Positions 1-64,000 of a DNA stretch of 64,000 nt are shown here, piece by piece. Source of the stretch: an uncultured Phascolarctobacterium sp. (GTDB taxonomy: Bacteria > Bacillota > Negativicutes > Acidaminococcales > Acidaminococcaceae); contig CASDXO010000011.1 of assembly GCA_949285135.1 (NCBI GenBank), positions 62,001 to 126,000 of the forward strand. The letters run 5' to 3'. Each line of letters opens with the position of its first letter. The first letter of the stretch is position 1. The notes beneath the pieces are model-generated. The model saw nothing but the letters and a program-made list of their open reading frames with translations. It was not told the DNA's origin and ran no database searches. Both the position numbers and the translations under genes were made by a program.

Positions 1-71
1 TCAAAATGCTGGCGCAGCAGGGCTACACCTTTTTCACTTACGTCGTCGCTTACTAATATTTTCATGGTCAT
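1..71 (-). CDS. serA: D-3-phosphoglycerate dehydrogenase, N-terminal fragment cut by the window edge
   Basis: Only the first 23 codons are present. They read MTMKILVSDDVSEKGVALL, the usual start of the 2-hydroxyacid dehydrogenase that oxidises 3-phosphoglycerate to 3-phosphohydroxypyruvate in serine synthesis. The start was placed at the ATG ending at base 71 because a GGAGG lies 8 bases upstream; a second in-frame ATG (base 65) is too far from it. The gene follows serC on the same strand after 33 bases, so both should share the T-box leader upstream of serC. The assignment rests on a short N-terminus plus context; another 2-hydroxyacid dehydrogenase is possible but less likely. Confidence 0.8.
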   Translation of the reverse strand, partial: MTMKILVSDDVSEKGVALLRQHF

Positions 72-104
72 AATTTCTTCCTCCGTTTTCGTGATGATGT
101 TTAT

Positions 105-1181
105 TTACTGATGTTGTTTTTGATAGTTACGCATAAATTCTGCCAAAGCGGTACATGCTTCCATGGGTACGGCGTTATAGGCAGAAGCGCGGCAGCCGCC
201 TACCAGACGATGACCGCCGACGCCGATAAAGCCTGCGGCTTTGGCGGCAGCGACGAAGTCTTTTTCCAGCTCTTTATCAGCCAGGTTAAAGGTAATGTTC
301 ATCCTGCTGCGGTATTCCTTGTCGGCATGGCCGATATAGAAGCCGTTGCTGCCATCGATAGCGTCGTAGATAACCTGTGCCTTGGCTGCATTATTGGCAG
401 CTATTTTCGCAACTCCGCCCTGACGTTTAATCCAGTGCAGCGTTTTATTTACCATATAAATGCAGAATACCGGGGGTGTATTGTACAGGGAATCATTGTC
501 AGCAAAGGTGCTGTATTTCAGCATGGTGGGTAAATCCTGCCTTGCTTTGGCCAGAAAGGCTTTTTTTGCGATAACGATGACTACGCCGGCAGGACCGAGA
601 TTTTTCTGCGCGCCTGCATAGATAAGGTCAAAGTCTGCCACATTTACGGGACGGGACAGAATATCGCTGGACATATCACAGATTACCGGTACATCAAATT
701 TTGGAAAAGCAGGGTATTCTGTGCCGTAAATAGTATTGTTAGCTGTTAAATGCACATAGCAGGTATTTTCCTCAATGGTAAATGCCTGCGGTATATAGCA
801 GTGATTGCGGTCAGCGCTGCTTGCTGCTTCATAGGCTTCGCCGAAGTATTTGGCTTCCGCCATGGCTTTTTTGGCCCACACACCTGTATTAACGTAGGCT
901 GCTTTGCCGCCTTCGGTGAGGAAGTTGGCTGCCGTCATAAGGAACTGGGTGCTGCCGCCGCCCTGAATAAACATGATTTCATAATCGTCGGGGATCTCCA
1001 TCAGCTCACGCAGCAGGTCCTTTGTTTCCTGATGCAGGGCAGCGTACTCGGCACTGCGATGGCTCATTTCGATAATGCTCATCCCGGTATGTTTGTAATC
1101 GGTAAATTCTGCCTGCGCCTCCTGCAGTATTTCAAGCGGCATAGCAGAGGGCCCGGCATTAAAATTATAGGCTCTGGTCAT
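105..1181 (-). CDS. serC: Phosphoserine aminotransferase
   Basis: This 358-residue PLP enzyme converts 3-phosphohydroxypyruvate and glutamate to phosphoserine and 2-oxoglutarate in the cytoplasm. The protein opens with RAYNFNAGPSAMP, the family signature. It contains the GGGSTQF phosphate-binding segment and the PLP lysine in AGAQKNLGPAG near residue 195. Its length is normal for the family. The ATG at 1181 was chosen because AAGGAG lies 8 bases upstream; the longer open frame runs back into the leader RNA and is not coding. It is the first gene after the T-box leader and is followed by serA, giving a two-gene serine-biosynthesis operon that should be induced when tRNA-Ser is uncharged. Confidence 0.96.
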   Translation of the reverse strand: MTRAYNFNAGPSAMPLEILQEAQAEFTDYKHTGMSIIEMSHRSAEYAALHQETKDLLRELMEIPDDYEIMFIQGGGSTQFLMTAANFLTEGGKAAYVNTGVWAKKAMAEAKYFGEAYEAASSADRNHCYIPQAFTIEENTCYVHLTANNTIYGTEYPAFPKFDVPVICDMSSDILSRPVNVADFDLIYAGAQKNLGPAGVVIVIAKKAFLAKARQDLPTMLKYSTFADNDSLYNTPPVFCIYMVNKTLHWIKRQGGVAKIAANNAAKAQVIYDAIDGSNGFYIGHADKEYRSRMNITFNLADKELEKDFVAAAKAAGFIGVGGHRLVGGCRASAYNAVPMEACTALAEFMRNYQKQHQ

Positions 1182-1202
1182 GTGTAAATCTCCTTTGTAA
1201 AT

Positions 1203-1239
1203 AAAAATAGAGAAGTCGTCCCTTGGGACGAGCTTCTCT
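1203..1239 (-). terminator. Second T-box terminator, just before serC
   Basis: A near-perfect stem (GAGAAG...CGTCCC / GGGACGA..CTTCTC) is followed by TATTTTTAT on the minus strand. It ends about 20 bases before the serC ribosome-binding site. Confidence 0.85.
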
Positions 1240-1281
1240 TCTCGCGGTACCACCCAAATTCGGCTGCAGCAAGGCGCATAG

Positions 1282-1320
1282 GGTAAAAAAATAAGCTCTC
1301 CATCCCCAATGGGACGAGAA
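1282..1320 (-). terminator. First T-box terminator
   Basis: On the minus strand the arms TCTCGTCCC and GGGGATGGAGAG can pair with one bulge and are followed by a T-run (TTATTTTTTT). It lies directly after the first T-box motif and competes with the first antiterminator. Confidence 0.75.
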
Positions 1321-1519
1321 CCTTTCCCGCGTTGCCACCCAAATTGCCTACGGCCATCTTTAGTTCGCTGTATCGGGCGAGACCGTCAAATTCATCATTT
1401 GCCGCTCCAAAGCGGAACAGTTTTGCCTTGCTGCTGCCTTGCATCGACCGGCAGCTTTCTGAAAGCTGAGCAGACTGCTTCTTTATCATAGCGTTGCTTT
1501 ATAAAATTGATTGTAGAAA

Positions 1520-1547
1520 ATTATATCACTAATTTACAGACAGTCAA
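1520..1547 (-). promoter_or_regulatory. Sigma-A promoter of the serC leader
   Basis: Minus-strand TTGACT (1547-1542) and TATAAT (1525-1520) are separated by 16 bases. This places the transcript start near 1513, just upstream of the T-box Stem I. Confidence 0.8.
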
Positions 1548-1643
1548 GCAAAAAAAAATAAAAGTTATGTCAGCAAGAGTAAAATGGGAAATAGTGTACG
1601 GAATATTACATAAAATAAAAAATAACAATTTTCAGATTTTTGC

Positions 1644-1672
1644 TTGCCAGAGAGAGGAAAAACTGTTATGGT
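1644..1672 (+). promoter_or_regulatory. Probable promoter of the NSS transporter
   Basis: TTGCCA and TATGGT are separated by 17 bases. A leader of about 60 bases follows, containing a GC-rich inverted repeat (GCGGC/GCCGC) and several NAG triplets before the ribosome-binding site. Confidence 0.5.
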
Positions 1673-1741
1673 AATGATGTATATGCGGTGCATGGCATCG
1701 CTTGAAGCGCGGCAGGGCCGCAGGGTAGAAAGGAAGTTATC

Positions 1742-3070
1742 ATGGAAAAAATTAAGGAAGGTAATCAGAACGGAAGCTTTACGTCTTCTTTTGGCTTCAT
1801 CATTGCCTGTGTAGGTTCGGCAGTAGGGCTGGGTAATATCTGGCTGTTTCCCTATCGTCTGGGTGAATACGGGGGAGCGGCTTTTTTAATTCCCTATTTG
1901 TTTTTTGTGTTTTTATTTGGCTGGGTGGGTCTTTCGGCAGAGTTTGCTGTCGGGCGTCTGGCCCGTACGGGCACGCTTGGCTCATATAAATATTGCTTTG
2001 CGCAGCGCGGACTGGGCAGGCTGGGCAAGGCACTGGGCTGGATTCCGCTGTTAGGCAGTCTGGGGCTGGCTATTGGGTATGCCATCATCCTCGGCTGGAT
2101 TCTGCGCAGTCTGTGGGGGTCTGTCAGCGGTGAGCTGCTGACAGCCGACCCGGCAGTATATTTTGCGGCGGCCAGCGGTGAATATGGCAGTCTGCTCTGG
2201 CATGTGCTGGTAATCGGCATCACCGGCATCGTACTCTTAATGGGTATTATCAAGGGTATAGAAAAGGTCAGCAAGATACTGATGCCGCTGTTTTTTGTCC
2301 TGTTTATGTTTCTGGCGGTGTGGGTATTCTTTTTGCCCGGCAGTGACAAGGGGTATGAATTCCTTTTTGTGCCTGACTGGGACATGCTGATGCGTGCCGA
2401 TACCTGGGTTATGGCTATGGGGCAGGCGTTCTTCTCGTTGTCCATTACCGGTTCCGGTATGATTGTGTACGGTGCCTATCTGGATAAAAAAGTGGATATT
2501 CCCCGTGCTTCCTTGCGCACGGCCTGCTTTGATACTGTTGCTGCCATGCTGGCAGGGCTTGCCATTATGCCGGCTGTGTTTTCCTTCGGCATTGGTGCGG
2601 ACAGAGGCCCGTCGCTGGTATTTCTGACATTGCCTGCTGTGTTTCAGCAGATGCCGATGGGACAGTTTTTTGCAGTATTTTTCTTTCTGTCCGTATTCTT
2701 TGCGGGCATCACGTCTTTAATCAATATGCTGGAAGCTGTCAGTGAAAGCTGGCAGAAGAATTTCGGTATTGCCAGAAATACTGCCGTCCTGATCTGCTGC
2801 GCACTCAGTCTGGCAGTGGGTATCTTTATTGAAGCAGAGCCTAAAGTTGGCAGCTGGATGGATTTTGTGTCCGTAGTTATCGTGCCTTTTGGTGCGGTGC
2901 TGGGTGCGGTTTCCATCTATTATGTACTGGGCTGGGAACGTATCAGGCAGGAGCTGGAAATCGGTCATGGCAAACTCTCTGCCGCTTTCGGCACTGCCGG
3001 ACGCTATATTTATGTGCCGCTGACGGTACTGGTACTGATACTTGGCTTTGTGTACGGCGGTATCGGCTGA
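1742..3070 (+). CDS. Sodium-dependent transporter, neurotransmitter:sodium symporter family
   Basis: This 442-residue inner-membrane protein belongs to the NSS (LeuT-like) family of Na+-coupled amino-acid or amine symporters. The N-terminus shows the family signature: AxxGSAVGLGNIWLFPY within the first 45 residues, in the unwound TM1 that binds Na+ and substrate. About 11 hydrophobic segments follow, as is common for the shorter bacterial members. AAGGAAG lies a few bases before the ATG. It is monocistronic, with its own promoter and a strong terminator. The substrate cannot be read from sequence; bacterial relatives carry tyrosine, tryptophan or other neutral amino acids. Confidence 0.9.
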   Translation: MEKIKEGNQNGSFTSSFGFIIACVGSAVGLGNIWLFPYRLGEYGGAAFLIPYLFFVFLFGWVGLSAEFAVGRLARTGTLGSYKYCFAQRGLGRLGKALGWIPLLGSLGLAIGYAIILGWILRSLWGSVSGELLTADPAVYFAAASGEYGSLLWHVLVIGITGIVLLMGIIKGIEKVSKILMPLFFVLFMFLAVWVFFLPGSDKGYEFLFVPDWDMLMRADTWVMAMGQAFFSLSITGSGMIVYGAYLDKKVDIPRASLRTACFDTVAAMLAGLAIMPAVFSFGIGADRGPSLVFLTLPAVFQQMPMGQFFAVFFFLSVFFAGITSLINMLEAVSESWQKNFGIARNTAVLICCALSLAVGIFIEAEPKVGSWMDFVSVVIVPFGAVLGAVSIYYVLGWERIRQELEIGHGKLSAAFGTAGRYIYVPLTVLVLILGFVYGGIG

Positions 3071-3138
3071 CGGCAGAGGTAAAGTTGGCAAATTACATGG
3101 ATGTGCAGGTAGCCTGCAGCTGATAAGATTATACAGAA

Positions 3139-3170
3139 AAAGAACGACAGCTACATGCTGTCGTTCTTTT
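3139..3170. terminator. Bidirectional terminator between the NSS gene and the PTPS-like gene
   Basis: Perfect 13-base arms (AAAGAACGACAGC / GCTGTCGTTCTTT) enclose a 5-base loop, with T-runs on both strands. It serves the two convergent genes. Confidence 0.92.
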
Positions 3171-3197
3171 TTTGCAGTCATAATTGGTTTGTAATCA

Positions 3198-3764
3198 TCA
3201 GGGTTTTCTGTAGCCGCATTTAGGGCAGACGCCGTTTTCGTCCAAGGCGATACCGCACAGCGGGCAACGGTCAATCTGGTTTTTGGTGGTAAATTCTGCA
3301 GAAGCAGCATTTACACCGCTGGTGAAAGTAATTTTAGCGATATTCAGTTTGTCTTTCAGCAGATCGTAAACAATCTTAATCATGCCTTCTACAGTCAGTG
3401 TTTCTTTGGTAACTACAAGGCGGCATTCCGGATAAGCGGTTGCCAGTTCCGTCTTAAATGCTGGGCCGGTCATCTTGTTTTGCGGTGAACCGTTGCGGAT
3501 GCCCTGTTTTTCGTAAACTTGCAGAACTGCTGGCAGTAATGGGTCGTCTTCACGTAAAATCAGTGCATGGTCAAAGTTTTTCAGTACAGACCAGGCTGTT
3601 TTCTGAATTTCATTGCAGGGGAATACCATATTAACGCCGGGTTCGATAGTGTCTTCCACTTCGATGGTCAGTACTCCGGTATGTCCGTGCAGATACTGGG
3701 CTTCACCCTGAAAACCATAAAATCTGTGCGCATACTGCAAATCCAATGTAGTGATACTTCTCAT
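3198..3764 (-). CDS. 6-pyruvoyltetrahydropterin synthase/QueD-family protein with C-terminal zinc ribbon
   Basis: This 188-residue protein has the PTPS fold signature: AHRFYGF near the start, then LHGHTG with two of the zinc-binding histidines. Its C-terminus adds a CPLCG...CPKCG zinc ribbon, which typical QueD (about 120 residues) lacks. Family members make 6-carboxytetrahydropterin (queuosine pathway) or related pterins. The catalytic Cys that normally sits four residues before HGH (CxxxHGH) is alanine here, with a glutamate just before it, so classic QueD activity is doubtful. The ATG at 3764 has AGGAGG 8 bases upstream; upstream codons are leader. The gene stands alone, next to the fur-family gene. 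A pterin-related or RNA-modification role is inference. Confidence 0.75.
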   Translation of the reverse strand: MRSITTLDLQYAHRFYGFQGEAQYLHGHTGVLTIEVEDTIEPGVNMVFPCNEIQKTAWSVLKNFDHALILREDDPLLPAVLQVYEKQGIRNGSPQNKMTGPAFKTELATAYPECRLVVTKETLTVEGMIKIVYDLLKDKLNIAKITFTSGVNAASAEFTTKNQIDRCPLCGIALDENGVCPKCGYRKP

Positions 3765-3812
3765 GTTGTCAGCCTCCTTTTGCATCTTCTGTATATATAG
3801 CAAGTCTTGTGA

Positions 3813-4193
3813 CTAAGACTTCTTGGGAGCGGATGCCGCTGCATCACGGCACTGAGAACAAAGAAAATGAACTTTTAAATCGTAGCCGTCTATCCGGCAG
3901 CCTATCTGGCGTTCCAGCTGAGCCGTTATATCAGACAGATAAATGTCGGTTAACCTGCCGCATCTGCTGCACAGCAGATGGTCATGGCGGACAATTTTGT
4001 CATAACGGTCAGGATATCCTTCCACACTTATTTTACGAATCAGTTTCTTTTGGCAAAGATTATTCAGATTATTATATACCGTAGCCAGAACCACGGACGG
4101 ATAAGACTGTTTTAAGGTAAGATAAACCTGTTCGGCAGTCAGATGCTCCTGAGCTGTATTGATAATTTCCAGAATACTGTTTTCGTATCTCAT
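3813..4193 (-). CDS. Fur-family transcriptional regulator, PerR-like
   Basis: This 126-residue protein has a winged helix (LTAEQVYLTLKQ..PSVVLATVYNNLNNL) followed by the Fur dimerisation/metal region with HDHLLCSRCG and a second CSQC pair, which together form a structural zinc site as in PerR and Fur. It would be a metal- or peroxide-sensing repressor. A PerR-type palindrome lies within its own promoter, which points to autoregulation. The thioredoxin pair is directly upstream on the same strand but behind its own terminator. PerR is favoured over Fur because of the TTAGAAT-T-ATTCTAT box and the redox neighbourhood; the distinction is inference. Confidence 0.85.
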   Translation of the reverse strand: MRYENSILEIINTAQEHLTAEQVYLTLKQSYPSVVLATVYNNLNNLCQKKLIRKISVEGYPDRYDKIVRHDHLLCSRCGRLTDIYLSDITAQLERQIGCRIDGYDLKVHFLCSQCRDAAASAPKKS

Positions 4194-4206
4194 AATAACC
4201 TCAAAA

Positions 4207-4254
4207 TTAGAATTATTCTATTTCTAATATATAGTAGATTGTAATTTTTGTCAA
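4207..4254 (-). promoter_or_regulatory. Promoter of the Fur/PerR-family gene with overlapping PerR-type box
   Basis: Minus-strand TTGACA (4254-4249) and TATATT (4231-4226) are spaced by 17 bases. A 7-1-7 inverted repeat TTAGAAT-T-ATTCTAT (4207-4221) lies just downstream of the -10 and covers the likely start point. It matches the known PerR box form (TTATAATNATTATAA) closely and suggests autorepression. Confidence 0.75.
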
Positions 4255-4280
4255 GAAGTTTTAAATACTTTTTGCGCTTA

Positions 4281-4323
4281 AATAAAGAAAGGATTCGATA
4301 CGGCATAAGTCATATCGAATCCT
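4281..4323 (-). terminator. Terminator of the trxB-like/trxA operon
   Basis: Arms AGGATTCGATA and TATCGAATCCT (4290-4323) enclose a 12-base loop and are followed on the minus strand by TTCTTTATTT. Confidence 0.85.
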
Positions 4324-4345
4324 GAGCAGGGATTGTACTTTGCAG

Positions 4346-4651
4346 TTATTTTACCAGCATAGCCAGATCTGCTTTGCTTTGCAGACCGACAGCCTGATTT
4401 ACCTTGACACCGTTTTTGAAAACCAGCAGGCTGGGGATGCTCATAATGTTGAAATGGGCAGCCAGTTCCGGATTATCATCAACATTGACCTTGACAATCT
4501 TCACAGCGCTGTTTTCCTTAGCGAAGTCATCCAGAATGGGAGCCTGCATACGACAGGGTCCGCACCAGGGAGCCCAGAAATCTACGAGGACGGGCTGAGC
4601 TGCTTCCAGTACTTCTTTTTTGAATTCATTGGTGTTTACTTCTAATGCCAT
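4346..4651 (-). CDS. trxA: Thioredoxin
   Basis: This 101-residue cytoplasmic disulfide reductant carries the canonical WCGPC active site near residue 30 and the cis-proline IPSLLVF segment near residue 74. Length and motifs are fully typical. The start at 4651 (MALEVN) was chosen because AGGAAG lies 8 bases upstream. It is the second gene of a two-gene unit, 38 bases after the thioredoxin-reductase-like gene that probably reduces it, and is followed by a strong terminator. Confidence 0.96.
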   Translation of the reverse strand: MALEVNTNEFKKEVLEAAQPVLVDFWAPWCGPCRMQAPILDDFAKENSAVKIVKVNVDDNPELAAHFNIMSIPSLLVFKNGVKVNQAVGLQSKADLAMLVK

Positions 4652-4689
4652 AAATAACACTTCCTTTTATAATATTTGCTGTAATTGCT

Positions 4690-5553
4690 TTATGCCTGTG
4701 CAGCAGCAGTACGCAGATATTTGACAGCTGCACTTCCGGCTGCTGCTCCTTCATATACTGCTTTGGCTACCTGCAGCATGCCGCCGGTACAGTCACCAGC
4801 AGCGAAAAGGCCGGGGATACTGGTTGCTCCGTCAGCGTCGATACCAATAAAGCGTCCTTTCAGCATGGCGCCCAGTTTGCGGGCCATGTCGCTGCTGCCT
4901 GCAGTGCCCAGAGCGATAAAGAGGCCATCCAGTGGCATCGTCGTTCCGTCAGCGAAAGTAACGCTGCTGAGCTTTTCTTCGCCGTTGACAGACTGCAGCC
5001 GGCGTTCATCTGTACTGAAGCCTGCTGCCCGGGCTGCTGCGCCGTCTGCACCGTTAGTCAAAACAGTAACGCTGCCTGCCAGATGACGCAGATAATCAGC
5101 TTCGTGCAGGGCGTAGACACCGCTGCCGAGTACGGCAACCTGCTTGCCGCGGTAGAAAAAGCCGTCACATACTGCGCAGTAGCTGACGCCGTGTCCTTCC
5201 AGACGCTGCAGTCCTTCTGCCTTAACAGTAGCGTTTTTGGTACCGGTAGCCAGGATAACGGCTGGTGCCTCATAAATAGCGGCTGCGGTCTGGACGGAGA
5301 AGCTGCCGGTATAATCGATGGACAGTACTTCTTCGTGACGAATATCAGCTCCCAGAGCAGCTGCCTGTGCCAGCCCGGTTTGATACAGGTCTGGGCCGGC
5401 GGCTGTGACTCCGTAGTAGTTTTCAATACGGTGAGCACGAGTCAGTGCGCCGGGGCCGTTCTCCAGCAGCAGCACTCCGATGCCGGCGCGCAGCGCATAT
5501 AAGGCGGCAGATACTCCTGCCGGGCCGCCGCCGATGATGATGAGTTCTGTCAT
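4690..5553 (-). CDS. trxB: Thioredoxin reductase-like flavoprotein, possibly ferredoxin-dependent
   Basis: This 287-residue FAD protein has GGGPAGVSAALYA at the N-terminus (FAD dinucleotide fold), the redox-active CAVCD pair near residue 126, and the C-terminal AAGDCTGG FAD motif. The second nucleotide fold reads GSGVYALHEA, and the HRRxxxR motif that binds the NADPH phosphate is absent; the segment after it reads VTVLTNGADG. Loss of these motifs is the hallmark described for ferredoxin-linked flavin thioredoxin reductases (FFTR) of clostridia. This would fit an anaerobe with abundant reduced ferredoxin. AGAAGG precedes the ATG by 8 bases. It forms an operon with trxA. The electron donor is inference. 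Confidence 0.85.
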   Translation of the reverse strand: MTELIIIGGGPAGVSAALYALRAGIGVLLLENGPGALTRAHRIENYYGVTAAGPDLYQTGLAQAAALGADIRHEEVLSIDYTGSFSVQTAAAIYEAPAVILATGTKNATVKAEGLQRLEGHGVSYCAVCDGFFYRGKQVAVLGSGVYALHEADYLRHLAGSVTVLTNGADGAAARAAGFSTDERRLQSVNGEEKLSSVTFADGTTMPLDGLFIALGTAGSSDMARKLGAMLKGRFIGIDADGATSIPGLFAAGDCTGGMLQVAKAVYEGAAAGSAAVKYLRTAAAQA

Positions 5554-5605
5554 GCTGACTACCTTCTTTCACAAATACTAATTGATAATTATTTTCCTTG
5601 CCCTT

Positions 5606-5634
5606 ATTATACTAAAGTTTCTGACATATGTCTA
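5606..5634 (-). promoter_or_regulatory. Promoter of the trxB-like/trxA operon
   Basis: Minus-strand TAGACA (5634-5629) and a perfect TATAAT (5611-5606) are separated by 17 bases, about 50 bases before the start codon. Confidence 0.65.
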
Positions 5635-5652
5635 TTATATAATTGTGAATAA

Positions 5653-6738
5653 TTATTTCTCTGCGGATTTTTCTTGCTCCAGCTGCTGCAGCGGGGTTTC
5701 AAAATAAACGCTGGTGCTGGGGAAAGCGCAGCTTACGCCTGCTTCTTCCATAATCTGCATCAGTTTAAGATTAATTTGCTGCAGGATTTCCAGATATTCT
5801 ACCTGCGAACCTGTTCTGGCGTAAAAGGTAACGCGCACATTAAGGCTGCTGGCACCGTATTCCACAAAGTGGACGCGGATATCGTCGGTATAAATCGTAT
5901 CCTCACAGCCGGACAGGTAGTTTTTGATGGCCTGGATAACATCCTGCATCTGGGTTGCCGTAGTGCTGTAGGTCAGACCCAGAATAAAGTCCACACGGCG
6001 CTTCTGGCGCATGGTGAAATTGGTAATGGGCGTATTGGACAGCAGGGAATTGGGAATATAGACCAGTTCCTGCGGGAAGGTACGCACACAGGTGCTGCGG
6101 AAGGAAACTTTTTCCACGGTGCCCTCGATGCCGTTGGCGGTAATCCAGTCGCCAATTTTAAAAGGCTTGTCCAGAATGATAATCAGGCTGCCGAACACAT
6201 TGGCCAGTGCGTCTTTGGCTGCAAAGGCGATTGCCAAAGAGCCGATACCGAGAGAAGCCACGAAACCGCTGATGTCGTAGTTCCATTCCTTGGCGATGGT
6301 TACAAAGCCCAGTACTACGATGATAATGCGCAAAATGGTAGAAAAAATATTGGATACAGCTTCTTCGGTGCGGATGCCGACGCGGGTAAAAAGATCAAGC
6401 ATCATGCCGTGAGTGGTATCACTGAGATTATAGCAGCCCCAGAAAAATGCCAGTACAATGGTGCTGCGCAGAACGCGGTCGATAAACAGTGTGCTGCTCA
6501 TCAGCGGGATAGGTGCAAAAATCAATGCTCCATAAATGCCGCCGATAACCAGTACTACATTGATGGGGTTTTCAAAGGCTTCCAGAATCTGTTCGTCATA
6601 GGGAAAGGAGCTGGCCAGAGCAAATTTGTGCAGCAGGTTAAAGAGAAAATGACGGTAAAGGTACCGCAAGAGGACAAAAAAACAGAGAACGCCGATGGAA
6701 GTGCTCCAGGGCATAAGTAACTGCAATATATTTTCCAT
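5653..6738 (-). CDS. Small-conductance mechanosensitive channel, MscS family
   Basis: This 361-residue inner-membrane protein has about four N-terminal hydrophobic helices. A conserved pore helix and cytoplasmic beta-domain follow: GIGSLAIAFAAKDALANVFGSLIIILDKPFKIGDW around residues 165-200 is the MscS core signature. The soluble C-terminal domain continues to residue 350. Such channels open on hypo-osmotic stress and release solutes. GGAGG lies 6 bases before the ATG. It sits upstream of the thioredoxin operon on the same strand, but a promoter between them makes the two independent. Length is slightly above E. coli MscS (286) because of the extra N-terminal helices. Confidence 0.93.
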   Translation of the reverse strand: MENILQLLMPWSTSIGVLCFFVLLRYLYRHFLFNLLHKFALASSFPYDEQILEAFENPINVVLVIGGIYGALIFAPIPLMSSTLFIDRVLRSTIVLAFFWGCYNLSDTTHGMMLDLFTRVGIRTEEAVSNIFSTILRIIIVVLGFVTIAKEWNYDISGFVASLGIGSLAIAFAAKDALANVFGSLIIILDKPFKIGDWITANGIEGTVEKVSFRSTCVRTFPQELVYIPNSLLSNTPITNFTMRQKRRVDFILGLTYSTTATQMQDVIQAIKNYLSGCEDTIYTDDIRVHFVEYGASSLNVRVTFYARTGSQVEYLEILQQINLKLMQIMEEAGVSCAFPSTSVYFETPLQQLEQEKSAEK

Positions 6739-6857
6739 AAGGAACCTCCAGAATGATTTTGTTTATATTGTAACATTAGGTGCAGCCCAACACAACGAGT
6801 TTACATGTTTTTCTAATACTTTTAACACAAGTGCTGATTAAAAAATATTTTCTATGG

Positions 6858-6863
6858 TATAAT
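6858..6863 (+). promoter_or_regulatory. -10 box for the DUF456-to-CHAD gene run
   Basis: A perfect TATAAT lies 33 bases upstream of the DUF456 start. The -35 (TGATTA, 17 bases upstream) is poor, so activation or weak expression is possible. Confidence 0.45.
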
Positions 6864-6895
6864 GGTTTTTAATAAAACCCAAGGAGGATTTAGTA

Positions 6896-7411
6896 ATGGA
6901 ATATCTGGTGGAAAGGCTTATTGCCGGCACCATGCTTATCCTGGGTCCGTTGCTGACGATCTTTGATCTGCCTGGCAATACGTTTTTACTTATTACATGT
7001 CTGGGCTTTGCCGTTTATGACGAAGCCCTGTTCTGGAACAGCAGGCTGCTGGCTGCAGCCGTATTGATTTACGCGATGGGCGAAGGCTGGGAATTCTGCG
7101 TTTCTCTGTTCGGCATTAAGAGAAAGAAGGTTTCCTGGCTGGCCGTACTGCTGATAGGTATCGGCGGATTTATCGGTACCCTGGCAGGTACGGCGGTACT
7201 GCCCGTGCTGGGCTCCTTTGCGGGAGGTATAGCCGGCGCCTATATGACTGCGTTCCTGTATGAATATCTTAACAGCGGCAGAAGCGACAATGCGCTGGCG
7301 CTTGCCATGCAGGCGGCCAAGGTGCGGTTTCTGGCGCTGATCGGCAAACTGGCTGCCGGCATCCTGCTGGCGGTAATCCTGTTCAGACAGGTGTTTTGGA
7401 ATACTTTTTAA
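6896..7411 (+). CDS. DUF456-type membrane protein
   Basis: This 171-residue integral membrane protein has four to five hydrophobic segments, including a glycine-rich pair (LIGIGGFIGTLAGTAVLPVLGSFAGGIAG) typical of DUF456 proteins. No enzymatic motif is visible and the family function is unknown. AAGGAGG precedes the ATG by 8 bases. It is the first gene of a tightly packed co-directional run: VOC protein, 2-hydroxyacid dehydrogenase, CHAD protein and a small unknown protein. The family call is from the hydrophobicity and glycine pattern and is moderately secure. Confidence 0.7.
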   Translation: MEYLVERLIAGTMLILGPLLTIFDLPGNTFLLITCLGFAVYDEALFWNSRLLAAAVLIYAMGEGWEFCVSLFGIKRKKVSWLAVLLIGIGGFIGTLAGTAVLPVLGSFAGGIAGAYMTAFLYEYLNSGRSDNALALAMQAAKVRFLALIGKLAAGILLAVILFRQVFWNTF

Positions 7412-7425
7412 AGCGAGGAATAAAT

Positions 7426-7800
7426 ATGGAATTTACTTTTGCACATAATAATTTTAATGTACTGGACTTGGAAAAAAGCCTGGCTTTTTACAAACAGGCA
7501 CTGAATTTACAGGAAGCACGCCGTTATGAGGCGGAAGACGGCAGTTTTGTACTGGTATACCTTACGGATGGCAAAACTCCTCATCAGCTGGAGCTGACCT
7601 GGCTGCGCGACCGCAGGGAAGCATATAATCTGGGTGAAAATGAATTCCATCTGGCTTTTGTGGTAGATGATTTTGATGCTGCATATGCAAAACATAAGGA
7701 GATGGGCTGCATCGTATATGAAAATAAGGCGATGGGCATCTACTTTATTGCCGACCCTGATAATTACTGGCTGGAGATTCTTCCGGCAGACAGGGGGTAA
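7426..7800 (+). CDS. VOC-family lyase, lactoylglutathione lyase-like
   Basis: This 124-residue protein has two beta-alpha-beta-beta-beta modules of the vicinal oxygen chelate fold. The metal ligands expected for glyoxalase I are present: His in AHNNFNV near residue 5, Glu in QLELTW, His in FHLAFVV and Glu in WLEIL near the C-terminus. It may isomerise a hemithioacetal of methylglyoxal or act on a related 2-oxo compound. The start at 7426 was chosen because an AGG-type ribosome-binding site lies upstream and the fold begins there. It is followed after 5 bases by a 2-hydroxyacid dehydrogenase, so the pair may handle 2-oxoaldehyde and 2-oxoacid metabolites. Confidence 0.85.
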   Translation: MEFTFAHNNFNVLDLEKSLAFYKQALNLQEARRYEAEDGSFVLVYLTDGKTPHQLELTWLRDRREAYNLGENEFHLAFVVDDFDAAYAKHKEMGCIVYENKAMGIYFIADPDNYWLEILPADRG

Positions 7801-7805
7801 GCCCG

Positions 7806-8783
7806 GTGGAAGATTTAAAAAAATATGTGGTGGCGGCCAGCGGCAAGATGCGGCAGCCGGCTTTTGATATTTTAAACGAGCAGGTTACTTTGCTGGCCTG
7901 GCAGCAGGGTGGACGCGTGCCGGCAGAGCAGTTTGACAGCTGGCTGGCGCAGGCTGATGCTCTTTATTCCGCGGGCAATATTAAGATTGATGCTGCCCTG
8001 CTGGCTAAGGCACCCAGCCTGAAGGTGATTGCGCAGGCTTCCGTAGGCTACGATAATATTGACATTGCAGCCTGTACTGCCCGCGGCATCCGTGTAGGCA
8101 ACACGCCCGGCGTGCTCAATGATGCTGTGGCTGATCTGGCTTACGGGCTTATCATTGACTGTGCCCGCAATATAGTGCGTGGCCATGAGCATGTTAAAAG
8201 CGGTCTGTGGGGACAGCGGCGCGGTATGGGCTTTGGCACTGATCTGGCCGGTAAGACGCTGGGCATTGCAGGCATGGGCGGCATCGGCAAAGAAATTGCT
8301 GTCAGAGCGCAGGCCAGCAAGATGAAAGTTATTTATCATAACAGACATCGCCGGACTGATGAAAAGCAGCTGGGCGTAAGTTATGCTTCCTGGGAAGACT
8401 TGCTGGCGCAGTCTGATTTTGTCGTAGCGGCAGTGACGCTGAATCCTTCAACTAAAGGCATGTTTAATGAGCAGGCCTTTGCCATGATGAAGCCGACGGC
8501 GTCATTTATTAATGTAGCAAGAGGCGCAGTAGTAGATACCAAGGCTTTGTATCAGGCCTTGAAGGAAGGGCAGATAGCGCATGCGGCGCTGGATGTTACC
8601 GACCCGGAGCCTTTACCTGGGGACCATGAGCTGCTGACGCTGCCCAATATTACCGTAACGTCGCATATTGCGTCATCGACGACAGAAACAAGAGACGCCA
8701 TGGCGGTGCTGACGGCGGAGAATATTCTGGCCGGACTGCGCGGCGAACGCCTGCCGGCACAGATTAATGAGATTAAGGGATAA
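7806..8783 (+). CDS. D-2-hydroxyacid dehydrogenase, glyoxylate/hydroxypyruvate reductase type
   Basis: This 325-residue NAD(P)-dependent enzyme reduces 2-oxoacids. It has the Rossmann motif GMGGIGKEIA near residue 160 and the catalytic triad of the family: Arg in NVARGAVVD, Glu in DPEPLP and His in TSHIAS. The start codon is GTG with a run of five G residues 8 bases upstream, overlapping the end of the VOC gene, so translation is probably coupled. The QASVGYDNIDI segment matches GhrB/glyoxylate reductases better than SerA, and no ACT domain is present. The substrate (glyoxylate, hydroxypyruvate or another 2-oxoacid) cannot be fixed from sequence. Confidence 0.9.
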   Translation: MEDLKKYVVAASGKMRQPAFDILNEQVTLLAWQQGGRVPAEQFDSWLAQADALYSAGNIKIDAALLAKAPSLKVIAQASVGYDNIDIAACTARGIRVGNTPGVLNDAVADLAYGLIIDCARNIVRGHEHVKSGLWGQRRGMGFGTDLAGKTLGIAGMGGIGKEIAVRAQASKMKVIYHNRHRRTDEKQLGVSYASWEDLLAQSDFVVAAVTLNPSTKGMFNEQAFAMMKPTASFINVARGAVVDTKALYQALKEGQIAHAALDVTDPEPLPGDHELLTLPNITVTSHIASSTTETRDAMAVLTAENILAGLRGERLPAQINEIKG

Positions 8784-8791
8784 ACTGCAAG

Positions 8792-10069
8792 ATGAAACAT
8801 AAAATCTGCCTGCACGGCATCAATATAAAGAACAGGAATCAGCTGCTGGATACGGTCAAGAAGCTGCTGCCGCTGGCGGCAGAAAAGACCCGGCAAAAGG
8901 AAAAGTACCTGCCGGATAATGATTTGCTGAAATACAGCAGCTACAAATTTGCCGTTCACGGCAACCGTGATTACAAGGTAACCTGTCTGAGCGGTATTAT
9001 GGTAGTCAGCGACAGGCTGCTGCCCATTAACGATATAATTATTGAATATGATAACCGCAGTCTGCCTGCGGTGCAGCGGCTGCTGAAAAAGCTGCTGGGC
9101 GGCAGGCTGCATTTTGTGCTTGACGAGCCGGATTTACTGCTCAGACTGCGGCAGCAGCGCAGCAGGTTCAGTCTGGAAGACCTGCCGCAGTATGACGAGG
9201 ACAGCATTGCTACTATTCTGAACTGTCATCTGCCGGTGCAGGTGTATAACGTCAGCCAGCTGTGGGGCAGCTTTTTGCAGCAGCCCGGTGAAAAACCGGC
9301 AGTGCGGCAGCTGCGTGTCAAGCTACGGCGGCTGCGTTCCTCACTGGCGCTCTACAAACCGCTGTTTCCGCAGGCAAAGCTGCTTTACTGGCGGGCGGAA
9401 TTCAAGAAATGGACCGATATGCTGGGCGGCGCCAGAGAGTATGACGTAGCACTGCTGACCTGCATGAAGATACGCCGCAGCAGGCGCGAAGAGGCTGAAG
9501 AACCGCTGGAACTGGAGCAGCTGCTGCAGGAGCGGCGTCAGAGTCAGGCTAAAAAGGTACTGCACCTGAGCAGCATTAATGCCATGACAGCCGCGCTGCT
9601 GGATTTTTTGCTGCTGCTGTACAGTCTGCCGCTGCGCAAAGAGCATAAAGATATACGGCTACGTCCTTTTTTGCGGCAGCGCCTGTCCGACTGGTGCGAC
9701 AAGCTGCTGCAGCTGCCGGAGCGCTATCCGGATGTGGAGAATATGGAGCAGCTGCATAAAGTGCGTATCAAGATTAAGCGTTTCCGTTATGCATTGCAGG
9801 CTGCGCCTGAGATACCGGTAACGCCGCTGCTGCTGCGTCGCCTGAAAAATTTGCAGGATATGCTGGGATTATTGCATGATAACTATATCAACGACCGCCT
9901 GATTGAAGAAATTGTTTCCGCGCATCAGGATAATGCCGAGCTGCGCTGTGAGGGAGCCATGTTCTGCGGTTGGGACAGTGCCAGAAGTGAGGCCGTGATT
10001 ACCAGCCTGCCGGAACTGTGGGAAGATTTTACCGGCTGTCTGCAGGAGTGGCGGGAGGAATATTTATGA
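8792..10069 (+). CDS. CHAD-domain protein
   Basis: This 425-residue, highly basic, leucine-rich alpha-helical protein carries the two repeats of the CHAD (conserved histidine alpha-helical) domain. The first is around residue 175 (VRQLRVKLRRLRSSL..YKPLF) and the second around residue 325 (HKVRIKIKRFRYAL, then LKNLQDMLGLLHDN). CHAD domains bind inorganic polyphosphate through conserved basic and His residues. The N-terminal 150 residues show no CYTH/triphosphatase ExExK motif and are unassigned. The start is 8 bases after the upstream stop, with no clear ribosome-binding site, which suggests translational coupling. It overlaps the next gene by 4 bases. Confidence 0.85.
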   Translation: MKHKICLHGINIKNRNQLLDTVKKLLPLAAEKTRQKEKYLPDNDLLKYSSYKFAVHGNRDYKVTCLSGIMVVSDRLLPINDIIIEYDNRSLPAVQRLLKKLLGGRLHFVLDEPDLLLRLRQQRSRFSLEDLPQYDEDSIATILNCHLPVQVYNVSQLWGSFLQQPGEKPAVRQLRVKLRRLRSSLALYKPLFPQAKLLYWRAEFKKWTDMLGGAREYDVALLTCMKIRRSRREEAEEPLELEQLLQERRQSQAKKVLHLSSINAMTAALLDFLLLLYSLPLRKEHKDIRLRPFLRQRLSDWCDKLLQLPERYPDVENMEQLHKVRIKIKRFRYALQAAPEIPVTPLLLRRLKNLQDMLGLLHDNYINDRLIEEIVSAHQDNAELRCEGAMFCGWDSARSEAVITSLPELWEDFTGCLQEWREEYL

Positions 10070-10449
10070 CAGGCAGCGAACAATGGAAAGAACTGCTGGC
10101 TTCCTATGGGTTTGAACCCTGGGAGGGCGGCGGTATGCAGGGCTGGCATCGGCGCATGGATTTTGTCAAGGACTGCCTGGCCGGTGAGATAGGGCGCTAC
10201 AGCGCTGAAGATTATATTATTACCAGTCATCAGGGCAGAGAGTCTGCCCAATGGCTGAAAGATAACTGGCAGCCGCAGGAGGATGTAATGAAGCATCGCT
10301 TCCTCCTGTTAGACAGCGAATTTTCAGAATTGCAGGTCAAATCATATTGGCTGGGATTAAAGGGCTGGCTGGAAATTTTACATTACAGGAAAGGAGATCA
10401 GGAAAAAAGATTTGCGGATTTGATTTATCTGGCAGAACAGAAAGACTGA
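10066..10449 (+). CDS. Small protein of unknown function next to the CHAD gene
   Basis: This 127-residue soluble protein is rich in Trp and acidic residues, with a WHRRMDFVKDCLAGE segment near residue 30. I recognise no family. Its ATG overlaps the CHAD stop codon in an ATGA arrangement and has GGGAGGA upstream, so the two are translationally coupled and probably work together. The start further upstream inside the CHAD gene lacks a ribosome-binding site and was rejected. Confidence 0.75.
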   Translation: MTGSEQWKELLASYGFEPWEGGGMQGWHRRMDFVKDCLAGEIGRYSAEDYIITSHQGRESAQWLKDNWQPQEDVMKHRFLLLDSEFSELQVKSYWLGLKGWLEILHYRKGDQEKRFADLIYLAEQKD

Positions 10450-10484
10450 TGTTGTACTATACTAAATAAGGGAAGGTAATACGC

Positions 10485-12080
10485 ATGTTATTAGCACTGT
10501 TTGTTATCACACTGGTGTGTTTTGCCATTGCCTATAAATGGTATGGCGGTTTTCAGAGCCGTTTCTACGGTCTCGACCCTAAAAAAGAAACTCCGGCCAA
10601 GGAGTTTCAGGATAATATCGACTACTGTCCGGCACATCCTGCCGTGCTGATGGGACACCATTTCGCTTCCATCGCCGGTGCGGGCCCTGTTGTCGGACCT
10701 ATCGCCGCAGCTGCCGTACTGGGCTGGCTGCCTACATTTTTATGGATTATCGTCGGCTGTATCTTCTTTGGCGGCGTACATGACATGGGCGCACTGGTTG
10801 CTTCCATTCGTCATAAAGGCATGTCCATCGGCGAAGTTGTGCGTCAGTGGATTGGCGCGCGCGGGCATAAACTGTTTCTGGCTTTTACCTGGCTGAGCCT
10901 GACGCTGGTTATCGCCGTATTCCTGGAACTGGCTGCCCAAACCTTTGCAGCTGATCCGGCAGTTGCCTTTACGGCTACCTTATATATTTTTATGGCTATG
11001 ATTTTCGGCGTTGCTATCTACCGCTATAATATTTCTTTAAAGGTAAGCACCGTAATCATGATTCCCATTCTGTTTGGAGCGCTGGTTTTTGGTATCGACA
11101 GTACCTGGGTACAGAGTACCTTTAATATGAGTGTTGATTTCTGGCGCGGCGTACTGATTGTTTACATTTTTGCCGCTTCCATCCTGCCCGTATGGCTGCT
11201 GCTGCAACCGCGTGACTATCTGGCATCCTACATGCTGTATTTCTCCGTCTTCCTGGGCGGTGTGGGCATGATTTTCGGCGGTGCCGGTTATGAAGTGAAG
11301 CTGCCTGCTTTCAAAGGCTTTATTACTCCTGCCGGAGACTGGCTGTGGCCGCTGCTTTTCATCACCGTTGCCTGCGGTGCTATTTCCGGCTTCCACTCTC
11401 TGGTAGCTTCCGGTACCACTTCCAAACAGCTTTCCCGTGAGACTGACGCTGTTGCCGTAGGTTATGGCGCCATGCTTCTGGAAGGTGTGGTAGGTGTTAT
11501 CGCCCTGGGTACCATTATGATGCTGGGCGAGATGCCTAAAGGCGGTCCTACCGTTGTTTACGGACAGGGTCTGGGCCAGTTTGCTACCCTGCTGGGCATT
11601 TCTCCCCGTCTGGGTACTGCTATCGGCCTTTTGGCGCTGAACTCCTTTATTCTGACCTCTCTTGATACTGCCACCCGTCTGGCACGTTATCAGCTGCAGG
11701 AATTTACCGGCATGAGCCTGAACAAATATCTGGCTACTGGTATCAGTGTGGCTGTGGCACTGGCGCTGATTTTTGTTAAGACCGGTAAGGTTGCCGCATG
11801 GCAGATGATCTGGCCGGTATTTGGTGCCACTAACCAGCTGGTTGCCGCTATTGCTCTGCTGGCACTGGGTGTATGGGTAATCCGCGCGCTGAAGAAAAAC
11901 GCCGGTTTTATCATGTATCCTATGGGCTTCATGCTGATTACCACTATTGTTGCTCTTGTGCAGATGATTCTGTCCGATAACGCTAATCCCATTGTTACCG
12001 GTATTTCCGTCATCCTGCTCATTTTGACTGCGGCGCTGCTGAAAGAAGCTTATGCCGCTTTAAACAGCAAATCTGAATAA
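10485..12080 (+). CDS. cstA: CstA-family carbon starvation/pyruvate-type transporter
   Basis: This 531-residue inner-membrane protein has about 15 hydrophobic segments. The family signatures are present: HPAVLMGHHFASIAGAGPVVGP near residue 50 and GCIFFGGVHDMGALVASIRHKG near residue 95. CstA and BtsT proteins import pyruvate or peptides, mainly during carbon limitation. This is the shorter form seen in Firmicutes and anaerobes (E. coli CstA has 701 residues). AAGGGAAGG precedes the ATG. It begins 35 bases after the small gene downstream of CHAD and could be cotranscribed with it. A strong bidirectional terminator follows. Pyruvate as substrate is inferred from characterised relatives. Confidence 0.92.
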   Translation: MLLALFVITLVCFAIAYKWYGGFQSRFYGLDPKKETPAKEFQDNIDYCPAHPAVLMGHHFASIAGAGPVVGPIAAAAVLGWLPTFLWIIVGCIFFGGVHDMGALVASIRHKGMSIGEVVRQWIGARGHKLFLAFTWLSLTLVIAVFLELAAQTFAADPAVAFTATLYIFMAMIFGVAIYRYNISLKVSTVIMIPILFGALVFGIDSTWVQSTFNMSVDFWRGVLIVYIFAASILPVWLLLQPRDYLASYMLYFSVFLGGVGMIFGGAGYEVKLPAFKGFITPAGDWLWPLLFITVACGAISGFHSLVASGTTSKQLSRETDAVAVGYGAMLLEGVVGVIALGTIMMLGEMPKGGPTVVYGQGLGQFATLLGISPRLGTAIGLLALNSFILTSLDTATRLARYQLQEFTGMSLNKYLATGISVAVALALIFVKTGKVAAWQMIWPVFGATNQLVAAIALLALGVWVIRALKKNAGFIMYPMGFMLITTIVALVQMILSDNANPIVTGISVILLILTAALLKEAYAALNSKSE

Positions 12081-12120
12081 ATCCTGATCCTGCCTTTAAT
12101 GTAAAATAACATAAAAACCA

Positions 12121-12154
12121 AAAAAGCTCAGTCCCATATGGGACTGAGCTTTTT
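12121..12154. terminator. Bidirectional terminator between cstA and the GltD-like gene
   Basis: A perfect 17-base palindrome (arms AAAAAGCTCAGTCCCAT and its complement) has A/T-runs on both sides, between convergent genes. Confidence 0.93.
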
Positions 12155-12164
12155 GCTTTCGCTT

Positions 12165-13538
12165 TTACTCTACGCAGTCAGCCAGAAGCTTCTTGGCGTC
12201 GATATACTGGGCAATACCTGCCGCTACTTTTTTGGATTCCTTCATGGCCAGTACGACAGTGGCCGGGCCGTGTACTACGTCGCCGCTGCTGAAAACACCG
12301 GGGCGGGTCGTCATGCCGTAGGGGCGTTCGCGGGTAATAACAAAACCGCGATCATCCACCTGGATGCCTTTGGTAGTAGATACGATGCGGGCCGCAGGTT
12401 TCTGACCAACTGCCAGGATGACGCAGTCGCAGGGCATTACTTCCTGGCCGCCTTCGGCGATAAACTGGCCGTCGGCAGTCTGGGTAATGTTCTGCAGCAG
12501 GAGTCCTGCTACCTCGGTTTCATCTGCCTTGCAGGGATGGCGGCGGATATTGTTAAGCGCGCGCATCTGCTTTTTGTTCAGATAAGCCATGGGCTGCTTG
12601 AGAAAGTTAAACTGTACGCCTTCCTTAACGGCAGCGTTGTATTCGGACGGCAGCGCAGAGATGTGGTCTTCGCTCTTGTGATACACGACACTGACGTTTT
12701 TGGCGCCACGTCTTACTGCGGTGCGGGCTGCATCCATAGCTACGTTACCGGCACCTACGACGATAACGTTGTCGCCGGTGTGCAGTACGGTTTCGCTTTC
12801 ATCCAGCTTGCCGCTGTCAGCCAGCACGACGGTGCGCAGAAAATAGGTGGCAGTGAGAATGCCTGTCAGTTCCTTGCCCGGAATATCCAGTGTGCGGGGC
12901 AGGGAAGTGCCCGTACCCATGAAGATAGCGTCGTAGCCTTGGGCAAACAGGTCATCCACGGTAAAATCAACACCGGCCAGCTGGTTGGTACGTATCTCCA
13001 CGCCCAGATGCAGCAGTTCGGTGATTTCGCGGCGCACGACGTCCTTTTGCAGACGGAATTCCGGAATGCCGAACAGCAGGACGCCACCCGGTTCGCTCTG
13101 TGCTTCAAAAATAGTTACGGCAAAATCCATTTTTGCCAGGTCGCCTGCCACCGTCAGACCGGCAGGGCCGGAGCCGATAACGGCGACTCTGCCACGTTGT
13201 CCGGTAGAGGGCGGGATGGGCTTTAAATCGTTGTCGTGGGCAAAATCGGCAACAAACATTTCCAGACTGCCAATCTCGATGCCGCATTTTTTCTTGGTCA
13301 GTACGCAGTGAGCTTCGCACTGGCGTTCATGAGGGCAGACACGCCCGCAGATGGCAGGCAGGTTGCTGCGCTCGGAAATGATTTCATAGGCGGAGCCGAT
13401 ATTGCCCTCGCTCAGGGCACGGATAAACTGGGGAATATTGTTTTCGATAGGACAGCCGGTACGGCAGGCAGGACGGGTGCAGTTCAGGCAGCGTCTTGCC
13501 TCGCTGATGGCTTCGGCAGTAGTCATGATTCTGCTCAT
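12165..13538 (-). CDS. gltD: NAD(P)-binding FAD/Fe-S oxidoreductase, glutamate synthase small-subunit/NfnB-like
   Basis: This 457-residue protein has an N-terminal domain with two Cys clusters (CLNCTRPACRTGCP near residue 18, then CGRVCPHERQCEAHC near residue 64) for [4Fe-4S] centres. An FAD fold follows (VIGSGPAGLTVAGDLA near residue 118), then a second nucleotide fold (VVGAGNVAMDAARTA near residue 262) and a C-terminal GVFSSGDVV FAD motif. It could be the beta subunit of NADPH-dependent glutamate synthase, the large subunit of NfnAB, or SudA-like. Neither a glutamate synthase large subunit nor an NfnA-type partner is adjacent. It follows cysE by 4 bases on the same strand, so the context is cysteine synthesis. 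The gene symbol marks the family only. Confidence 0.85.
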   Translation of the reverse strand: MSRIMTTAEAISEARRCLNCTRPACRTGCPIENNIPQFIRALSEGNIGSAYEIISERSNLPAICGRVCPHERQCEAHCVLTKKKCGIEIGSLEMFVADFAHDNDLKPIPPSTGQRGRVAVIGSGPAGLTVAGDLAKMDFAVTIFEAQSEPGGVLLFGIPEFRLQKDVVRREITELLHLGVEIRTNQLAGVDFTVDDLFAQGYDAIFMGTGTSLPRTLDIPGKELTGILTATYFLRTVVLADSGKLDESETVLHTGDNVIVVGAGNVAMDAARTAVRRGAKNVSVVYHKSEDHISALPSEYNAAVKEGVQFNFLKQPMAYLNKKQMRALNNIRRHPCKADETEVAGLLLQNITQTADGQFIAEGGQEVMPCDCVILAVGQKPAARIVSTTKGIQVDDRGFVITRERPYGMTTRPGVFSSGDVVHGPATVVLAMKESKKVAAGIAQYIDAKKLLADCVE

Positions 13539-13542
13539 GGTT

Positions 13543-14274
13543 TTATACCTCTTTTTTATTTTCGGAGTCTTGCTTGTCTGTATCCTGATATTTAATGGAA
13601 GCCTTACGTCCGTAAATCAGGTTTTCCAGCTGCATCAGATGGTTGTTGATTTCTTCCATATGGCGGGCCAGTCTTTCTTCGTAATCGGCTACGGGATCGG
13701 GCAGGCGGTCATGGTTCAGGTCAACCAGATCTTCGCCGCTGGCGGAACCTACGCGTACGCCATCCTTGGCTACGATGCGTCCCGGAATGCCTACAACGAC
13801 GGAGTTGGGCGGCACTTCCTTTAAAACGACGCTGCCGCTGCCGATTTTGGAGTTATCGCCGACGGTAAAGGAACCAAGTACCTTGGCACCGCTGGAGATA
13901 ACCACGTTATTGCCGATAGTAGGGTGGCGCTTGCCTTTTTCCTTGCCGGTGCCGCCCAGCGTAACGCCCTGATATAAGGTTACGTTGCTGCCCAGCTCGG
14001 CAGTTTCGCCGATGACCAGGCCCATGCCGTGGTCGATAAAAAGCCCCGGCCCCAGTTTGGCACCGGGATGGATATCTATGCCCGTAAGAAAACGGGAGAA
14101 GGTATTCAGCATACGGGGTACAACCACCCAGCCTTTATTGTAGAAATGGTGGGCAATGCGATGGAGCCAGATGGCATGCAGCCCGGGATAACAGAGCGCG
14201 GCCTCCAGCCTTGTTTTGGCAGCAGGGTCACGCTGCATAATAACATTTAAATCTTGTTTCATCTGAGGGAACAT
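13543..14274 (-). CDS. cysE: Serine O-acetyltransferase
   Basis: This 243-residue enzyme acetylates L-serine with acetyl-CoA, the first step of cysteine synthesis. It has the left-handed beta-helix hexapeptide repeats with the catalytic segment IDHGMGLVIGETAELG near residue 80 and GGTGKEKGKRHPTIG near residue 107. It resembles the short Firmicute CysE, followed by a charged C-terminal tail of about 50 residues that is longer than usual. AAAGGAG precedes the ATG by 7 bases. It forms a two-gene unit with the GltD-like gene (4-base gap). No O-acetylserine sulfhydrylase is in the window. Confidence 0.95.
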   Translation of the reverse strand: MFPQMKQDLNVIMQRDPAAKTRLEAALCYPGLHAIWLHRIAHHFYNKGWVVVPRMLNTFSRFLTGIDIHPGAKLGPGLFIDHGMGLVIGETAELGSNVTLYQGVTLGGTGKEKGKRHPTIGNNVVISSGAKVLGSFTVGDNSKIGSGSVVLKEVPPNSVVVGIPGRIVAKDGVRVGSASGEDLVDLNHDRLPDPVADYEERLARHMEEINNHLMQLENLIYGRKASIKYQDTDKQDSENKKEV

Positions 14275-14422
14275 GCTAAGGCTCCTTTCTGTAAAAATAT
14301 TTAATGATATTATATTTTAGCATAGCCGCGGCAAAAAGGTAAATAAAAATGAAAAATATAGACATTTGTCAGAGTAGAAAATAATACTGACCCGTCAGTC
14401 TTACAGTATTGCACAAATAGTA

Positions 14423-14451
14423 TTGTTAAAATCAGCATATGATGATACAAT
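14423..14451 (+). promoter_or_regulatory. Promoter of the amidohydrolase/DUF3100 operon
   Basis: TTGTTA and TACAAT are spaced by 17 bases, giving a transcript start near 14458 and a leader of roughly 160 bases. Confidence 0.6.
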
Positions 14452-14479
14452 AAAGGCACAGAAGCAAAACGTCTGAAAA

Positions 14480-14595
14480 TTATTACAGCTGCAAATTGTG
14501 GCAGCAGAACAGTTTTCTGTAACGGCGGCAGCCGTATGAACAGGTTAATTATTGAAAGGGGCAGCCTGGCCTGCCCCGTTTGCTTTCTACATGAC
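14480..14595 (+). promoter_or_regulatory. Structured leader with terminator-like hairpin ahead of the amidohydrolase gene
   Basis: The leader contains a CAGCTGC/GCAGC-type hairpin near 14488-14506 and a strong hairpin GGGGCAG-CCTGGC-CTGCCCC (14558-14577) followed by GTTTGCTTTCT. The latter could act as an attenuator. No known riboswitch class was recognised. Confidence 0.35.
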
Positions 14596-14616
14596 ATCAG
14601 GGAGGTTGGAAAAATC

Positions 14617-15927
14617 TTGAATAAGGAAAATCTTAAACAGCAGGTATGCGCCGTCATCGACGCTTATGCAGATAAAATCAGAACCGTTGCCGACAATATT
14701 GCCGACGAACCGGAACTGGGTTTTAAAGAAGTAAAGACAGCGGCCAAAGTAGCTGACTTTATGCGTGAGCTGGGACTCGAACCGCAGACGGGGCTGGCCA
14801 TTAACGGCGTCAAGGCCCGTGCAAGAGGTGCCAAGGAAGGACCGACGGCAGCGGTGTTGGGTGAGCTGGACGCGATTACCTGTCCTGACAGCTGCAAGGC
14901 TGATCCGCTGACCGGCGCTGCTCATGCCTGCGGCCACAACCTGCAGATTGCGGCCATGCTGGGCGCAGCCTGCGGCATTATGAAATCCGATGCACTGAAA
15001 TATCTGGCTGGCGACGTTGTTTTCTTCGGCGTACCTGCTGAGGAATATATTGAGCTGGCTTTCCGCAAGAAACTGGTTAAGGAAGGCAAGCTGCACTTTT
15101 TAAGCGGCAAGGGTCAGCTGATTTATGAAGGTGCCTTTGACGATATTGATATGGCCATGCAGATGCACGCCGACAAGAACATGCCTGAACCCACTGTTTC
15201 CGTAGGCGACAGCAGCAACGGTTTCGTAGGCAAGACCGTGCGCTATATCGGGCAGGTGGCTCACGCTGCCGATGCTCCCCATGAAGGCATTAACGCTCTG
15301 AATGCTGCCATGCTGGGACTGATGGGCATTAACGCCCTGCGCGAGACCTTCCGTGAACAGGACGTGGTACGCGTGCATCCTATCATTACCAAAGGTGGCG
15401 ACATTGTCAACTCCGTACCTGCAGATGTCAGAATGGAACTGTATGTACGCGCCAAGACCATGGACGCTATCGATAATACCCACAGCCGTGTGGATGCGGC
15501 ACTGAAGGCTGGCGGTGACGCTGTTGGGGCAGAAACCGTCATCGAGACCATGCCGGGCATGATGCCGCTGTCCTGTAATAAACGCATGAACGAGCTGTTT
15601 GTGGAAAATGCCCGGATTGCTTTTCCGGATGTTGCCATCAAGGATGCAGGCCATTTCAGTGCCTCTACCGATATGGGCGACGTATCGCATCTGCTTCCCG
15701 TTATCCATCCGTTTATCGGCGGTACGGACGGGCTGCTGCACACGGAAAGCTTTAAAGTGGTAGATTTCAGGGCTGCCGTACTGCTGCCGGCCAAGGCTTT
15801 TGCCATGACGCTTATCGATCTTCTGTACGATGATGCGGCAGAAGCGAAAGCTATCAAGGCAAACTTTAAGCCGATCCTGACTAAGGAGCAGTATATTGCT
15901 AAATGTGACAGCTATTTCAGCAAATAA
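14617..15927 (+). CDS. M20-family amidohydrolase, aminobenzoyl-glutamate hydrolase (AbgB)-like
   Basis: This roughly 436-residue zinc-dependent amidohydrolase opens with an ADEPELGFKE segment typical of M20 amidohydrolases. It has the metal ligands in HACGHNLQ near residue 110 and VPAEEY near residue 148, followed by the dimerisation insert. Relatives cleave N-acyl or p-aminobenzoyl-glutamate amides. The start is uncertain: a TTG at 14617 has GGAGG 11 bases upstream and begins just before the conserved region, while the only upstream ATG (14536) has no ribosome-binding site and lies across the leader hairpin. It is followed by a two-gene DUF3100 membrane unit, so the operon may import and hydrolyse an amide substrate. 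Confidence 0.85.
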   Translation: MNKENLKQQVCAVIDAYADKIRTVADNIADEPELGFKEVKTAAKVADFMRELGLEPQTGLAINGVKARARGAKEGPTAAVLGELDAITCPDSCKADPLTGAAHACGHNLQIAAMLGAACGIMKSDALKYLAGDVVFFGVPAEEYIELAFRKKLVKEGKLHFLSGKGQLIYEGAFDDIDMAMQMHADKNMPEPTVSVGDSSNGFVGKTVRYIGQVAHAADAPHEGINALNAAMLGLMGINALRETFREQDVVRVHPIITKGGDIVNSVPADVRMELYVRAKTMDAIDNTHSRVDAALKAGGDAVGAETVIETMPGMMPLSCNKRMNELFVENARIAFPDVAIKDAGHFSASTDMGDVSHLLPVIHPFIGGTDGLLHTESFKVVDFRAAVLLPAKAFAMTLIDLLYDDAAEAKAIKANFKPILTKEQYIAKCDSYFSK

Positions 15928-15943
15928 ATGAGGAGGGGATGTA

Positions 15944-16753
15944 ATGTATAACATTAAACTGCACGCAATTATTCTGGCGCTGATTATTGTAGCCGAACTT
16001 ATTGGCGCCCATACTTTCAAAATCGGCGTAGGTACCATCGTTTTACTGCCCATGCTGTATGCGCTGATGATTGGTATTTTAACCACACCGAAATTTTTGA
16101 ATCTTTCCGGCAAAAAAGAAATGCATGACGCCAGTGCTCTTTTGGGTATTACCCTGATGCTGCTCATGGCGCGTTACGGCACTCTTGTAGGGCCTACCCT
16201 GCCTAAGATTATTGCCGCTTCTCCGGCACTGATCCTGCAGGAATTCGGCAATCTGGGCACCGTGCTCATCGGTGTTCCCGTAGCCGTGCTTTTGGGTCTT
16301 AAACGTGAAACCATCGGTGCAGCGCACTCCATTGCCCGCGAACCTAACGTAGCCCTGATCGGCGAACGCTTTGGTCTGGACAGCAGCGAAGGCCGCGGCG
16401 TTATGGGCGTTTATATCGCCGGTACCGTATTTGGTACCATCTTCTTCGGCCTGATGGCCAGCATCGCTTCTTCAACTCTGCCGTTCCATCCCTATGCTCT
16501 GGCAATGGCTGCCGGCGTAGGCTCTGCCAGCATGATGACTGCTGCTGTAGGTTCCCTGAGTGCCATGTACCCTGACATGGCCAACCAGATTGCCGCTTTC
16601 GGCGCAGCCAGCAACATGCTTTCCGGCCTGGACGGTCTGTACATGTCCATCTGGATGGGGCTGCCCATGACTGAATGGCTGTACAAAAAATGCTACCGCA
16701 TGAGATACGGCACTGCACCCGAAGCATCTGAAGCAGGGAAGGAGGAGAAATAA
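15944..16753 (+). CDS. DUF3100 membrane protein, putative transporter subunit
   Basis: This 269-residue integral membrane protein has about seven hydrophobic segments, a glycine/alanine-rich AAGVGSASMMTAAVGSL stretch near residue 185 and a charged C-terminal tail. It matches the DUF3100 pattern as I recall it. DUF3100 proteins often sit beside M20 amidohydrolases, as here. AGGAGGGG lies upstream of the ATG. Its stop codon overlaps the start of the next membrane gene by one base (TAATG), so the two are probably subunits of one transporter. The substrate is unknown; linkage to the hydrolase suggests an N-acyl amino acid or aminobenzoyl-glutamate. Confidence 0.75.
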   Translation: MYNIKLHAIILALIIVAELIGAHTFKIGVGTIVLLPMLYALMIGILTTPKFLNLSGKKEMHDASALLGITLMLLMARYGTLVGPTLPKIIAASPALILQEFGNLGTVLIGVPVAVLLGLKRETIGAAHSIAREPNVALIGERFGLDSSEGRGVMGVYIAGTVFGTIFFGLMASIASSTLPFHPYALAMAAGVGSASMMTAAVGSLSAMYPDMANQIAAFGAASNMLSGLDGLYMSIWMGLPMTEWLYKKCYRMRYGTAPEASEAGKEEK

Positions 16754-17199
16754 TGAGCATTAAAGATACTGTTATCGTTTTACTTATCGTTACCTTTATG
16801 AGCCTGTTCTCCAATGTACTGGGAACACCGGCTGGTATCGTCGAATCCATTCCCGGTCTGCTGATTCTGGCGCTGATTGCTCTTGCCGGCATCGTCATGG
16901 CAAAATACCTGCCAGGCAATATTCCGTCCGTAGCCTATGTAGTTACTCTGGGCTGCATTCTGACCTATCCCGGTGTGCCCGGCAGCGAATTTATCAATTT
17001 CTGGGTACAGAAAATCGGCTTCGTATCTCTGTGTACGCCTATTCTGGCTTATGCAGGCGTTGCTATCGGTAAGGATCTGGACGCTTTTGCCAAAAACGGC
17101 TGGCGTATCGTAGTGCTGGCCTGCGTAGTATTTACCGGTACTTATATCGGCAGTGCCATCATTGCTCAGGCTATTCTTAAATATCTGGGACAGATTTAA
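16753..17199 (+). CDS. Small membrane protein, partner of the DUF3100 protein
   Basis: This 148-residue protein has four hydrophobic segments. Translation is coupled to the DUF3100 gene through a one-base stop/start overlap, and GGAGGAG lies just upstream. Sequence segments such as FINFWVQKIGFVSLCTPILAYAG suggest a transporter-like half, but I do not recognise the family with certainty. It is the last gene of the amidohydrolase operon and is followed by a strong terminator. Confidence 0.75.
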   Translation: MSIKDTVIVLLIVTFMSLFSNVLGTPAGIVESIPGLLILALIALAGIVMAKYLPGNIPSVAYVVTLGCILTYPGVPGSEFINFWVQKIGFVSLCTPILAYAGVAIGKDLDAFAKNGWRIVVLACVVFTGTYIGSAIIAQAILKYLGQI

Positions 17200-17213
17200 A
17201 CGCACTTTTCAAC

Positions 17214-17237
17214 AAAACGGCTCCGCGGAGCCGTTTT
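17214..17237 (+). terminator. Terminator of the amidohydrolase/DUF3100 operon
   Basis: Arms AAAACGGCTCC and GGAGCCGTTTT flank a GC dinucleotide and are followed by TTC. Confidence 0.92.
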
Positions 17238-17252
17238 TTCTTGCCGCTGTCA

Positions 17253-17281
17253 TTGAATTTATGCGGTAGTTAGAGTAAAAT
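17253..17281 (+). promoter_or_regulatory. Promoter of the unknown gene pair at 17.3-18.0 kb
   Basis: TTGAAT and TAAAAT are separated by 17 bases, 31 bases upstream of the start codon. Confidence 0.6.
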
Positions 17282-17312
17282 AAGAACAAGTACTGATTTA
17301 GGAGGTCATAGC

Positions 17313-17759
17313 ATGGCAGAAATTTTAGCTGAAACCAAATTTTCCAGCGTTATTCATAATAATGAAGTCAGCGACGAAATCGTAAAGTGGGGCAATGCCA
17401 ACGGTTATCCGCTGCTGAAAGCAAAACTGTACAACAAACTGAAAGCATATGTGGGCTTTTCTCCCGCAGGCTATATGATTAAAGCAGAAAAACTGCCTCC
17501 CATCCCCGGCGGCTGGCAGGTTACCGTAGAAAAATACGAAGCGGAAGAAAGAATTATCCCGCTGAACGTACAGCCCGGCACTAACGAAGTAAACCGTTTC
17601 ATCCTCAAAATGATGGACGAATACGTTAAAGAAGGCCTGAAAATGGAGCTGGCTGACGATGTGTACGAATCCTACGGCGCTTATCTGCGCGACCTCAAGG
17701 TTATCGGTCATCCGCTCTTAATCAACGCTTTTGAAGACTTTATTGAAAACATGCGTTAA
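17313..17759 (+). CDS. Conserved-looking protein of unknown function
   Basis: This 148-residue soluble protein has mixed alpha/beta composition and no signal peptide or recognisable motif. It has a strong ribosome-binding site (TAGGAGG), its own promoter and codon use like its neighbours, so it is surely a real gene. The next small gene starts 3 bases after its stop. I do not recognise the family. Confidence 0.8.
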   Translation: MAEILAETKFSSVIHNNEVSDEIVKWGNANGYPLLKAKLYNKLKAYVGFSPAGYMIKAEKLPPIPGGWQVTVEKYEAEERIIPLNVQPGTNEVNRFILKMMDEYVKEGLKMELADDVYESYGAYLRDLKVIGHPLLINAFEDFIENMR

Positions 17760-17762
17760 GCC

Positions 17763-18050
17763 ATGAGCGGCGTACTGGAAAAACAACTGGCGCGGGCTGT
17801 GGATATGCGGCTGGCGGTATTTGCCGCCAAAGTGCAGGATGGCAGTCTGCTGCAGGACGAAATGCAGCTGCGCGCCGCTGCTTATCTTATCAGCGAAATC
17901 ATGCTGCCCTGCTGCTGCATGATGTGCAATAAGGAAAAACTTACCGCGCTGCTTCTGAGCACCAAGCTGTGTGCCGGGCAGCCTGCGGTAGCCGCGAAGC
18001 TGGCGGCGCTGGTCTATGATGACCTGGCACGCTGCAACGGACTGGGCTGA
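17763..18050 (+). CDS. Small cysteine-containing protein of unknown function
   Basis: This 95-residue alpha-helical protein contains a CCCMMC cluster near residue 50, a possible metal or Fe-S ligand set, plus two further cysteines. It starts 3 bases after the preceding stop without its own ribosome-binding site, which implies translational coupling with the 148-residue protein. A terminator follows at once. The function is unknown and I recognise no family. Confidence 0.6.
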   Translation: MSGVLEKQLARAVDMRLAVFAAKVQDGSLLQDEMQLRAAAYLISEIMLPCCCMMCNKEKLTALLLSTKLCAGQPAVAAKLAALVYDDLARCNGLG

Positions 18051-18076
18051 AAGGACACCTGCGGGTGTCTTTTTTG
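18051..18076 (+). terminator. Terminator after the unknown gene pair
   Basis: GACACC and GGTGTC flank a short loop and are followed by six T. Confidence 0.85.
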
Positions 18077-18123
18077 TTGGGGCACCGCCGGTAAGCAGAC
18101 AGTTTTTGTTTTGGGGGGATAAT

Positions 18124-18807
18124 ATGATTGGCACATGTGTCAACGCCGCCGCCATTTTGACAGGCTCCTTCATCGGCAGCTTTGTCAGCCGCGGCATCGG
18201 CGAAAAATATAAAAACGGACTTTTTGATGCGCTGGGACTGGCCACCGTTGCGCTGGGCGTCAATGCGGTGGTAAGCAATATGCCCAAAAGCCAGTATCCC
18301 GTGCTCTTTATCTTCAGTCTGGCACTGGGTACCGTCATCGGTACGCGGCTGGACATCAACGGACGCTTTCACAGCCTGCTGCAGCGTGCTAAGGGCGGCA
18401 GTAAGCTGGCAGAAGGGCTGTCGACCGCCATACTGCTCTTCTGTATCGGTACGCTGTCCATCCTGGGGCCTGTAGAAAGCAGGCTTAACGGCAACAACAC
18501 CTATCTTTTTACCAATGCTACTTTGGATTTTGTTTCATCCATCATTATTTCTTCGGCTTACGGCTTTGGTATCGCCCTGGCGGCGCTGGTGCTCTTTTTG
18601 TGGCAGGGCAGCATCTATCTTTTTGCCGGGGTCATTGCGCCTTATATGACGCCGCCACTGATGGCGGAAATCTCGCTGGTGGGCGGGGTGTTTTTGATGA
18701 GCTCCGGCGTGGGCATCCTTAACCTGCGCGACTGCAAGACGCTGAATATGCTGCCGGCTCTTTTGGTACCGCCGCTCTTTTTTGTCGTAGTGCAGCTTTT
18801 TAACTGA
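18124..18807 (+). CDS. DUF554 membrane protein (YdfK-like)
   Basis: This 227-residue integral membrane protein opens with GTCVNAAAILTGSFIGSFV and has about six hydrophobic segments, including GLATVALGVNAV and FCIGTLSILGPVESRL. These features match the DUF554 (YdfK/YqgA) family of unknown function. The start at 18124 was chosen because a run of six G residues lies 5 bases upstream; the longer frame begins inside the preceding gene. A strong terminator follows. Transport has been suggested for the family, but no substrate is known to me. Confidence 0.85.
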   Translation: MIGTCVNAAAILTGSFIGSFVSRGIGEKYKNGLFDALGLATVALGVNAVVSNMPKSQYPVLFIFSLALGTVIGTRLDINGRFHSLLQRAKGGSKLAEGLSTAILLFCIGTLSILGPVESRLNGNNTYLFTNATLDFVSSIIISSAYGFGIALAALVLFLWQGSIYLFAGVIAPYMTPPLMAEISLVGGVFLMSSGVGILNLRDCKTLNMLPALLVPPLFFVVVQLFN

Positions 18808-18810
18808 GCC

Positions 18811-18857
18811 AAATACCTGAAACTGTTAGGAGGTTAACAGTTTCAGGTATTTTTTTT
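18811..18857 (+). terminator. Terminator after the DUF554 gene
   Basis: Long arms (AAATACCTGAAACTGTTA and its complement) flank a 5-base loop and are followed by a T-run. Confidence 0.93.
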
Positions 18858-18885
18858 CGGGTTTTGCCGCCAGAGACCTCTTTTA

Positions 18886-18913
18886 TTGACATAAACGGTA
18901 GGGATGTTATAAT
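18886..18913 (+). promoter_or_regulatory. Promoter of the GldA-like gene
   Basis: Consensus TTGACA and TATAAT are spaced by 16 bases, about 40 bases upstream of the start codon. Confidence 0.8.
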
Positions 18914-18954
18914 TGAAGCTACACTGTTAAAATATGATTTTCGGAGGGGAATAT

Positions 18955-20046
18955 ATGTCTGCCAATTATTCTATGTTTCTGCCCAGCTACAGCGTGGGTC
19001 CTGACTGTTATAAGGAAATAAAAAATATTACTGCCCGCTACGGCAAAACCGTCGTAGTCATCGGCGGTAAAACGGCGCTGGAAAAAGCAAGTCCCGCCCT
19101 CATGGAAGGCATTAAGGAAGCCGGCCTCACCGTTACCGACGTGCTCTGGTACGGCGGCGACGCTACCTATGAAAACGTACAGATGCTGGCTGATGAAGCT
19201 GCCGTACAAAATGCCGATATGATTTTTGCTGTAGGCGGCGGCCGTGCCGTAGATACCTGCAAAACATTGTCCGATACCATCGGCAAGCCCATGTTCGCGT
19301 TTCCGACCATTGCGTCCAACTGTGCAGCCTGCACTGCTCTGTGCGTTATGTACAAGACTGACGGCTCTTTGGCCGGCTATCACTTTATGAAACGCTGCTG
19401 CGAGCATACCTTTATCAATACCACCATTATCGCCGAAGCACCGGAAAAACTGCTGTGGGCAGGTATTGGTGATGCTCTCTCCAAAGAATATGAAGCGCAT
19501 TTTGCTTCCCGCGGCTGCCAGCTGCCGCATACCCCGCTCATGGGCATCTGCCTGAGCCGCGCCTGCACTCAGCCGCTGTTGGACTACGGCAAACAGGCCC
19601 TTGAAGACTGCCGCAACAATAAGGAATCCGTGGCCATCCGCGAAGTGGCACTGGATATTATCATCAGCACCGGCATTGTTTCCAATTTAACCGTTGGCGG
19701 CAAGGAATATTACTATAATTCTTCGCTGGCGCACTGCTTCTATAACTCCTATACCTATCTGCCCCAGGCAGAAAGACACCTGCACGGTGAAATCGTTTCT
19801 TTCGGCACCGTTGTGCTTTTGACCTACGATAAACAGATTGAAGAACGCAATAAAATTGCCGCTTTCAATAAGGAACTGGGCCTGCCCGTAACACTGGCAG
19901 AAATGGAACTGACTGAAGCGGACATTGACATGCTGCTGGAAAAAGCTGTTACCATCAGCGAATGGAACGGCTCCAAACAGAAACTGAGCCTGGCAGAATT
20001 CAAGCAGGCCATTTTCGATATGGATGCTTACGGCCAGACCTTATAA
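18955..20046 (+). CDS. Iron-containing alcohol dehydrogenase family protein, glycerol dehydrogenase-like
   Basis: This 363-residue enzyme resembles GldA. It has VVVIGGKTALEKA for the nucleotide site, the GGGRAVDTCK motif near residue 90 (normally GGGxxxDxxK), FPTIASNCAACTAL near residue 117, and metal-ligand histidines downstream, including the HGEIVSFG segment near residue 265. Glycerol dehydrogenases oxidise glycerol to dihydroxyacetone with NAD+; related proteins act on 2-hydroxy compounds. The start at 18955 has GGAGGGG 5 bases upstream. It is a single gene with its own strong promoter. The substrate cannot be assigned; several GldA-like proteins of anaerobes have uncharacterised roles. 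Confidence 0.87.
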   Translation: MSANYSMFLPSYSVGPDCYKEIKNITARYGKTVVVIGGKTALEKASPALMEGIKEAGLTVTDVLWYGGDATYENVQMLADEAAVQNADMIFAVGGGRAVDTCKTLSDTIGKPMFAFPTIASNCAACTALCVMYKTDGSLAGYHFMKRCCEHTFINTTIIAEAPEKLLWAGIGDALSKEYEAHFASRGCQLPHTPLMGICLSRACTQPLLDYGKQALEDCRNNKESVAIREVALDIIISTGIVSNLTVGGKEYYYNSSLAHCFYNSYTYLPQAERHLHGEIVSFGTVVLLTYDKQIEERNKIAAFNKELGLPVTLAEMELTEADIDMLLEKAVTISEWNGSKQKLSLAEFKQAIFDMDAYGQTL

Positions 20047-20100
20047 TTATTTGCCAAAAGCGGCAGAACATGTTAAAGTAAACGTATAACTGAATAAATA

Positions 20101-20235
20101 AACCGCTAGGGGCGCATTTGCTGAGAGGGCTGAGGCCCGACCCTTTGAACCTGATTTACGGATAATACCGGCGTAGGAAAGTGGATAACGACAATAATTT
20201 TGCCAGTCCTTTTGCCGGGACTGGCATTTTTGTTC
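20101..20235 (+). promoter_or_regulatory. TPP riboswitch with downstream terminator
   Basis: The THI-element core is clear: a GGGGCGC start near 20108, CTGAGAGGGCTGAGGCCCGA, then CCCTTTGAACCTGATTTACGG and the GGATAATACCGGCGTAGGAAAG 3' half, to about 20185. A terminator hairpin follows (GCCAGTCC/GGACTGGC, 20202-20225, then ATTTTT). Ligand binding should cause early termination and switch off thiC. Confidence 0.96.
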
Positions 20236-20264
20236 CCGCAGGCGGTCAGATGGAGGTAATGACA

Positions 20265-21569
20265 ATGGCAACACAGATGCAGCTGGCAAGGCAGGGCATT
20301 ATTACAGACGCAATGCGCACAGTGGCGCAGCAGGAAGGCGTCAGCGAGGAATTTATCCGCGCAAGCGTGGCAGAGGGCACAATCGCTATCTGCGCAAATG
20401 TCAAGCACAAAAACCTTATCCCCCGCGGCGTGGGACAGGGACTGAAAGTAAAGGTTAATGCCAATATCGGCACATCCAGCAGTTTCCCGGACATCGAGCC
20501 GGAGCTGGTGAAGCTCAGGGCGGCAGTGGACGCAGGGGCAGACGCGGTGATGGATCTTTCCACCGGCAATAATATTTCTGCTTCCCGCCGGGCAATTATT
20601 GAAAATTCTACTGTCATGGTGGGCACGGTGCCCATGTATCAGGCTACCGTGGAAACCATTAAAAAACGCGGCGCTGTAGTAGAAATGACCAAGGAAGATT
20701 TATTTGACGTTATCCGCATGCAGGCTGCCGACGGCGCCGACTTTATGACCCTGCACTGCGGCATTACGAAAAGCGTACTCAAGGCGCTGACCGAAGAAGG
20801 CCGCATTATGGACGTAGTGAGCCGCGGCGGCAGCTTTATTACCGGCTGGATGCTGCACAACGATAAGGAAAATCCGCTGTACGAATATTATGACGAGATA
20901 CTTGCTATCTGCGCCGAATATGATGTAACCATCAGCTTGGGCGACGGACTGCGGCCCGGCTGCCTGGCGGACGCTACCGACAGAGCACAGATTCAGGAGC
21001 TTTTAAACCTTGGAGAGCTGACTCAGCGCGCCTGGGATAAAGGCGTGCAGGTAATGGTGGAAGGGCCGGGACACATGCCCTATAACCAGATTGCCGCCAA
21101 TATGCAGCTGCAGAAACGCATCTGCCATGGTGCGCCTTTTTACGTACTGGGGCCGCTGGTAACGGACGTAGCCCCCGGCTATGACCATATTACCAGCGCT
21201 ATCGGCGGTACACTGGCGGCTGTCAGTGGCGCAGACTTTTTGTGCTATGTAACGCCGGCGGAGCATCTGGGACTGCCGGATTTAAACGATGTACGCGAGG
21301 GCGTTATCGCCGCACGCATTGCGGCTCACGCTGCCGACCTTGCCAAAGGCAATAAACAGGCCTGGACTTGGGACAACGCCATGGCGAAAGCCCGCAAGGA
21401 GCTGAACTGGCCGGAGCAGCTGCGCCTGGCGCTTGACCCTGTTAAGGCTACCGAATACCGCAATAAGAAAAACAAAAGCGACGACGAAGCCTGCTCCATG
21501 TGCGGCGATTACTGTGCTGTAAAAATCGTAGGGCAGTATTTGGAAGAACATAAGAGAAAAAGTAAATAG
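20265..21569 (+). CDS. thiC: Phosphomethylpyrimidine synthase
   Basis: This 434-residue radical SAM enzyme converts aminoimidazole ribotide to 4-amino-5-hydroxymethyl-2-methylpyrimidine phosphate in thiamine synthesis. It shows AVDAGADAVMDLSTG near residue 100, the SRGGSFITGWM segment, GLRPGCLADATD and VEGPGHMPYNQIAAN. The C-terminal cluster motif reads CSMCGDYC, with three residues before the last Cys as in other short anaerobe-type ThiC proteins. The start at 20265 has GGAGG 8 bases upstream; the in-frame ATG two codons earlier is too close to that site. It is controlled by the TPP riboswitch directly upstream. No other thi gene is in the window. Confidence 0.97.
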   Translation: MATQMQLARQGIITDAMRTVAQQEGVSEEFIRASVAEGTIAICANVKHKNLIPRGVGQGLKVKVNANIGTSSSFPDIEPELVKLRAAVDAGADAVMDLSTGNNISASRRAIIENSTVMVGTVPMYQATVETIKKRGAVVEMTKEDLFDVIRMQAADGADFMTLHCGITKSVLKALTEEGRIMDVVSRGGSFITGWMLHNDKENPLYEYYDEILAICAEYDVTISLGDGLRPGCLADATDRAQIQELLNLGELTQRAWDKGVQVMVEGPGHMPYNQIAANMQLQKRICHGAPFYVLGPLVTDVAPGYDHITSAIGGTLAAVSGADFLCYVTPAEHLGLPDLNDVREGVIAARIAAHAADLAKGNKQAWTWDNAMAKARKELNWPEQLRLALDPVKATEYRNKKNKSDDEACSMCGDYCAVKIVGQYLEEHKRKSK

Positions 21570-21584
21570 GTGAGAAGCAAGAAT

Positions 21585-21611
21585 AAAAGCACTGCGTAGG
21601 CGGTGCTTTTT
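21585..21611 (+). terminator. thiC terminator (GCACTGC-type hairpin)
   Basis: AAAAGCACTGC pairs with GCGGTGCTTTT and is followed by T. Nearly the same hairpin recurs at 23670-23699 and 59989-60021. Confidence 0.88.
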
Positions 21612-21729
21612 GTAGTTTAATGTATATTATATTTAGAAGAGTAAATGATAAATTAATATCTTTTTGAAGTAGAAATATTGATGCAAACAGATAAAAATGT
21701 TATAATTTATAACAAAGGAGTGATTTTGT

Positions 21730-23094
21730 ATGCCTATAAAAGTAATGAACATACATTTAGAAAATTTTAAATCTTTTAGCGATGTTACCTTGAATTTAGA
21801 GAATAAAAAATTGACAGAAGCAAAAAAACTAATATGTATTTATGGTGAGAATGGTTCAGGAAAAACAAACATTATTCATTCTATGTCATTTTTAATTGAA
21901 ACTTTACAGACAAGGTCTTTTAGTAAATTTATACAGGATAAACTTCCAGAACTTCAAAAAGAAGGGAAAATACCGAAAGAGTTTATAAATGACTTAATGA
22001 AAAATAATCTTAGTATGGACATTTCTAATTTATGTAAAAATTATCATTATATTGATAATGATAATTTAATGAAACTGAAATATGATTTTTTGTTTATGGA
22101 AAAGCCTTGTGAATATACTTTAGTTATAGGTGATGATGTAAAATACGAGAAACTTTCTTATAAAATAAACACAAAAGTAAGCGAAGTTTTTGCTATTTCA
22201 GACGAGAGTTTAAAATTTAGTCCGAGTATTTTTAAAAATAAAAAATATAATAATTCTCTGAAAGAAAAAATAAAACAGTATTGGGGTAAGCATACATTTT
22301 TATCTATAATTACAGCTGAATTTAGTGATAAAAATGAAAGTTACATTGAGGAAAATTTCGATAGTTCTTTCACACGTTTTATTAAAGAATTAAGTCAAAT
22401 ATCTGTAGTAACAAAACAAAATAATGGAGAAGCTCATATTATGGCTTCGGCTATTCCGTTGGAGGTTAACCAGCCTTCTGGTATCATTCATAAAGAACAA
22501 AAGAGTTTACTTGTTAGCTATCAAAAACTATTAAATTTCTTCTTTACAAGTGTATATGCTGACATTGATGAAATATATTATAAGTTTGAGGAACAATCTA
22601 AAAATCAATTAAAATTTGTTTTGTATGCAAAAAAACAGATGAATGGAGAATTAAAAAATATACCTTTTGAAATTGAATCATCTGGTACAAAAAAACTGTT
22701 ACAATATTTTATGTATTTGTTGAATTGTCTTAATGGACAGACCGTATTTGTTGATGAAATGGATGATGGTATACATGATTTGTTATTTGCCAAAATTATC
22801 GATGGGCTGCGCGATGTAATGCAGGGACAGCTTGTTATAACTACACATAATACTACGCTGTTGGAGTATTTGAATCCTAAAGAAGTATATGTCATTCAAA
22901 AAGATTTTAAAGCAAATACTATTATTGAATGTATTAATAATTATCAACAGCGTACACAGAAAACGAATAGTATCAGGTCTAAGTATCTGCGTGGTGATTA
23001 TGAAGGAATACCGTATGTAGATGCTTTTGATGCAGAATTTTTACAAGATCAATTTTTAGAATTTAGAAATACGGTGGTGAAACCACGTGCCTAA
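21730..23094 (+). CDS. AAA-type ATPase of a probable two-gene defence system (RloA/AbiLi-like)
   Basis: This 454-residue SMC/OLD-like ATPase has an N-terminal LENFKSFSDVTLNL strand pattern and Walker A GENGSGKTN near residue 40. A long variable helical middle follows, then a C-terminal SSGTKKLLQY signature-like motif near residue 317, Walker B VFVDEMDDGIH near residue 336 and TTHNT. The gene is strongly AT-rich compared with its host-like neighbours. It overlaps the next gene, a TOPRIM-like protein, by 8 bases. ATPase plus TOPRIM pairs of this layout include RloAB, AbiL and PARIS anti-phage systems. A defence role is inference from architecture, composition and the adjacent restriction gene. 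Confidence 0.85.
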   Translation: MPIKVMNIHLENFKSFSDVTLNLENKKLTEAKKLICIYGENGSGKTNIIHSMSFLIETLQTRSFSKFIQDKLPELQKEGKIPKEFINDLMKNNLSMDISNLCKNYHYIDNDNLMKLKYDFLFMEKPCEYTLVIGDDVKYEKLSYKINTKVSEVFAISDESLKFSPSIFKNKKYNNSLKEKIKQYWGKHTFLSIITAEFSDKNESYIEENFDSSFTRFIKELSQISVVTKQNNGEAHIMASAIPLEVNQPSGIIHKEQKSLLVSYQKLLNFFFTSVYADIDEIYYKFEEQSKNQLKFVLYAKKQMNGELKNIPFEIESSGTKKLLQYFMYLLNCLNGQTVFVDEMDDGIHDLLFAKIIDGLRDVMQGQLVITTHNTTLLEYLNPKEVYVIQKDFKANTIIECINNYQQRTQKTNSIRSKYLRGDYEGIPYVDAFDAEFLQDQFLEFRNTVVKPRA

Positions 23095-23671
23095 AAAACA
23101 GATTGTACCATTAAAAATTATTACTATTGTGCATGGAAAATCTGAATTACAGCTATGTTTGAATATAAAATCTTGTTTGAAAATAAAGAATCAACTAATA
23201 GCAAGAGATGGGGGGAAACATAGCATACAGGTTGGAAGTGTAATTGATGTATTAAATTCTGCTCATTTCAAAAATCTTAAGGCACTTATTAGAGAATATC
23301 CTGATTTGGATAAAGAAAATTTTAAAATTTTTATAATTATGGATTTAGATGATTGTAAAAACGATGATGAAAGAAATGCTTATATTACTGGAACAATGTT
23401 TGCCAAGCATTGGGCAAAAAATCATATAGTTCCTATATATAATTATGTTGATTTAGAGAATACATTAAGAAAAGCTGGCTGTGCTGTTATCAAGGATAAA
23501 GGTAAAGATTATGTAAGAGTATTTCCTACAAATACAGGTAAAGCTGCTAAGACAGAAGATATTGAGCGCTTGAAAGAAAAAATAAGTAGAGTTAATAAAA
23601 AGTGGACAAATTTAAATTGTTATATTGAATATTGTTTAAATATTGCTGAAGAAAATAAGTTTTCTAAGTAA
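23087..23671 (+). CDS. TOPRIM/RloB-like putative effector of the ATPase pair
   Basis: This 194-residue protein starts with GTG inside the end of the ATPase gene. It has an IITIVHGKSELQLC segment near residue 10, where TOPRIM and RloB proteins usually have hhEGxxE, and FIIMDLDDC near residue 85, matching the TOPRIM DxD motif. The first acidic residue of the usual EG motif is His here, so metal-dependent nuclease activity is uncertain. Size and position next to an OLD/SMC-like ATPase resemble RloB, AbiLii or AriB. Composition is as AT-rich as the ATPase gene, so the two moved together. The family call is tentative. Confidence 0.7.
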   Translation: MPKKQIVPLKIITIVHGKSELQLCLNIKSCLKIKNQLIARDGGKHSIQVGSVIDVLNSAHFKNLKALIREYPDLDKENFKIFIIMDLDDCKNDDERNAYITGTMFAKHWAKNHIVPIYNYVDLENTLRKAGCAVIKDKGKDYVRVFPTNTGKAAKTEDIERLKEKISRVNKKWTNLNCYIEYCLNIAEENKFSK

Positions 23672-23699
23672 AAAAGCACTGCTTAAGCAGTGCTTTTTT
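23670..23699. terminator. Bidirectional terminator between the ATPase/TOPRIM pair and the MmeI-type gene
   Basis: A perfect palindrome (AAAAAAGCACTGC, TTAA loop, complement) has T-runs on both strands. It overlaps both stop codons and serves the two convergent units. Confidence 0.93.
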
Positions 23700-26478
23700 A
23701 CTTGTGAGTATTCAATTCCTCAATACGTGCCTGATACATTTTCATCAGCTCAGCAACACACTCAGATTCAGTATTTAATTTACCCCAGAAGCCGTATGCT
23801 TCCATAACAGCTCTGTCGTTGGCGCGATGTGCTTTGCGCAGTTCGATAGGCATGGCAGCTTCATCATATAAATCAGCTAAGCTGCTTTCCGGATATAAAG
23901 CGCGGGCATCCAGTATTCCCTGTGCCGTTTGTTTGATTTTCTCTATTTGTTTTTCTGTTGGATTAGGCCAGGGAAAATTATTATAGACTATATCTTTAGA
24001 ATAACGATAACGCATTTCTAATCTGCCAGCAACAGTGCGCATCCAGGCCATGTGAACGTTACTTTCTAATATACCGAAATGATACAAATTAGCGTTTTCA
24101 ATAAAAAATGCACTTGCATAACATAAATCTGGTGGATGTTTATATGCAATCGGGATATATTTTCTGTTTTCTGAAGATACAACAGGTATAACTAAAAATG
24201 TTGATTGTGGAACTCTCTCCTCATCAAGTAAAGTTGGTGTATTTGCTTTTTTTCTGGTTGCTTCTTTAGAACTTTTTAATCTAAATATCCTTACGTTTTC
24301 AATACGTTCTTTTACAAGTGGCATACTTCGTATATCAGTAGGTGTAGCATCTTTTAAAAATAATATATAACGTTCTTTGTTATTTAACAAATCTTCTGAG
24401 CCTATCCATCTTCTGAAATATTTTTTACTTAGAGGTTCTTTACTTATAAAATCCAGCATTTCTTCTTTTGTAAATATAAAATTACCATTATCAGTGGGAT
24501 AAGAACCCTTTAAAATAGTAGGAATATTATAATAAGACTTTTTAGATTTGGAAACCCATATATTATCTAAAGGTAATAAATATTGGTTTATATTATTACA
24601 AGGCTGAAAGAGATTCTGAGAATAATATAATTTTTTTATGCTATTTTCATGAGAAAAACCAATTATAACACAATGAACAGCTGCTTGATTTAATGATTCG
24701 CTTTCCCATTTAAAAGTTCTATATGCAAAATTTATGAATAACTTATTTACTTCTAATAGGTAATACCATAGTGTATACGCTTGTTCTCCTTGTACAACTG
24801 AGTTCGTAGAAACAAAAGCACTCTTTATAAGATTATTTTTATTCATCAATTCAGCAGCTTTGATATACCATGCAGTTACATAATCTAAACTTCCATGTTT
24901 GGAAATTACTGATATAACATTTTTTAAATCTTCTCTGTGATTAATAGTACTATGTCTTATACCAACAAACGGTGGATTGCCCATAATATAATTCAGTTCA
25001 TCTTTAGAAACAACCTGTTCCCAGTCCATTCTCAGAGCGTTGCCTTCGTGAATATTGGTAAAGGATTTTAAGGGCAAAAAATCTAAAGGTAAGTGAACAA
25101 TGTCTTCTGTTTCTTTCATCATCTGGCTTTCAGCAATCCAGAGAGCAGTTTTAGCAACAGAAACAGCAAAGTCATTAATTTCTATACCGTAAAATTGGCT
25201 GATAGATACTTTAATAGGGTTTAAAAATTCGCCTAAAATCATTTCGCCGCCGGTTAAAAGACGGATAACTTCATTTTCCAGTCGGCGCAGGCTTAAATAA
25301 GTTTCGGTTAAAAAGTTACCGCTGCCGCAGGCTGGATCAAGAAATTTCAAGGAAGCTAATTTGTTTTGAAAGCTTTCCAGTTTCAGCTTTCTGGTACGTT
25401 TTACTTTTTCGTTTTTAATAAGTGTAAATTCATTTTTTAAATCATCAAGAAAGAGCGGGTCTATGACCTTATGAATGTTTTCTATAGAAGTATAGTGCAT
25501 GCCGCCGCTTCTTCTGGTAGCAGGGTTTAAAGTACTTTCAAATACTGCGCCGAAAATGGTAGGACTGATTTTGCTCCAGTCAAAATCTGCGCTGGCACGT
25601 TGCAGCAGCAGGTATTTTATTTCATCGGTACATTGAGGAATCTCTATTTCTTCATCAGCAAATAAGCCGCCGTTTACATAGGGAAAAGCGGCAAGCTCTG
25701 CGTCAAGATAGGGGTCGCGGTCTTTCTCTTTGGTATCTAATACTTTGAATAAATCAATTAAAGCTCTGCGTAAATCGCGTGCAGCGAAGCGTTCCAGATA
25801 ATCGTGGAACATAGTCTTATGTCCGAATATATTGGCATCTTCCGCATAAAGGCAGAATACAAGGCGCACACACAGCATATTCAGGCTTTTTAAAGAGCTT
25901 TCATTTTGCGGATTGATGTACTCTTTAAGCAAAGCTTCGTATATTTTGCCGACGAGTTCGCCTGCCTGCATGGAAACCTGCATTTCTTTTTGAATGTGCT
26001 CGTCAGCGCTGTTGACTAAAAAGTTTAGTCTGTAAAATTCTTCGGGCAGGTTTTCCAGTAATATTTCTTCCGGCTCGCTGTGAGGGCGTTCCATATCGTA
26101 AACAAGAAAGCTTTTGAAATTACAGGTTACAATCCACCTTGGGCGTTGTGAATAGGGCAGTTCAGAAGAATAACGTTTAGCCTGTTCAAAGGGTGTAAGG
26201 TATGAACCATCAGATTGTTTTATGGGTTTATGCAAATCTTTGTCCAAACTTTTTTGCTCAATCAGAACTTTAGTTTTGTCAATGTGTCCGTCGACAAAAC
26301 TGGTATGGTCAAGATGTACCTGTTCTTCAAAAATAATATATTCTTCCGGATGTTCTATACCATACACGTCACGTAATAATGAAAGCCAAAAAGGTTGGCT
26401 GTGTCCTTTTTCGTATCCTTTATCTTTCCATCTGGCAGCAAATTCCTGTGCTGCTTTTCTTTGCTGAACGTCGTTCAT
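23698..26478 (-). CDS. Single-chain type II restriction-modification enzyme, MmeI family
   Basis: This 926-residue protein matches MmeI (919 residues) in length and layout. An N-terminal PD-(D/E)xK nuclease (FVDGHIDKTKVLIEQKS near residues 60-78) is followed by a helical connector (residues 150-330). Next come an N6-adenine methylase with motif I LDPACGSGNFL near residue 380 and motif IV NPPF near residue 500, a target-recognition region (about 600-830) and a helical C-terminus. MmeI-type enzymes cut about 20 bases from the site and protect by methylating one strand. AAGGAG lies 7 bases before the ATG. Base composition drops sharply in the recognition region compared with both ends, suggesting domain exchange. 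The recognition sequence cannot be read by eye. Confidence 0.92.
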   Translation of the reverse strand: MNDVQQRKAAQEFAARWKDKGYEKGHSQPFWLSLLRDVYGIEHPEEYIIFEEQVHLDHTSFVDGHIDKTKVLIEQKSLDKDLHKPIKQSDGSYLTPFEQAKRYSSELPYSQRPRWIVTCNFKSFLVYDMERPHSEPEEILLENLPEEFYRLNFLVNSADEHIQKEMQVSMQAGELVGKIYEALLKEYINPQNESSLKSLNMLCVRLVFCLYAEDANIFGHKTMFHDYLERFAARDLRRALIDLFKVLDTKEKDRDPYLDAELAAFPYVNGGLFADEEIEIPQCTDEIKYLLLQRASADFDWSKISPTIFGAVFESTLNPATRRSGGMHYTSIENIHKVIDPLFLDDLKNEFTLIKNEKVKRTRKLKLESFQNKLASLKFLDPACGSGNFLTETYLSLRRLENEVIRLLTGGEMILGEFLNPIKVSISQFYGIEINDFAVSVAKTALWIAESQMMKETEDIVHLPLDFLPLKSFTNIHEGNALRMDWEQVVSKDELNYIMGNPPFVGIRHSTINHREDLKNVISVISKHGSLDYVTAWYIKAAELMNKNNLIKSAFVSTNSVVQGEQAYTLWYYLLEVNKLFINFAYRTFKWESESLNQAAVHCVIIGFSHENSIKKLYYSQNLFQPCNNINQYLLPLDNIWVSKSKKSYYNIPTILKGSYPTDNGNFIFTKEEMLDFISKEPLSKKYFRRWIGSEDLLNNKERYILFLKDATPTDIRSMPLVKERIENVRIFRLKSSKEATRKKANTPTLLDEERVPQSTFLVIPVVSSENRKYIPIAYKHPPDLCYASAFFIENANLYHFGILESNVHMAWMRTVAGRLEMRYRYSKDIVYNNFPWPNPTEKQIEKIKQTAQGILDARALYPESSLADLYDEAAMPIELRKAHRANDRAVMEAYGFWGKLNTESECVAELMKMYQARIEELNTHK

Positions 26479-26774
26479 AAAGAAGCTCCTTTGATTAACA
26501 ATTTTATATTTAGAAAAAGTATTACAGGTATATATTTAAAGTATAATAGATTTACAGTTAATAGGCAATTTTGGCTGCAACAGTTATTAGGTATTTTTGA
26601 GCATAATGTATAATTATTTTACTGCAAGAAAGAACAACATTCTTGTTCTGCGTACACTAAATAAGTATTCGTGTATACATGACGATAAATACATAATTTA
26701 TTACTGATTTATGTTATAATATCGCCATAGGCTTTTTTTGAGAGCTGCATATTTTTACAATGAGGGGATAAAAC
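26479..26774. other. AT-rich intergenic region between the MmeI-type gene and the aminotransferase
   Basis: No gene is seen in these 296 bases. It holds an inverted repeat AGAACAA-CATTC-TTGTTCT (26631-26649), a second loose repeat TACAC...GTGTA just after it, and a TATAAT about 50 bases before the aminotransferase. These could be operator sites for either divergent gene. Confidence 0.5.
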
Positions 26775-27968
26775 ATGAGAATTTCACAACGCATTCAGAA
26801 CCTGAGCCTGTCGCCAATCAGAAAACTGGTACCTTATGCTGATGCTGCCAAAGCCAAAGGCAAAAAGGTTTATCATCTTAACATCGGCCAGCCCGATATT
26901 GAGACGCCGTCCCAGTTTATGGACAGCATCCGCAAGTTTGATGACAAGGTTATCGCTTACGGTAATTCCAAGGGTGAACCGGTCCTGATTGACGCCATTC
27001 AGAAATATTACGCCGAAAAAGGCATGAACTATGCCAAAGAAGATATTTATGTAACCAACGGCGGCAGCGAGGCGCTGACCTTTGCCGTGATGGCGCTGTG
27101 CGATGCCGATGACGAAATCATGGTCTTTGAGCCGTACTATGCCAACTACACCACCTTTGCCAAAGAATTCGGTGCCAAAATCAACAGTGTACGCACCAGC
27201 GTGGAAAACGGCTACCATCTGCCGTCCATGGAAGAAATCGAAAAGCACATCACGCCGCAGACCAGGGCGATTCTGCTGACTAATCCGGGCAACCCCACGG
27301 GCGTGGTTTATACTCCGGAAGAAATGGACGTCATTGCCAAAATCGTGCTCAAGTATGACCTGGCGCTGATTGCCGACGAGGTATACCGCGAATTTGTCTA
27401 TGACGGCGCTTATAAGAGCTTCGGTACCATGAGCGAGCTGGACGATAATCTCATCATTATTGATTCTGTTTCCAAACGTTACAGTGCCTGCGGTGCGCGT
27501 ATCGGCTGCATTATCAGCAAAAATAAAGAGTTCTGCGGCCAGATTATGAAATGCTGTCAGGGCCGTCTGTGCAGTCCGGCACTGGAACAGATAGGCGCAG
27601 CTGCCTTATATACTACTCCGGCAAGCTATCTTGAGGATGTCAACAAAGAATACAAAAAACGCCGCGACACCATCGTAGCCGAGCTGGCCAAGCTGCCCGG
27701 TGTGGCTGCTTCCGACCCCAAGGGCGCTTTTTATGTCATGGTTAAATTCCCCGTGGATGATGCGGAAAAATTTGCCATCTGGACTTTGGAAAACTTTGAC
27801 GTAGACGGTGAAACTGTGATGTTTGCTCCCGGCAACGGCTTCTACAGCAATCCGGAAGCGGGCAAGGCAGAAGCCCGTCTGGCCTACGTGCTCAACTGTG
27901 AGGATTTGAAAAAGGCTATCTATATTCTGGGCGAAGCCTTAAAGGCTTATCCCGGCCGCAACAAATAA
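26775..27968 (+). CDS. PLP-dependent aminotransferase, aspartate aminotransferase type
   Basis: This 397-residue class I aminotransferase has LNIGQPDIETP near residue 37, VTNGGSEALTFA near residue 96, LLTNPGNPTGVVY near residue 172, IADEVYREFVY near residue 203, the PLP lysine in SVSKRYSACGARIG near residue 235, and the C-terminal Arg in ARLAY that binds the substrate carboxylate. The N-terminal RIQNLSLSPIRKL form is typical of the AspB/AatB branch in Firmicutes. The substrate may be aspartate or another amino acid. It is monocistronic, with GAGGGG before the ATG and a terminator after. GC content returns to host level, so this marks the right edge of the defence insertion. Confidence 0.93.
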   Translation: MRISQRIQNLSLSPIRKLVPYADAAKAKGKKVYHLNIGQPDIETPSQFMDSIRKFDDKVIAYGNSKGEPVLIDAIQKYYAEKGMNYAKEDIYVTNGGSEALTFAVMALCDADDEIMVFEPYYANYTTFAKEFGAKINSVRTSVENGYHLPSMEEIEKHITPQTRAILLTNPGNPTGVVYTPEEMDVIAKIVLKYDLALIADEVYREFVYDGAYKSFGTMSELDDNLIIIDSVSKRYSACGARIGCIISKNKEFCGQIMKCCQGRLCSPALEQIGAAALYTTPASYLEDVNKEYKKRRDTIVAELAKLPGVAASDPKGAFYVMVKFPVDDAEKFAIWTLENFDVDGETVMFAPGNGFYSNPEAGKAEARLAYVLNCEDLKKAIYILGEALKAYPGRNK

Positions 27969-27983
27969 AGACTAATAAAAAGA

Positions 27984-28016
27984 AACCCCGTTCCACTGTA
28001 AGGTGAGACGGGGTTT
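27984..28016. terminator. Terminator between convergent genes
   Basis: AAACCCCGT and ACGGGGTTT enclose a 16-base loop. A T-run follows on + and CTTTTTATT follows on -, so it can serve both strands. Confidence 0.85.
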
Positions 28017-28028
28017 TGCTTTGCGGTT

Positions 28029-29264
28029 TTAGCTCTGCGCTGTTGCCAGCATGAGCTTGATGCGGTTTTCCTGATTGACTTTGGACGCACTGGCATCGTA
28101 GTCGATAGGCAGGATGTTGGCGTCTTCCACCAGCTCCTTAATGCGGTTAATCATGCCGCGGCCGGCGATGTGATTGGGCAGGCAGCCAAAGGGCTGAGCG
28201 CAGATGATGTTGTTGTAGCCGTTTTTGGCCAGTTCCAGCATCTCCGCGGTCAGTAGCCAGCCTTCGCCCATGTTGTTGCCGTAGCCAATGACGCCTTTGG
28301 CCATGGCCTTGGTTTCCGCGTAGGAGGCGGGGGCAGTAAAGGGCGGTGTGGACAGCGCTTTGCGCAGCACTTTTTCCAGCCGTTCCAGATACCAGAAAGC
28401 AGCTTTGGTGGTGCCGTATTTGAGCAGACTGCCGCCGTAGAGCTTGTAATCGGTCAGGTAGGTGTCGGCGCAGTACATGATAAAGTTCAGCAGGCCGGGC
28501 ACCATGTATTCACAGTTCTGCTTCTGCAGAAATTTTTCCAGATTGTTGTTACCTAAAGCGGCATATTTGATGTAGATTTCGCCTACGATGCCCACCTTGA
28601 TTTTTTTCCGTGTGTTGACGGGCAGGTCGGCAAAGTCGCGGGTAATGGCGGTGGACAGCTTTTGAATGCTGCTGAGAGCGTGCGCCTTGCCGGACTGGAA
28701 GAAGCCGTCGAGCCTGCTCAGCCAGCTCTGGGCCAGTTCGTCTGCCGCGCCCTGTACTGCTTCGTACGGACGGGTCTTATTGATAAGGTACATGAGGGCG
28801 TCGCCGTAGACTACCGCCGCCAGAAAACGGCGCAGCATGGTGGCGCTTAAATCAAAGCCCGGCTGGTCTTCCATACCGCTGACGTTCAGGCTGATGACAG
28901 GTACGTTGTTAAAGCCCGCCTGAGCCAGCCCCTTGCGCAGCAGATAGATGTAGTTGGAGGCGCGGCAGCCGCCGCCGGTCTGGGTAATGATGAGGGCCAC
29001 CTTATCGGGGTCGTATTTGCCGCTCTCCAGCGCATTGATAAACTGGCCAATGACCAGAAGCGCCGGATAGCAGATATCGTTGTTGACGTATTTCAGACCG
29101 GTTTCGATAACGCTCCGGTCGGTGTTCTGCAAGACTTCTGCTTTATAGCCGCAGCTTCTGAGGGCTGCGCGTAACAGGGTAAAATGCAAGGGCAGCATAC
29201 CGGGGATGAGGATGGTATGTGTTTTTTTCATTTCTTTGGTAAAGATGGGGTATGTTTCCTGCAT
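28029..29264 (-). CDS. 2-hydroxyacyl-CoA dehydratase-like protein, split C-terminal part of the large activase family
   Basis: This 411-residue protein resembles the C-terminal segment of the roughly 1,400-residue activase/dehydratase fusion proteins (COG3581 type) common in Clostridia. It shows GLKYVNNDICYPALLVIGQF near residue 58, TQTGGGCRASNYI near residue 94 and the CAQPFGCLPNHIAGRG segment near residue 355, whose cysteines could bind a [4Fe-4S] cluster. Here it is a separate gene with its own ribosome-binding site (AAAGGAG), 18 bases after the 972-residue activase-like gene. Relatives reduce or dehydrate 2-hydroxyacyl-CoA in HgdAB/HgdC systems, but this group has no known reaction. Confidence 0.8.
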   Translation of the reverse strand: MQETYPIFTKEMKKTHTILIPGMLPLHFTLLRAALRSCGYKAEVLQNTDRSVIETGLKYVNNDICYPALLVIGQFINALESGKYDPDKVALIITQTGGGCRASNYIYLLRKGLAQAGFNNVPVISLNVSGMEDQPGFDLSATMLRRFLAAVVYGDALMYLINKTRPYEAVQGAADELAQSWLSRLDGFFQSGKAHALSSIQKLSTAITRDFADLPVNTRKKIKVGIVGEIYIKYAALGNNNLEKFLQKQNCEYMVPGLLNFIMYCADTYLTDYKLYGGSLLKYGTTKAAFWYLERLEKVLRKALSTPPFTAPASYAETKAMAKGVIGYGNNMGEGWLLTAEMLELAKNGYNNIICAQPFGCLPNHIAGRGMINRIKELVEDANILPIDYDASASKVNQENRIKLMLATAQS

Positions 29265-29282
29265 AATGATCTCCTTTAAAAA

Positions 29283-32201
29283 CTAACTTTCCAGTCCGGC
29301 AGCGGCAAAGAGGCTGCGCAGACGGATTTTGGCCGCACCCAGGTTGTCGATGTCGTCAATCTTGATCTGGGTGTAAATCTGGCCGTGTTCTTCGAGGATG
29401 CGGCGGCATTCGTCTGCCGTGATGGCATCGCAGCCGCAGCCAAAGCTGACCAGATGTACCATGTACATGCCGTCGCACTGAGAAACGTACTTGGCGGCAG
29501 CATACAGGCGGCTGTGATAGGTCCACTGATTCAGCACCTGTAAGTCGTCGTTAAGTTCCTGCATGGAAATATGACTGCTGACAGCGTCTTCGCTGACCAG
29601 CGCCGCGCCCATGGTGGTAATCAGGCGGTCGATGCTGTGGTTGACCTTGGGGTCGATATGGTAGGGACGCCCTGCCAGTACAACGATGGGTTTATGCTGG
29701 CTGCGGGCGGTGTTGATAATGTTCTGCCCCAGTTCTTTTACCTGGGCTTCAAATTTATTGTAAGCAGCATAGGCTTCCTGCAGGGCTGCTTTCAGCTCGC
29801 TGCTGCCGATATCGGGGAAATGCTCCCTGCAGATCTGCTGCAGCTTTTTCAGCAGCACTTTTTTATTGCTCAGCCCCAGATAGTCAAAAATGTAGGTGGC
29901 GTTGTCCAGATCGTGCATATTGGCGTGCAGTACTTCCGGATAGTAGGCCACGACGGGGCAGTTATAGCAGTTTTCTGCAGAGTTTTCGTCTACGTTGTAG
30001 GTCATGCAGGGATAGAAGATAGTGGTAATATCGTGTTCCAGCAGCCATTTGATATGGCCGTGCATGAGCTTTGCCGGATAGCAGACGGTATCGCTGGGAA
30101 TGGTGTTCTGTCCCTTCTGGTAGATGGTTTTATCGTAGACGGGGCTGGTAATGACTTCAAAGCCCAGACGGGTAAAGAAAGCGTGCCAGAAAGGCAGCAG
30201 TTCGTACATGTTAAGACCCAGAGGCAGACCAATCCTGCCGCGTTTGCCGGGTACGCCCTTTAAGGCTTCCAGCAGCTGCAGCTTCTGACGGTACAGGTTG
30301 AAGGTGTCATCCGGTGCGCAGTGAGTAACGGGGCGTTCGCAGCGGTTGCCGCTGATGAAACGCTTGCCGCTGGCAAAGGTGTTGACGGTCAGGTGGCAGT
30401 GGTTGCTGCACAGACCGCAGGTAACGGCTTTAACTTCGTGGAAGAAGTCGCTCAGCGCTGCTGCGTCGGCAAGGGTAGATACATGGCCTGTTTCCTGCTG
30501 ACGGCTGCGGGCGTAAAGTGCTGCGCCGTAAGCGCCCATAAGTCCTGCAATATTGGGACGCACGACGGTGAGACCCATTTCCTTTTCAAAGGCGCGCAGG
30601 ACGCAGTCGTTAAGGAAGGTGCCGCCCTGCACGACAATGTGTTTGCCGATGCTTTCCTTGCTGCCGGGGCGGATAACTTTATATAAGGCGTTTTTCACGA
30701 TGCTCAAAGACAGACCGGCGCTGATATTGGCAACGGAGGCGCCGTCTTTCTGAGCCTGCTTGACGCTGCTGTTCATAAAGACGGTGCAGCGGCTGCCCAG
30801 ATTGACGGGCTTATCGGCAAAAAGGCCGATGCGGGCAAATTCTTCGGCGCTGTAACCAAGAATTTCTGCAAAGGTCTGCAAAAAGCTGCCGCAGCCGCTG
30901 GAGCAGGCCTCGTTAAGAAAGATGTTGTCGATGCAGCCGTTATGTATCTTCAGGCATTTGATGTCCTGTCCGCCGATATCAAGGATAAAGTCCACATCTG
31001 GCTGCAGCTGACGGGCGGCGATAAAGTGCGCCATGGTCTCAACAATGCCATAATCGGCACTGAAACCGTTGCGGATGAGATCTTCGCCGTAGCCGGTAAC
31101 GGCAGAGCCGAGAATGCGGCAGTGGGGATATTTAATGTAGAAATCCTGCAGATATTCCTTGATGGCGATGACAGGATTGCCCTTATTGCTCTGATAGAAG
31201 GAGTCCAGCAGCTGGCCGGAGGGGCTGATGACGGCAATCTTAATCGTAGTACTGCCGGCGTCGATGCCTATGTAGGCTTCGGCAGCGGCGCTGATGTCGC
31301 CATGCTCGATGCGTTCGCTGTCATGGCGTTCCATGAATTCGTCATATTCTGCCTGACTGGCAAACAGGGGGTCAAGATGGTCAAAGTCATGCTGTGCACC
31401 TACTGCTGCCAGTCTGGCAGGTAGTTCGGTCAGGTCAACCTTGTTTTCGGCGCAGAAAGCAGCGCCCATGGCCACGTAGTACAGACTGTTTTCCGGACAG
31501 TGGCCTTCTATTTTCAGTATTTTATCAAAGCTGCGGCGCAGCTCACTCATAAAGGTAAGGGGCCCGCCCAGATACAGCACCTTGCCGGTAATGGGGCGCC
31601 CTTTGGCAAGACCGGTTACAGCCTGGCTGGCAACGGCGTCAAAAATGCTGGCGGCCAGGTCTGTTTTGGCAGCGCCCTGATTGAGCAGGGGCTGGATGTC
31701 GCTTTTGGCGAAAACGCCGCAGCGGCTGGCAATGGTGTAGCGGGTAGAAGCCTGCTGAGCCAGCGCGTTCATATCTTCGGTAGCAACGCTGAGCAGGGAA
31801 GCCATCTGGTCGATGAAGGCACCGGTGCCGCCGGCGCAGCTGTCGTTCATGCGCGCGTCAAAATGGCGTCCTAAAAACAGGAGCTTGGCATCCTCGCCGC
31901 CCAGCTCAATAACTGCTTCCGTGCCGGGATTCAGACGTTCCGTGCAGACTTTTTCGGCAAATACTTCCTGCACAAACTGCAGACCGCAGCTTTCCGCAAT
32001 GCCGATACCGGCGCTGCCGCTGACAGCCATATGCGCAGTTTTCAGCAGCGGCATCTTCAAATGCAGCTCTGCCAGCAGCTGCTGCATTTTTTCAGCAATC
32101 TGGCTGTAATGACGCTCGTATTTGGCAAACTGAAGCGTGCCTGCATCGTCAAGAACCGCAATCTTTATAGTTGTGCTGCCAATGTCTAAACCTATCTGCA
32201 T
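29283..32201 (-). CDS. Acyl-CoA dehydratase activase-related protein with two BadF/HgdC domains and DUF2229
   Basis: This 972-residue protein has two ASKHA-type ATPase domains. The first (residues 1-270) starts GLDIGSTTIKIAVLDD and has the Fe-S cysteines in NDSCAGGTGAFID and SRCGVFAKSD. The second (about 307-560) starts GIDAGSTTIKIAVISP, with NEACSSGCGSFL and SRCTVFMNSSV. The rest (about 580-960) matches the DUF2229/CoA-enzyme-activase region with Cys-rich CGLCSNHC and FYPC...CYNCP motifs and a C-terminal SFGCGCDAI. HgdC-type activases use ATP to drive a low-potential electron into a dehydratase. In many Clostridia this protein is fused to the part encoded just downstream. The substrate is unknown. 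Confidence 0.88.
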   Translation of the reverse strand: MQIGLDIGSTTIKIAVLDDAGTLQFAKYERHYSQIAEKMQQLLAELHLKMPLLKTAHMAVSGSAGIGIAESCGLQFVQEVFAEKVCTERLNPGTEAVIELGGEDAKLLFLGRHFDARMNDSCAGGTGAFIDQMASLLSVATEDMNALAQQASTRYTIASRCGVFAKSDIQPLLNQGAAKTDLAASIFDAVASQAVTGLAKGRPITGKVLYLGGPLTFMSELRRSFDKILKIEGHCPENSLYYVAMGAAFCAENKVDLTELPARLAAVGAQHDFDHLDPLFASQAEYDEFMERHDSERIEHGDISAAAEAYIGIDAGSTTIKIAVISPSGQLLDSFYQSNKGNPVIAIKEYLQDFYIKYPHCRILGSAVTGYGEDLIRNGFSADYGIVETMAHFIAARQLQPDVDFILDIGGQDIKCLKIHNGCIDNIFLNEACSSGCGSFLQTFAEILGYSAEEFARIGLFADKPVNLGSRCTVFMNSSVKQAQKDGASVANISAGLSLSIVKNALYKVIRPGSKESIGKHIVVQGGTFLNDCVLRAFEKEMGLTVVRPNIAGLMGAYGAALYARSRQQETGHVSTLADAAALSDFFHEVKAVTCGLCSNHCHLTVNTFASGKRFISGNRCERPVTHCAPDDTFNLYRQKLQLLEALKGVPGKRGRIGLPLGLNMYELLPFWHAFFTRLGFEVITSPVYDKTIYQKGQNTIPSDTVCYPAKLMHGHIKWLLEHDITTIFYPCMTYNVDENSAENCYNCPVVAYYPEVLHANMHDLDNATYIFDYLGLSNKKVLLKKLQQICREHFPDIGSSELKAALQEAYAAYNKFEAQVKELGQNIINTARSQHKPIVVLAGRPYHIDPKVNHSIDRLITTMGAALVSEDAVSSHISMQELNDDLQVLNQWTYHSRLYAAAKYVSQCDGMYMVHLVSFGCGCDAITADECRRILEEHGQIYTQIKIDDIDNLGAAKIRLRSLFAAAGLES

Positions 32202-32346
32202 GTAAACCTCCGATACGTACTGATTCTTACCTATATTATATAACTATATTTACTCAATCATTATTGATTTTAATACTTTATGCTTTAATTGTAAAATAAA
32301 TTTAACATGCAGGGCGAAAAAAATATTTACATAATTGGCAGGCAGT

Positions 32347-32376
32347 AAAAAAGCCGCGGCATAAAACCGCGGCTCA
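32347..32376 (-). terminator. Terminator of the cupin gene
   Basis: GCCGCGG and CCGCGGC flank a 7-base loop and are followed on the minus strand by TTTTTT. Confidence 0.9.
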
Positions 32377-32378
32377 GG

Positions 32379-32720
32379 TTAAGATTTTACTACCAGTCCG
32401 ATGACGATAAGGTCATCAGTACCGATATTTTCGATGGAATGGCTTTCACCGTCAGCGCAGAAAACAGTGTCGCCTGCGTGCAGCGTCATGGGTGTGCCGT
32501 TGTCGCTGTAGGCAGCGGTCCCCTGCAATACATAGCAGGTTTCGCTGTTGCCTTCGTGTTTGTGGTAGCCCAGAGAGCAGCCGGGTTTGACGATGACGCG
32601 GGCATACATGACGATATTGCCGTTATATACTGTCTCGTCAATCAAATGCTCCAGAATTACTTCGCCTTTGCCGCCGAAACGGTTCTGGCAGACATCGGTG
32701 CGTTTTTCAGTGCAGAACAT
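32379..32720 (-). CDS. Small cupin protein
   Basis: This 113-residue single-domain cupin has motif 1 GYHKHEGNSETCYVLQG near residue 51 with metal-binding His/Glu, and motif 2 HAGDTVFCADGESHSIEN near residue 81 with the last His. It may bind a metal and a small ligand; proteins of this size are often annotated as mannose-6-phosphate isomerase-like or as sensors. GAGGGGG precedes the ATG. It is monocistronic, divergent from the ABC transporter operon. No substrate can be named. Confidence 0.88.
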   Translation of the reverse strand: MFCTEKRTDVCQNRFGGKGEVILEHLIDETVYNGNIVMYARVIVKPGCSLGYHKHEGNSETCYVLQGTAAYSDNGTPMTLHAGDTVFCADGESHSIENIGTDDLIVIGLVVKS

Positions 32721-32808
32721 GGAAAATTCCCCCTCAGTTAGTATGGCTTTTCTGTTTATTATAACATACGTATGGTAAAAAATTTTTGAAAAAATCTTAT
32801 TTTAATGC

Positions 32809-32837
32809 TTTACAAATTTAGCGTACTAAAGTATAAT
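32809..32837 (+). promoter_or_regulatory. Promoter of the amino-acid ABC transporter operon
   Basis: TTTACA and TATAAT are spaced by 17 bases, about 60 bases before the substrate-binding protein. Confidence 0.75.
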
Positions 32838-32898
32838 AAGACCATAGCAAAACCGAAGTCTTACAAAACTGATAAAAATGACGAGAGGGGTTATGATG

Positions 32899-33672
32899 AT
32901 GAAGATAAGAAAATTATTACTGGTGGTGATGAGCCTGTTTACCGTATTGATGCTGGCAGCAGGCTGCGGCAGCGACGGGCCGAAGAAAATGGTTATCGGC
33001 CTTGATGATAACTTTGCTCCCATGGGCTTCCGCAATGAGAAAAATGAAATTGTCGGCTACGATATCGACCTGGCCCGCGAAGCCTGCAAACGCGCAGGAC
33101 TGGAAGTTGAATTCAAACCTATCGACTGGGCTTCCAAAGAAGCTGAAATGAAAGGCAAACGCATCGACGCTATCTGGAACTGCTTCACCGTTAACGAAGA
33201 ACGCAAACAGACCTATACCCTGTCTGATCCGTATATGGTTAACTCCCAGCTGGTTGTTGTACCGGAAGGCTCCGACGTTCAGAAGATTTCTGATCTGGCC
33301 GGCAAAGTACTGGCAGTACAGGATGACAGCACCGGTTCTTACATCCTTGATAAAGACGACAAACTGAGAACTTCTCTGAAAGATTACAGAAAATATCCTG
33401 ACTTTGCAGCAGTATTCATGGATATGGATGCCGGCCGTGTAGATGCCATGGTTGTTGACGCCGTACTGGCACGTTACTACATGAAACTTAACCCCGGCAA
33501 ATACAGAGCCCTCGAAGAAAACATGGGTGATGAAGTCGTAGCAGTTGCTTTCCGCAAGGACGACAAAGAGTTCAGTCCCAAAATCAACAAGGCGCTGGCT
33601 GAAATGAAGAAAGACGGCACCATGAAGAAGATTTCCGAACAGTGGATGGGTGTGGACATTACCAAGTATTAA
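32899..33672 (+). CDS. Polar amino-acid ABC transporter, substrate-binding lipoprotein
   Basis: This roughly 257-residue protein has a lipoprotein signal peptide ending in LMLAAGC and a family 3 solute-binding fold (VIGLDDNFAPMGFRNE, then GYDIDLAREACKRAG near residue 60). It captures a polar amino acid outside the inner membrane and delivers it to the permease. Three ATGs in a row occur at 32893-32901; the last is best spaced (8 bases) from GAGAGGGG. A stem-loop after the stop separates it from the permease, as often seen when the binding protein must be made in excess. It heads a three-gene operon with permease and ATPase. The ligand is not predictable; cystine, glutamine, arginine or histidine are options. 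Confidence 0.93.
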   Translation: MKIRKLLLVVMSLFTVLMLAAGCGSDGPKKMVIGLDDNFAPMGFRNEKNEIVGYDIDLAREACKRAGLEVEFKPIDWASKEAEMKGKRIDAIWNCFTVNEERKQTYTLSDPYMVNSQLVVVPEGSDVQKISDLAGKVLAVQDDSTGSYILDKDDKLRTSLKDYRKYPDFAAVFMDMDAGRVDAMVVDAVLARYYMKLNPGKYRALEENMGDEVVAVAFRKDDKEFSPKINKALAEMKKDGTMKKISEQWMGVDITKY

Positions 33673-33693
33673 TAGTAAAATAAAAATTACTGT

Positions 33694-33716
33694 GGGCCGA
33701 AGCGCTGATTCGGCCC
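33694..33716 (+). terminator. Intercistronic stem-loop, weak terminator or RNA-stabilising hairpin
   Basis: GGGCCGAA and TTCGGCCC flank a 7-base loop and are followed by ATTACTTTATC, a poor U-tract. It probably sets the expression ratio between binding protein and permease. Confidence 0.7.
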
Positions 33717-33749
33717 ATTACTTTATCTTATCAGAAAATGGAGCGTATC

Positions 33750-34394
33750 ATGGACTATATTATCAGAATCATTCCGCAGATGCTGGAAGGCTGCATCGTT
33801 ACGGCACAGGTGTTTTTTATCACTATCGTGCTGAGTATTCCGCTGGGCGTACTTTTAAGTCTGGGCAGGGTTTCATCCATTGCCCTGCTGCAGAAGGTAA
33901 TCGGACTGTATGTGTGGCTGCTGCGCGGCACGCCGCTGATGCTGCAGCTGTTCTTTGTGTATTATGCCCTGCCTGCGGTAGGCATCCGTCTGGATGATTT
34001 TGAAGCGGCACTGGTGGCTTTCGTGCTCAACTACGCTGCTTATTTCTGCGAAATTTTCCGTGCCGGTATCCAGTCGGTACCGAAAGGTCAGTATGAAGCT
34101 GCCCGCACCCTGGGCATGGATTATGTGCAGACCATGCGCCGCATTGTGCTGCCGCAGGTGTTCAGACTTATCCTGCCGCCTGTCAGCAACGAAACCATTA
34201 CGCTGGTTAAAGATACCTCGCTGGTCTATGTACTGGCAATGAACGATTTAATGCGCACCACCCGCAATCTGGTGCAGCGCGATTTTGATATTACTCCTTT
34301 TCTGGTAGCTGCCGTTTTCTATCTTGTAGCGACATTGCTGCTGACCATGCTTTTTGAACGTCTGGAAAAACGCTTCTCCAGATATGACCAGTAA
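33750..34394 (+). CDS. Polar amino-acid ABC transporter, permease
   Basis: This 214-residue inner-membrane protein has about five hydrophobic helices and the HisM/HisQ-type EAA loop: EAARTLGMDYVQTMRRIVLPQ near residue 130. GTPLMLQLFFVYY near residue 64 is also typical of the polar amino-acid uptake family. The start at 33750 has GGAG 6 bases upstream; the ATG four codons earlier has none. It is the second gene of the operon and forms the membrane channel, as a homodimer since only one permease gene is present. Confidence 0.94.
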   Translation: MDYIIRIIPQMLEGCIVTAQVFFITIVLSIPLGVLLSLGRVSSIALLQKVIGLYVWLLRGTPLMLQLFFVYYALPAVGIRLDDFEAALVAFVLNYAAYFCEIFRAGIQSVPKGQYEAARTLGMDYVQTMRRIVLPQVFRLILPPVSNETITLVKDTSLVYVLAMNDLMRTTRNLVQRDFDITPFLVAAVFYLVATLLLTMLFERLEKRFSRYDQ

Positions 34395-34407
34395 GACGGA
34401 GGAGAAA

Positions 34408-35169
34408 ATGATGAACAAAATTGAAGCACGTAATATCTGCAAGCAGTTTCAGAATCTGGAAGTACTCAGGGGCATTGACCTGGAGGTAGCCGAAGGCGAG
34501 GTTGTGGCGGTTATCGGGCCGTCCGGCGGCGGCAAGAGTACGCTTTTGCGCTGTCTGAACAAGCTGGAGACTATCGACCGCGGCAGCATCGTTATCGACG
34601 GCGAAACGCTGGTTAAAGATACCGGCAGCGGCGTAGAATATGCGCCGGAAAAAGACAGCCGTCGTATTGCCTGCAAAATGGGCATGGTGTTCCAGCAGTT
34701 TAATCTGTTTCCGCATATGACGGTGCTGGAAAACCTTATTGAAGCGCCGGTGCAGGTACAGAAACGCAACAGGGAAGAAGTTATCTGCGAGGCGGAGGCG
34801 CTGCTGGCTAAGGTAGGACTGCTGGACAAGCGCGATGTGTATCCCCGCAAGCTGAGCGGCGGTCAGCAGCAGCGTGTGGCTATTGCCCGCGCCCTGGCCA
34901 TGAAGCCGTCCATTATGCTGTTTGACGAACCTACGTCCTCGCTGGACCCGGAGCTTACCGGCGAGGTTTTAAAAACCATGCGCGAGCTGGCGGAAGAGAA
35001 AATGACCATGGTAGTTGTAACCCACGAAATGGGCTTTGCCCGCGAGGTTGCCACCAAGGTTGTCTTTATGGCTGACGGCCATGTGCAGGCTCAGGGTACG
35101 CCGCAGGAGATTTTTGAAAATCCGACCAATGAACGTCTGAAAGCGTTCCTGAATGTTATTTTAAAATAG
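34408..35169 (+). CDS. Polar amino-acid ABC transporter, ATP-binding protein
   Basis: This 253-residue ABC ATPase has Walker A GPSGGGKST near residue 37, Q-loop VFQQFNLFPHMTVLEN, signature LSGGQQQR near residue 152, Walker B MLFDEPTSSLDPE and H-loop VVTHEMGFA. This is the GlnQ/HisP type. Two adjacent ATGs (34408, 34411) are both within range of GGAGG. It is the last gene of the three-gene import operon, 13 bases after the permease, and is followed by a strong terminator. Confidence 0.96.
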   Translation: MMNKIEARNICKQFQNLEVLRGIDLEVAEGEVVAVIGPSGGGKSTLLRCLNKLETIDRGSIVIDGETLVKDTGSGVEYAPEKDSRRIACKMGMVFQQFNLFPHMTVLENLIEAPVQVQKRNREEVICEAEALLAKVGLLDKRDVYPRKLSGGQQQRVAIARALAMKPSIMLFDEPTSSLDPELTGEVLKTMRELAEEKMTMVVVTHEMGFAREVATKVVFMADGHVQAQGTPQEIFENPTNERLKAFLNVILK

Positions 35170-35180
35170 TAAAGATAAAA

Positions 35181-35212
35181 AAACAGCAAAGGCAGCTGCC
35201 TTTGCTGTTTTG
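35181..35212 (+). terminator. Terminator of the ABC transporter operon
   Basis: AAACAGCAAAGGCA pairs with TGCCTTTGCTGTTT across a GC dinucleotide, then TTG. An extended -10 (TGCTATAAT, 35213-35221) for the next gene follows immediately. Confidence 0.9.
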
Positions 35213-35250
35213 TGCTATAATGGAGTCAATTATTTGAGGAGATGATACAG

Positions 35251-35808
35251 GTGTACGGTAAGAGAATTATGCAGATGGTGCTGGCAGGTGTATTATGCGC
35301 CGTAGGGATGGCTGTGCCCATGTTTATGCCTAAGATAGTGCTGGGGCCCATGTCCTTTACGCTGGCCAGCCATGTACCCATTTTTCTGGCCATGTTTATT
35401 TCGCCGCTGATAACGCTGGCTGTGTGCATTGGTTCCGCACTGGGATTTTTTGTAACAACGCCTCTGATTATTGCTCTGCGGGCAGCAAGCCATGTGGTAT
35501 TTGCCATACTGGGGGCGTGGATACTGCGCAGAAAACCGGAGATACTGCAGCGGCCCTTATCCCTGCTGCTGCTTAACGTGCTGCTGGCAGCAGTGCATGG
35601 GCTGTGCGAGGTACTGGTGGTATCACCGTTTTTCTTTGCGGGCAGCATGTTCAGCGTCCAGCAGATGGCCGGCGGCTATGTAATGAGCGTACTGGTACTT
35701 GTGGGTGGTGGTACAATGCTGCATTCATTTATTGATTTCAGCATCGCTGCTGCGCTGTGGCAGGCTGTCAGTTCGGCCGTGCCGCAGGTTAAACAGCTGC
35801 AGGACTGA
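35251..35808 (+). CDS. ECF transporter S component, niacin (NiaX)-like
   Basis: This roughly 185-residue membrane protein has five to six helices. The N-terminal GVLCAVGMAVPMFMPKIVLGPMSF followed by LASHVPIFLAMFISP resembles the NiaX-type substrate-specificity subunits of energy-coupling-factor transporters, which take up niacin with shared EcfA/A'/T. The start codon is probably GTG at 35251, with GAGGAG 9 bases upstream; an ATG 9 bases earlier has no room for a ribosome-binding site. It is transcribed from an extended -10 promoter just upstream. The niacin assignment is from sequence resemblance; another vitamin is possible. Confidence 0.75.
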   Translation: MYGKRIMQMVLAGVLCAVGMAVPMFMPKIVLGPMSFTLASHVPIFLAMFISPLITLAVCIGSALGFFVTTPLIIALRAASHVVFAILGAWILRRKPEILQRPLSLLLLNVLLAAVHGLCEVLVVSPFFFAGSMFSVQQMAGGYVMSVLVLVGGGTMLHSFIDFSIAAALWQAVSSAVPQVKQLQD

Positions 35809-35831
35809 AAAAGCCGCAGCATGGCTGCGGC
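35806..35831 (-). terminator. Terminator of the thioesterase gene
   Basis: GCCGCAGC and GCTGCGGC flank an ATG loop and are followed on the minus strand by TTTTTC. It overlaps the stop codon of the convergent ECF gene. Confidence 0.85.
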
Positions 35832-35839
35832 CGGAAGGG

Positions 35840-36226
35840 TTACTTGCTTTGCAGTTTGTGCATGAATTTTTCGTTGTCGATAATGAAACGTTCATGGCTG
35901 CCGCTGCCGATAACGCCTGCTTCGTCCCTTGCTTCTACCGAGAAGGTGAGCCTGCGTCCTTCGATGCAGGTTAGCTGAGCTGTTGCCGTAATCTGAGCGC
36001 CCAGAGCAGAGGGTGCATCGTGGGTTATTTTCAGGCTGATGCCTACGCTGCCGGTTCCTTCGTCAAGACTGGTGCCGATAGCGTTGCAGGCTGCTTCTTC
36101 CATCAGTGCGCACATGGCGGGAGTGGCAAAAACGGGCAGTGCGCCGCTGCGCATGGCGATGGCGGTGTTTTTTTCGGTAACAAGAGTGGTAGCGGTGCCG
36201 GTCAGTCCGGCCTGTAAATTAGACAT
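35840..36226 (-). CDS. Hotdog-fold thioesterase, FlK-like
   Basis: This 128-residue protein resembles the FlK/fluoroacetyl-CoA-thioesterase-like family. It has a VFATPAMCALMEEAACNAI helix near residue 32 with a conserved Glu, EGTGSVGISLKITHDAPSALG, and a C-terminal IGSGSHERFIID segment with the conserved His-Glu-Arg. It should hydrolyse or bind a short acyl-CoA. The start at 36226 has AGAAGG 6 bases upstream; the frame extends upstream without a ribosome-binding site. It is convergent with the ECF gene and divergent from larE. The natural substrate is unknown. Confidence 0.85.
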   Translation of the reverse strand: MSNLQAGLTGTATTLVTEKNTAIAMRSGALPVFATPAMCALMEEAACNAIGTSLDEGTGSVGISLKITHDAPSALGAQITATAQLTCIEGRRLTFSVEARDEAGVIGSGSHERFIIDNEKFMHKLQSK

Positions 36227-36325
36227 AGTTAACCTTCTTTCTGCGATATTCATATTATAAATAATAAGCTAATTTGCCGCAGCTGACAATAGTTATGTTG
36301 CAGTCGGCACTGGAAAGGAGCAAAA

Positions 36326-37159
36326 ATGCCTGATACTGCATTAAAACAAAAGGAAACGGAGCTGTTAAAATTACTGTCAGGGCTGACAGGGACGGCAGTA
36401 GCTTTAAGCGGCGGGGTTGATTCAGCGCTGCTTTTGGCTGCCTGCTGCCGGGCAGGTGCCGAGCCTGTGGCGATTACGGCTTTTACACCGCTGCAGCCGT
36501 CCTTTGAACGGCAAGATGCACGTAATGCGGCGCAGCAGGCTGGCTGCAAGCTGTATGTGCTGGAGCCTGACCCGCTGCGGCTGGACGAATTTTGCGCCAA
36601 CGACAGCCGCCGCTGTTATTATTGCAAGAGTCTTGTTTTCGGTGCAATTAAGGCCAAGGCCCAAACGCTGGGCTGCAAGGTCTGGCTGGATGGCGCCAAT
36701 GCCGATGACGCCGGCGATTACCGCCCTGGAATGCAGGCGGCTGCAGAGCTGGGCTTTCTCAGCCCGTTGCTGGCGTGCGGCTTTACCAAACAGGACGTGC
36801 GTGCGCTGGCATCTGCATACGGTCTGGCCGCAGCTCATAAACCGGCTTATGCCTGCCTGGCGTCCCGCATTGCCTATGGCGAAAAAATAACGCCTGCCCG
36901 GCTGGCCATGGTTGAGCAGGCTGAGGATGCATTGCGCAAACTGGGGCTGCAGGACCTTCGGGTACGCTGTCATGGCTCGCTGGCGCGTATTGAGATAGCT
37001 CCGCAGCAGATAGAGCTGGCAGCAGGAGCATTGCGTCAGCAGATAGTTGCTGCCGTAAGGCAGGCGGGTTTCAGCTATGTAACTCTTGATCTGCAGGGTT
37101 TTGCCAGCGGCAGCATGAACAGGCTGCTTGCTGACGTTTCTGCCAAAACAGCACGATAA
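36326..37159 (+). CDS. larE: ATP-dependent sulfur transferase LarE
   Basis: This 277-residue PP-loop enzyme has the ATP motif AVALSGGVDSALL near residue 25. LarE supplies sulfur to the nickel-pincer cofactor of lactate racemase and related enzymes. The RRCYYCK pair near residue 95 plus the Cys in ACLASRIAYG near residue 174 match the three-cysteine LarE type that holds a [4Fe-4S] cluster instead of sacrificing a single Cys. AAAGGAG precedes the ATG. No larA, larB or larC lies in the window, so its client enzyme is elsewhere. A strong terminator follows. Confidence 0.9.
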   Translation: MPDTALKQKETELLKLLSGLTGTAVALSGGVDSALLLAACCRAGAEPVAITAFTPLQPSFERQDARNAAQQAGCKLYVLEPDPLRLDEFCANDSRRCYYCKSLVFGAIKAKAQTLGCKVWLDGANADDAGDYRPGMQAAAELGFLSPLLACGFTKQDVRALASAYGLAAAHKPAYACLASRIAYGEKITPARLAMVEQAEDALRKLGLQDLRVRCHGSLARIEIAPQQIELAAGALRQQIVAAVRQAGFSYVTLDLQGFASGSMNRLLADVSAKTAR

Positions 37160-37166
37160 AAACACC

Positions 37167-37200
37167 GAGCCCCTCATCTCCGGCGGATGAGGGGCTCTTA
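37167..37200 (+). terminator. larE terminator
   Basis: GAGCCCCTCATC and GATGAGGGGCTC enclose a 7-base loop. The T-tract after it is short. Confidence 0.8.
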
Positions 37201-37299
37201 CCTTCCGCTGCCGTTGACGACCTTGGCAGCATCTATAAAATTTGGGAAAGTCCTTATTTTGCGCTGTCCTTAAACTTTCCGATCTATGTCAACGCAAAT

Positions 37300-37740
37300 T
37301 TATTTGATAATTACTACCGGGCACTCTGCGGTCTGTGCCACTTTGGAGCTCACACTGCCCATTAAGAGCTGAGCCCAATGACCCATGCCTCTGTTGCCGA
37401 TAACTATCATGCCAGCATCCATCGTCTTGCCGTAATCGACAATTCTTTCAGCCGGGTCTACATCAACAATCGTACGATAGGTGGCTTTGTCAAAGCCAGC
37501 CTGTTTGAGATAAGCTTCTGCAAGATCCAACGGAGTCGGATCAGGAGTTTTTGCGGCCATTTCGGCCTCCTCGATAGCATTTTTCGGTTTGCGGGGAGGA
37601 ACCTTGGTGAAGTCGTAGGGAACTGCTACATGCACTACTAAAAGCTCGCCGCCACTCACTTTGGCTACGCCCATTGCAAAATCAAGACAACGTTTTGCAA
37701 CCTCACTGCCATCCACCGGAACAAGAATCTTTTTCAACAT
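37300..37740 (-). CDS. Universal stress protein, first of three
   Basis: This 146-residue UspA-fold protein has KKILVPVDGSEVAKRCLDFA at the N-terminus and the ATP-binding GNRGMGHWAQLLMGSVS motif (G-2x-G-9x-G-S) near residue 115, which suggests an ATP-binding Usp. The start at 37740 has GGGAGGG 6 bases upstream; two earlier in-frame codons overlap that site. It is a single gene. Two more usp genes lie at 41.0-41.9 kb on the other strand. Usp proteins respond to starvation and stress; the specific role is unknown. Confidence 0.93.
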   Translation of the reverse strand: MLKKILVPVDGSEVAKRCLDFAMGVAKVSGGELLVVHVAVPYDFTKVPPRKPKNAIEEAEMAAKTPDPTPLDLAEAYLKQAGFDKATYRTIVDVDPAERIVDYGKTMDAGMIVIGNRGMGHWAQLLMGSVSSKVAQTAECPVVIIK

Positions 37741-38037
37741 ATGCATCCCTCCCAAATTTCAGATTTTCATGCCATCTATATTAACCCGACAACCTGCGTC
37801 GTCCGAGAGTACACAAAATGTGATACATTCATTGGTTAATATCTCTCTGTTTTTTCTACATATAGTATTCTATGCAGGTTTTAAAATTCCTGCCTATATT
37901 TAGTAGTTTGCAAGAAAATTTTATTTTTTTTATGTGCCTTGCCGGGGGTGGTTACATATATCTGCGGAACGTGTTATAATTACTTACAGATGAATGTTCA
38001 TGGGGCATTTGTCTTCTATTTAGAGAGGGTGAAGTGT
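37741..38037. promoter_or_regulatory. Intergenic region with promoter for the DUF190 gene
   Basis: No gene is seen in these 297 bases between divergent genes. On + a TTACAT and a perfect TATAAT (37952-37980) are 17 bases apart, about 55 bases before the DUF190 start. The minus-strand usp promoter is not evident. Confidence 0.5.
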
Positions 38038-38418
38038 ATGCAGCACGAATTCAGGAAGATAACCTTTTTAAAAGTCTATACCGGTGAAGATGTTATGATG
38101 GGTGACGAGCCTCTGTATAAGGCCATCATCAGCAAGGCACGTGAACTTGGTCTTGCTGGCGGTACTGTTATGAAGGGTATCGAGGGTTATGCCAGCAAAC
38201 TGCGTGGTGTCAACAGAGTCATCAGCAGCTTTGTCAGCGGCAATGCCAATCTGCCTGTCATTATCGAGATAGTTGACAGCATGGATAATATTACCAAGAT
38301 ACTGCCTTTCCTGGAAGAACATGCCACACATGCGCTGGTGCTGGTGGAAGAAAGCAATTACCTCGTAACGGACTATGTTCGCAAGAGAATTGCTGAACGC
38401 CATGGCAACGAGCAGTAA
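38038..38418 (+). CDS. DUF190 (UPF0166) family protein
   Basis: This 126-residue PII-like small protein has LKVYTGEDVMMGDEPLYKAII near residue 10, GLAGGTVMKGIEGYASKLRG near residue 40, and PVIIEIVDSMDNITKILPFL near residue 75, the DUF190 pattern. In many bacteria DUF190 genes accompany fluoride (CrcB/Fluc) channels, but none is adjacent here. The start at 38038 has GAGGG 8 bases upstream; upstream codons belong to the leader. It is followed by a strong terminator. Function unknown. Confidence 0.88.
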   Translation: MQHEFRKITFLKVYTGEDVMMGDEPLYKAIISKARELGLAGGTVMKGIEGYASKLRGVNRVISSFVSGNANLPVIIEIVDSMDNITKILPFLEEHATHALVLVEESNYLVTDYVRKRIAERHGNEQ

Positions 38419-38441
38419 AAAGACTGTCTTCGGACATATGG

Positions 38442-38469
38442 ACCGCAGCCTGCAGGCTGCGGTTTTTTT
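38442..38469 (+). terminator. Terminator of the DUF190 gene
   Basis: CCGCAGCC-TGCA-GGCTGCGG is followed by seven T. Confidence 0.93.
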
Positions 38470-38561
38470 GTGCAGACGGCTGTTTTCGGCAGGAGTTTTG
38501 CCCGTATGCTGCGAATAAATTACTGTTGGAAAGCTGTTGCCACCTTAAAGGAGGTTTTATT

Positions 38562-39086
38562 ATGACACAGGAAGATAAATTTACTTGTGAACAGGAAGAA
38601 ATAAAAACGGCAGAAGATGTGGTCGTTATTGATGACAGGGCGCGTGCCGAGGAAGCCGAAAGCCTGTGCCGCTGGGCTGCAGCCCGTGCCGGCGTTATCG
38701 TAGTAGCGCCGCTTCTGGGCACCATGAGCCTGATTGCCAACGAAATCTACATGATTATCAAATTGGGCCAGGTGTATGAAGAAAAAATCAGTGAACAGGC
38801 TGCCGTAGGCATCTTGGGTTCGCTGGGGGCGTATTTTGTCGGCAGCACGCTGACGACTCTGATTCCTTTCCCGCCGCTGCAGATACCCGTAGCCGTAGGC
38901 ACTACATATGCGCTGGGCCGCGTGGTGACAGAATGGCTCAAGGCCGGCAAGCCTGATGATCTGAGCGCATTTAAGAAAGTTTATGACGATGCCATGGAGA
39001 GCGCCAAACGTAATCTGGATCTGTTTACCGGTAATCCTAAAAAGAATGAGCCTTTGGGAGACGAACATAAAAAATATGATCTGTAA
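38562..39086 (+). CDS. DUF697-like membrane-associated protein
   Basis: This 174-residue protein has an acidic N-terminus, then a hydrophobic helical core (residues 35-120: RWAAARAGVIVVAPLLGTM, ILGSLGAYFVGSTL, and a PFPPLQIPVAVGTTYALGRVV stretch). This resembles the DUF697 helical domain found in YcjF and GTPase-linked proteins. GGAGG lies 7 bases before the ATG. It is 18 bases upstream of the COG2509-type flavoprotein and probably cotranscribed with it and the next membrane gene. Function unknown; the family call is moderate. Confidence 0.65.
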   Translation: MTQEDKFTCEQEEIKTAEDVVVIDDRARAEEAESLCRWAAARAGVIVVAPLLGTMSLIANEIYMIIKLGQVYEEKISEQAAVGILGSLGAYFVGSTLTTLIPFPPLQIPVAVGTTYALGRVVTEWLKAGKPDDLSAFKKVYDDAMESAKRNLDLFTGNPKKNEPLGDEHKKYDL

Positions 39087-39104
39087 GCAAGAGGGGGCAT
39101 AACC

Positions 39105-40484
39105 ATGTATGATGTGGCTATTATCGGCGGCGGCCCTGCGGCCATTTTTGCCGCTTACGAATTTACCCTGAAATATCCTGCTTTGCGGGTAGTTATCCTC
39201 GAAGCGGGCAACCCTATAGATAAACGCCTGTGCCCGCTGGCAGCCAAAAAGGTGGATCACTGCATCAACTGCAAGCCCTGCAGCATTATGCGCGGCTTTG
39301 GCGGTGCAGGGGCCTTTTCTGACGGCAAGTATAATTTTACTACCGAGTTCGGCGGCTGGCTCAGCGAATATGTGCCGGAAGCAGAGGTCGTCAAGCTGAT
39401 TGACTACGTAGATGAGCTTAACTGCCGTCACGGTGCACCGGGCGAATATTTTTCCACCCGCAACAGCACCATCGGTGCCAAGGCGCTGCGCTATGACCTG
39501 CATCTGCTTAATGCCAAGGTGCGCCATCTGGGCACGGAAAACAATCTTGTTATCATGGAGAATATCTATAATTTCCTGCGTGACAGGGTTGAAGTGCGCT
39601 GCAATACGCCGGTGCGGGAAATTAATGTGGCAGAGGACGGTACTTTTACTCTTGAGCTGGAAGACGGGCAGGAAAGCGTGCACAGCAAGTATCTGATTGC
39701 GGCTCCGGGTCGTGCCGGTGCCGAATGGTTCAGCCATGAGTGCCGTAAACTGGGGCTCAGCTTCATTAATAATCAGGTAGACGTAGGCGTGCGGGTAGAA
39801 GTTCCGGCGCAGGTCTTCAAGCATATTACCGATGAAGTCTATGAGGCTAAAATCCTGTACCGCACCCAGCAGTACAATGATCTGGTACGCACTTTCTGCA
39901 TGAATCCTTACGGTTATGTGGTAGCGGAAAACACCGACGGCATCATCACCGTCAACGGACACAGCTTCCGCGACCCCAAGCTGCACAGCAGCAATACCAA
40001 TTTTGCCCTGCTGGTCAGCAATAAATTTACCGAGCCTTTCCATGAGCCGCTGCAGTACGGCAAGCGCATCGCTTCTTTTTCCAATATGCTGGGAGGCGGC
40101 GTGCTGGTGCAGCGTTTCGGTGATCTGATTAAAGGAAGGCGCACTGACGAAAAGCGCATGGCGAAAAGCTTTACCAAGCCGACACTGTCGGCAACGCCCG
40201 GCGATCTCAGTCTTGTTTTGCCAAAACGCCAGTTAGATGATATTATAGAAATGATTTACGCTCTGGATAAGATAGCTCCCGGCATGGCTAATGCTGATAC
40301 CCTGCTGTACGGGGTAGAGGTCAAGTTTTACAGTGCCCGCCTGCAGCTGGACAGCAATCTGGAAACAAAGATACCTAACATGTTCGCCATCGGCGACGGT
40401 GCAGGTATTACCAGAGGCCTGTCCCAGGCCAGCGCCAGCGGTGTCTGGGCGGCAAGGGCTATCGGCAGACGCAGTGAAAAATAA
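39105..40484 (+). CDS. FAD-dependent dehydrogenase, COG2509 type
   Basis: This 459-residue flavoprotein has the N-terminal dinucleotide fold IIGGGPAAIFAAYEF and a CxxCxPC-type cluster (HCINCKPCSIMRGFGGAGAFSDGKYN near residue 52). AAPGRAGAEWF near residue 198 and the C-terminal IGDGAGITRGLSQASASGVWAA complete the FAD site. It resembles the uncharacterised family sometimes annotated as NAD(P)/FAD-dependent oxidoreductase or PHB-linked dehydrogenase. GAGGGGG precedes the ATG. It lies between the DUF697-like gene and a small membrane protein in a likely operon. The reaction is unknown. Confidence 0.88.
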   Translation: MYDVAIIGGGPAAIFAAYEFTLKYPALRVVILEAGNPIDKRLCPLAAKKVDHCINCKPCSIMRGFGGAGAFSDGKYNFTTEFGGWLSEYVPEAEVVKLIDYVDELNCRHGAPGEYFSTRNSTIGAKALRYDLHLLNAKVRHLGTENNLVIMENIYNFLRDRVEVRCNTPVREINVAEDGTFTLELEDGQESVHSKYLIAAPGRAGAEWFSHECRKLGLSFINNQVDVGVRVEVPAQVFKHITDEVYEAKILYRTQQYNDLVRTFCMNPYGYVVAENTDGIITVNGHSFRDPKLHSSNTNFALLVSNKFTEPFHEPLQYGKRIASFSNMLGGGVLVQRFGDLIKGRRTDEKRMAKSFTKPTLSATPGDLSLVLPKRQLDDIIEMIYALDKIAPGMANADTLLYGVEVKFYSARLQLDSNLETKIPNMFAIGDGAGITRGLSQASASGVWAARAIGRRSEK

Positions 40485-40501
40485 GGAGGCTGTATAGCAG
40501 T

Positions 40502-40885
40502 ATGAATTTTGAGTTTTTCTTCTTTCTTGTGTACATGTCCATCGTGTCCTTTGCCGTGGCTTTTTTAGCTTACGGCATGGTAGTGCGCTTTATGGGCAAG
40601 GAGGGCTTTGCCAGCCGTCTGGGCCAGATTATCCTGGTGCCGGCCTGCATCATCTTCTATGACTTTATTACCATCGCGTCCGGTGATTATCGTTATTTTG
40701 TCGGGGCAGCACCGATGGCGGTTATTGCCTTCATCCTCATTTACTACCGCTTTTTCAAAGGCGAAAGCTTTCTGGATGAAAAACCTGCTCCCAGCGAAGC
40801 AGCCCAGCTGACCCGCGAGGAGAAAAAGTTCAGCAAAAAGTCCCAGCGCATTCATGAAGCAAGAAAAAATCGCGGCAGAGAATAA
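40502..40885 (+). CDS. Small membrane protein with basic tail, unknown function
   Basis: This 127-residue protein has three hydrophobic segments (residues 4-28, 40-60, 68-85) and a charged, lysine/arginine-rich C-terminal tail of about 40 residues. It starts 17 bases after the flavoprotein stop, with a GGAGG 12 bases upstream, somewhat far. It is probably the last gene of the DUF697-flavoprotein unit. I do not recognise the family. Confidence 0.75.
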   Translation: MNFEFFFFLVYMSIVSFAVAFLAYGMVVRFMGKEGFASRLGQIILVPACIIFYDFITIASGDYRYFVGAAPMAVIAFILIYYRFFKGESFLDEKPAPSEAAQLTREEKKFSKKSQRIHEARKNRGRE

Positions 40886-41023
40886 AATCCGGCAGGATTT
40901 TTACCGCGGTTACAGAATATAAATATATAAAAATAACTTTAAAAGGCAAAGATGCAATCTGCACAGACATGATATTACTGTTAAGAGAGCAGATGGCTTT
41001 AATTCTCATGGAGGTGTTTTACT

Positions 41024-41461
41024 ATGTTCAAAAATATCCTTATTCCTGTAGACGGCAGTGAAGGCTCCTGGCGTGCACTCAGCAATGCTATGGAAATCGG
41101 CTCCAAATTTGACAGCCAGTTGACGGTAGTTAATGTAATCCAGCCCTATAACAATGCAGCACTGCTGGCAGTACCTCTGGATAACGCAACCATTACCCAG
41201 GGTAACAGCGAATTGGAAAAAGTAGGCGACAGAGTTCTCGAAATGGCTCAGGAAAGACTGTCCACATACAAAGGTAAAGTAGAATACTGCCTTGAAGTAG
41301 GCCATCCGTCCGAGCGTATTATCGCTCTGTCCAAAAAATCCAACTGTGATGCCATCGTTATCGGCAGCCGTGGTCTGTCCGGTATCGCTGAATTCTTCCT
41401 GGGCAGCGTAAGCTCCAAGGTTGCTCAGTATGCGGGCGTACCCGTATTGATTGTAAAATAA
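41024..41461 (+). CDS. Universal stress protein, second of three
   Basis: This 145-residue UspA-fold protein has NILIPVDGSEGSWRALSNAM and the intact ATP motif GSRGLSGIAEFFLGSVS near residue 112. GGAGG lies 9 bases before the ATG. It forms a two-gene unit with another usp gene that starts 4 bases after its stop. The upstream region (40886-41023) is AT-rich and shows no convincing promoter. Confidence 0.93.
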   Translation: MFKNILIPVDGSEGSWRALSNAMEIGSKFDSQLTVVNVIQPYNNAALLAVPLDNATITQGNSELEKVGDRVLEMAQERLSTYKGKVEYCLEVGHPSERIIALSKKSNCDAIVIGSRGLSGIAEFFLGSVSSKVAQYAGVPVLIVK

Positions 41462-41465
41462 AATC

Positions 41466-41882
41466 ATGCTGGAACGGATACTGGTGCCCATCGACGGCAC
41501 GGAATATTCGTGGCGCGCATTGGAATATGCGGCGGCACTGGCAAAGCTCAGCGGCGGCAGCCTGGTGGTTATGACCGTAGCGCAGAAAGAGCTGTTCAGT
41601 ACTGCTGTGTTCCAGCAGGGAGACTGTCTGGTAGCGCAGATTGGCGATGAAGTACTGGATGCGGCCAGGGCGGTGCTCAGCGGCAGCGGTGTTTCCGCTT
41701 CCTATCTGCTGGAAAAGGGCGGCAATATCGCCGAGCATATCCTGCGAGCTGAAAAAACTGAAAAATGCGATGCAATCGTACTGGGCAGCAGAGGCTTTGG
41801 CATGCTGGAAGGGTTGTTTAAAAACAGTGTCAGCCAGGTTATCGTGGAGAACGCCGATGTGCCGGTTACTATCGTGAAATAA
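41466..41882 (+). CDS. Universal stress protein, third of three, degenerate ATP motif
   Basis: This 138-residue UspA-fold protein has RILVPIDGTEYSWRALEYAA. Its nucleotide motif reads GSRGFGMLEGLFKNSVS, where the last glycine of G-2x-G-9x-G-S is Asn, so ATP binding may be weaker. It starts 4 bases after the preceding usp gene with no separate ribosome-binding site, implying translational coupling and perhaps heterodimer formation. A strong terminator follows, and then the AT-rich restriction-modification insert. Confidence 0.92.
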   Translation: MLERILVPIDGTEYSWRALEYAAALAKLSGGSLVVMTVAQKELFSTAVFQQGDCLVAQIGDEVLDAARAVLSGSGVSASYLLEKGGNIAEHILRAEKTEKCDAIVLGSRGFGMLEGLFKNSVSQVIVENADVPVTIVK

Positions 41883-41903
41883 GCTTAAATTTTACAAAAA
41901 GAA

Positions 41904-41945
41904 GAAAACGAGTGTTTGGTATTATTGCCAAATACTCGTTTTTGT
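41904..41945 (+). terminator. Terminator of the usp pair
   Basis: AAACGAGTGTTTGG pairs with CCAAATACTCGTTT (one G-T) and is followed by TT. Confidence 0.88.
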
Positions 41946-42076
41946 GTTATATATTTAATATGTTATGTAATTATGATAGATTACAGTGATTTAAATTGTT
42001 GTTATATATAATATTGTAATTAATGTAAAATCAATATTTGTTATGATATATAGGATTTTTTATAACAGAGGTGTAA

Positions 42077-42922
42077 ATGATGGCTAAGAATAAACTGGTT
42101 GTACCAGTTGTGAAATGGGTTGGGGGAAAACGGCAACTTTTAGACGAAATTACTCCGCTCCTTCCAAAACGAATTACCACATATTGTGAGCCGTTTTTGG
42201 GTGGAGGGGCTGTACTTTTTTCTGTTCAGCCTTCAAAAGCCATTGTTAATGATTTAAATAAAGATCTAATTGTTGTGTATGAAGTTATACGCGATGATGT
42301 TGAAACGTTAATAGAATCATTGAAGAAACATGAAAATACTTCTGATTATTTTTATTCGATAAGAGACATGGACAGAAATAAAGACAGTTATAAGTTATTG
42401 TCTAAAGTTGATCGTGCTTCAAGATTGCTTTATCTTAATAAAACTTGTTTCAATGGGTTATTTAGAGTTAATTCTTCAGGTGAATTTAATTCTCCATTTG
42501 GACACTATAAGAATCCTAATATTGTAAATGAACCTGTTTTACGGGCTGTAAGTAAATATTTTAATTCTAATAATATAACTTTTTATAGCGGTGATTTTTA
42601 TAAGACTATTGAAAATATCGGTAGAGGTACATTTGTTTATTTAGACCCGCCTTATGACCCGGTTTCTGATACTGCAAATTTTACCGGCTATAATAAAGGT
42701 GGTTTCGATAAAAAAGAGCAGTTACGATTAAAAGAGTATTGTGATGAACTGACAAGGCAGGGTATTAAGTTTTTACTTTCTAACTCAGCAACGGAGTTTA
42801 TAAAATCATTATATAGTGAGTATGATATTCATATTGTACAAGCAAAACGGTCAATAAATTCTAATGGTAGTAAACGTGGTGCAGTAGATGAGGTGCTTAT
42901 AAGAAATTATGGGACAAAATGA
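42077..42922 (+). CDS. DNA adenine methylase, Dam/DpnM (D12) class
   Basis: This 281-residue methyltransferase has motif X/I KWVGGKRQLLDEITPLLP near residue 13, PFLGGGAVLF near residue 38 and the catalytic DPPY in FVYLDPPYDP near residue 192. FTGYNKGGFDKKEQLRL follows, as in Dam-type enzymes. It transfers methyl from SAM to N6 of adenine; the D12 class often targets GATC but the site cannot be read here. GAGGTG precedes two adjacent ATGs. It overlaps the restriction-endonuclease gene by 14 bases. The gene is far more AT-rich than flanking host genes, so it is probably acquired. Confidence 0.93.
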   Translation: MMAKNKLVVPVVKWVGGKRQLLDEITPLLPKRITTYCEPFLGGGAVLFSVQPSKAIVNDLNKDLIVVYEVIRDDVETLIESLKKHENTSDYFYSIRDMDRNKDSYKLLSKVDRASRLLYLNKTCFNGLFRVNSSGEFNSPFGHYKNPNIVNEPVLRAVSKYFNSNNITFYSGDFYKTIENIGRGTFVYLDPPYDPVSDTANFTGYNKGGFDKKEQLRLKEYCDELTRQGIKFLLSNSATEFIKSLYSEYDIHIVQAKRSINSNGSKRGAVDEVLIRNYGTK

Positions 42923-44180
42923 TATTGCATGGGAAAATTTATTTGACAAATATAATATTCTCAATGAAATAAAGAACAATGGTGAATTTATTATATCTGC
43001 TAAGCAGATTAAAGAGTTTAGAGAACCACGGTTAATGACTAAGTTTGATCATAAAATAAATTTACCCCAAATATTCTTTAAAAATAAATTAGCGATTTTG
43101 CCAATAAGTAGAGGAGATTATATTATTTCTTCGTTTAATGCTTACAAAAATTTTGATGTGCAAAATAATGATTTTCAAAGAGTTAATATCCCAAGCCATA
43201 TTCAAAGCCTTATTCCAAAGTTTATTGTAAGTGAAGCAATAGCGTTAAATTGTGCTAATGCCTGTGGCATTTTAAATGATTTTTTAGAAGATGAAGAAAT
43301 TATTCCTACTGTTAATGGAAGAATGGGTTCAGGCAGTTTTGCTTTCAGTATTGATGTATTAGATGGTAGAAAAAATATAAAAGTAAAAAATTCTCAAATA
43401 GAGATTGACGCTGCATACGAGGGGATTAATTATCTTTCATTAATTGAAGCCAAAAAAGACTTATCTGAAGATTTTCTTGTAAGGCAGCTTTATTATCCTT
43501 TTCGTGTATGGAATGACAGAGTTACAAAAAAAGTAAAAAATATTTTTATGATTTTTTCTAATGGTATGTTTTATTTATATCAATATGAATTTGGTGATCC
43601 GTTGAATTATAATTCTCTGTACTTAGTAAAACAAAAAAATTATTTAATTGCTACGGAAATTTATTTGACAGATATTGAAGCTATTTTAAATAATGTTAAT
43701 ATTGTAAAGGAGCCTGATATATCGTTTCCACAAGCTGATTGCATGTCCCGAATTATTAATCTTATTGAGTTATTGAGTGAAAAGTCAATGACAAAGCAAG
43801 ATATAACATCAGAATATGCTTTTGATCAAAGGCAAACTAATTATTATACTGATGCAGGAAGATATCTTGAACTCATAGATAAAAGCCATGATGAAAATGG
43901 GAATGTGCTTTTTGAGTTATCGTCTTATGGACGTTATATCATGGGATTAGAATATAGAGAAAGGCAATTAGCTATTGTTAAGCAGATTTTAAAGCATAAA
44001 GTATTTAATGAGACTTTAAAGTTATATTTAAAAACTTGTGAAATGCCCAGCAAAGAGAAGATTGTTCAGATTATGAAAGAATCTAACTTATACCATGTAG
44101 AAGCTGATAGTACATATTTTCGTAGAGCTTCAACAGTTGGGGGATGGCTCAATTGGATTTTTGACATTATTGATGTATAA
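42909..44180 (+). CDS. Putative type II restriction endonuclease, PD-(D/E)xK fold
   Basis: This 423-residue protein is encoded directly behind, and overlapping, the Dam-type methylase. A nuclease motif is visible: QIEIDAAYEG near residue 162 (Asp), then SLIEAKKDLSEDFLVRQLYYP near residue 175, with the ExK of a PD-(D/E)xK site and a following Q. The N-terminal 140 residues could recognise DNA. The C-terminal 120 residues look like a winged helix followed by a SYGRYIMGLE segment. I do not recognise a characterised family; overlap with a methylase and shared AT-rich composition make restriction endonuclease the best reading. Confidence 0.8.
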   Translation: MGQNDIAWENLFDKYNILNEIKNNGEFIISAKQIKEFREPRLMTKFDHKINLPQIFFKNKLAILPISRGDYIISSFNAYKNFDVQNNDFQRVNIPSHIQSLIPKFIVSEAIALNCANACGILNDFLEDEEIIPTVNGRMGSGSFAFSIDVLDGRKNIKVKNSQIEIDAAYEGINYLSLIEAKKDLSEDFLVRQLYYPFRVWNDRVTKKVKNIFMIFSNGMFYLYQYEFGDPLNYNSLYLVKQKNYLIATEIYLTDIEAILNNVNIVKEPDISFPQADCMSRIINLIELLSEKSMTKQDITSEYAFDQRQTNYYTDAGRYLELIDKSHDENGNVLFELSSYGRYIMGLEYRERQLAIVKQILKHKVFNETLKLYLKTCEMPSKEKIVQIMKESNLYHVEADSTYFRRASTVGGWLNWIFDIIDV

Positions 44181-44208
44181 TATTTGTGCAGAAATGAGGT
44201 GTATTCAT

Positions 44209-44391
44209 ATGACAACAAATAATGATCGCCCAATTATACAATCACATGGCTATAACGGAAGTGAGCCAACACGCATATGTCCGCATTGTGGACAGGAAAA
44301 ACCTTTGAGTGACTTTGGTTATAGACAAATGACTGAAGATGGTCCGATAAGAAATCAATCATGGTGTAAGCAGTGTAGAAGCAAAGCTTAA
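44209..44391 (+). CDS. Small zinc-finger protein behind the restriction-modification pair
   Basis: This 60-residue protein has a RICPHCGQEKPLSDFGYR segment and a C-terminal WCKQCRSKA, which form a four-cysteine zinc site of the kind found in small proteins near restriction or HNH nuclease genes. The start at 44209 has GAGG 9 bases upstream. It begins 28 bases after the endonuclease and ends before a strong terminator, so it belongs to the same mobile unit. It could be a controller or an accessory DNA-binding protein; neither role is proven. Confidence 0.75.
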   Translation: MTTNNDRPIIQSHGYNGSEPTRICPHCGQEKPLSDFGYRQMTEDGPIRNQSWCKQCRSKA

Positions 44392-44414
44392 TGCATGATA
44401 AGTAAAAAGATGTT

Positions 44415-44458
44415 AAAAAAGTATCGCTTATTTTATTAAAAATAAGCGATACTTTTTG
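44415..44458. terminator. Bidirectional terminator closing the restriction-modification unit
   Basis: Long arms (AAAAAGTATCGCTTATTTT and its complement) have T-runs on both strands, between convergent units. Confidence 0.93.
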
Positions 44459-44479
44459 TTTTAGTTGAACATAATGATA

Positions 44480-45154
44480 TTACTTCTTTATCACTGCCGG
44501 TCTTAACCCGTCAAATTCGCTGATGTCGAGCACGCCGCCCTGGGGGATGCTGATAACGTCCCTGTCGCGGGTACCGCCTAAAAGCTTATACAGTACCTGA
44601 TATTTGCCGTCGATGTAGTTTAGTGTACCGCCTAACAGCTCTACCAGCGGCATAATATATTCCTTTACCGGCGTGGTGTCATAGGTATGGGTGTCAATGA
44701 TGTAAAAATCCGTAAAGCCGCGGTAAATCTTGCGCAATGTTTCATCAGCCTGCTGCCGGCCTTTTTCCTGAACCATCTTTCTGTAATCAAGGGCTGAAGC
44801 CTGCATGAAATTCATCCAGCCGTCGGTAAGGAAAATTGCACTCTGTGGACGCTTTACACCGCTGCCGGAAAGCAGCACATCGATGCAGTCCATGGTACGG
44901 GGCAGAGCAAGAGGGGCAGTGGTGGCTTTCAGGCCTACGGTACTTTTGCCACAGCCGGAAACGCAGATGATGATTTCTTCCGTATCAGCGGCTGCTTCGT
45001 CAATATGCTGCTGCAGTACCTGGTGCATGGTTTGGGGAACGCTGTGCAGCTTTTCGCTTAAATAATGCACTTTGCCGTCAAAGCCGGTGGCGGCGATGAC
45101 GTTTTCCAGTTCTTTTTTGAGGGTTACGCAGGAATATATAATGCGTTTGGACAT
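44480..45154 (-). CDS. DUF1638 protein
   Basis: This 224-residue soluble protein has LHSVPQTMHQVLQQHID near residue 36, a glycine-rich CVSGCGKSTVGLKA near residue 64 and ALPRTMDCIDVLL near residue 82. FLTDGWMNFMQ and DFYIIDTHTYDT follow, all typical of DUF1638. In other anaerobes DUF1638 genes are often near corrinoid methyltransferases, but none is here. GGAGG lies 5 bases before the ATG, and a TATAAT at 45171-45176 could drive it. Function unknown. Confidence 0.85.
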   Translation of the reverse strand: MSKRIIYSCVTLKKELENVIAATGFDGKVHYLSEKLHSVPQTMHQVLQQHIDEAAADTEEIIICVSGCGKSTVGLKATTAPLALPRTMDCIDVLLSGSGVKRPQSAIFLTDGWMNFMQASALDYRKMVQEKGRQQADETLRKIYRGFTDFYIIDTHTYDTTPVKEYIMPLVELLGGTLNYIDGKYQVLYKLLGGTRDRDVISIPQGGVLDISEFDGLRPAVIKK

Positions 45155-45239
45155 GATGACCTCCAGGTGAATTATAGGTTTAGAATAGATTTTGTTTTGT
45201 GTTCGTCTTTGTATTTACTGTTATATTTTTTCTTTTGGT

Positions 45240-45430
45240 TACTGCACATGTCTATTCTTTTTCAAAAAAGAATAGACAAAGAAAAACTTTTTTCTTGTGT
45301 CGTGCAGCCTTCGCGGATGATGTGAGCCTACTCATTTCGCGCCCGGTTGAAACCGTGCCGGGCGCTATCGGCAGGCAGAGCAAGATTTTTTCGGCTCACC
45401 CACCGTCTTCGGCAGGAAGTACGCAGATTA
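45240..45430. other. Unexplained two-hairpin element in the intergenic region before the PFOR gene
   Basis: The roughly 700-base gap between the DUF1638 and PFOR genes has no supported gene. Inside it lies a GC-richer island with two strong inverted repeats: TGTCTATTCTTTTT...AAAAAGAATAGACA (45249-45277) and GCGCCCGG...CCGGGCGC (45339-45365). CGGCTCACCCACCG and CTTCGGCAGG follow. The flanks (45155-45239 and 45431-45740) are AT-rich. It looks like an intergenic repeat or a decayed mobile element, not a protein gene. Confidence 0.5.
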
Positions 45431-45751
45431 AAAAACAAGTTAAGATTAGTGCTTTATATTTAGTACATTTTTTAGTTTCCGAGTCCTATCCCCAAATTTA
45501 CCTGAAAGCATACTTTGAAACAGTAAATTTACTTTCTATTATACAATCATTATAATGAATTTAAAGACCTTTTCGTAAAAAAGTAGCCATAATAAAGCAT
45601 TTATTCTGGCTGATTGCACTGCTGACAGTAAAATTTTAAATATGATAAATATACAGCAGTGATTATTTGAACAGACAAAAGAAATTCATTAGCTTTAGTT
45701 TTAAAGATTTGTGAAATTTTTGCTATATATTGTATTCTCTGCCGCTTTTGT

Positions 45752-45781
45752 TTTACAAAGGGGTTATCAATAGTGTATACT
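45752..45781 (+). promoter_or_regulatory. Promoter of the PFOR gene
   Basis: TTTACA and TATACT are spaced by 18 bases, giving a leader of about 70 bases before the start codon. Confidence 0.65.
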
Positions 45782-45855
45782 ATTTAAAGAAGATGCTGAG
45801 GGCACAGCCCTTATTAAATCTTACATATTTTATTATTTGGAAAGAAGGGGATCCA

Positions 45856-48800
45856 ATGGTCAAAATGAAAACGATGGACGGCAATACCGCTGCCGCATAT
45901 GTATCCTATGCCTTTACTGATGTTGCTGCTATCTATCCGATAACTCCGTCTTCACCGATGGCGGAAGTTGTTGACGAATGGGCAGCCCAGGGCAAGAAGA
46001 ATATTTTTGGTCAATCTGTTAAAGTTCTCGAGATGCAGTCTGAAGCAGGTGCTGCAGGTGCTGTACACGGCTCGCTGCAGTCCGGCGCGCTGACTACTAC
46101 CTATACGGCTTCTCAGGGCCTTCTGCTTATGATTCCCAATATGTATAAAATGGCAGGCGAACTTTTGCCGGCAGTATTCCACGTTTCTGCACGTGCGCTG
46201 GCTACCAGCTCCCTGTCCATCTTCGGCGATCATCAGGACGTTATGGCTACCCGCCAGACCGGTTTTGCACTGCTGGCTGAAGGCAGCGTACAGGAAGTTA
46301 TGGATCTGGCTGCTGTAGCTCATCTGTCTGCAGTTAAGGGCCGCGTGCCGTTTGTAAACTTCTTTGACGGTTTCCGTACTTCTCACGAAATCCAGAAAAT
46401 CGAAGTGCTGGATTACGAAGACCTGGGCAAACTGCTGGATATGGACGCAGTGCAGGCTTTCCGCCGCCGCGGTCTGAATCCTGACAACCCGGTTATCCGC
46501 GGTACCGCGCAGAACCCTGACATTTACTTCCAGACCCGCGAAGCAGTTAACGGCTACTATGACGCACTGCCGGAAATCGTGGAAGGCTACATGCAGGAAA
46601 TCAACAAGCTGACCAGCCGCGATTACCATCTGTTTAACTACTACGGCGCGCAGGATGCCGAAGAAATTATTATCACCATGGGTTCCAGCACTGAAACTGT
46701 GCGCACCGTGGTGGAAAAACTCAACGAACAGGGCCGCAAGGTGGGCGTACTGTGCGTTCATCTGTATCGTCCTTTCAGCATGAAACATTTTATGGCTGCT
46801 GTTCCCGCCAGCGTAAAACGCATTGCCGTGCTGGACCGTACCAAAGAACCGGGCGCATTCGGCGAACCGCTGTATCTTGACGTGCGCGCAGCTTTCTACG
46901 CATCTGACCGCAACCCGCTGATTATCGGCGGCCGTTATGGTCTGGGCTCCAAAGACCTGGTTCCGGCAGACATCGTGGCTGTGTTTGACAATCTGGCTGC
47001 TGCCGAACCGAAAAACAATTTCACTATCAGCATTACTGATGACGTTACCGGTACTTCTCTGCCGGCCGGCGGCGATTTTGACGTTACTCCTGCCGGTACC
47101 AAGGCCTGCAAGTTCTGGGGTCTGGGCAGCGACGGTACTGTCGGCGCCAACAAGAGCGCCATCAAGATTATCGGCGACTATACCGATATGTATGCGCAGG
47201 GCTATTTCTCCTACGACAGCAAGAAGAGCGGCGGTGTAACCGTTTCTCACCTGCGTTTCGGTCATACCCCGATTATGGCTCCGTATCTGATTAATGCAGC
47301 TGATTTTGTTGCTGTACATAATCAGTCCTATGTTTATAACTACGATGTTACCGCCGGTCTGAAAAAAGGCGGCACCTTCCTCTTAAACTGCACCTGGACT
47401 GCAGATGAGCTGGAAGCTAACCTGCCCGGACAGATTAAACGCTACATCGCTAAGAACAATATTAAATTCTACATTATCGACGCTGTGAAGATTGCTCAGG
47501 AAATCGGCCTCGGCGGACGCATCAACATGATTATGCAGTCTGCTTTCTTCAAGCTGGCTGACATTATTCCGCTGGCTGACGCAGTTAAGTACCTGAAAGA
47601 AGCTGTGGAACATTCCTACGGCAAGAAGGGTCAGAACATCGTTGATATGAACAACGCTGCTATCGACCAGGGCATCAACGCCATTACCGAAGTTGCTGTT
47701 CCGGCTGCCTGGGCAGAAGCTGAGAATTCTCATCAGGCTGCTGCTACCGGCAACAAGTTCATTGACGACGTACTCGTTCCCATGAACAGACTGGAAGGCG
47801 ACAAGCTGCCTGTCAGCACCTTTGTTGCTGAACACGCTGACGGTACTTTCCCGAGCGGTACTTCTGCCTACGAAAAACGCGGCATCGCCATCAACGTGCC
47901 CGAATGGCAGATTGATACCTGCATCCAGTGCAACCAGTGCGCCTTTGTCTGCCCGCACGCTGCTGTCCGCCCGGTACTGATGACCGAGGAAGAAGCTGCC
48001 AAGGCTCCGGCAAGCCTGCCGTCCAAAGACGCTATCGGCGCCAAAGGCCTGAAATTTGCCATCACCATTTCTCCGCTGGACTGCACCGGCTGCGGCAACT
48101 GCGCTCAGGTATGCCCTGCTCCCAAAGGCAAGGCCCTTGTGATGAAACCGCTGGATACCCAGGTTGCCAAGACTGTCAACTGGGATTATGCAATGAAAGA
48201 GGTTGCACATAAACCCAATCCGATGAGCAAGCTGACCATGAAAGGCATCCAGTTTGAACAGCCGCTGCTCGAGTTCTCCGGCGCATGCGCAGGCTGCGGC
48301 GAAACTCCGTATGCCAAGCTGGTTACTCAGCTGGTAGGCGACCGCATGATGATTGCCAATGCTACCGGCTGTACCTCTATCTGGGGTGCAAGCGCTCCGT
48401 CCATGCCGTATACCAAAAACTGTGCAGGCCACGGCCCCAGCTGGGCTAACTCCCTGTTCGAGGATAACGCTGAATACGGCCTCGGCATGTATCTGGGCGT
48501 AAAACAGTCCCGTGAACGTGTTGCCGACATGGTAAGAGCAATGCCTCTTGACCAGGCTCCGGAAGATCTGCGCAAGGCGCTGACTGACTGGCTGGACAAC
48601 ATGAATGTCAGCGAAGGCACCCGTGAACGTGCGGATGCGCTCACCGCTGCACTGGAAAAATACAAAGACAGCTGCGATAAATGCGCTGCTCTCTATAAAG
48701 AAAAACAGTTCTTCGTTAAACGCAGCCACTGGATTTTCGGCGGCGACGGCTGGGGCTATGACATCGGCTACGGCGGACTTGACCACGTGCTGGCGTCCGG

Positions 48801-49371
48801 CGAGAACGTAAATGTTATGGTCTTTGATACCGAGGTATATTCCAATACCGGCGGCCAGTCCTCCAAATCCACTCCGACTGCGGCCATCGCCAAATTTGCT
48901 GCCAGCGGCAAAAAGACCAAGAAGAAAGACCTCGGCATGATGGCTATGAGTTACGGCTACGTTTATGTAGCGCAGGTAGCTATGGGCGCTGACAAGAACC
49001 AGACCCTGAAAGCTATTGCCGAAGCTGAAGCTTATGACGGCCCGTCCCTCATTATCGCTTATGCTCCGTGCATCAACCACGGCCTCAAGGTAGGCATGGG
49101 CTGCAGCCAGCTGGAAGCAAAACGCGCTGTGGAAGCAGGCTACTGGGCTAACTACCGTTACAATCCGGATCTGAAAGCACAGGGCAAGAATCCGTTCATC
49201 CTCGATTCCAAAGAGCCTACTGCTGACTTCCGCGAATTCCTCATGGGTGAAGTTCGTTACTCCTCCCTGCAGAAGATGTTCCCGGATACTGCCGAAGCAC
49301 TGTTTGAAAAGACTGAGGCTGATGCTAAGGAACGCCTGAATAACTACAAAAAACTGGCAGAACAGCAATAA
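45856..49371 (+). CDS. nifJ: Pyruvate:ferredoxin (flavodoxin) oxidoreductase, single-chain
   Basis: This 1,171-residue homodimeric enzyme oxidises pyruvate with CoA to acetyl-CoA and CO2 and reduces ferredoxin, the central catabolic step in anaerobes. Domain I begins KTMDGNTAAAYVSYAFTDVAAIYPITPSSPMAE. The ferredoxin-like domain carries CIQCNQCAFVCP and CTGCGNCAQVCP near residues 690 and 750. CAGCGETPY follows near residue 815, and the TPP site GDGWGYDIGYGGLDHV...SNTGGQ lies near residues 965-1000. The start at 45856 has GAAGGGG 5 bases upstream; the 42 codons ahead of it are leader. Codon use suggests high expression. It has its own promoter and terminator. Confidence 0.97.
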   Translation: MVKMKTMDGNTAAAYVSYAFTDVAAIYPITPSSPMAEVVDEWAAQGKKNIFGQSVKVLEMQSEAGAAGAVHGSLQSGALTTTYTASQGLLLMIPNMYKMAGELLPAVFHVSARALATSSLSIFGDHQDVMATRQTGFALLAEGSVQEVMDLAAVAHLSAVKGRVPFVNFFDGFRTSHEIQKIEVLDYEDLGKLLDMDAVQAFRRRGLNPDNPVIRGTAQNPDIYFQTREAVNGYYDALPEIVEGYMQEINKLTSRDYHLFNYYGAQDAEEIIITMGSSTETVRTVVEKLNEQGRKVGVLCVHLYRPFSMKHFMAAVPASVKRIAVLDRTKEPGAFGEPLYLDVRAAFYASDRNPLIIGGRYGLGSKDLVPADIVAVFDNLAAAEPKNNFTISITDDVTGTSLPAGGDFDVTPAGTKACKFWGLGSDGTVGANKSAIKIIGDYTDMYAQGYFSYDSKKSGGVTVSHLRFGHTPIMAPYLINAADFVAVHNQSYVYNYDVTAGLKKGGTFLLNCTWTADELEANLPGQIKRYIAKNNIKFYIIDAVKIAQEIGLGGRINMIMQSAFFKLADIIPLADAVKYLKEAVEHSYGKKGQNIVDMNNAAIDQGINAITEVAVPAAWAEAENSHQAAATGNKFIDDVLVPMNRLEGDKLPVSTFVAEHADGTFPSGTSAYEKRGIAINVPEWQIDTCIQCNQCAFVCPHAAVRPVLMTEEEAAKAPASLPSKDAIGAKGLKFAITISPLDCTGCGNCAQVCPAPKGKALVMKPLDTQVAKTVNWDYAMKEVAHKPNPMSKLTMKGIQFEQPLLEFSGACAGCGETPYAKLVTQLVGDRMMIANATGCTSIWGASAPSMPYTKNCAGHGPSWANSLFEDNAEYGLGMYLGVKQSRERVADMVRAMPLDQAPEDLRKALTDWLDNMNVSEGTRERADALTAALEKYKDSCDKCAALYKEKQFFVKRSHWIFGGDGWGYDIGYGGLDHVLASGENVNVMVFDTEVYSNTGGQSSKSTPTAAIAKFAASGKKTKKKDLGMMAMSYGYVYVAQVAMGADKNQTLKAIAEAEAYDGPSLIIAYAPCINHGLKVGMGCSQLEAKRAVEAGYWANYRYNPDLKAQGKNPFILDSKEPTADFREFLMGEVRYSSLQKMFPDTAEALFEKTEADAKERLNNYKKLAEQQ

Positions 49372-49385
49372 TCTGTCTGTAAGCT

Positions 49386-49416
49386 AAAAACCGGCTCCCG
49401 TAAGGGGGCCGGTTTT
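49386..49416 (+). terminator. PFOR terminator
   Basis: AAAACCGGCTCCC pairs with GGGGGCCGGTTTT around GTAA and is followed by ATTT. Confidence 0.9.
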
Positions 49417-49479
49417 ATTTCCATAGTTAATAATATTTTTTCTTATTTAAATCTTTATTTCACAAACTTGTTACCTCTT

Positions 49480-49512
49480 TGACCTACTTTGGTCATAATA
49501 CTTTGGTATTAT
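49480..49512 (+). promoter_or_regulatory. Two adjacent dyads before the thioredoxin-fold gene
   Basis: TGACC-TACTTT-GGTCA (49480-49495) is followed by the perfect dyad ATAATAC-TTTG-GTATTAT (49495-49512). A TTGGTC with TATAGA 17 bases on could form the promoter, so a repressor bound to the dyads would block it. The second dyad resembles operators of ArsR/SmtB-type regulators, but no such gene is nearby. Confidence 0.5.
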
Positions 49513-49565
49513 ATAGACATGGAAGTAAGGACCTCCTTAAATGAAGTAGAAGACAGGTGATACGA

Positions 49566-49805
49566 ATGCATGTCAAAATACTTGGCCCTATGACTAAGCA
49601 GGCGGAAGTACTGCTGCAGAATACTGCGGTTGCGCTCAAGAAGCTTAAACTGAAGGCAACATTTGAAAAGGTTTCCGAATTCCGCAAAGTAGCGGCTTAC
49701 GGAGCTGTTGCTCTGCCGGCGCTGGTTATCGACGAAAAGCTCATCTCGGTAGGCAGCGTGCTGAAGGTAGAGGAAGCAATGGCTTTGATCAGGCAGCTGC
49801 AATAA
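49566..49805 (+). CDS. Small thioredoxin-fold protein lacking active-site cysteines
   Basis: This 79-residue protein has the fold of the redox-active disulfide protein 2/thioredoxin-like family: VKILGPM at strand 1, then a helix, FEKVSEFRKVAAYGAVALPALVID and a C-terminal helix. Where relatives have GxGCxxC after the first strand, this one has GPMTKQ, and it contains no cysteine at all. It cannot act as a disulfide reductase. The start at 49566 has AGGTG 6 bases upstream. It is monocistronic with dyad operator-like sites upstream and a terminator after. A binding or scaffold role is possible. Confidence 0.75.
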   Translation: MHVKILGPMTKQAEVLLQNTAVALKKLKLKATFEKVSEFRKVAAYGAVALPALVIDEKLISVGSVLKVEEAMALIRQLQ

Positions 49806-49840
49806 ACAACATCTTTTCATCATACACCTCTCCTTTTTAG

Positions 49841-49874
49841 TTGCGTCACACGGTCTGTGTGGCGCAATTTTTTT
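49841..49874 (+). terminator. Terminator of the thioredoxin-fold gene
   Basis: TTGCGTCACAC and GTGTGGCGCAA pair around a short loop and are followed by seven T. Confidence 0.85.
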
Positions 49875-49913
49875 GCGTTTTGGCAGGTTTAGCCGCTATA
49901 CTGTTGCCGCAAT

Positions 49914-50015
49914 TTACTGTATAATAAATTTAACATTGATTTAACAATACCGATGTGGTTTTCCTGTATAATAAAATTAACAGGAATTTTACAGAAATTT
50001 AACAAGCATTTTACA
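49914..50015 (+). promoter_or_regulatory. Pho-box repeats and duplicated -10 elements before the phosphate cotransporter
   Basis: Six TTWACA hexamers occur in 11-base register: two at 49930-49946 and four at 49977-50015 (TTAACA, TTTACA, TTAACA, TTTACA, each separated by 5 bases). This is the TTHACA-N5 layout of Firmicute PhoP boxes. A CTGTATAATAAA element is present twice (near 49917 and 49965), each time leading into a TTAACA. The last hexamer abuts the ribosome-binding site. Control by phosphate starvation through PhoP is strongly suggested. Confidence 0.85.
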
Positions 50016-50025
50016 GGAGGAGAAA

Positions 50026-51633
50026 ATGACTGTTTACTTTTTAGGCTTTTTAGGCGGTATTGCTCTGTTCTTATACGGTATGCAGCTGATGGGCGACGGC
50101 CTGCAGAAAGCGGCCGGTTCCAAACTGCAGGGCATCCTTGAGAAGATGACGGGCGTACTGGCGCTGGGCGTACTTTTAGGTGCGGTAGTTACTGCGGTGC
50201 TGCAGGCCAGCGGCGCGACGACGGTTATGACCGTAGGCCTGGTTAATGCGGGTCTGCTTACCTTAAAGCAGGCTTTCGGCATCATCATGGGCGCCAATAT
50301 CGGTACGACCATGACGGCTCAGCTCATTGCCTTTAAGCTGTCTGACTATATCACCGTACTTATTTTTGCCGGCTTCTTAATCCAGCTGCTGGCAAAACGC
50401 CGCCGCAGCAAATATCTGGGCCAGGTAATGCTGGGCTTTGGTATCCTGATGCTGGGCATGGATATGATGGGTAAGGCAGTTATGCCTCTGCGCGGCTATC
50501 CCGGCTTTGTAGATTTTATCAGTTCTTTCTCCGATAACCCTGTTTTGGGTGTTGCCATCGGTATCATTATGACCGTGCTGATTCAGTCCAGCAGTGCCAC
50601 CATCGGTATCCTGATTGCCATGGCAGGTCAGGGCCTGATTCCGCTGGAAGGCGCTATTCCCGTACTTTTGGGCGATAACATCGGTACCTGCATTACCGCC
50701 ATTCTGGCGTCGCTGCGTGCCAATGTTACTGCCAAACGCGTTGGCCTGGCGCATGTCATGTTCAACGTTATCGGCAGCATTATCTTTGTTACCTTTATGT
50801 CGCTGTTTGTCAAGCTGGTGCTGGCTATTTCTCCCGAAGGGGATATTGCCCGCCAGATAGCAAATGCCCATACTGCATTTAATATTATCAATACGCTGCT
50901 GTTCATGCCGTTTGCCAATTACTTTATCCGCTTTATCGAGCGCCTGCTGCCGGATAAGGGCGAAATCATTTCCCGCCGCCCCATCTATCTGGATAAGGCC
51001 ATGCTCAAGACTCCGTCCATTGCCATGAGTCTGGCGGTCAAGGAAGTTGTGCGCATGGGTAATCTGGCCCGCAAAAATATCGGGATGGCACTGGATTCCA
51101 TCAGCAGTTTTGATGAAAGCAAGGTTAAGTACGTGCTGGAGCATGAACCGGTGGTCGATGCCCTGGAAACAGACATTACCTGCTATCTGACCGAGATGAG
51201 CGAGACTCAGATGAGTGAAGACCTTTCGACCCGCCATACTGGTCTGCTGCATGCCTGCAACGATATTGAACGTATCGGCGACCATGCGGAAACGCTGGCG
51301 AAGAAGTCGCGTACTATTTTTGAAGATGAGGTTAACTTCTCCGATGAAGCTAAGGCTGAACTTAAACATCTGAGTGATTTGGTTATGGCTGCCAGCGGTA
51401 AGGCGCTGGAGGCGCTGGAGAAAAACGATAAGAACATCGCCGCCGAGGCTATTACTCTGTGCCGTCAGGTAAAGGCTTATCAGAAGGAAGTGCGTAAAAA
51501 TCATATCGTGCGCCTTAACGAGAAACGCTGCGAGCCGATGGCAGGCTTTGTGATGCTGGAGCTCTTAATTAACATGAAGCGTGTTTCCGACCATTCCAAA
51601 AACATCAGCCAGATTGTACAGGGTACTTTCTAA
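50026..51633 (+). CDS. Na/Pi cotransporter family protein with C-terminal PhoU-like domain
   Basis: This 535-residue inner-membrane protein has two inverted Na/Pi repeats. Both carry the QSS-type motif (LQASGATTVMTVGLVNAG near residue 60; IQSSSATIGILIAMAG near residue 187) and GANIGTT/GDNIGTC motifs. The C-terminal 200 residues are a helical PhoU-like domain containing HACNDIERIGDHAETLAKKS. It should import phosphate with Na+, with the PhoU part sensing or regulating. GGAGGAG lies just before the ATG. The upstream Pho-box array ties it to phosphate limitation. A hairpin (51653-51687) after the stop may terminate. Confidence 0.94.
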   Translation: MTVYFLGFLGGIALFLYGMQLMGDGLQKAAGSKLQGILEKMTGVLALGVLLGAVVTAVLQASGATTVMTVGLVNAGLLTLKQAFGIIMGANIGTTMTAQLIAFKLSDYITVLIFAGFLIQLLAKRRRSKYLGQVMLGFGILMLGMDMMGKAVMPLRGYPGFVDFISSFSDNPVLGVAIGIIMTVLIQSSSATIGILIAMAGQGLIPLEGAIPVLLGDNIGTCITAILASLRANVTAKRVGLAHVMFNVIGSIIFVTFMSLFVKLVLAISPEGDIARQIANAHTAFNIINTLLFMPFANYFIRFIERLLPDKGEIISRRPIYLDKAMLKTPSIAMSLAVKEVVRMGNLARKNIGMALDSISSFDESKVKYVLEHEPVVDALETDITCYLTEMSETQMSEDLSTRHTGLLHACNDIERIGDHAETLAKKSRTIFEDEVNFSDEAKAELKHLSDLVMAASGKALEALEKNDKNIAAEAITLCRQVKAYQKEVRKNHIVRLNEKRCEPMAGFVMLELLINMKRVSDHSKNISQIVQGTF

Positions 51634-51652
51634 AAATATTACGGAAGCTTTG

Positions 51653-51690
51653 ACAGGATGATATCTGCGTGGGCAGTGTCATCCTGTTTG
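51653..51690 (+). terminator. Probable terminator after the Na/Pi cotransporter
   Basis: ACAGGATGA and TCATCCTGT enclose a 17-base loop and are followed by TTG. It is weaker than most others in the window. Confidence 0.5.
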
Positions 51691-51722
51691 TGTTTGGGCA
51701 GCCGCAGGCAAGGAGGTGCAGC

Positions 51723-52661
51723 ATGCTGATAAGTGCCAGTCGCAGGACGGATATACCTGCGTTTTATACAGAGTGGTTTTTTAACCGTATCAAAGCAGGC
51801 TATGTACTGGTACGCAACCCCATGAACGCGCACCAGGTCAGCCGCATTGACCTGCGCCCCGAAGCGGTGGACGGCATTGTTTTCTGGACCAAGAATCCGC
51901 TGCCCATGCTGGACAGGCTGGGTGAGCTCAAAGACTATATGTATTATTTTCAGTTTACCTTAAACGCGTACGGGCAGGACGTGGAAAGCCATGTGCCCGC
52001 CAAAAGCAAAGTTATCATTCCTGCCTTTCAGAAACTTGCTGATGCTGTGGGTTCCGAGCGCGTTATCTGGCGTTATGACCCGATTTTTAACAGCGACAGG
52101 TATGATTTTGCTTATCATGTGCATTATTTTGCCAGGCTGGCGGCGCAGCTTGCGCCTTACACCCAAAAGTGCACCATCAGCTTTTTGGATTTGTACCGCA
52201 GCGCTGCCCATAATATCCGCAAAATTGGAGCGCGGCAGCTGTCGCAGGAGGAGCAGGAAAAGCTGGCAGCTCAGCTGGCAGAGATTGCCCGTTATTATGG
52301 GCTGAAGCTGGATACCTGCGCCGAAAGCATTGATTTGCAGCGCTACGGCATCGAACATGCCCACTGCGTCGATGCGGAGCTTTTCAGTAAATTGCTGCAC
52401 TGCCCGCTGCAGCTTGCCAAAGATAAAAACCAGCGGCTGGAGTGCGGCTGCGTCGAGAGCATCGACATCGGCAGTTATGATACCTGCTGTCACGGCTGTC
52501 AGTACTGTTATGCTACCAACAGTGCTGCCAAAGCTGCGCAGAATTTTAAGCTGCACGACCAGCACTCGCCGCTGCTGACAGGTACTTTAAATGCAGACGA
52601 TAAGGTGACGGCAAGAAAGATGAAATCATGCCGGCTTGCTCAGACAGCATTTGATTTTTAG
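51723..52661 (+). CDS. DUF1848 protein, radical-SAM-like with C-terminal cysteine cluster
   Basis: This 312-residue protein matches DUF1848: LISASRRTDIPAFYTEWFFNRI at the start, GIVFWTKNPLPML near residue 56, and RYDPIFNSDRYD near residue 125. The C-terminal CGCVESIDIGSYDTCCHGCQYCYAT near residue 270 holds a CxxCxxC set. Such a CxxCxYCYA motif is typical of radical SAM or photolyase-like Fe-S proteins, but here it lies at the C-terminus instead of the N-terminus. AGGAGG precedes the ATG. It is monocistronic. The reaction is unknown. Confidence 0.88.
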   Translation: MLISASRRTDIPAFYTEWFFNRIKAGYVLVRNPMNAHQVSRIDLRPEAVDGIVFWTKNPLPMLDRLGELKDYMYYFQFTLNAYGQDVESHVPAKSKVIIPAFQKLADAVGSERVIWRYDPIFNSDRYDFAYHVHYFARLAAQLAPYTQKCTISFLDLYRSAAHNIRKIGARQLSQEEQEKLAAQLAEIARYYGLKLDTCAESIDLQRYGIEHAHCVDAELFSKLLHCPLQLAKDKNQRLECGCVESIDIGSYDTCCHGCQYCYATNSAAKAAQNFKLHDQHSPLLTGTLNADDKVTARKMKSCRLAQTAFDF

Positions 52662-52672
52662 GATGAGTAAAT

Positions 52673-52708
52673 AAAAAAGCGTAAGCCCTGAAAGGCTTAC
52701 GCTTTTTT
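52673..52708. terminator. Bidirectional terminator after the DUF1848 gene
   Basis: AAAAAAGCGTAAGCC and GGCTTACGCTTTTTT flank a 6-base loop, between convergent genes. Confidence 0.93.
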
Positions 52709-52755
52709 GTCGCAGCAAAGTGATGGCAAAAAGGACGGCAGCGCCGTCCATAGTT

Positions 52756-52986
52756 TCAGTATGATCTTTTGCCCAGCTCCGGATGCGTGCAGGGTTTAAG
52801 CTGCAGGCGCTGCACCATGTGCACGGCTTCTGCAAGGGGCAGATCGGCAGTACTGCCCTGACGTTCCATAACGCAGAAGGGGTCTTCGCTGCCAACTTCG
52901 CCGCCGGGCAGGTAGATGTACTCGTCGTTGTCGGTGTCGCCAAAGACAATGCCTGCCAGGAGCTGCTCTGCGGTAACTTTTGACAT
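52756..52986 (-). CDS. Small hypothetical protein behind corA
   Basis: This 76-residue acidic soluble protein has a VFGDTDNDEYIYLPGGEVGSEDPF segment and no recognised domain. The start at 52986 (MSKVTAEQ) has GGAGG 8 bases upstream; the longer frame reads into corA. It lies 16 bases after corA on the same strand and is probably cotranscribed. Function unknown. Confidence 0.7.
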   Translation of the reverse strand: MSKVTAEQLLAGIVFGDTDNDEYIYLPGGEVGSEDPFCVMERQGSTADLPLAEAVHMVQRLQLKPCTHPELGKRSY

Positions 52987-53002
52987 AAGTGTTTCCTCCT
53001 GC

Positions 53003-53953
53003 TCAGAACATGCGGCGTTTCCATAACAGGTAGCCTGACAGACAGGCAACAAAGAGGGAAACGCTCAGGACAATGGTAAAGCCGTGGGGATTTTCCGCAA
53101 AGGGTACATCCACGTTCATGCCCCACAGACCGGAAATCAGCGTGGGGATAGCAAGCATGATGGTTACGGAAGCAAGGAACTTCATGACCAGGTTCAGGTT
53201 ATTGCTGATGATGCCGGCAAAAACTTCCATCATGCTGTTAAGAATGTGGCTGTACATTTCAACCATTTCCACAGCCTGCTTGTATTCGATGATAACGTCT
53301 TCCAGCAAATCTTCGTCTTCTTCATATAATTTGACGATGTGCTGGGACTGGGTGGCGCTGCGCAGACGCAGCAGCTTTTCCAGAATAATGTAATTGCCGC
53401 GCAGAGAGGTGGAGAAGTAGGTCAGAGATTTCTGCAGATCCAGCAGGTTGAACAGTTCGGAGTTCTGCATGGATTCGCGCAGATGCTGCTCCAGTTCGTC
53501 AGTGCGGCGGATAATGATACGGATGTATTTCAGGTATAAGGTTGCCGATTTATACAGAATCTGGAACAGAAAGCGCGTCTTTTTAAAGGTAGAGAACATG
53601 CGGCTGTTATGGGCCGCAAAGTCTGCGGTAACGGCATTGGGCTCCAGACAGACGGTAACGATATAATTTTCGGTGATGATGATGCCTAAAGGCAGGGTGT
53701 CGTAATCCTTATTGCTGCGCAGAAACGGAATATCCACCAGGACGAGGATCTGGTCGTCCTCAATTTCGATACGGGACTTTTCTTCTTCGTCCAGTGCGGC
53801 AGTGAGAAAATCCATCTGGATATTGGTTGCGTCGGCTATTTCCTGCAGCTCCTCCTCAGAAGGGGCCACAGCGTCTATCCAGCTGCCTTTTTCCAGAAAG
53901 TCGATTTCCAGTTCGTCCAGACTGTTGTCCGAGCTTTTTACAATTTTGTACAT
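53003..53953 (-). CDS. corA: CorA-family Mg2+/divalent cation transporter
   Basis: This 316-residue protein has a large soluble N-terminal domain and two C-terminal transmembrane helices. The first ends in GLWGMNVDVPF, the GMN selectivity motif of CorA. The pentameric channel passes Mg2+ (or Co2+/Ni2+). AGGAGG precedes the ATG. Downstream on the same strand lies the 76-residue hypothetical protein; upstream on the same strand is the TSCPD gene. Length and motifs are typical. Confidence 0.95.
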   Translation of the reverse strand: MYKIVKSSDNSLDELEIDFLEKGSWIDAVAPSEEELQEIADATNIQMDFLTAALDEEEKSRIEIEDDQILVLVDIPFLRSNKDYDTLPLGIIITENYIVTVCLEPNAVTADFAAHNSRMFSTFKKTRFLFQILYKSATLYLKYIRIIIRRTDELEQHLRESMQNSELFNLLDLQKSLTYFSTSLRGNYIILEKLLRLRSATQSQHIVKLYEEDEDLLEDVIIEYKQAVEMVEMYSHILNSMMEVFAGIISNNLNLVMKFLASVTIMLAIPTLISGLWGMNVDVPFAENPHGFTIVLSVSLFVACLSGYLLWKRRMF

Positions 53954-53990
53954 CGGTGACTCCTCCTTTCGTCAGGACAGATTGCGGGCT

Positions 53991-54230
53991 TTATAAATGC
54001 TCAAGGATGGCTTTGGCCAGCTGGTCGCCGCAGCTGGTAGGGCGATGGCCGCACCTTACGCCCAGCAGCTTGTGTGCTGCTTCGGCTGCGTCCATGCCTT
54101 CTACAAGGATACCGATGGATTTCAGGTTGCCGGGGCAGCCTCCTTCAAAGCTCACGTTGTGCAGTTTGCCGTCGACAATGTCGAAGCTGATGCTGCGGGA
54201 GCAGGTACCGGTGGTTTGGTAGGTATACAT
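53991..54230 (-). CDS. TSCPD-domain protein (TIGR03905 type)
   Basis: This 79-residue protein has TGTCSRSISFDIVDGKLHNVSFEGGCPGNL and, near residue 60, CGHRPTSCGDQLAKAI, the pattern of the small stand-alone TSCPD proteins (TIGR03905). The same domain occurs at the C-terminus of vitamin B12-dependent ribonucleotide reductases. Three conserved cysteines could bind a metal or participate in redox chemistry. The start at 54230 has GGAGG 5 bases upstream. Function unknown. Confidence 0.85.
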   Translation of the reverse strand: MYTYQTTGTCSRSISFDIVDGKLHNVSFEGGCPGNLKSIGILVEGMDAAEAAHKLLGVRCGHRPTSCGDQLAKAILEHL

Positions 54231-54388
54231 AACGGCCTCCTTGCTGTGCTTATACATGGTGCATTTATTTTACTTACTCAATTATAACTTAATACATTCG
54301 ATATGAACAGTAAAAATCCTTTTAACGGTCATTTTTTGTAAAAAATTTTGCATATACTTTACAGAACGAAAGATTTTCGGCAGGATGC

Positions 54389-54417
54389 TTTCAATTTGCA
54401 GCGAATATTGCTATAAT
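54389..54417 (+). promoter_or_regulatory. Promoter of the serine-catabolic operon
   Basis: TTTCAA and TATAAT are 17 bases apart, and the -10 has the extended form TGCTATAAT. Transcription would start near 54424. Confidence 0.6.
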
Positions 54418-54420
54418 ATA

Positions 54421-54516
54421 GGATAATTTATTACCGGTTCTGGTAGTATGGTAGCGCCGCAGGAGCGGCAGGGTATTTTGCAGTATTACTGTAGCATGGA
54501 AGAGAGGTAGTTATTT
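54421..54516 (+). promoter_or_regulatory. NAG-triplet-rich leader of the symporter-hutP-sda operon
   Basis: The leader has TAG at 54444 and 54452, CAG at 54460, 54469 and 54481, and TAG at 54492 and 54508. The first three are in an 8-base period, overlapping a small GCCGC/GCGGC hairpin. HutP recognises regularly spaced NAG triplets (4-base gaps in B. subtilis; here 5), and hutP is the second gene of this operon. An autoregulatory RNA site is inference. Confidence 0.4.
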
Positions 54517-55926
54517 ATGTCTGTTCAATTATTTATTGTGTGTCTGTACATCGCGCTGCTGTTTGGTATCAGCTTCTGGGTGAAGCGTCGAGCTGACAGG
54601 GGAGCGACGGAGTATCTGTTTGCCGGCCGCAAGCTGAGCACGGGACTGATTGCAGTCAATATTACGGGTCTGGCCGTAGGCGCGGCGTCCACCGTAGGCG
54701 TGGCGGAAAACGCCTTCAAGGTTGGCCTGGCTGCCGGCTGGTATAATGCAGCCTGGGCGGCAGGCGCCATCATCATGGGTCTGGCAGCGGCAGGCAAGCT
54801 GCGTGCCATGCAGGTTTCCACGATTCCGGAGTTTTTTGAGAAATATTACGATACCAAGGGCCGCGTTATCAGCGCTGTAGGCCTTGTGATTATCATGTGC
54901 GTTATTACTGCGCTGCAGTATCTGGCTGGCGGCGCCATACTGGCTTCGCTGCTGCCGGATATTTTCAGCTTCCACGGCGGCATGATGATGAGCGCGGTTG
55001 TGTTTATCGGCATCACCCTTATCGGCGGTCTGTGGTCCAGCGGCCTGTCCAATATGGTCAGCGTTATTCTGATTTATCTGGGCGTGCTGTATTCCTGTCT
55101 GACGGCCATCAGCAATGTGGGCGGCATGGAAGCGGTTACGGCAGCGCTGCCGGATGCCTCCGTGATGCTTGACCCGCTGGGCGGCATTCCTCTGGCAGTT
55201 ATCATTGGCTGGTTCATTGTTATGATTACTCAGGCTATTACGGCGCAGGGTCCGGTGCAGATTGCCTGCGGCGCGAAAAATGCCAGGACGGCCCGCAACG
55301 GCTTTGTGCTGGGCGGCCTTCTGATTTTCCCCATCGGTTTTTTATGTGCACTGCTGGGTATTGTGGCCAAAGTGCAGTTTCCGGATATTACCGCCACCAT
55401 GGCACTGCCCCAGGTAGTTATGAGCCTGAACCCGGTAGCGGCAGGCGTAACACTGGCGGCGCTGTGGGCAGCAGACGTTTCTACGGCCTGCACCATTCTG
55501 CTGGGCGCAGGTACGCTGTTTTCACAGGATATTTACAAGCGTTTTATCAATCCGTCCATCAGCGACGACAAATTTGTCAAAGTAAATCGTCTGACTATCT
55601 TCGTCGTAGGTCTGATAACCCTGTGGTTTGCCTTTAACGCCGCAGGCATCTTAAAGACCATGATTGCCGGACTGTCCATGACTACGGCACTGACCTGCGT
55701 ATTTATGTTTACCGTGTTTGCACCGGGGCTGTGCCGCAGAAGCAGTGCTTTCTGGACAACGCTGGCTGGCCTTATCGGCATTGTGGTGTGGGAGTTTGTA
55801 CCGGCGCTGCATGTGCTGAGTCACGTTATTTATTTTGAATGGCTGCTGTGTATCGGCGTATTTTTGCTGGTAGCAGTGCTGGATAAGAACAGAATCAGAG
55901 AAGTTACGGTTAAAGAAGAGGAATAA
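54517..55926 (+). CDS. Sodium:solute symporter family transporter
   Basis: This 469-residue inner-membrane protein of the SSS family has about 13 helices. Family features include YLFAGRKLSTGLIAVNITGLAVGAAS near residue 33, AGWYNAAWAAGAIIMGL near residue 75, FFEKYYDTKGR near residue 108 and ALWAADVSTACTILLGAG near residue 312. Relatives import proline, pantothenate, sugars or amino acids with Na+. As the first gene of an operon with L-serine dehydratase and RidA, serine or a related amino acid is the likely cargo (inference). GAGAGG lies 9 bases before the ATG. Confidence 0.92.
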   Translation: MSVQLFIVCLYIALLFGISFWVKRRADRGATEYLFAGRKLSTGLIAVNITGLAVGAASTVGVAENAFKVGLAAGWYNAAWAAGAIIMGLAAAGKLRAMQVSTIPEFFEKYYDTKGRVISAVGLVIIMCVITALQYLAGGAILASLLPDIFSFHGGMMMSAVVFIGITLIGGLWSSGLSNMVSVILIYLGVLYSCLTAISNVGGMEAVTAALPDASVMLDPLGGIPLAVIIGWFIVMITQAITAQGPVQIACGAKNARTARNGFVLGGLLIFPIGFLCALLGIVAKVQFPDITATMALPQVVMSLNPVAAGVTLAALWAADVSTACTILLGAGTLFSQDIYKRFINPSISDDKFVKVNRLTIFVVGLITLWFAFNAAGILKTMIAGLSMTTALTCVFMFTVFAPGLCRRSSAFWTTLAGLIGIVVWEFVPALHVLSHVIYFEWLLCIGVFLLVAVLDKNRIREVTVKEEE

Positions 55927-55931
55927 ACAGG

Positions 55932-56372
55932 ATGCAGGAAGCTAACAGAAGTATGTTCAACAGTGTTGATATAGGACGCGCGGCTCTGCGTATTGCCCTT
56001 ACCGCCACCCGGCAGGAAGAACTGCAGGTGAAGGATATTATGGGCAGGCAGGGTATCCGTACGACGGCAGTGGATTTTGGCGGTGAGTTTATGCCTTCCG
56101 TAGTCAAGATTATTGAACGGGCTGTAGTAGCGGCTCAGCGTCAGGGCCTCGTCAGCGAAACCCATGTGGGAGCGGGTGCTGTAGCAGGTGCGGCCCATGC
56201 AGCTATTGAGCAGGTGATGCGCAAGGCGGCAGGCTTTAATGTCGGCGGCAAGATAGGTCTGGCACGCTGCGGCGAGCATCTGTGTGTGGCCATCTTTATG
56301 GGTGTGGGCGTACTTAATCTGAACGAAATGTGTGTAGGGCTGGCGCACCGGTCGCTGGCCAGTGATGAATAG
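55932..56372 (+). CDS. hutP: HutP-family RNA-binding regulator
   Basis: This 146-residue protein resembles B. subtilis HutP, the hexameric antiterminator that binds NAG-repeat RNA when charged with L-histidine and Mg2+. The C-terminal HVGAGAVAGAAHAAIEQVMRKAAGFNVGGKIGLARCGEHLCVAIFMGVGVLNLNE region carries the glycine-rich core and probable ligand residues. In Bacillus it controls histidine degradation; here it lies between a symporter and L-serine dehydratase, so the ligand and target may differ. It starts 5 bases after the symporter stop, with GAGGAA upstream. Confidence 0.82.
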   Translation: MQEANRSMFNSVDIGRAALRIALTATRQEELQVKDIMGRQGIRTTAVDFGGEFMPSVVKIIERAVVAAQRQGLVSETHVGAGAVAGAAHAAIEQVMRKAAGFNVGGKIGLARCGEHLCVAIFMGVGVLNLNEMCVGLAHRSLASDE

Positions 56373-56395
56373 CAGGTCTCATAAAGGAGAAATCC

Positions 56396-57061
56396 ATGAA
56401 CATTATCGACGTTATCGGCCCGGTGATGATTGGGCCATCCAGTTCTCATACGGCAGGCGCAGTGCGTCTGGGGCTTCTGGCTGCCGGCATTTTAGGTTCG
56501 CGTCCGGTGCAGGCGCAAATCCATCTGCACGGCTCTTTTGCGGAAACCTACCGGGGTCACGGCACCGACATGGCGCTGCTGGCCGGGCTTATGGGCTGGA
56601 AGCCGGATGATGCCCGCATTCCCGAAGCGGAAAAGTATGCGGCAGAATGCGGCATGCAGTACGAATTTCATAAAATAGATCTGGGCAATCTGACCCATCC
56701 CAATACGGTGCTGTTTCGTCTGACCGATGCGGCAGGCGACAGCTGCGAGATTATCGGCTCCTCCGTAGGCGGCGGACAGGTTAAGGTAACTGCCATCGAC
56801 GGGTTCCCTGTGGAGCTGACGGGACGGTTGCCGGCCATTTTGACGCTGCACGAGGACAGGCGGGGCGTTATCGCGCTGGTCAGCAGTACGCTGGCCAACG
56901 GGGGCGTTAATATTGCCACCATGCGCCTGTTCCGTAACGACAGGGGCGGCACGGCATCCATGGTCATCGAGTGCGATCAGGATGTACCGCCAAGTATCAT
57001 CAATCTCATCGGCGCGCTGGAACAGATACGCTCTGTCCGCTTTATCGCCGGTGTCCTGTGA
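56396..57061 (+). CDS. sdaAB: L-serine dehydratase, beta subunit
   Basis: This 221-residue subunit has the N-terminal SDH-beta domain (DVIGPVMIGPSSSHTAGAVRLG near residue 5, then GSFAETYRGHGTD) and a C-terminal ACT domain (ILTLHEDRRGVIALVSSTLANGGVNIATM). With the alpha subunit it forms the iron-sulfur enzyme that deaminates L-serine to pyruvate and ammonia. AAAGGAG precedes the ATG. It is followed after 8 bases by the alpha subunit. Confidence 0.96.
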   Translation: MNIIDVIGPVMIGPSSSHTAGAVRLGLLAAGILGSRPVQAQIHLHGSFAETYRGHGTDMALLAGLMGWKPDDARIPEAEKYAAECGMQYEFHKIDLGNLTHPNTVLFRLTDAAGDSCEIIGSSVGGGQVKVTAIDGFPVELTGRLPAILTLHEDRRGVIALVSSTLANGGVNIATMRLFRNDRGGTASMVIECDQDVPPSIINLIGALEQIRSVRFIAGVL

Positions 57062-57069
57062 GGTAGCCC

Positions 57070-57966
57070 ATGAAAAACGACAAGCTTTCATTAAACAGAT
57101 GGATTGCTGAGGCTGAGGAAAAAGGACAGTCTTTGCAGGAATTTCTGATGGAATATAATATGCGTCAGCTGGAATGCGACCGCGGGCAGCTGCTGGATAA
57201 GATGAAGGAAATGCTGCGCGTTATGCGCCAGTCCATTGATTTTGGTCTGACGGGAGTGCGTTCCCGCAGCGGGCTGACGGGCGGCGACGCCAAAAAGCTG
57301 CAGCAGGCGGCAAACCAGTCGGAAGCCTGTGATTTACTGGGCGCAAAGGCGCGGGATGCAGTGATTTTCTCCATGGCCGTCAGCGAATGCAACGCCGCCA
57401 TGGGACGTATTGCGGCAGCACCGACAGCAGGCGCCAGCGGCGTACTGCCGGGAGTTTTCTTTTCGCTGCAAAAGCATTATAATTTAAGTGAGGAAACGCT
57501 GGCTGAAGGGTTGGTAGTGGCAGGCAGCATCGGTCTTGTCATTGCCGACAGGGCTTCGCTGGCCGGCGCAACCGGCGGCTGTCAGGCGGAATGCGGCAGC
57601 GCGGCTGCCATGGCGGCAGGCGCGGCAGTAACCATGCTGGGAGGCACGCCCTCGCAGGCAGGTACGGCAGCAGCCATTGTTTTCAAAAATATTCTGGGAC
57701 TGGTATGCGACCCAGTCGCCGGTCTGGTAGAGGTGCCCTGCATCAAACGCAACGGCTCCTGCGCTTTGCAGGCGCTGGCAGCGGCAGAGCTTGCTCTCTG
57801 CGGTATCGGCAGCTTTATACCGGCAGACGAGGCTATCGACGCCATGAAGAGCGTCGGCGACGCCTTGCCCTGCGCCCTTAGAGAGACTGCGGGCGGCGGT
57901 ATGGCTGCAACGCCTACGGCGCTGGCCTGGGCCAGACAGTATTTCAGCCAGGATAAAGATAAATAA
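57070..57966 (+). CDS. sdaAA: L-serine dehydratase, alpha subunit
   Basis: This 298-residue Fe-S subunit has GLTGGDAKKLQQA near residue 73, APTAGASGVLPGVFF near residue 117, GGCQAECGSAAAMAAGA near residue 166, and CDPVAGLVEVPCIKRN near residue 214. The cysteines in these segments coordinate the [4Fe-4S] cluster that activates serine. The product enamine, 2-aminoacrylate, hydrolyses to pyruvate, and the adjacent ridA gene speeds this. GAGG lies 6 bases before the ATG. Confidence 0.96.
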   Translation: MKNDKLSLNRWIAEAEEKGQSLQEFLMEYNMRQLECDRGQLLDKMKEMLRVMRQSIDFGLTGVRSRSGLTGGDAKKLQQAANQSEACDLLGAKARDAVIFSMAVSECNAAMGRIAAAPTAGASGVLPGVFFSLQKHYNLSEETLAEGLVVAGSIGLVIADRASLAGATGGCQAECGSAAAMAAGAAVTMLGGTPSQAGTAAAIVFKNILGLVCDPVAGLVEVPCIKRNGSCALQALAAAELALCGIGSFIPADEAIDAMKSVGDALPCALRETAGGGMAATPTALAWARQYFSQDKDK

Positions 57967-57984
57967 TAAAGGAGAGCGGTAATT

Positions 57985-58359
57985 ATGCAGACAATCAGTA
58001 CAGAAAGAGCTCCAAAAGCGTTAGGTCCCTATTCTCAGGCCGTACTGGCAGGTGCGAACCTGTATGTTTCCGGTCAGATTGCCATTAATCCGGAAACAGG
58101 CGAATTGGTACAGACCAGTATTGAGGCGGAAACCGAGCAGATTTTCAGCAATATCGAGGCTATTTTGACGGAAGCGGGCTACAGATTTTTGAACATTGCC
58201 AAAGTTACCGTCTTTACTACCGATATGGCTTACTTTGACGCCGTAAACAAGGTTTATGCAGGCTATTTTAAAATTGACCCGCCTGCCCGTTCCTTTGTGC
58301 AGGTAGCTGCACTGCCAAAAGGTGCACGCCTGGAAATCGAAGTTGTAGCAGTTAAATAA
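57985..58359 (+). CDS. ridA: RidA family enamine/imine deaminase
   Basis: This 124-residue trimeric protein of the YjgF/YER057c/UK114 family has APKALGPYSQAVLAGANLYVSGQI at the start and the C-terminal DPPARSFVQVAALPKGARLEIEVVAV with the conserved Arg and Glu that bind 2-aminoacrylate. It hydrolyses reactive enamines from serine and threonine dehydratases. Its place directly behind sdaAA makes the functional link unusually direct. GGAGAG precedes the ATG. The tRNA cluster follows under its own promoter. Confidence 0.96.
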   Translation: MQTISTERAPKALGPYSQAVLAGANLYVSGQIAINPETGELVQTSIEAETEQIFSNIEAILTEAGYRFLNIAKVTVFTTDMAYFDAVNKVYAGYFKIDPPARSFVQVAALPKGARLEIEVVAVK

Positions 58360-58384
58360 GAACTCAAAAAAATAACAAAAAAAC

Positions 58385-58413
58385 TTGACGTGCAGGCGTC
58401 TGTGTAGTATAAT
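58385..58413 (+). promoter_or_regulatory. Promoter of the His-Gln-Lys tRNA cluster
   Basis: TTGACG and TATAAT are spaced by 17 bases, 40 bases upstream of tRNA-His. Confidence 0.85.
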
Positions 58414-58452
58414 AACACCTGTCGCCAAGCTATTGAAGTTTGGAAACATTTT

Positions 58453-58529
58453 GGTGGCTGTGGTGAAGCGGTTAACACGGCGGATTGTGGCTCCGTTACG
58501 CGAGGGTTCGAATCCCTCCAGTCACCCCA
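58453..58529 (+). tRNA. tRNA-His (GTG)
   Basis: The acceptor arms GTGGCTG and CAGTCAC pair, with an extra 5' G opposite a discriminator C as required for tRNA-His. The anticodon loop reads ATTGTGG (anticodon GTG). GGTTCGAATCC forms the T-loop, and CCA is encoded. Confidence 0.96.
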
Positions 58530-58543
58530 CCTAATTAACCTAT

Positions 58544-58619
58544 TGGGGCGTAGCCAAGTCGGTAAGGCACGGGACTTTGACTCCCGCATGCGTTGGTTCG
58601 AGTCCAGCCGCCCCAGCCA
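58544..58619 (+). tRNA. tRNA-Gln (TTG)
   Basis: Acceptor arms TGGGGCG and CGCCCCA pair, the discriminator is G, the anticodon loop is CTTTGAC (anticodon TTG), the T-loop is GGTTCGAGTCC, and CCA is encoded. Confidence 0.96.
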
Positions 58620-58622
58620 AGT

Positions 58623-58698
58623 GATCCACTAGCTCAGTCGGTAGAGCACCTGACTTTTAATCAGGGTGTCCCGCGTTCGAGTCGCGGGTGGATCACCA
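58623..58698 (+). tRNA. tRNA-Lys (TTT)
   Basis: Acceptor arms GATCCAC and GTGGATC pair, the discriminator is A, the anticodon loop is CTTTTAA (anticodon TTT), the T-loop is CGTTCGAGTCG, and CCA is encoded. It starts 3 bases after the Gln tRNA CCA. Confidence 0.96.
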
Positions 58699-58706
58699 AA
58701 TTAAAA

Positions 58707-58740
58707 AATACCGTTCGCAGGATCTGCGGACGGTTTTTTT
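58707..58740 (+). terminator. Terminator of the tRNA cluster
   Basis: ACCGTTCGCAG pairs with CTGCGGACGGT around GAT and is followed by a T-run. Confidence 0.88.
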
Positions 58741-58798
58741 ATGCCTGTACTTACGAATGCACATATAATAATAGAAGAAATAAGTTTCAGACCTGCCC

Positions 58799-58828
58799 TT
58801 TACGAGTCTTTTTAAATTATGGTATAAT
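58799..58828 (+). promoter_or_regulatory. tRNA-Leu promoter
   Basis: TTTACG and TATAAT are spaced by 18 bases, 8 bases upstream of the mature tRNA. Confidence 0.7.
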
Positions 58829-58836
58829 ACATCTAT

Positions 58837-58920
58837 GCGAGTGTGGCGGAACTGGCAGACGCACTAGACTTAGGATCTAGCGCCTTCGGCGTGCAGGTTC
58901 GACTCCTGTCACTCGCACCA
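58837..58920 (+). tRNA. tRNA-Leu (TAG)
   Basis: Class II tRNA: acceptor arms GCGAGTG/CACTCGC, anticodon stem CTAGA/TCTAG with loop CTTAGGA (anticodon TAG), long variable arm CGCCTTCGGCG, T-loop GGTTCGACTCC, and CCA encoded. Confidence 0.96.
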
Positions 58921-58930
58921 ATTAAAAATA

Positions 58931-58962
58931 AAAGCTGTGGAATTATACTCCACAGCTTTTTT
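58931..58962 (+). terminator. tRNA-Leu terminator
   Basis: AAAGCTGTGGA and TCCACAGCTTT flank a 7-base loop and are followed by TTT. It is duplicated, with changes, after the degenerate copy. Confidence 0.9.
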
Positions 58963-58996
58963 GTTTATTTATCAAGAAAAGGGATAATAAAAATAT

Positions 58997-59077
58997 GCGG
59001 GTGTGGCGGAACAGGCAGGCACCGACTAATAATTTAGCGCCTTCGGCGTGCAGGTTCGACTCCTGTCACTCGCACCA
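58997..59077 (+). pseudogene. Degenerate tandem copy of tRNA-Leu
   Basis: The sequence matches the tRNA-Leu gene just upstream at both ends: the acceptor still pairs (GCGGGTG/CACTCGC), and the variable arm, T-arm and CCA are identical. Three bases are lost from the anticodon arm, and what remains can only form a 4-bp stem (CTAA/TTAG) with a 4-base loop, so no anticodon can be presented. The D-stem also has a C-A mismatch. The copy, its spacer and its terminator arose by tandem duplication and then decayed. Confidence 0.85.
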
Positions 59078-59087
59078 GCTAAAAATA

Positions 59088-59119
59088 AAAGCTGCGGAAC
59101 TATACTCCACAGCTTTTTT
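59088..59119. terminator. Duplicated tRNA-Leu-type terminator
   Basis: AAAGCTGCGGA and TCCACAGCTTT pair with one mismatch and are followed by T. On the minus strand it may terminate the MmcQ/YjbR-type gene (TTTTATTTTT). Confidence 0.75.
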
Positions 59120-59180
59120 GTTTAGAACTTGTACAACGGGGTACAATGCAGTTACTAAAAAAACTCCTGCCTTGTCCGAT

Positions 59181-59876
59181 TTATTTATGGGCGGTATGTT
59201 TAGCTGCATTGGCAACAGAGCCATAACTTTCGTCAATACGTTTACAGATTTCTGCGGTGGGCAGAGAATTATCCAGAATGATGGTATACCAGTGCTTTTT
59301 ATTCATGTGCCAACCGGGATAGTAGTGCTTTCTGGTAATATAGTCTGCCACCTGCTCCGGCGCGGCATGCAGGTCGATGATTTCTACCGGCTCGCTGTCC
59401 GCATAACCCAGTTTGTTTTTGGGCACGGTAAGAAGGACGCCGAACCATTTGGCGTTATCTTTGCGGCGCCAGACTGCGTTTTCCGGTGCGTCCGGCCACA
59501 AATGCTCCAGCCGGCACTGATAAGTTTGCTGTACATAGGCGATGATGGCCTTAGTCTGCCTGCCCTGGAAAATTTCCGTAACAAAGCAGCTGCCTGCAAT
59601 AACACGCAGAGCTTCTTCGTATTCCTGACGCACGGTGCCGATAAAGCTGCCGACTGCATATTCCATAAGATGCAGCACATAGGGTTCATCAGTAACCGGG
59701 TCGGTAAGCGCAGCCGACAGCTGTCCTGTTCTGCTTACGGTAAAGGTCAGCAGCAGATGGCTTTTGGGTAGCTGCTGCTGATAAATATATCCTGCAGGCG
59801 TACTGCTAAAGCCATAGGGGATAAGCGAAGGAAAATCAGCCTTTTTATAGCGAAAAATCTTTTGCAGAATATCCAT
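59181..59876 (-). CDS. MmcQ/YjbR-family DNA-binding-type protein
   Basis: This 231-residue protein has a C-terminal MmcQ/YjbR domain (residues 115-220) with NAKWFGVLLTVPKNKLG, EIIDLHAAPEQV, and YYPGWHMNKKHWYTIILDNSLP. The N-terminal 100 residues (SHLLLTFTVSRTGQLSA, then DEPYVLHL) form an extra domain found in longer members. The family resembles a CyaY-like fold and was proposed to bind DNA. The start at 59876 has AGGTGG 5 bases upstream; the frame extends further upstream through AT repeats and is not coding there. It is a single gene. Confidence 0.85.
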   Translation of the reverse strand: MDILQKIFRYKKADFPSLIPYGFSSTPAGYIYQQQLPKSHLLLTFTVSRTGQLSAALTDPVTDEPYVLHLMEYAVGSFIGTVRQEYEEALRVIAGSCFVTEIFQGRQTKAIIAYVQQTYQCRLEHLWPDAPENAVWRRKDNAKWFGVLLTVPKNKLGYADSEPVEIIDLHAAPEQVADYITRKHYYPGWHMNKKHWYTIILDNSLPTAEICKRIDESYGSVANAAKHTAHK

Positions 59877-59936
59877 GAAATCCACCTCTCTCGACCGACC
59901 TGCTCCTGATTGGATGCTGTGGCAAATTTTACTACT

Positions 59937-59966
59937 ATTATATAGTATATAATTATATAGTATATA
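59937..59966. repeat. Exact tandem repeat in the promoter region of the YjbR-type gene
   Basis: ATTATATAGTATATA occurs twice back to back. Each copy offers a TATAAT on the minus strand, so repeat number could change promoter strength for the downstream gene. Confidence 0.7.
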
Positions 59967-59988
59967 ATGCAGAAAATCATTGTAAAAC

Positions 59989-60021
59989 AAAAGCACTGCG
60001 AAAAAATATCGCAGTGCTTTT
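59989..60021. terminator. GCACTGC-type terminator closing the YvrJ cluster
   Basis: AAAAGCACTGCGA and TCGCAGTGCTTTT flank a short loop. On the minus strand it lies 17 bases after the YvrJ stop. It is the third copy of the hairpin seen at 21585 and 23670. Confidence 0.85.
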
Positions 60022-60037
60022 TGCGTTTAACTAAAAT

Positions 60038-60208
60038 TCAGGCTCTGTTGGCGGCTGCGGCTCCCTGCAGCGAGATGGTATGGTTGAGCTTTTCAATACC
60101 GGCGCAGAGCTTATCCAGCCTGCTTTCCATGCGCAGCAGCAGGTACCAGCTCAAAACCATGGGAAAGCCGTAGTCCGCAAGGCAGGCAGCCAGCTGGTTC
60201 AATTCCAT
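60038..60208 (-). CDS. YvrJ-family small membrane protein
   Basis: This 56-residue protein reads MELNQLAACLADYGFPMVL with a transmembrane segment over residues 12-26 (YGFPMVLSWYLLLRME), then an amphipathic helix. This matches the YvrJ family (GFPxxxSxYLLxRxE). It is the last gene of a four-gene minus-strand cluster, 9 bases after DUF2922, and ends before a strong terminator. Small size and one membrane helix give it a holin-like look, but the function is unknown. Confidence 0.8.
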   Translation of the reverse strand: MELNQLAACLADYGFPMVLSWYLLLRMESRLDKLCAGIEKLNHTISLQGAAAANRA

Positions 60209-60217
60209 GGCCCGCCG

Positions 60218-60430
60218 TTACTCCAGTACTTCCACCTGAGTGGTGCGCAGACGCGCTTCCACTACTTCCGTCAGGCTGCCGCCGGCAGTTTCAAATACGT
60301 CCGCGTCGATAACGGCCTGCATGGCGGTGCGGGCAGTTTCCGCATTTACCTCGTCTTTGGGGTCGGTAATGCTGATGACTTTTTTCTCGCCTGCTGCGTC
60401 TTTAAAAACAAGTTCTAATACTTTTTCCAT
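60218..60430 (-). CDS. DUF2922 protein
   Basis: This 70-residue protein has LELVFKDAAGEKKVISITDPKDEVNAETARTAMQAVID and then TTQVEVLE, the DUF2922 pattern. DUF2922, DUF1659 and YvrJ genes commonly occur together in Firmicutes, and all three are here in order. GGAGG lies upstream of the ATG. Function unknown. Confidence 0.88.
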   Translation of the reverse strand: MEKVLELVFKDAAGEKKVISITDPKDEVNAETARTAMQAVIDADVFETAGGSLTEVVEARLRTTQVEVLE

Positions 60431-60497
60431 ATTTTACCTCCGATAATGTGTAGTAAGATTTTCCAGAAAAGCTTCATCGCATGCCCTCCGTCAGCTG

Positions 60498-60725
60498 TCA
60501 GATGGATTCTGCCAGTTCGGTCTTTTCGGTAAGGGAGATGCTCTGCACGGTCTTTTTCATCAGGCTGCCCAGTGCTTCGCCTGCTGCGTACAGCTTGTCG
60601 GCGGCAGCGTCGCTTTTGATGCCGCTGTAGGTGCGCGCTTTGGTCTTAGGGGTGCCGGAGGCGCCCATGCCGTCTTCGACGTTGATGCTGAGACTGCGTT
60701 TCAAAATTACTTCGGTTACTGCCAT
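60498..60725 (-). CDS. DUF1659 protein
   Basis: This 75-residue protein has LKRSLSINVEDGMGASGTPKTKARTYSGIKSDAAADKLYAAGEAL, the DUF1659 pattern with its TYS segment. The start at 60725 has GGAGG 10 bases upstream; the longer open frame runs back into the amidase. It lies between the amidase and DUF2922 in the same operon. Function unknown. Confidence 0.88.
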   Translation of the reverse strand: MAVTEVILKRSLSINVEDGMGASGTPKTKARTYSGIKSDAAADKLYAAGEALGSLMKKTVQSISLTEKTELAESI

Positions 60726-60741
60726 AAATAAGATTCCTCCT

Positions 60742-61320
60742 TCAGGTATGCGCCTGTGCGCGGCGCTGTAAATAAAGTTCGCGATACCAGCTGGCCTTGC
60801 CCCGCAGTACCACGCCCCCGGGACGCAAAGCGTCCGTAAGAGGATAGTCGGGCAGCAGCAGAAGATCCCAGCGCATGTCGCTGTCGCCGCTGCCAAACCC
60901 GTAGCCGTCCATGCAGGCAGCTTCGGCGTGGGTCGTAACGGTGCCAAAGTCCACGGCAAGCCCCAATGCCAGCGTCAGTACGGCAATGACCTGCGCCGTT
61001 TTTTCAATCTGCAGGGCGGTAGGCGGCTCGGGCCCAAGATTAACCTTGCCTGCGGCGCTGCAGGATGCGTTGTGCGCGCAGCAGAGAGCGATGCCGATGC
61101 TGCCGGTGTTGCGCCGCCAGGTATGACTTTTGCGGCTGGTGAGGGCGGCACAGGTTTTGTAAAGCTGTCCGTCGCTGTCAATGTTCAGATGGTAGTCAGC
61201 AAAAGTCTGCCCGTAATGGCCTGCCGTCCAGTGCAGATAAAGGCGGCTGATCCTGCCTTTCGCCGCCGCTCCCAGCTGGTAGAGCTGGCGGAGAGTGAGC
61301 GGCTTTTTGATGTCTGCCAT
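60742..61320 (-). CDS. N-acetylmuramoyl-L-alanine amidase, PGRP/amidase_2-like
   Basis: This 192-residue protein has ISRLYLHWTAGHYGQTFADYHLNI near residue 24 with the first zinc His, and SHTWRRNTGSIGIALCCAHNA near residue 65. VTTHAEAACMDGYGFGSGDSDMRWDL near residue 128 carries the last zinc ligands. It should cut the amide between MurNAc and L-Ala of peptidoglycan. No signal peptide is visible, so export would need another route, as in phage or lysis systems. It heads the DUF1659-DUF2922-YvrJ cluster. Confidence 0.85.
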   Translation of the reverse strand: MADIKKPLTLRQLYQLGAAAKGRISRLYLHWTAGHYGQTFADYHLNIDSDGQLYKTCAALTSRKSHTWRRNTGSIGIALCCAHNASCSAAGKVNLGPEPPTALQIEKTAQVIAVLTLALGLAVDFGTVTTHAEAACMDGYGFGSGDSDMRWDLLLLPDYPLTDALRPGGVVLRGKASWYRELYLQRRAQAHT

Positions 61321-61326
61321 GTGGTA

Positions 61327-61506
61327 TCACGTCCTTTCACTCTTCAAATGAGCGGCAAAGGGTAAAAACAGAACCAGCATGTAAAAAAATTTTTGACGCA
61401 GGTTGTTTTTTGCGGCAGGACGCGCCACTATAAGGGTGACCTTCTTTTTTTCTTTTTCTTTTTTTCTTCGGCGCAGCAGGTCCTTAAACAGGTAATGCGT
61501 AAGCAT
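61327..61506 (-). CDS. Possible small basic membrane protein before the amidase
   Basis: This 59-codon frame starts MLTHYLFKDLLRRRKKEKEKK and ends with a hydrophobic FFYMLVLFLPFAAHL segment, giving one possible membrane helix. An AAGG lies 6 bases upstream and the stop is 6 bases before the amidase start. The purine-rich central run could also be non-coding leader. Evidence is spacing and hydrophobicity only. Confidence 0.3.
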   Translation of the reverse strand: MLTHYLFKDLLRRRKKEKEKKKVTLIVARPAAKNNLRQKFFYMLVLFLPFAAHLKSERT

Positions 61507-61626
61507 TACCAACCTTGTGCTTAAAAAGCAGTAGTACTTAGTTTTGTACTGAACAGAAATGGCAATCTGACTGGTGTAAATTATATTACAGAAAACTGCA
61601 GGCAGTGCAACGGAATAAATTCATTT

Positions 61627-61656
61627 TTGCTTATAAAGACAAGTAAATGTTATACT
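61627..61656 (+). promoter_or_regulatory. Promoter of the autotransporter gene
   Basis: TTGCTT and TATACT are spaced by 18 bases, about 70 bases before the signal-peptide start. Confidence 0.55.
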
Positions 61657-61728
61657 TAAATTAATATAATTAAGTAAAATAGTAGCTGTAAGAAAGGGCA
61701 GGACAGAGTGGGAAAGGATGTGTAAGTG

Positions 61729-61863
61729 ATGAAAAATAATGCATTGGCGCGCAGGGTATTGTGCAGTGTGCTGGCGATTGGTGTGGGCGGTCTGGTATTG
61801 CCCCTGGCGGCGCACGCCAACAGCGGCCTGAGTGATGAGCCACAAAAAATTATAATAAAGTAG
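61729..61863 (+). pseudogene. Signal-peptide fragment of the autotransporter, out of frame with the passenger
   Basis: This 44-residue frame starts MKNNALARRVLCSVLAIGVG and continues GLVLPLAAHANSGLSDE: a clear Sec signal peptide with an AHA cleavage site. AAAGGA lies 10 bases upstream. The frame stops at 61861. The large passenger/beta-barrel frame resumes in the +1 frame (its own last upstream stop is at 61856), so a single shift within a few bases near 61859 would join the two. Either the gene carries a frameshift, the sequence has an error there, or expression needs frameshifting. Confidence 0.75.
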
Positions 61864-61909
61864 CATAAAACCTTATTATTATATAGGCAGCAAGGGCGCT
61901 GCGGATAAC

Positions 61910-63679
61910 GTGGTGGTAATCGACAGGGATTTGACTGCCGATGATGCAGGCGTTATCGGCGGCTATGCTGAACAAAGCGATGTGATAAACAACAGTGTGA
62001 GGATTAGCGGTGGTGCATTACATAACGATGTCTACGGTGGCTTCGCGGTAGCTGGCGATGCCATAAATAACAGTGTGAGTATGAGCGGCAGTGAGGTAGT
62101 CAATGTCAGTGGTGGCTATACTGCAAAAGGCAATGCAACAAATAACAGCGTGAGTATCAGCAGTGGTACCGTCTACAGTGGTGTCTGGGGCGGATCGTCG
62201 TCAGAAGGCGATGCAACAAATAACAGCGTGAGTATCAGCGGCGGCACGGTCAGCGATAGTGTATACGGCGGCTGCGCGATAGTTGGCGATGCAACAGATA
62301 ACAGAGTGAGTATCAGCGGCGGCACGGTCAGCGGTAGTGTATACGGCGGCTTCGCGATAAGTGGCAATGCCACAGGTAGCAGCACAGGTAACAGCATTAT
62401 CCTGTCCGGTACGGCGGATGTGAGCGAGGCGGCTCTGTATGGCGGTCATGCAAACTCTGATATGGGAGGAATTGTCAGCGATAACAAGCTCATCATTAAC
62501 GGCTGGAGCGGTAAGGTGCTGAGCTTAAATAATTTTTACGGCAATAAGGGTGGCATCGAAGTGCAGTCGCTGGCGGGCGGACTGGATTTAGCCGTTGGTC
62601 AGATGACAGCATTCGTCACGTCGCAGGCAGAAATTAACAGTAATAACAATAAATTGATTACCACGCAGGCAACAGAGATGCAGGCAGGCGTAGCGCTGAC
62701 AGTCAGCGGCGAGATTGGCATGGGTAGTAACAGCATATACATAGATGTGGCAAGCGTCCGTGCCAGTGACCAGACAGCCATCACCACGGAAAGCAGAGCC
62801 GCAGCGGCAGCCTTCGTCAATCAGGGCGCGGAAGCGGTGTCTGACAGCATTAACAGCCTGCAGGGAGCAGAAGCGGGCATCAGCACCTTTGCCACTGTCA
62901 GCGGCAATAACAGCAAATATAATACTGGCAGCTATGTGGACATCAACGGCTGGAACGGTATTGTCGGTGTTGCCAATACCAAAGAAATAAATGCAGGCAA
63001 ATTCAGCTACGGCGCTTTCTTTGAAAACGGCAGCGGTAACTACAACACATATAACAATTTTAACGGCAACTCCTTCCGCGGCGACGGCAACGCAGTCTAC
63101 AACGGCGGCGGCCTGCTCATGCGCTACGAACAGGAAAACGGCATCTACACCGAAGCCTCTCTGCGGGCAGGCACGGCGAAGAACGAAGTAGATAACGCTC
63201 TGGAATTTGCCGGCAGACGCTACGGCTACAAGACGGAAAACGCCTACTACGGCGCGCACATCGGCATCGGTAAAATCTTTAAGCTGGACAACGGCAAAGC
63301 ATGGGACGTTTACGGCAAATACTTTCATACCCACCATGAAGGCGACAGCGTAAACATTGCCAATGACGTCTTTGACTTTGACTCCGTCGACAGCGACAAG
63401 CTGCGCATTGGCGCGCGTTTCAGCGAGCAGCAGGGCGAAAAGCTTTCCAGCTACTACGGGCTGGCATGGGAATATGAATTCAGCGGCGATGCCGGCGGTA
63501 CGGCCAACCAGCACGCCATGTACACCCTGTCCTTAGAGGGCAGCACGGTTATAGGCGAAATTGGCTTCCGCTATATGCCGGGCAGGGAATCGCCCTGGTA
63601 CTTTGACGCCAACGTCAAGGGATACGCAGGCATGCAGGAAGGCTTCAGCGGCAGTGTGCAGGCTGTGTACAGCTTTTAA
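61910..63679 (+). CDS. Autotransporter-like outer-membrane protein, passenger and beta-barrel
   Basis: This 589-residue frame begins with GTG at 61910 but is open back to 61859. Residues 20-160 contain five glycine/serine-rich repeats of about 26 residues (NNSVSISGGTVSxSVYGG type) expected to form a beta-helix. A linker follows, then a C-terminal beta-barrel (residues 330-589) with alternating aromatic strands (GGGLLMRYEQENGIYTEASL, then YGYKTENAYYGAHIGIGKIF) ending SVQAVYSF with the C-terminal Phe used for outer-membrane insertion. There is no ribosome-binding site before 61910; the signal peptide lies upstream in another frame. A surface adhesin role is inference. Confidence 0.8.
   Translation: MVVIDRDLTADDAGVIGGYAEQSDVINNSVRISGGALHNDVYGGFAVAGDAINNSVSMSGSEVVNVSGGYTAKGNATNNSVSISSGTVYSGVWGGSSSEGDATNNSVSISGGTVSDSVYGGCAIVGDATDNRVSISGGTVSGSVYGGFAISGNATGSSTGNSIILSGTADVSEAALYGGHANSDMGGIVSDNKLIINGWSGKVLSLNNFYGNKGGIEVQSLAGGLDLAVGQMTAFVTSQAEINSNNNKLITTQATEMQAGVALTVSGEIGMGSNSIYIDVASVRASDQTAITTESRAAAAAFVNQGAEAVSDSINSLQGAEAGISTFATVSGNNSKYNTGSYVDINGWNGIVGVANTKEINAGKFSYGAFFENGSGNYNTYNNFNGNSFRGDGNAVYNGGGLLMRYEQENGIYTEASLRAGTAKNEVDNALEFAGRRYGYKTENAYYGAHIGIGKIFKLDNGKAWDVYGKYFHTHHEGDSVNIANDVFDFDSVDSDKLRIGARFSEQQGEKLSSYYGLAWEYEFSGDAGGTANQHAMYTLSLEGSTVIGEIGFRYMPGRESPWYFDANVKGYAGMQEGFSGSVQAVYSF
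61988..62374 (+). repeat. Coding tandem repeats in the autotransporter passenger
   Basis: Five copies start at 61988, 62066, 62141, 62219 and 62297, with a period of 78 bases (75 once). Each begins AAYAACAG or a close variant and contains a GTGAGTATCAGCGG-type core. Copies 4 and 5 are the most alike, so recombination could change repeat number. Confidence 0.85.
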
Positions 63680-63703
63680 ATAATATAAAACAGAAAAAAT
63701 AAC

Positions 63704-63751
63704 AAAAAGCACCCGGAATACTGCTCAGACAGCAGTTTGGGTGCTTTTTTT
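63704..63751. terminator. Terminator between the autotransporter and the sigma-like gene
   Basis: The outer stem AAAAAGCACCC/GGGTGCTTTTT and inner stem ACTGCT/AGCAGT are followed by T-runs on both strands. The genes on either side are convergent. Confidence 0.88.
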
Positions 63752-63755
63752 CTTT

Positions 63756-64000
63756 TTAGTTGTCAGTCAGAGCGCTGCGCAGACGCTGCAGTCCTCGGCG
63801 GCGATGCTTGAGAATATTGGCGCAGGTGCAGTTGTATTGCCTGCTGAGCAGCCTGGTGGGCTGCCGTTTCAGACAGGAGGCGCTGACGATGGCCTGCTGC
63901 AGAGGGGTAAGGGCGGTAAACGCCTGCTGGATACCCAGCCGCAGAGTCAGTCGCTGCAGTTCGTCGTTAGCCTGAGCAAGCTGCTCGGTAATGCTGCCGT
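63756..64000 (-). CDS. Sigma-70-like/ECF sigma factor, C-terminal fragment cut by the window edge
   Basis: About 81 C-terminal residues are present. They include QRLTLRLGIQQAFTALTPLQQAIV and then LLSRQYNCTCANILKHRRRGLQRLRSAL, which looks like the region 4 helix-turn-helix of a sigma factor (a TPLQQAIV helix, then a recognition helix followed by basic residues). The gene starts beyond base 64000. A general HTH protein is also possible. It is convergent with the autotransporter. Confidence 0.6.
   Translation of the reverse strand, partial: GSITEQLAQANDELQRLTLRLGIQQAFTALTPLQQAIVSASCLKRQPTRLLSRQYNCTCANILKHRRRGLQRLRSALTDN

Follow-up and report, generated by a model that had tools for sequence, protein, structure and literature searches.

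Within the window, by which we mean the whole 64,000-nucleotide stretch of DNA analyzed here, we identified an inserted block encoding a Dam-type adenine methylase (M), a putative type II restriction endonuclease (R), and a 60-residue zinc-ribbon-like protein (Z). The cassette is an ordinary one of a known family, and its new part is the optional, travelling third gene, which recurs beside Dam-type restriction systems. We divide about equally between belief and doubt in the explanation taken as a whole, in which a type II cassette was inserted and Z is an exchangeable accessory, most likely a nucleic-acid-binding regulator.

The inserted block and its methylase and nuclease genes

The block was delimited by congener comparison and composition to ~2.59 kb (positions 41887-44478, no strand assigned). 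Its GC content is 29.7% compared with 48.5% for the window, with local values of ~0.28-0.31 inside and ~0.5 outside. A terminator scan placed forward-strand terminator-like stems at the left end of the block (41904-41943) and 3' of Z (44416-44457), four such sites being found in the scanned region where 1.0 was expected; the AT-rich, terminator-bounded block of the preliminary description was thus recovered. The open reading frame coordinates also confirm the described order of a methylase, a nuclease that shares 14 bases with it, and a small four-cysteine protein. M (42077-42922, 281 aa) and R (42909-44180, 423 aa) both start with ATG on the forward strand and overlap at 42909-42922. Z (44209-44391) is co-oriented with R, starts 28 bp downstream of it, and is preceded by a ribosome-binding-like GAGGTG. 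The listed TTG start of Z at 44137 represents an upstream extension, and the ATG at 44209, giving 60 aa, is preferred. The three genes would probably be co-transcribed.

In the one congener compared (G001), the same flanking genes, a usp pair and a DUF1638 gene, lie ~45 bp apart, with different sequence and a short terminator between them, and the block is thus extra DNA in the window. The block contains no visible transposase, integrase, or target-site duplication. Among 61 related genomes, the R family is present in the window's own genome alone, and copies of the family were found on plasmids (23 records) and in prophage-like contigs. The empty congener site and the plasmid and prophage copies argue for mobility of the unit and, together with the protein families, support its earlier designation as a mobile restriction unit, probably a type II restriction-modification cassette acquired horizontally.

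M belongs to the D12/Dam family of adenine methylases and contains a DPPY motif. It matches PF02086 (MethyltransfD12, E 7.6e-74) and, above the cut-off, TIGR00571 dam (E 3e-94), and the nearest solved structure is M.DpnII (2dpm, E 4.8e-76), to which the DPPY motif aligns; its identification as a Dam-type methylase is borne out by these matches. Based on the similarity to M.DpnII and Dam, the target of M is likely GATC, in which it would methylate the adenine. M.EcoRV, also a D12 enzyme, reads GATATC. In the window outside the block, GATC occurs 63 times against 183 expected from a Markov count, or 0.34 of expectation, and it is scarce in other stretches of the host chromosome (G000) as well. 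The block-less congener G001 is similarly low (0.46); the scarcity was therefore dropped as a footprint of the cassette and is no evidence for the specificity of R. Across related genomes of the family, the ratio varies between 0.08 and 1.08, a spread that would fit repeated gain and loss of GATC systems.

R matches DUF6996, the PD-(D/E)xK-like DUF6997, and DUF7226, the winged-helix part, with 111.7, 217.8, and 189.8 bits, respectively (cut-off 27), and covers 418 of 426 positions of the PADLOC model REase_II PDLC03513 (E 1.6e-111). The D...ExK site pointed out previously is present as D167...E180-A-K182, with D167, E180, and K182 invariant in six of six relatives. The predicted model of R has a mean pLDDT of 75.8 (residues 134-164 mostly <50) and a strand-helix order that fits PD-(D/E)xK, and its winged-helix part matched MarR-type proteins at a score of Z about 8 over 70-90 aligned residues, in support of the winged-helix-like C-terminal region described earlier. 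The best nuclease matches of the model in the PDB were the Cas4-like 9iac_A and 9iab_A, which are weak (E about 0.01-0.02); the search with whole R gave nothing at E <0.001, the list being filled by MarR-like winged helices, and no real relative of the R sequence was found among the sequences of solved structures. PF04556, the DpnII domain, is absent from the Pfam matches of R and from the window's genome. R is thus plausibly a PD-(D/E)xK nuclease, which would cut the unmethylated site. Pfam and PADLOC already contain its family, which it matches over its full length, and the initial impression of a novel-looking nuclease is not sustained.

R was not found with a query of the phage collection or with a single-sequence query of the viral contigs, in which an alignment query found five copies. 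On a Mammaliicoccus plasmid (L008, 2992-5281), M and R of the DUF6997-type family are divergent and do not form one operon, and the R homologue is annotated as a 'translation elongation factor'.

Occurrence of Z and its proposed exchange between systems

Z contains the cysteine pairs C24xxC27 and C53xxC56, and its family shares a nearly constant lead, GYNGSEPTR[IV]CP (seven sequences), and the end RNQSWCKxCR, which together suggest a zinc ribbon. Between the window and Megamonas, dN is 0.13 and dS 1.8; such purifying selection in homologue comparisons marks Z as a real gene. AlphaFold predicted Z with low confidence (pLDDT 64), and its model is too weak to use.

Most copies of the M-R pair lack Z. 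Among 30 loci fetched by R-only queries, a set that leaves out the window and includes three loci with <400 bases downstream (L015, L017, and L025), Z was present in two, on a Megamonas plasmid and on the viral contig 3300050587_000051. It was found in none of the 16 other R-family genomes of a 398-genome phylum sample. These counts make Z optional, and an obligatory partnership with R was rejected. They also bear on the proposal that Z is a specificity or DNA-binding subunit of a heteromeric R. PHROG matches do place ribbons related to Z within HNH and endonuclease VII proteins of phages, and one such ribbon stands at the end of a helix-turn-helix (HTH) protein on enterobacterial plasmids; however, R homologues as close as 55-70% identity wholly lack Z (L002-L005), and Z accompanies unrelated nucleases, which leaves a subunit role very improbable.

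Z-only queries covered plasmids, viral contigs, 380 genomes of the class, the 398-genome phylum sample, and 23 genomes of another class. The family was cut at E <= ~1e-18 with a model built from the same sequences, and the cut is therefore partly circular. Weaker matches were set aside before counting (L029, L032, L036, L038, L039, L047-L052, and L100-L103), with no D12 system adjoining them in the sequence examined. A sequence-pattern search of the viral contigs returned the same three canonical contigs. Beyond the window, the plasmids, viral contigs, and class genomes gave 12 places of the family, eight of which adjoin a Dam-type restriction system with one of three nuclease families. With DUF6997 nucleases, the order is M-R-Z on the Megamonas plasmid, in L044, and in G753, while the contig of L046 begins inside R. 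With DpnII, L045 has the order M-Z-DpnII-second methylase (PF04556 by Pfam), and in G051 and G631 (PF04556 by family search) a shortened version resembling Z separates M from DpnII. On a Leuconostoc plasmid, Z is divergent from a D12 methylase gene, which is followed by a gene whose 199-aa product matches PDDEXK_11 below threshold; in four examined of six other plasmids, no annotated Z adjoined the PDDEXK_11-like nuclease. The remaining four places (G581, G578, G605, and G028) hold Z alone, the right flank of G605 being only 0.5 kb, and Z is thus not exclusive to restriction. Two of the three lone-Z genomes of genus g319 are without a D12 methylase, and the third has a weak 69-position match. 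In the 23 genomes of the class of G078, Z was not found, in a search without a positive control that carries little weight.

A further adjacency, outside the count of 12, came from a DpnII query (G622, L084); its Z-like gene, at 9e-17, narrowly misses the cut and scores like some of the excluded phage genes. In total, a Z-like gene is present in two (G631 and G622) of the 30 DpnII loci retrieved from the class. On the Megamonas plasmid (L006), a TnpB gene (1911-3020) lies directly upstream of the M-R-Z cassette.

The preliminary description had raised the question of whether the small gene co-occurs with this methylase-nuclease pair and had suggested a controller or a third component. Recurrence beside Dam-type systems of three nuclease families lends this suggestion partial support, but Z is missing from most M-R copies and sometimes stands alone. 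These last two observations favor an alternative in which Z is a moron independent of restriction, a small zinc-ribbon gene of phages or plasmids that accumulates in the cargo slots also used by restriction cassettes without any functional tie to them, as do the distant relatives of Z in phage genomes, including those between antiterminator and holin genes in E. coli, and the slot common to two Z-bearing prophage cassettes described below. Nevertheless, in the DpnII cassettes L045, L059, L060/L074, and L084, the operon itself holds Z or a Z-like gene, placed between M and R, and in four DUF6997 systems Z comes 27-39 bp after R. Moreover, eight of 12 places beside one functional class seem far above chance placement, as judged informally and not by a formal test. 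We regard the moron explanation as rather unlikely.

The favored reading, that Z is an exchangeable accessory, draws on comparisons between system types. Z is 65-83% identical between the DUF6997, DpnII (L045), and Leuconostoc systems, whereas M is only 40-48% identical and R gives no meaningful alignment. The IMG/VR contigs L067 and L068 derive from related prophages: next to the cassette slot, 5.4 kb of their DNA is 82% identical, and their promoters are 81% identical over 47 bp. Beside the terminase genes, this one slot is occupied by M-R-Z of the DUF6997 type in one prophage and M-Z-DpnII-M2 in the other, both with Z. The identity of Z across system types and the different cassettes in one slot are best explained if Z travels with GATC-type cassettes or is gained anew along with them; a single frozen operon would explain them less well. 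Z would then be a genuine cargo gene of an accessory family exchanged among Dam-type cassettes, whatever their nuclease.

Among the distant Z-like genes of phages and of E. coli plasmids and prophages, no adjoining D12 system was seen. In E. coli lambdoid prophages (L164-L166, 3429-3671), the Z-like gene has 80 codons and is annotated as hypothetical protein WP_001306866.1; its DNA query matched 17 of 5426 genomes. In two prophage-like contigs, a Z-like gene (L100, 3935-4174; L101, 3929-4174) immediately precedes a gene for a DNA methylase, which in L100 is an N6/N4 methylase by Pfam. On small E. coli plasmids (L102, ~3363-3599; L103, ~4863-5099), the Z-like open reading frame is missing from the plasmid gene table.

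Candidate roles of Z

Z is most likely a small nucleic-acid-binding zinc ribbon that would tune expression of the cassette, affecting the timing of M versus R at the promoter or mRNA level. The lone copies and the many Z-less systems count against a regulatory role, as does the lack of a common upstream motif: a shared operator was sought upstream of six Z-bearing cassettes and none was found. More broadly, and with more doubt than confidence, Z may found a modular family of zinc-ribbon controllers for Dam/GATC cassettes, interchangeable among at least three unrelated nuclease types and serving safe establishment in a new host. If Z moves between unrelated systems, it would serve them in common as a control or safety part, whatever the nuclease type, with a bearing on how a cassette can establish in a naive cell and leave it alive; even as a hitchhiker, it would mark cargo slots in prophages and plasmids.

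Z could also act on activity instead of expression, enhancing modification or tempering restriction during cassette entry in the manner of Lar or Ral. The best PHROG match of Z carries the label Lar-like restriction alleviation protein (E 5e-7), and the lone copy L062 weakly matches the Lar model PF14354 (E 0.022). The PHROG match spans only ~36 positions, however, and PF14354 is neither among the Pfam matches of Z nor matched at E 0.001 anywhere in the window's genome (G000), while profile-profile alignment with hhalign gave a probability of 17.5 over 14 columns. Z was accordingly rejected as a Lar protein, and a Lar- or Ral-like action appears improbable.

Comparison with known systems

Two-gene GATC restriction systems are textbook material. 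Compared with the DUF6996/DUF6997/DUF7226 endonuclease family (PDLC03513), R is the same over its whole length, with a Dam-type M as partner and mostly an M-R operon; R itself is no different, but most family copies lack Z. With the DpnII/MboI-type GATC systems, the cassette shares an M whose nearest solved relative is M.DpnII, and some DpnII operons likewise hold Z or a Z-like gene. It differs from them in that R is not PF04556 and the block is without a second methylase. Judging from titles and abstract openings, we found no publication on the Z gene.

Z resembles the restriction controller (C) proteins in being a small third gene in the operon. C proteins bind DNA through HTH motifs (PMC12707154), whereas Z is a four-cysteine ribbon, no HTH families being among its Pfam matches, and it was rejected as a C protein on this ground. 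In phage Mu, the small zinc-finger protein Com governs how a neighbouring DNA-modification gene is expressed (PMC6483171). Com binds mom mRNA. The two are alike in description, as small zinc-finger proteins by a modification gene. C proteins and Mu Com are the known models for the role proposed here, in which Z would bind nucleic acid and regulate the cassette in which it travels.
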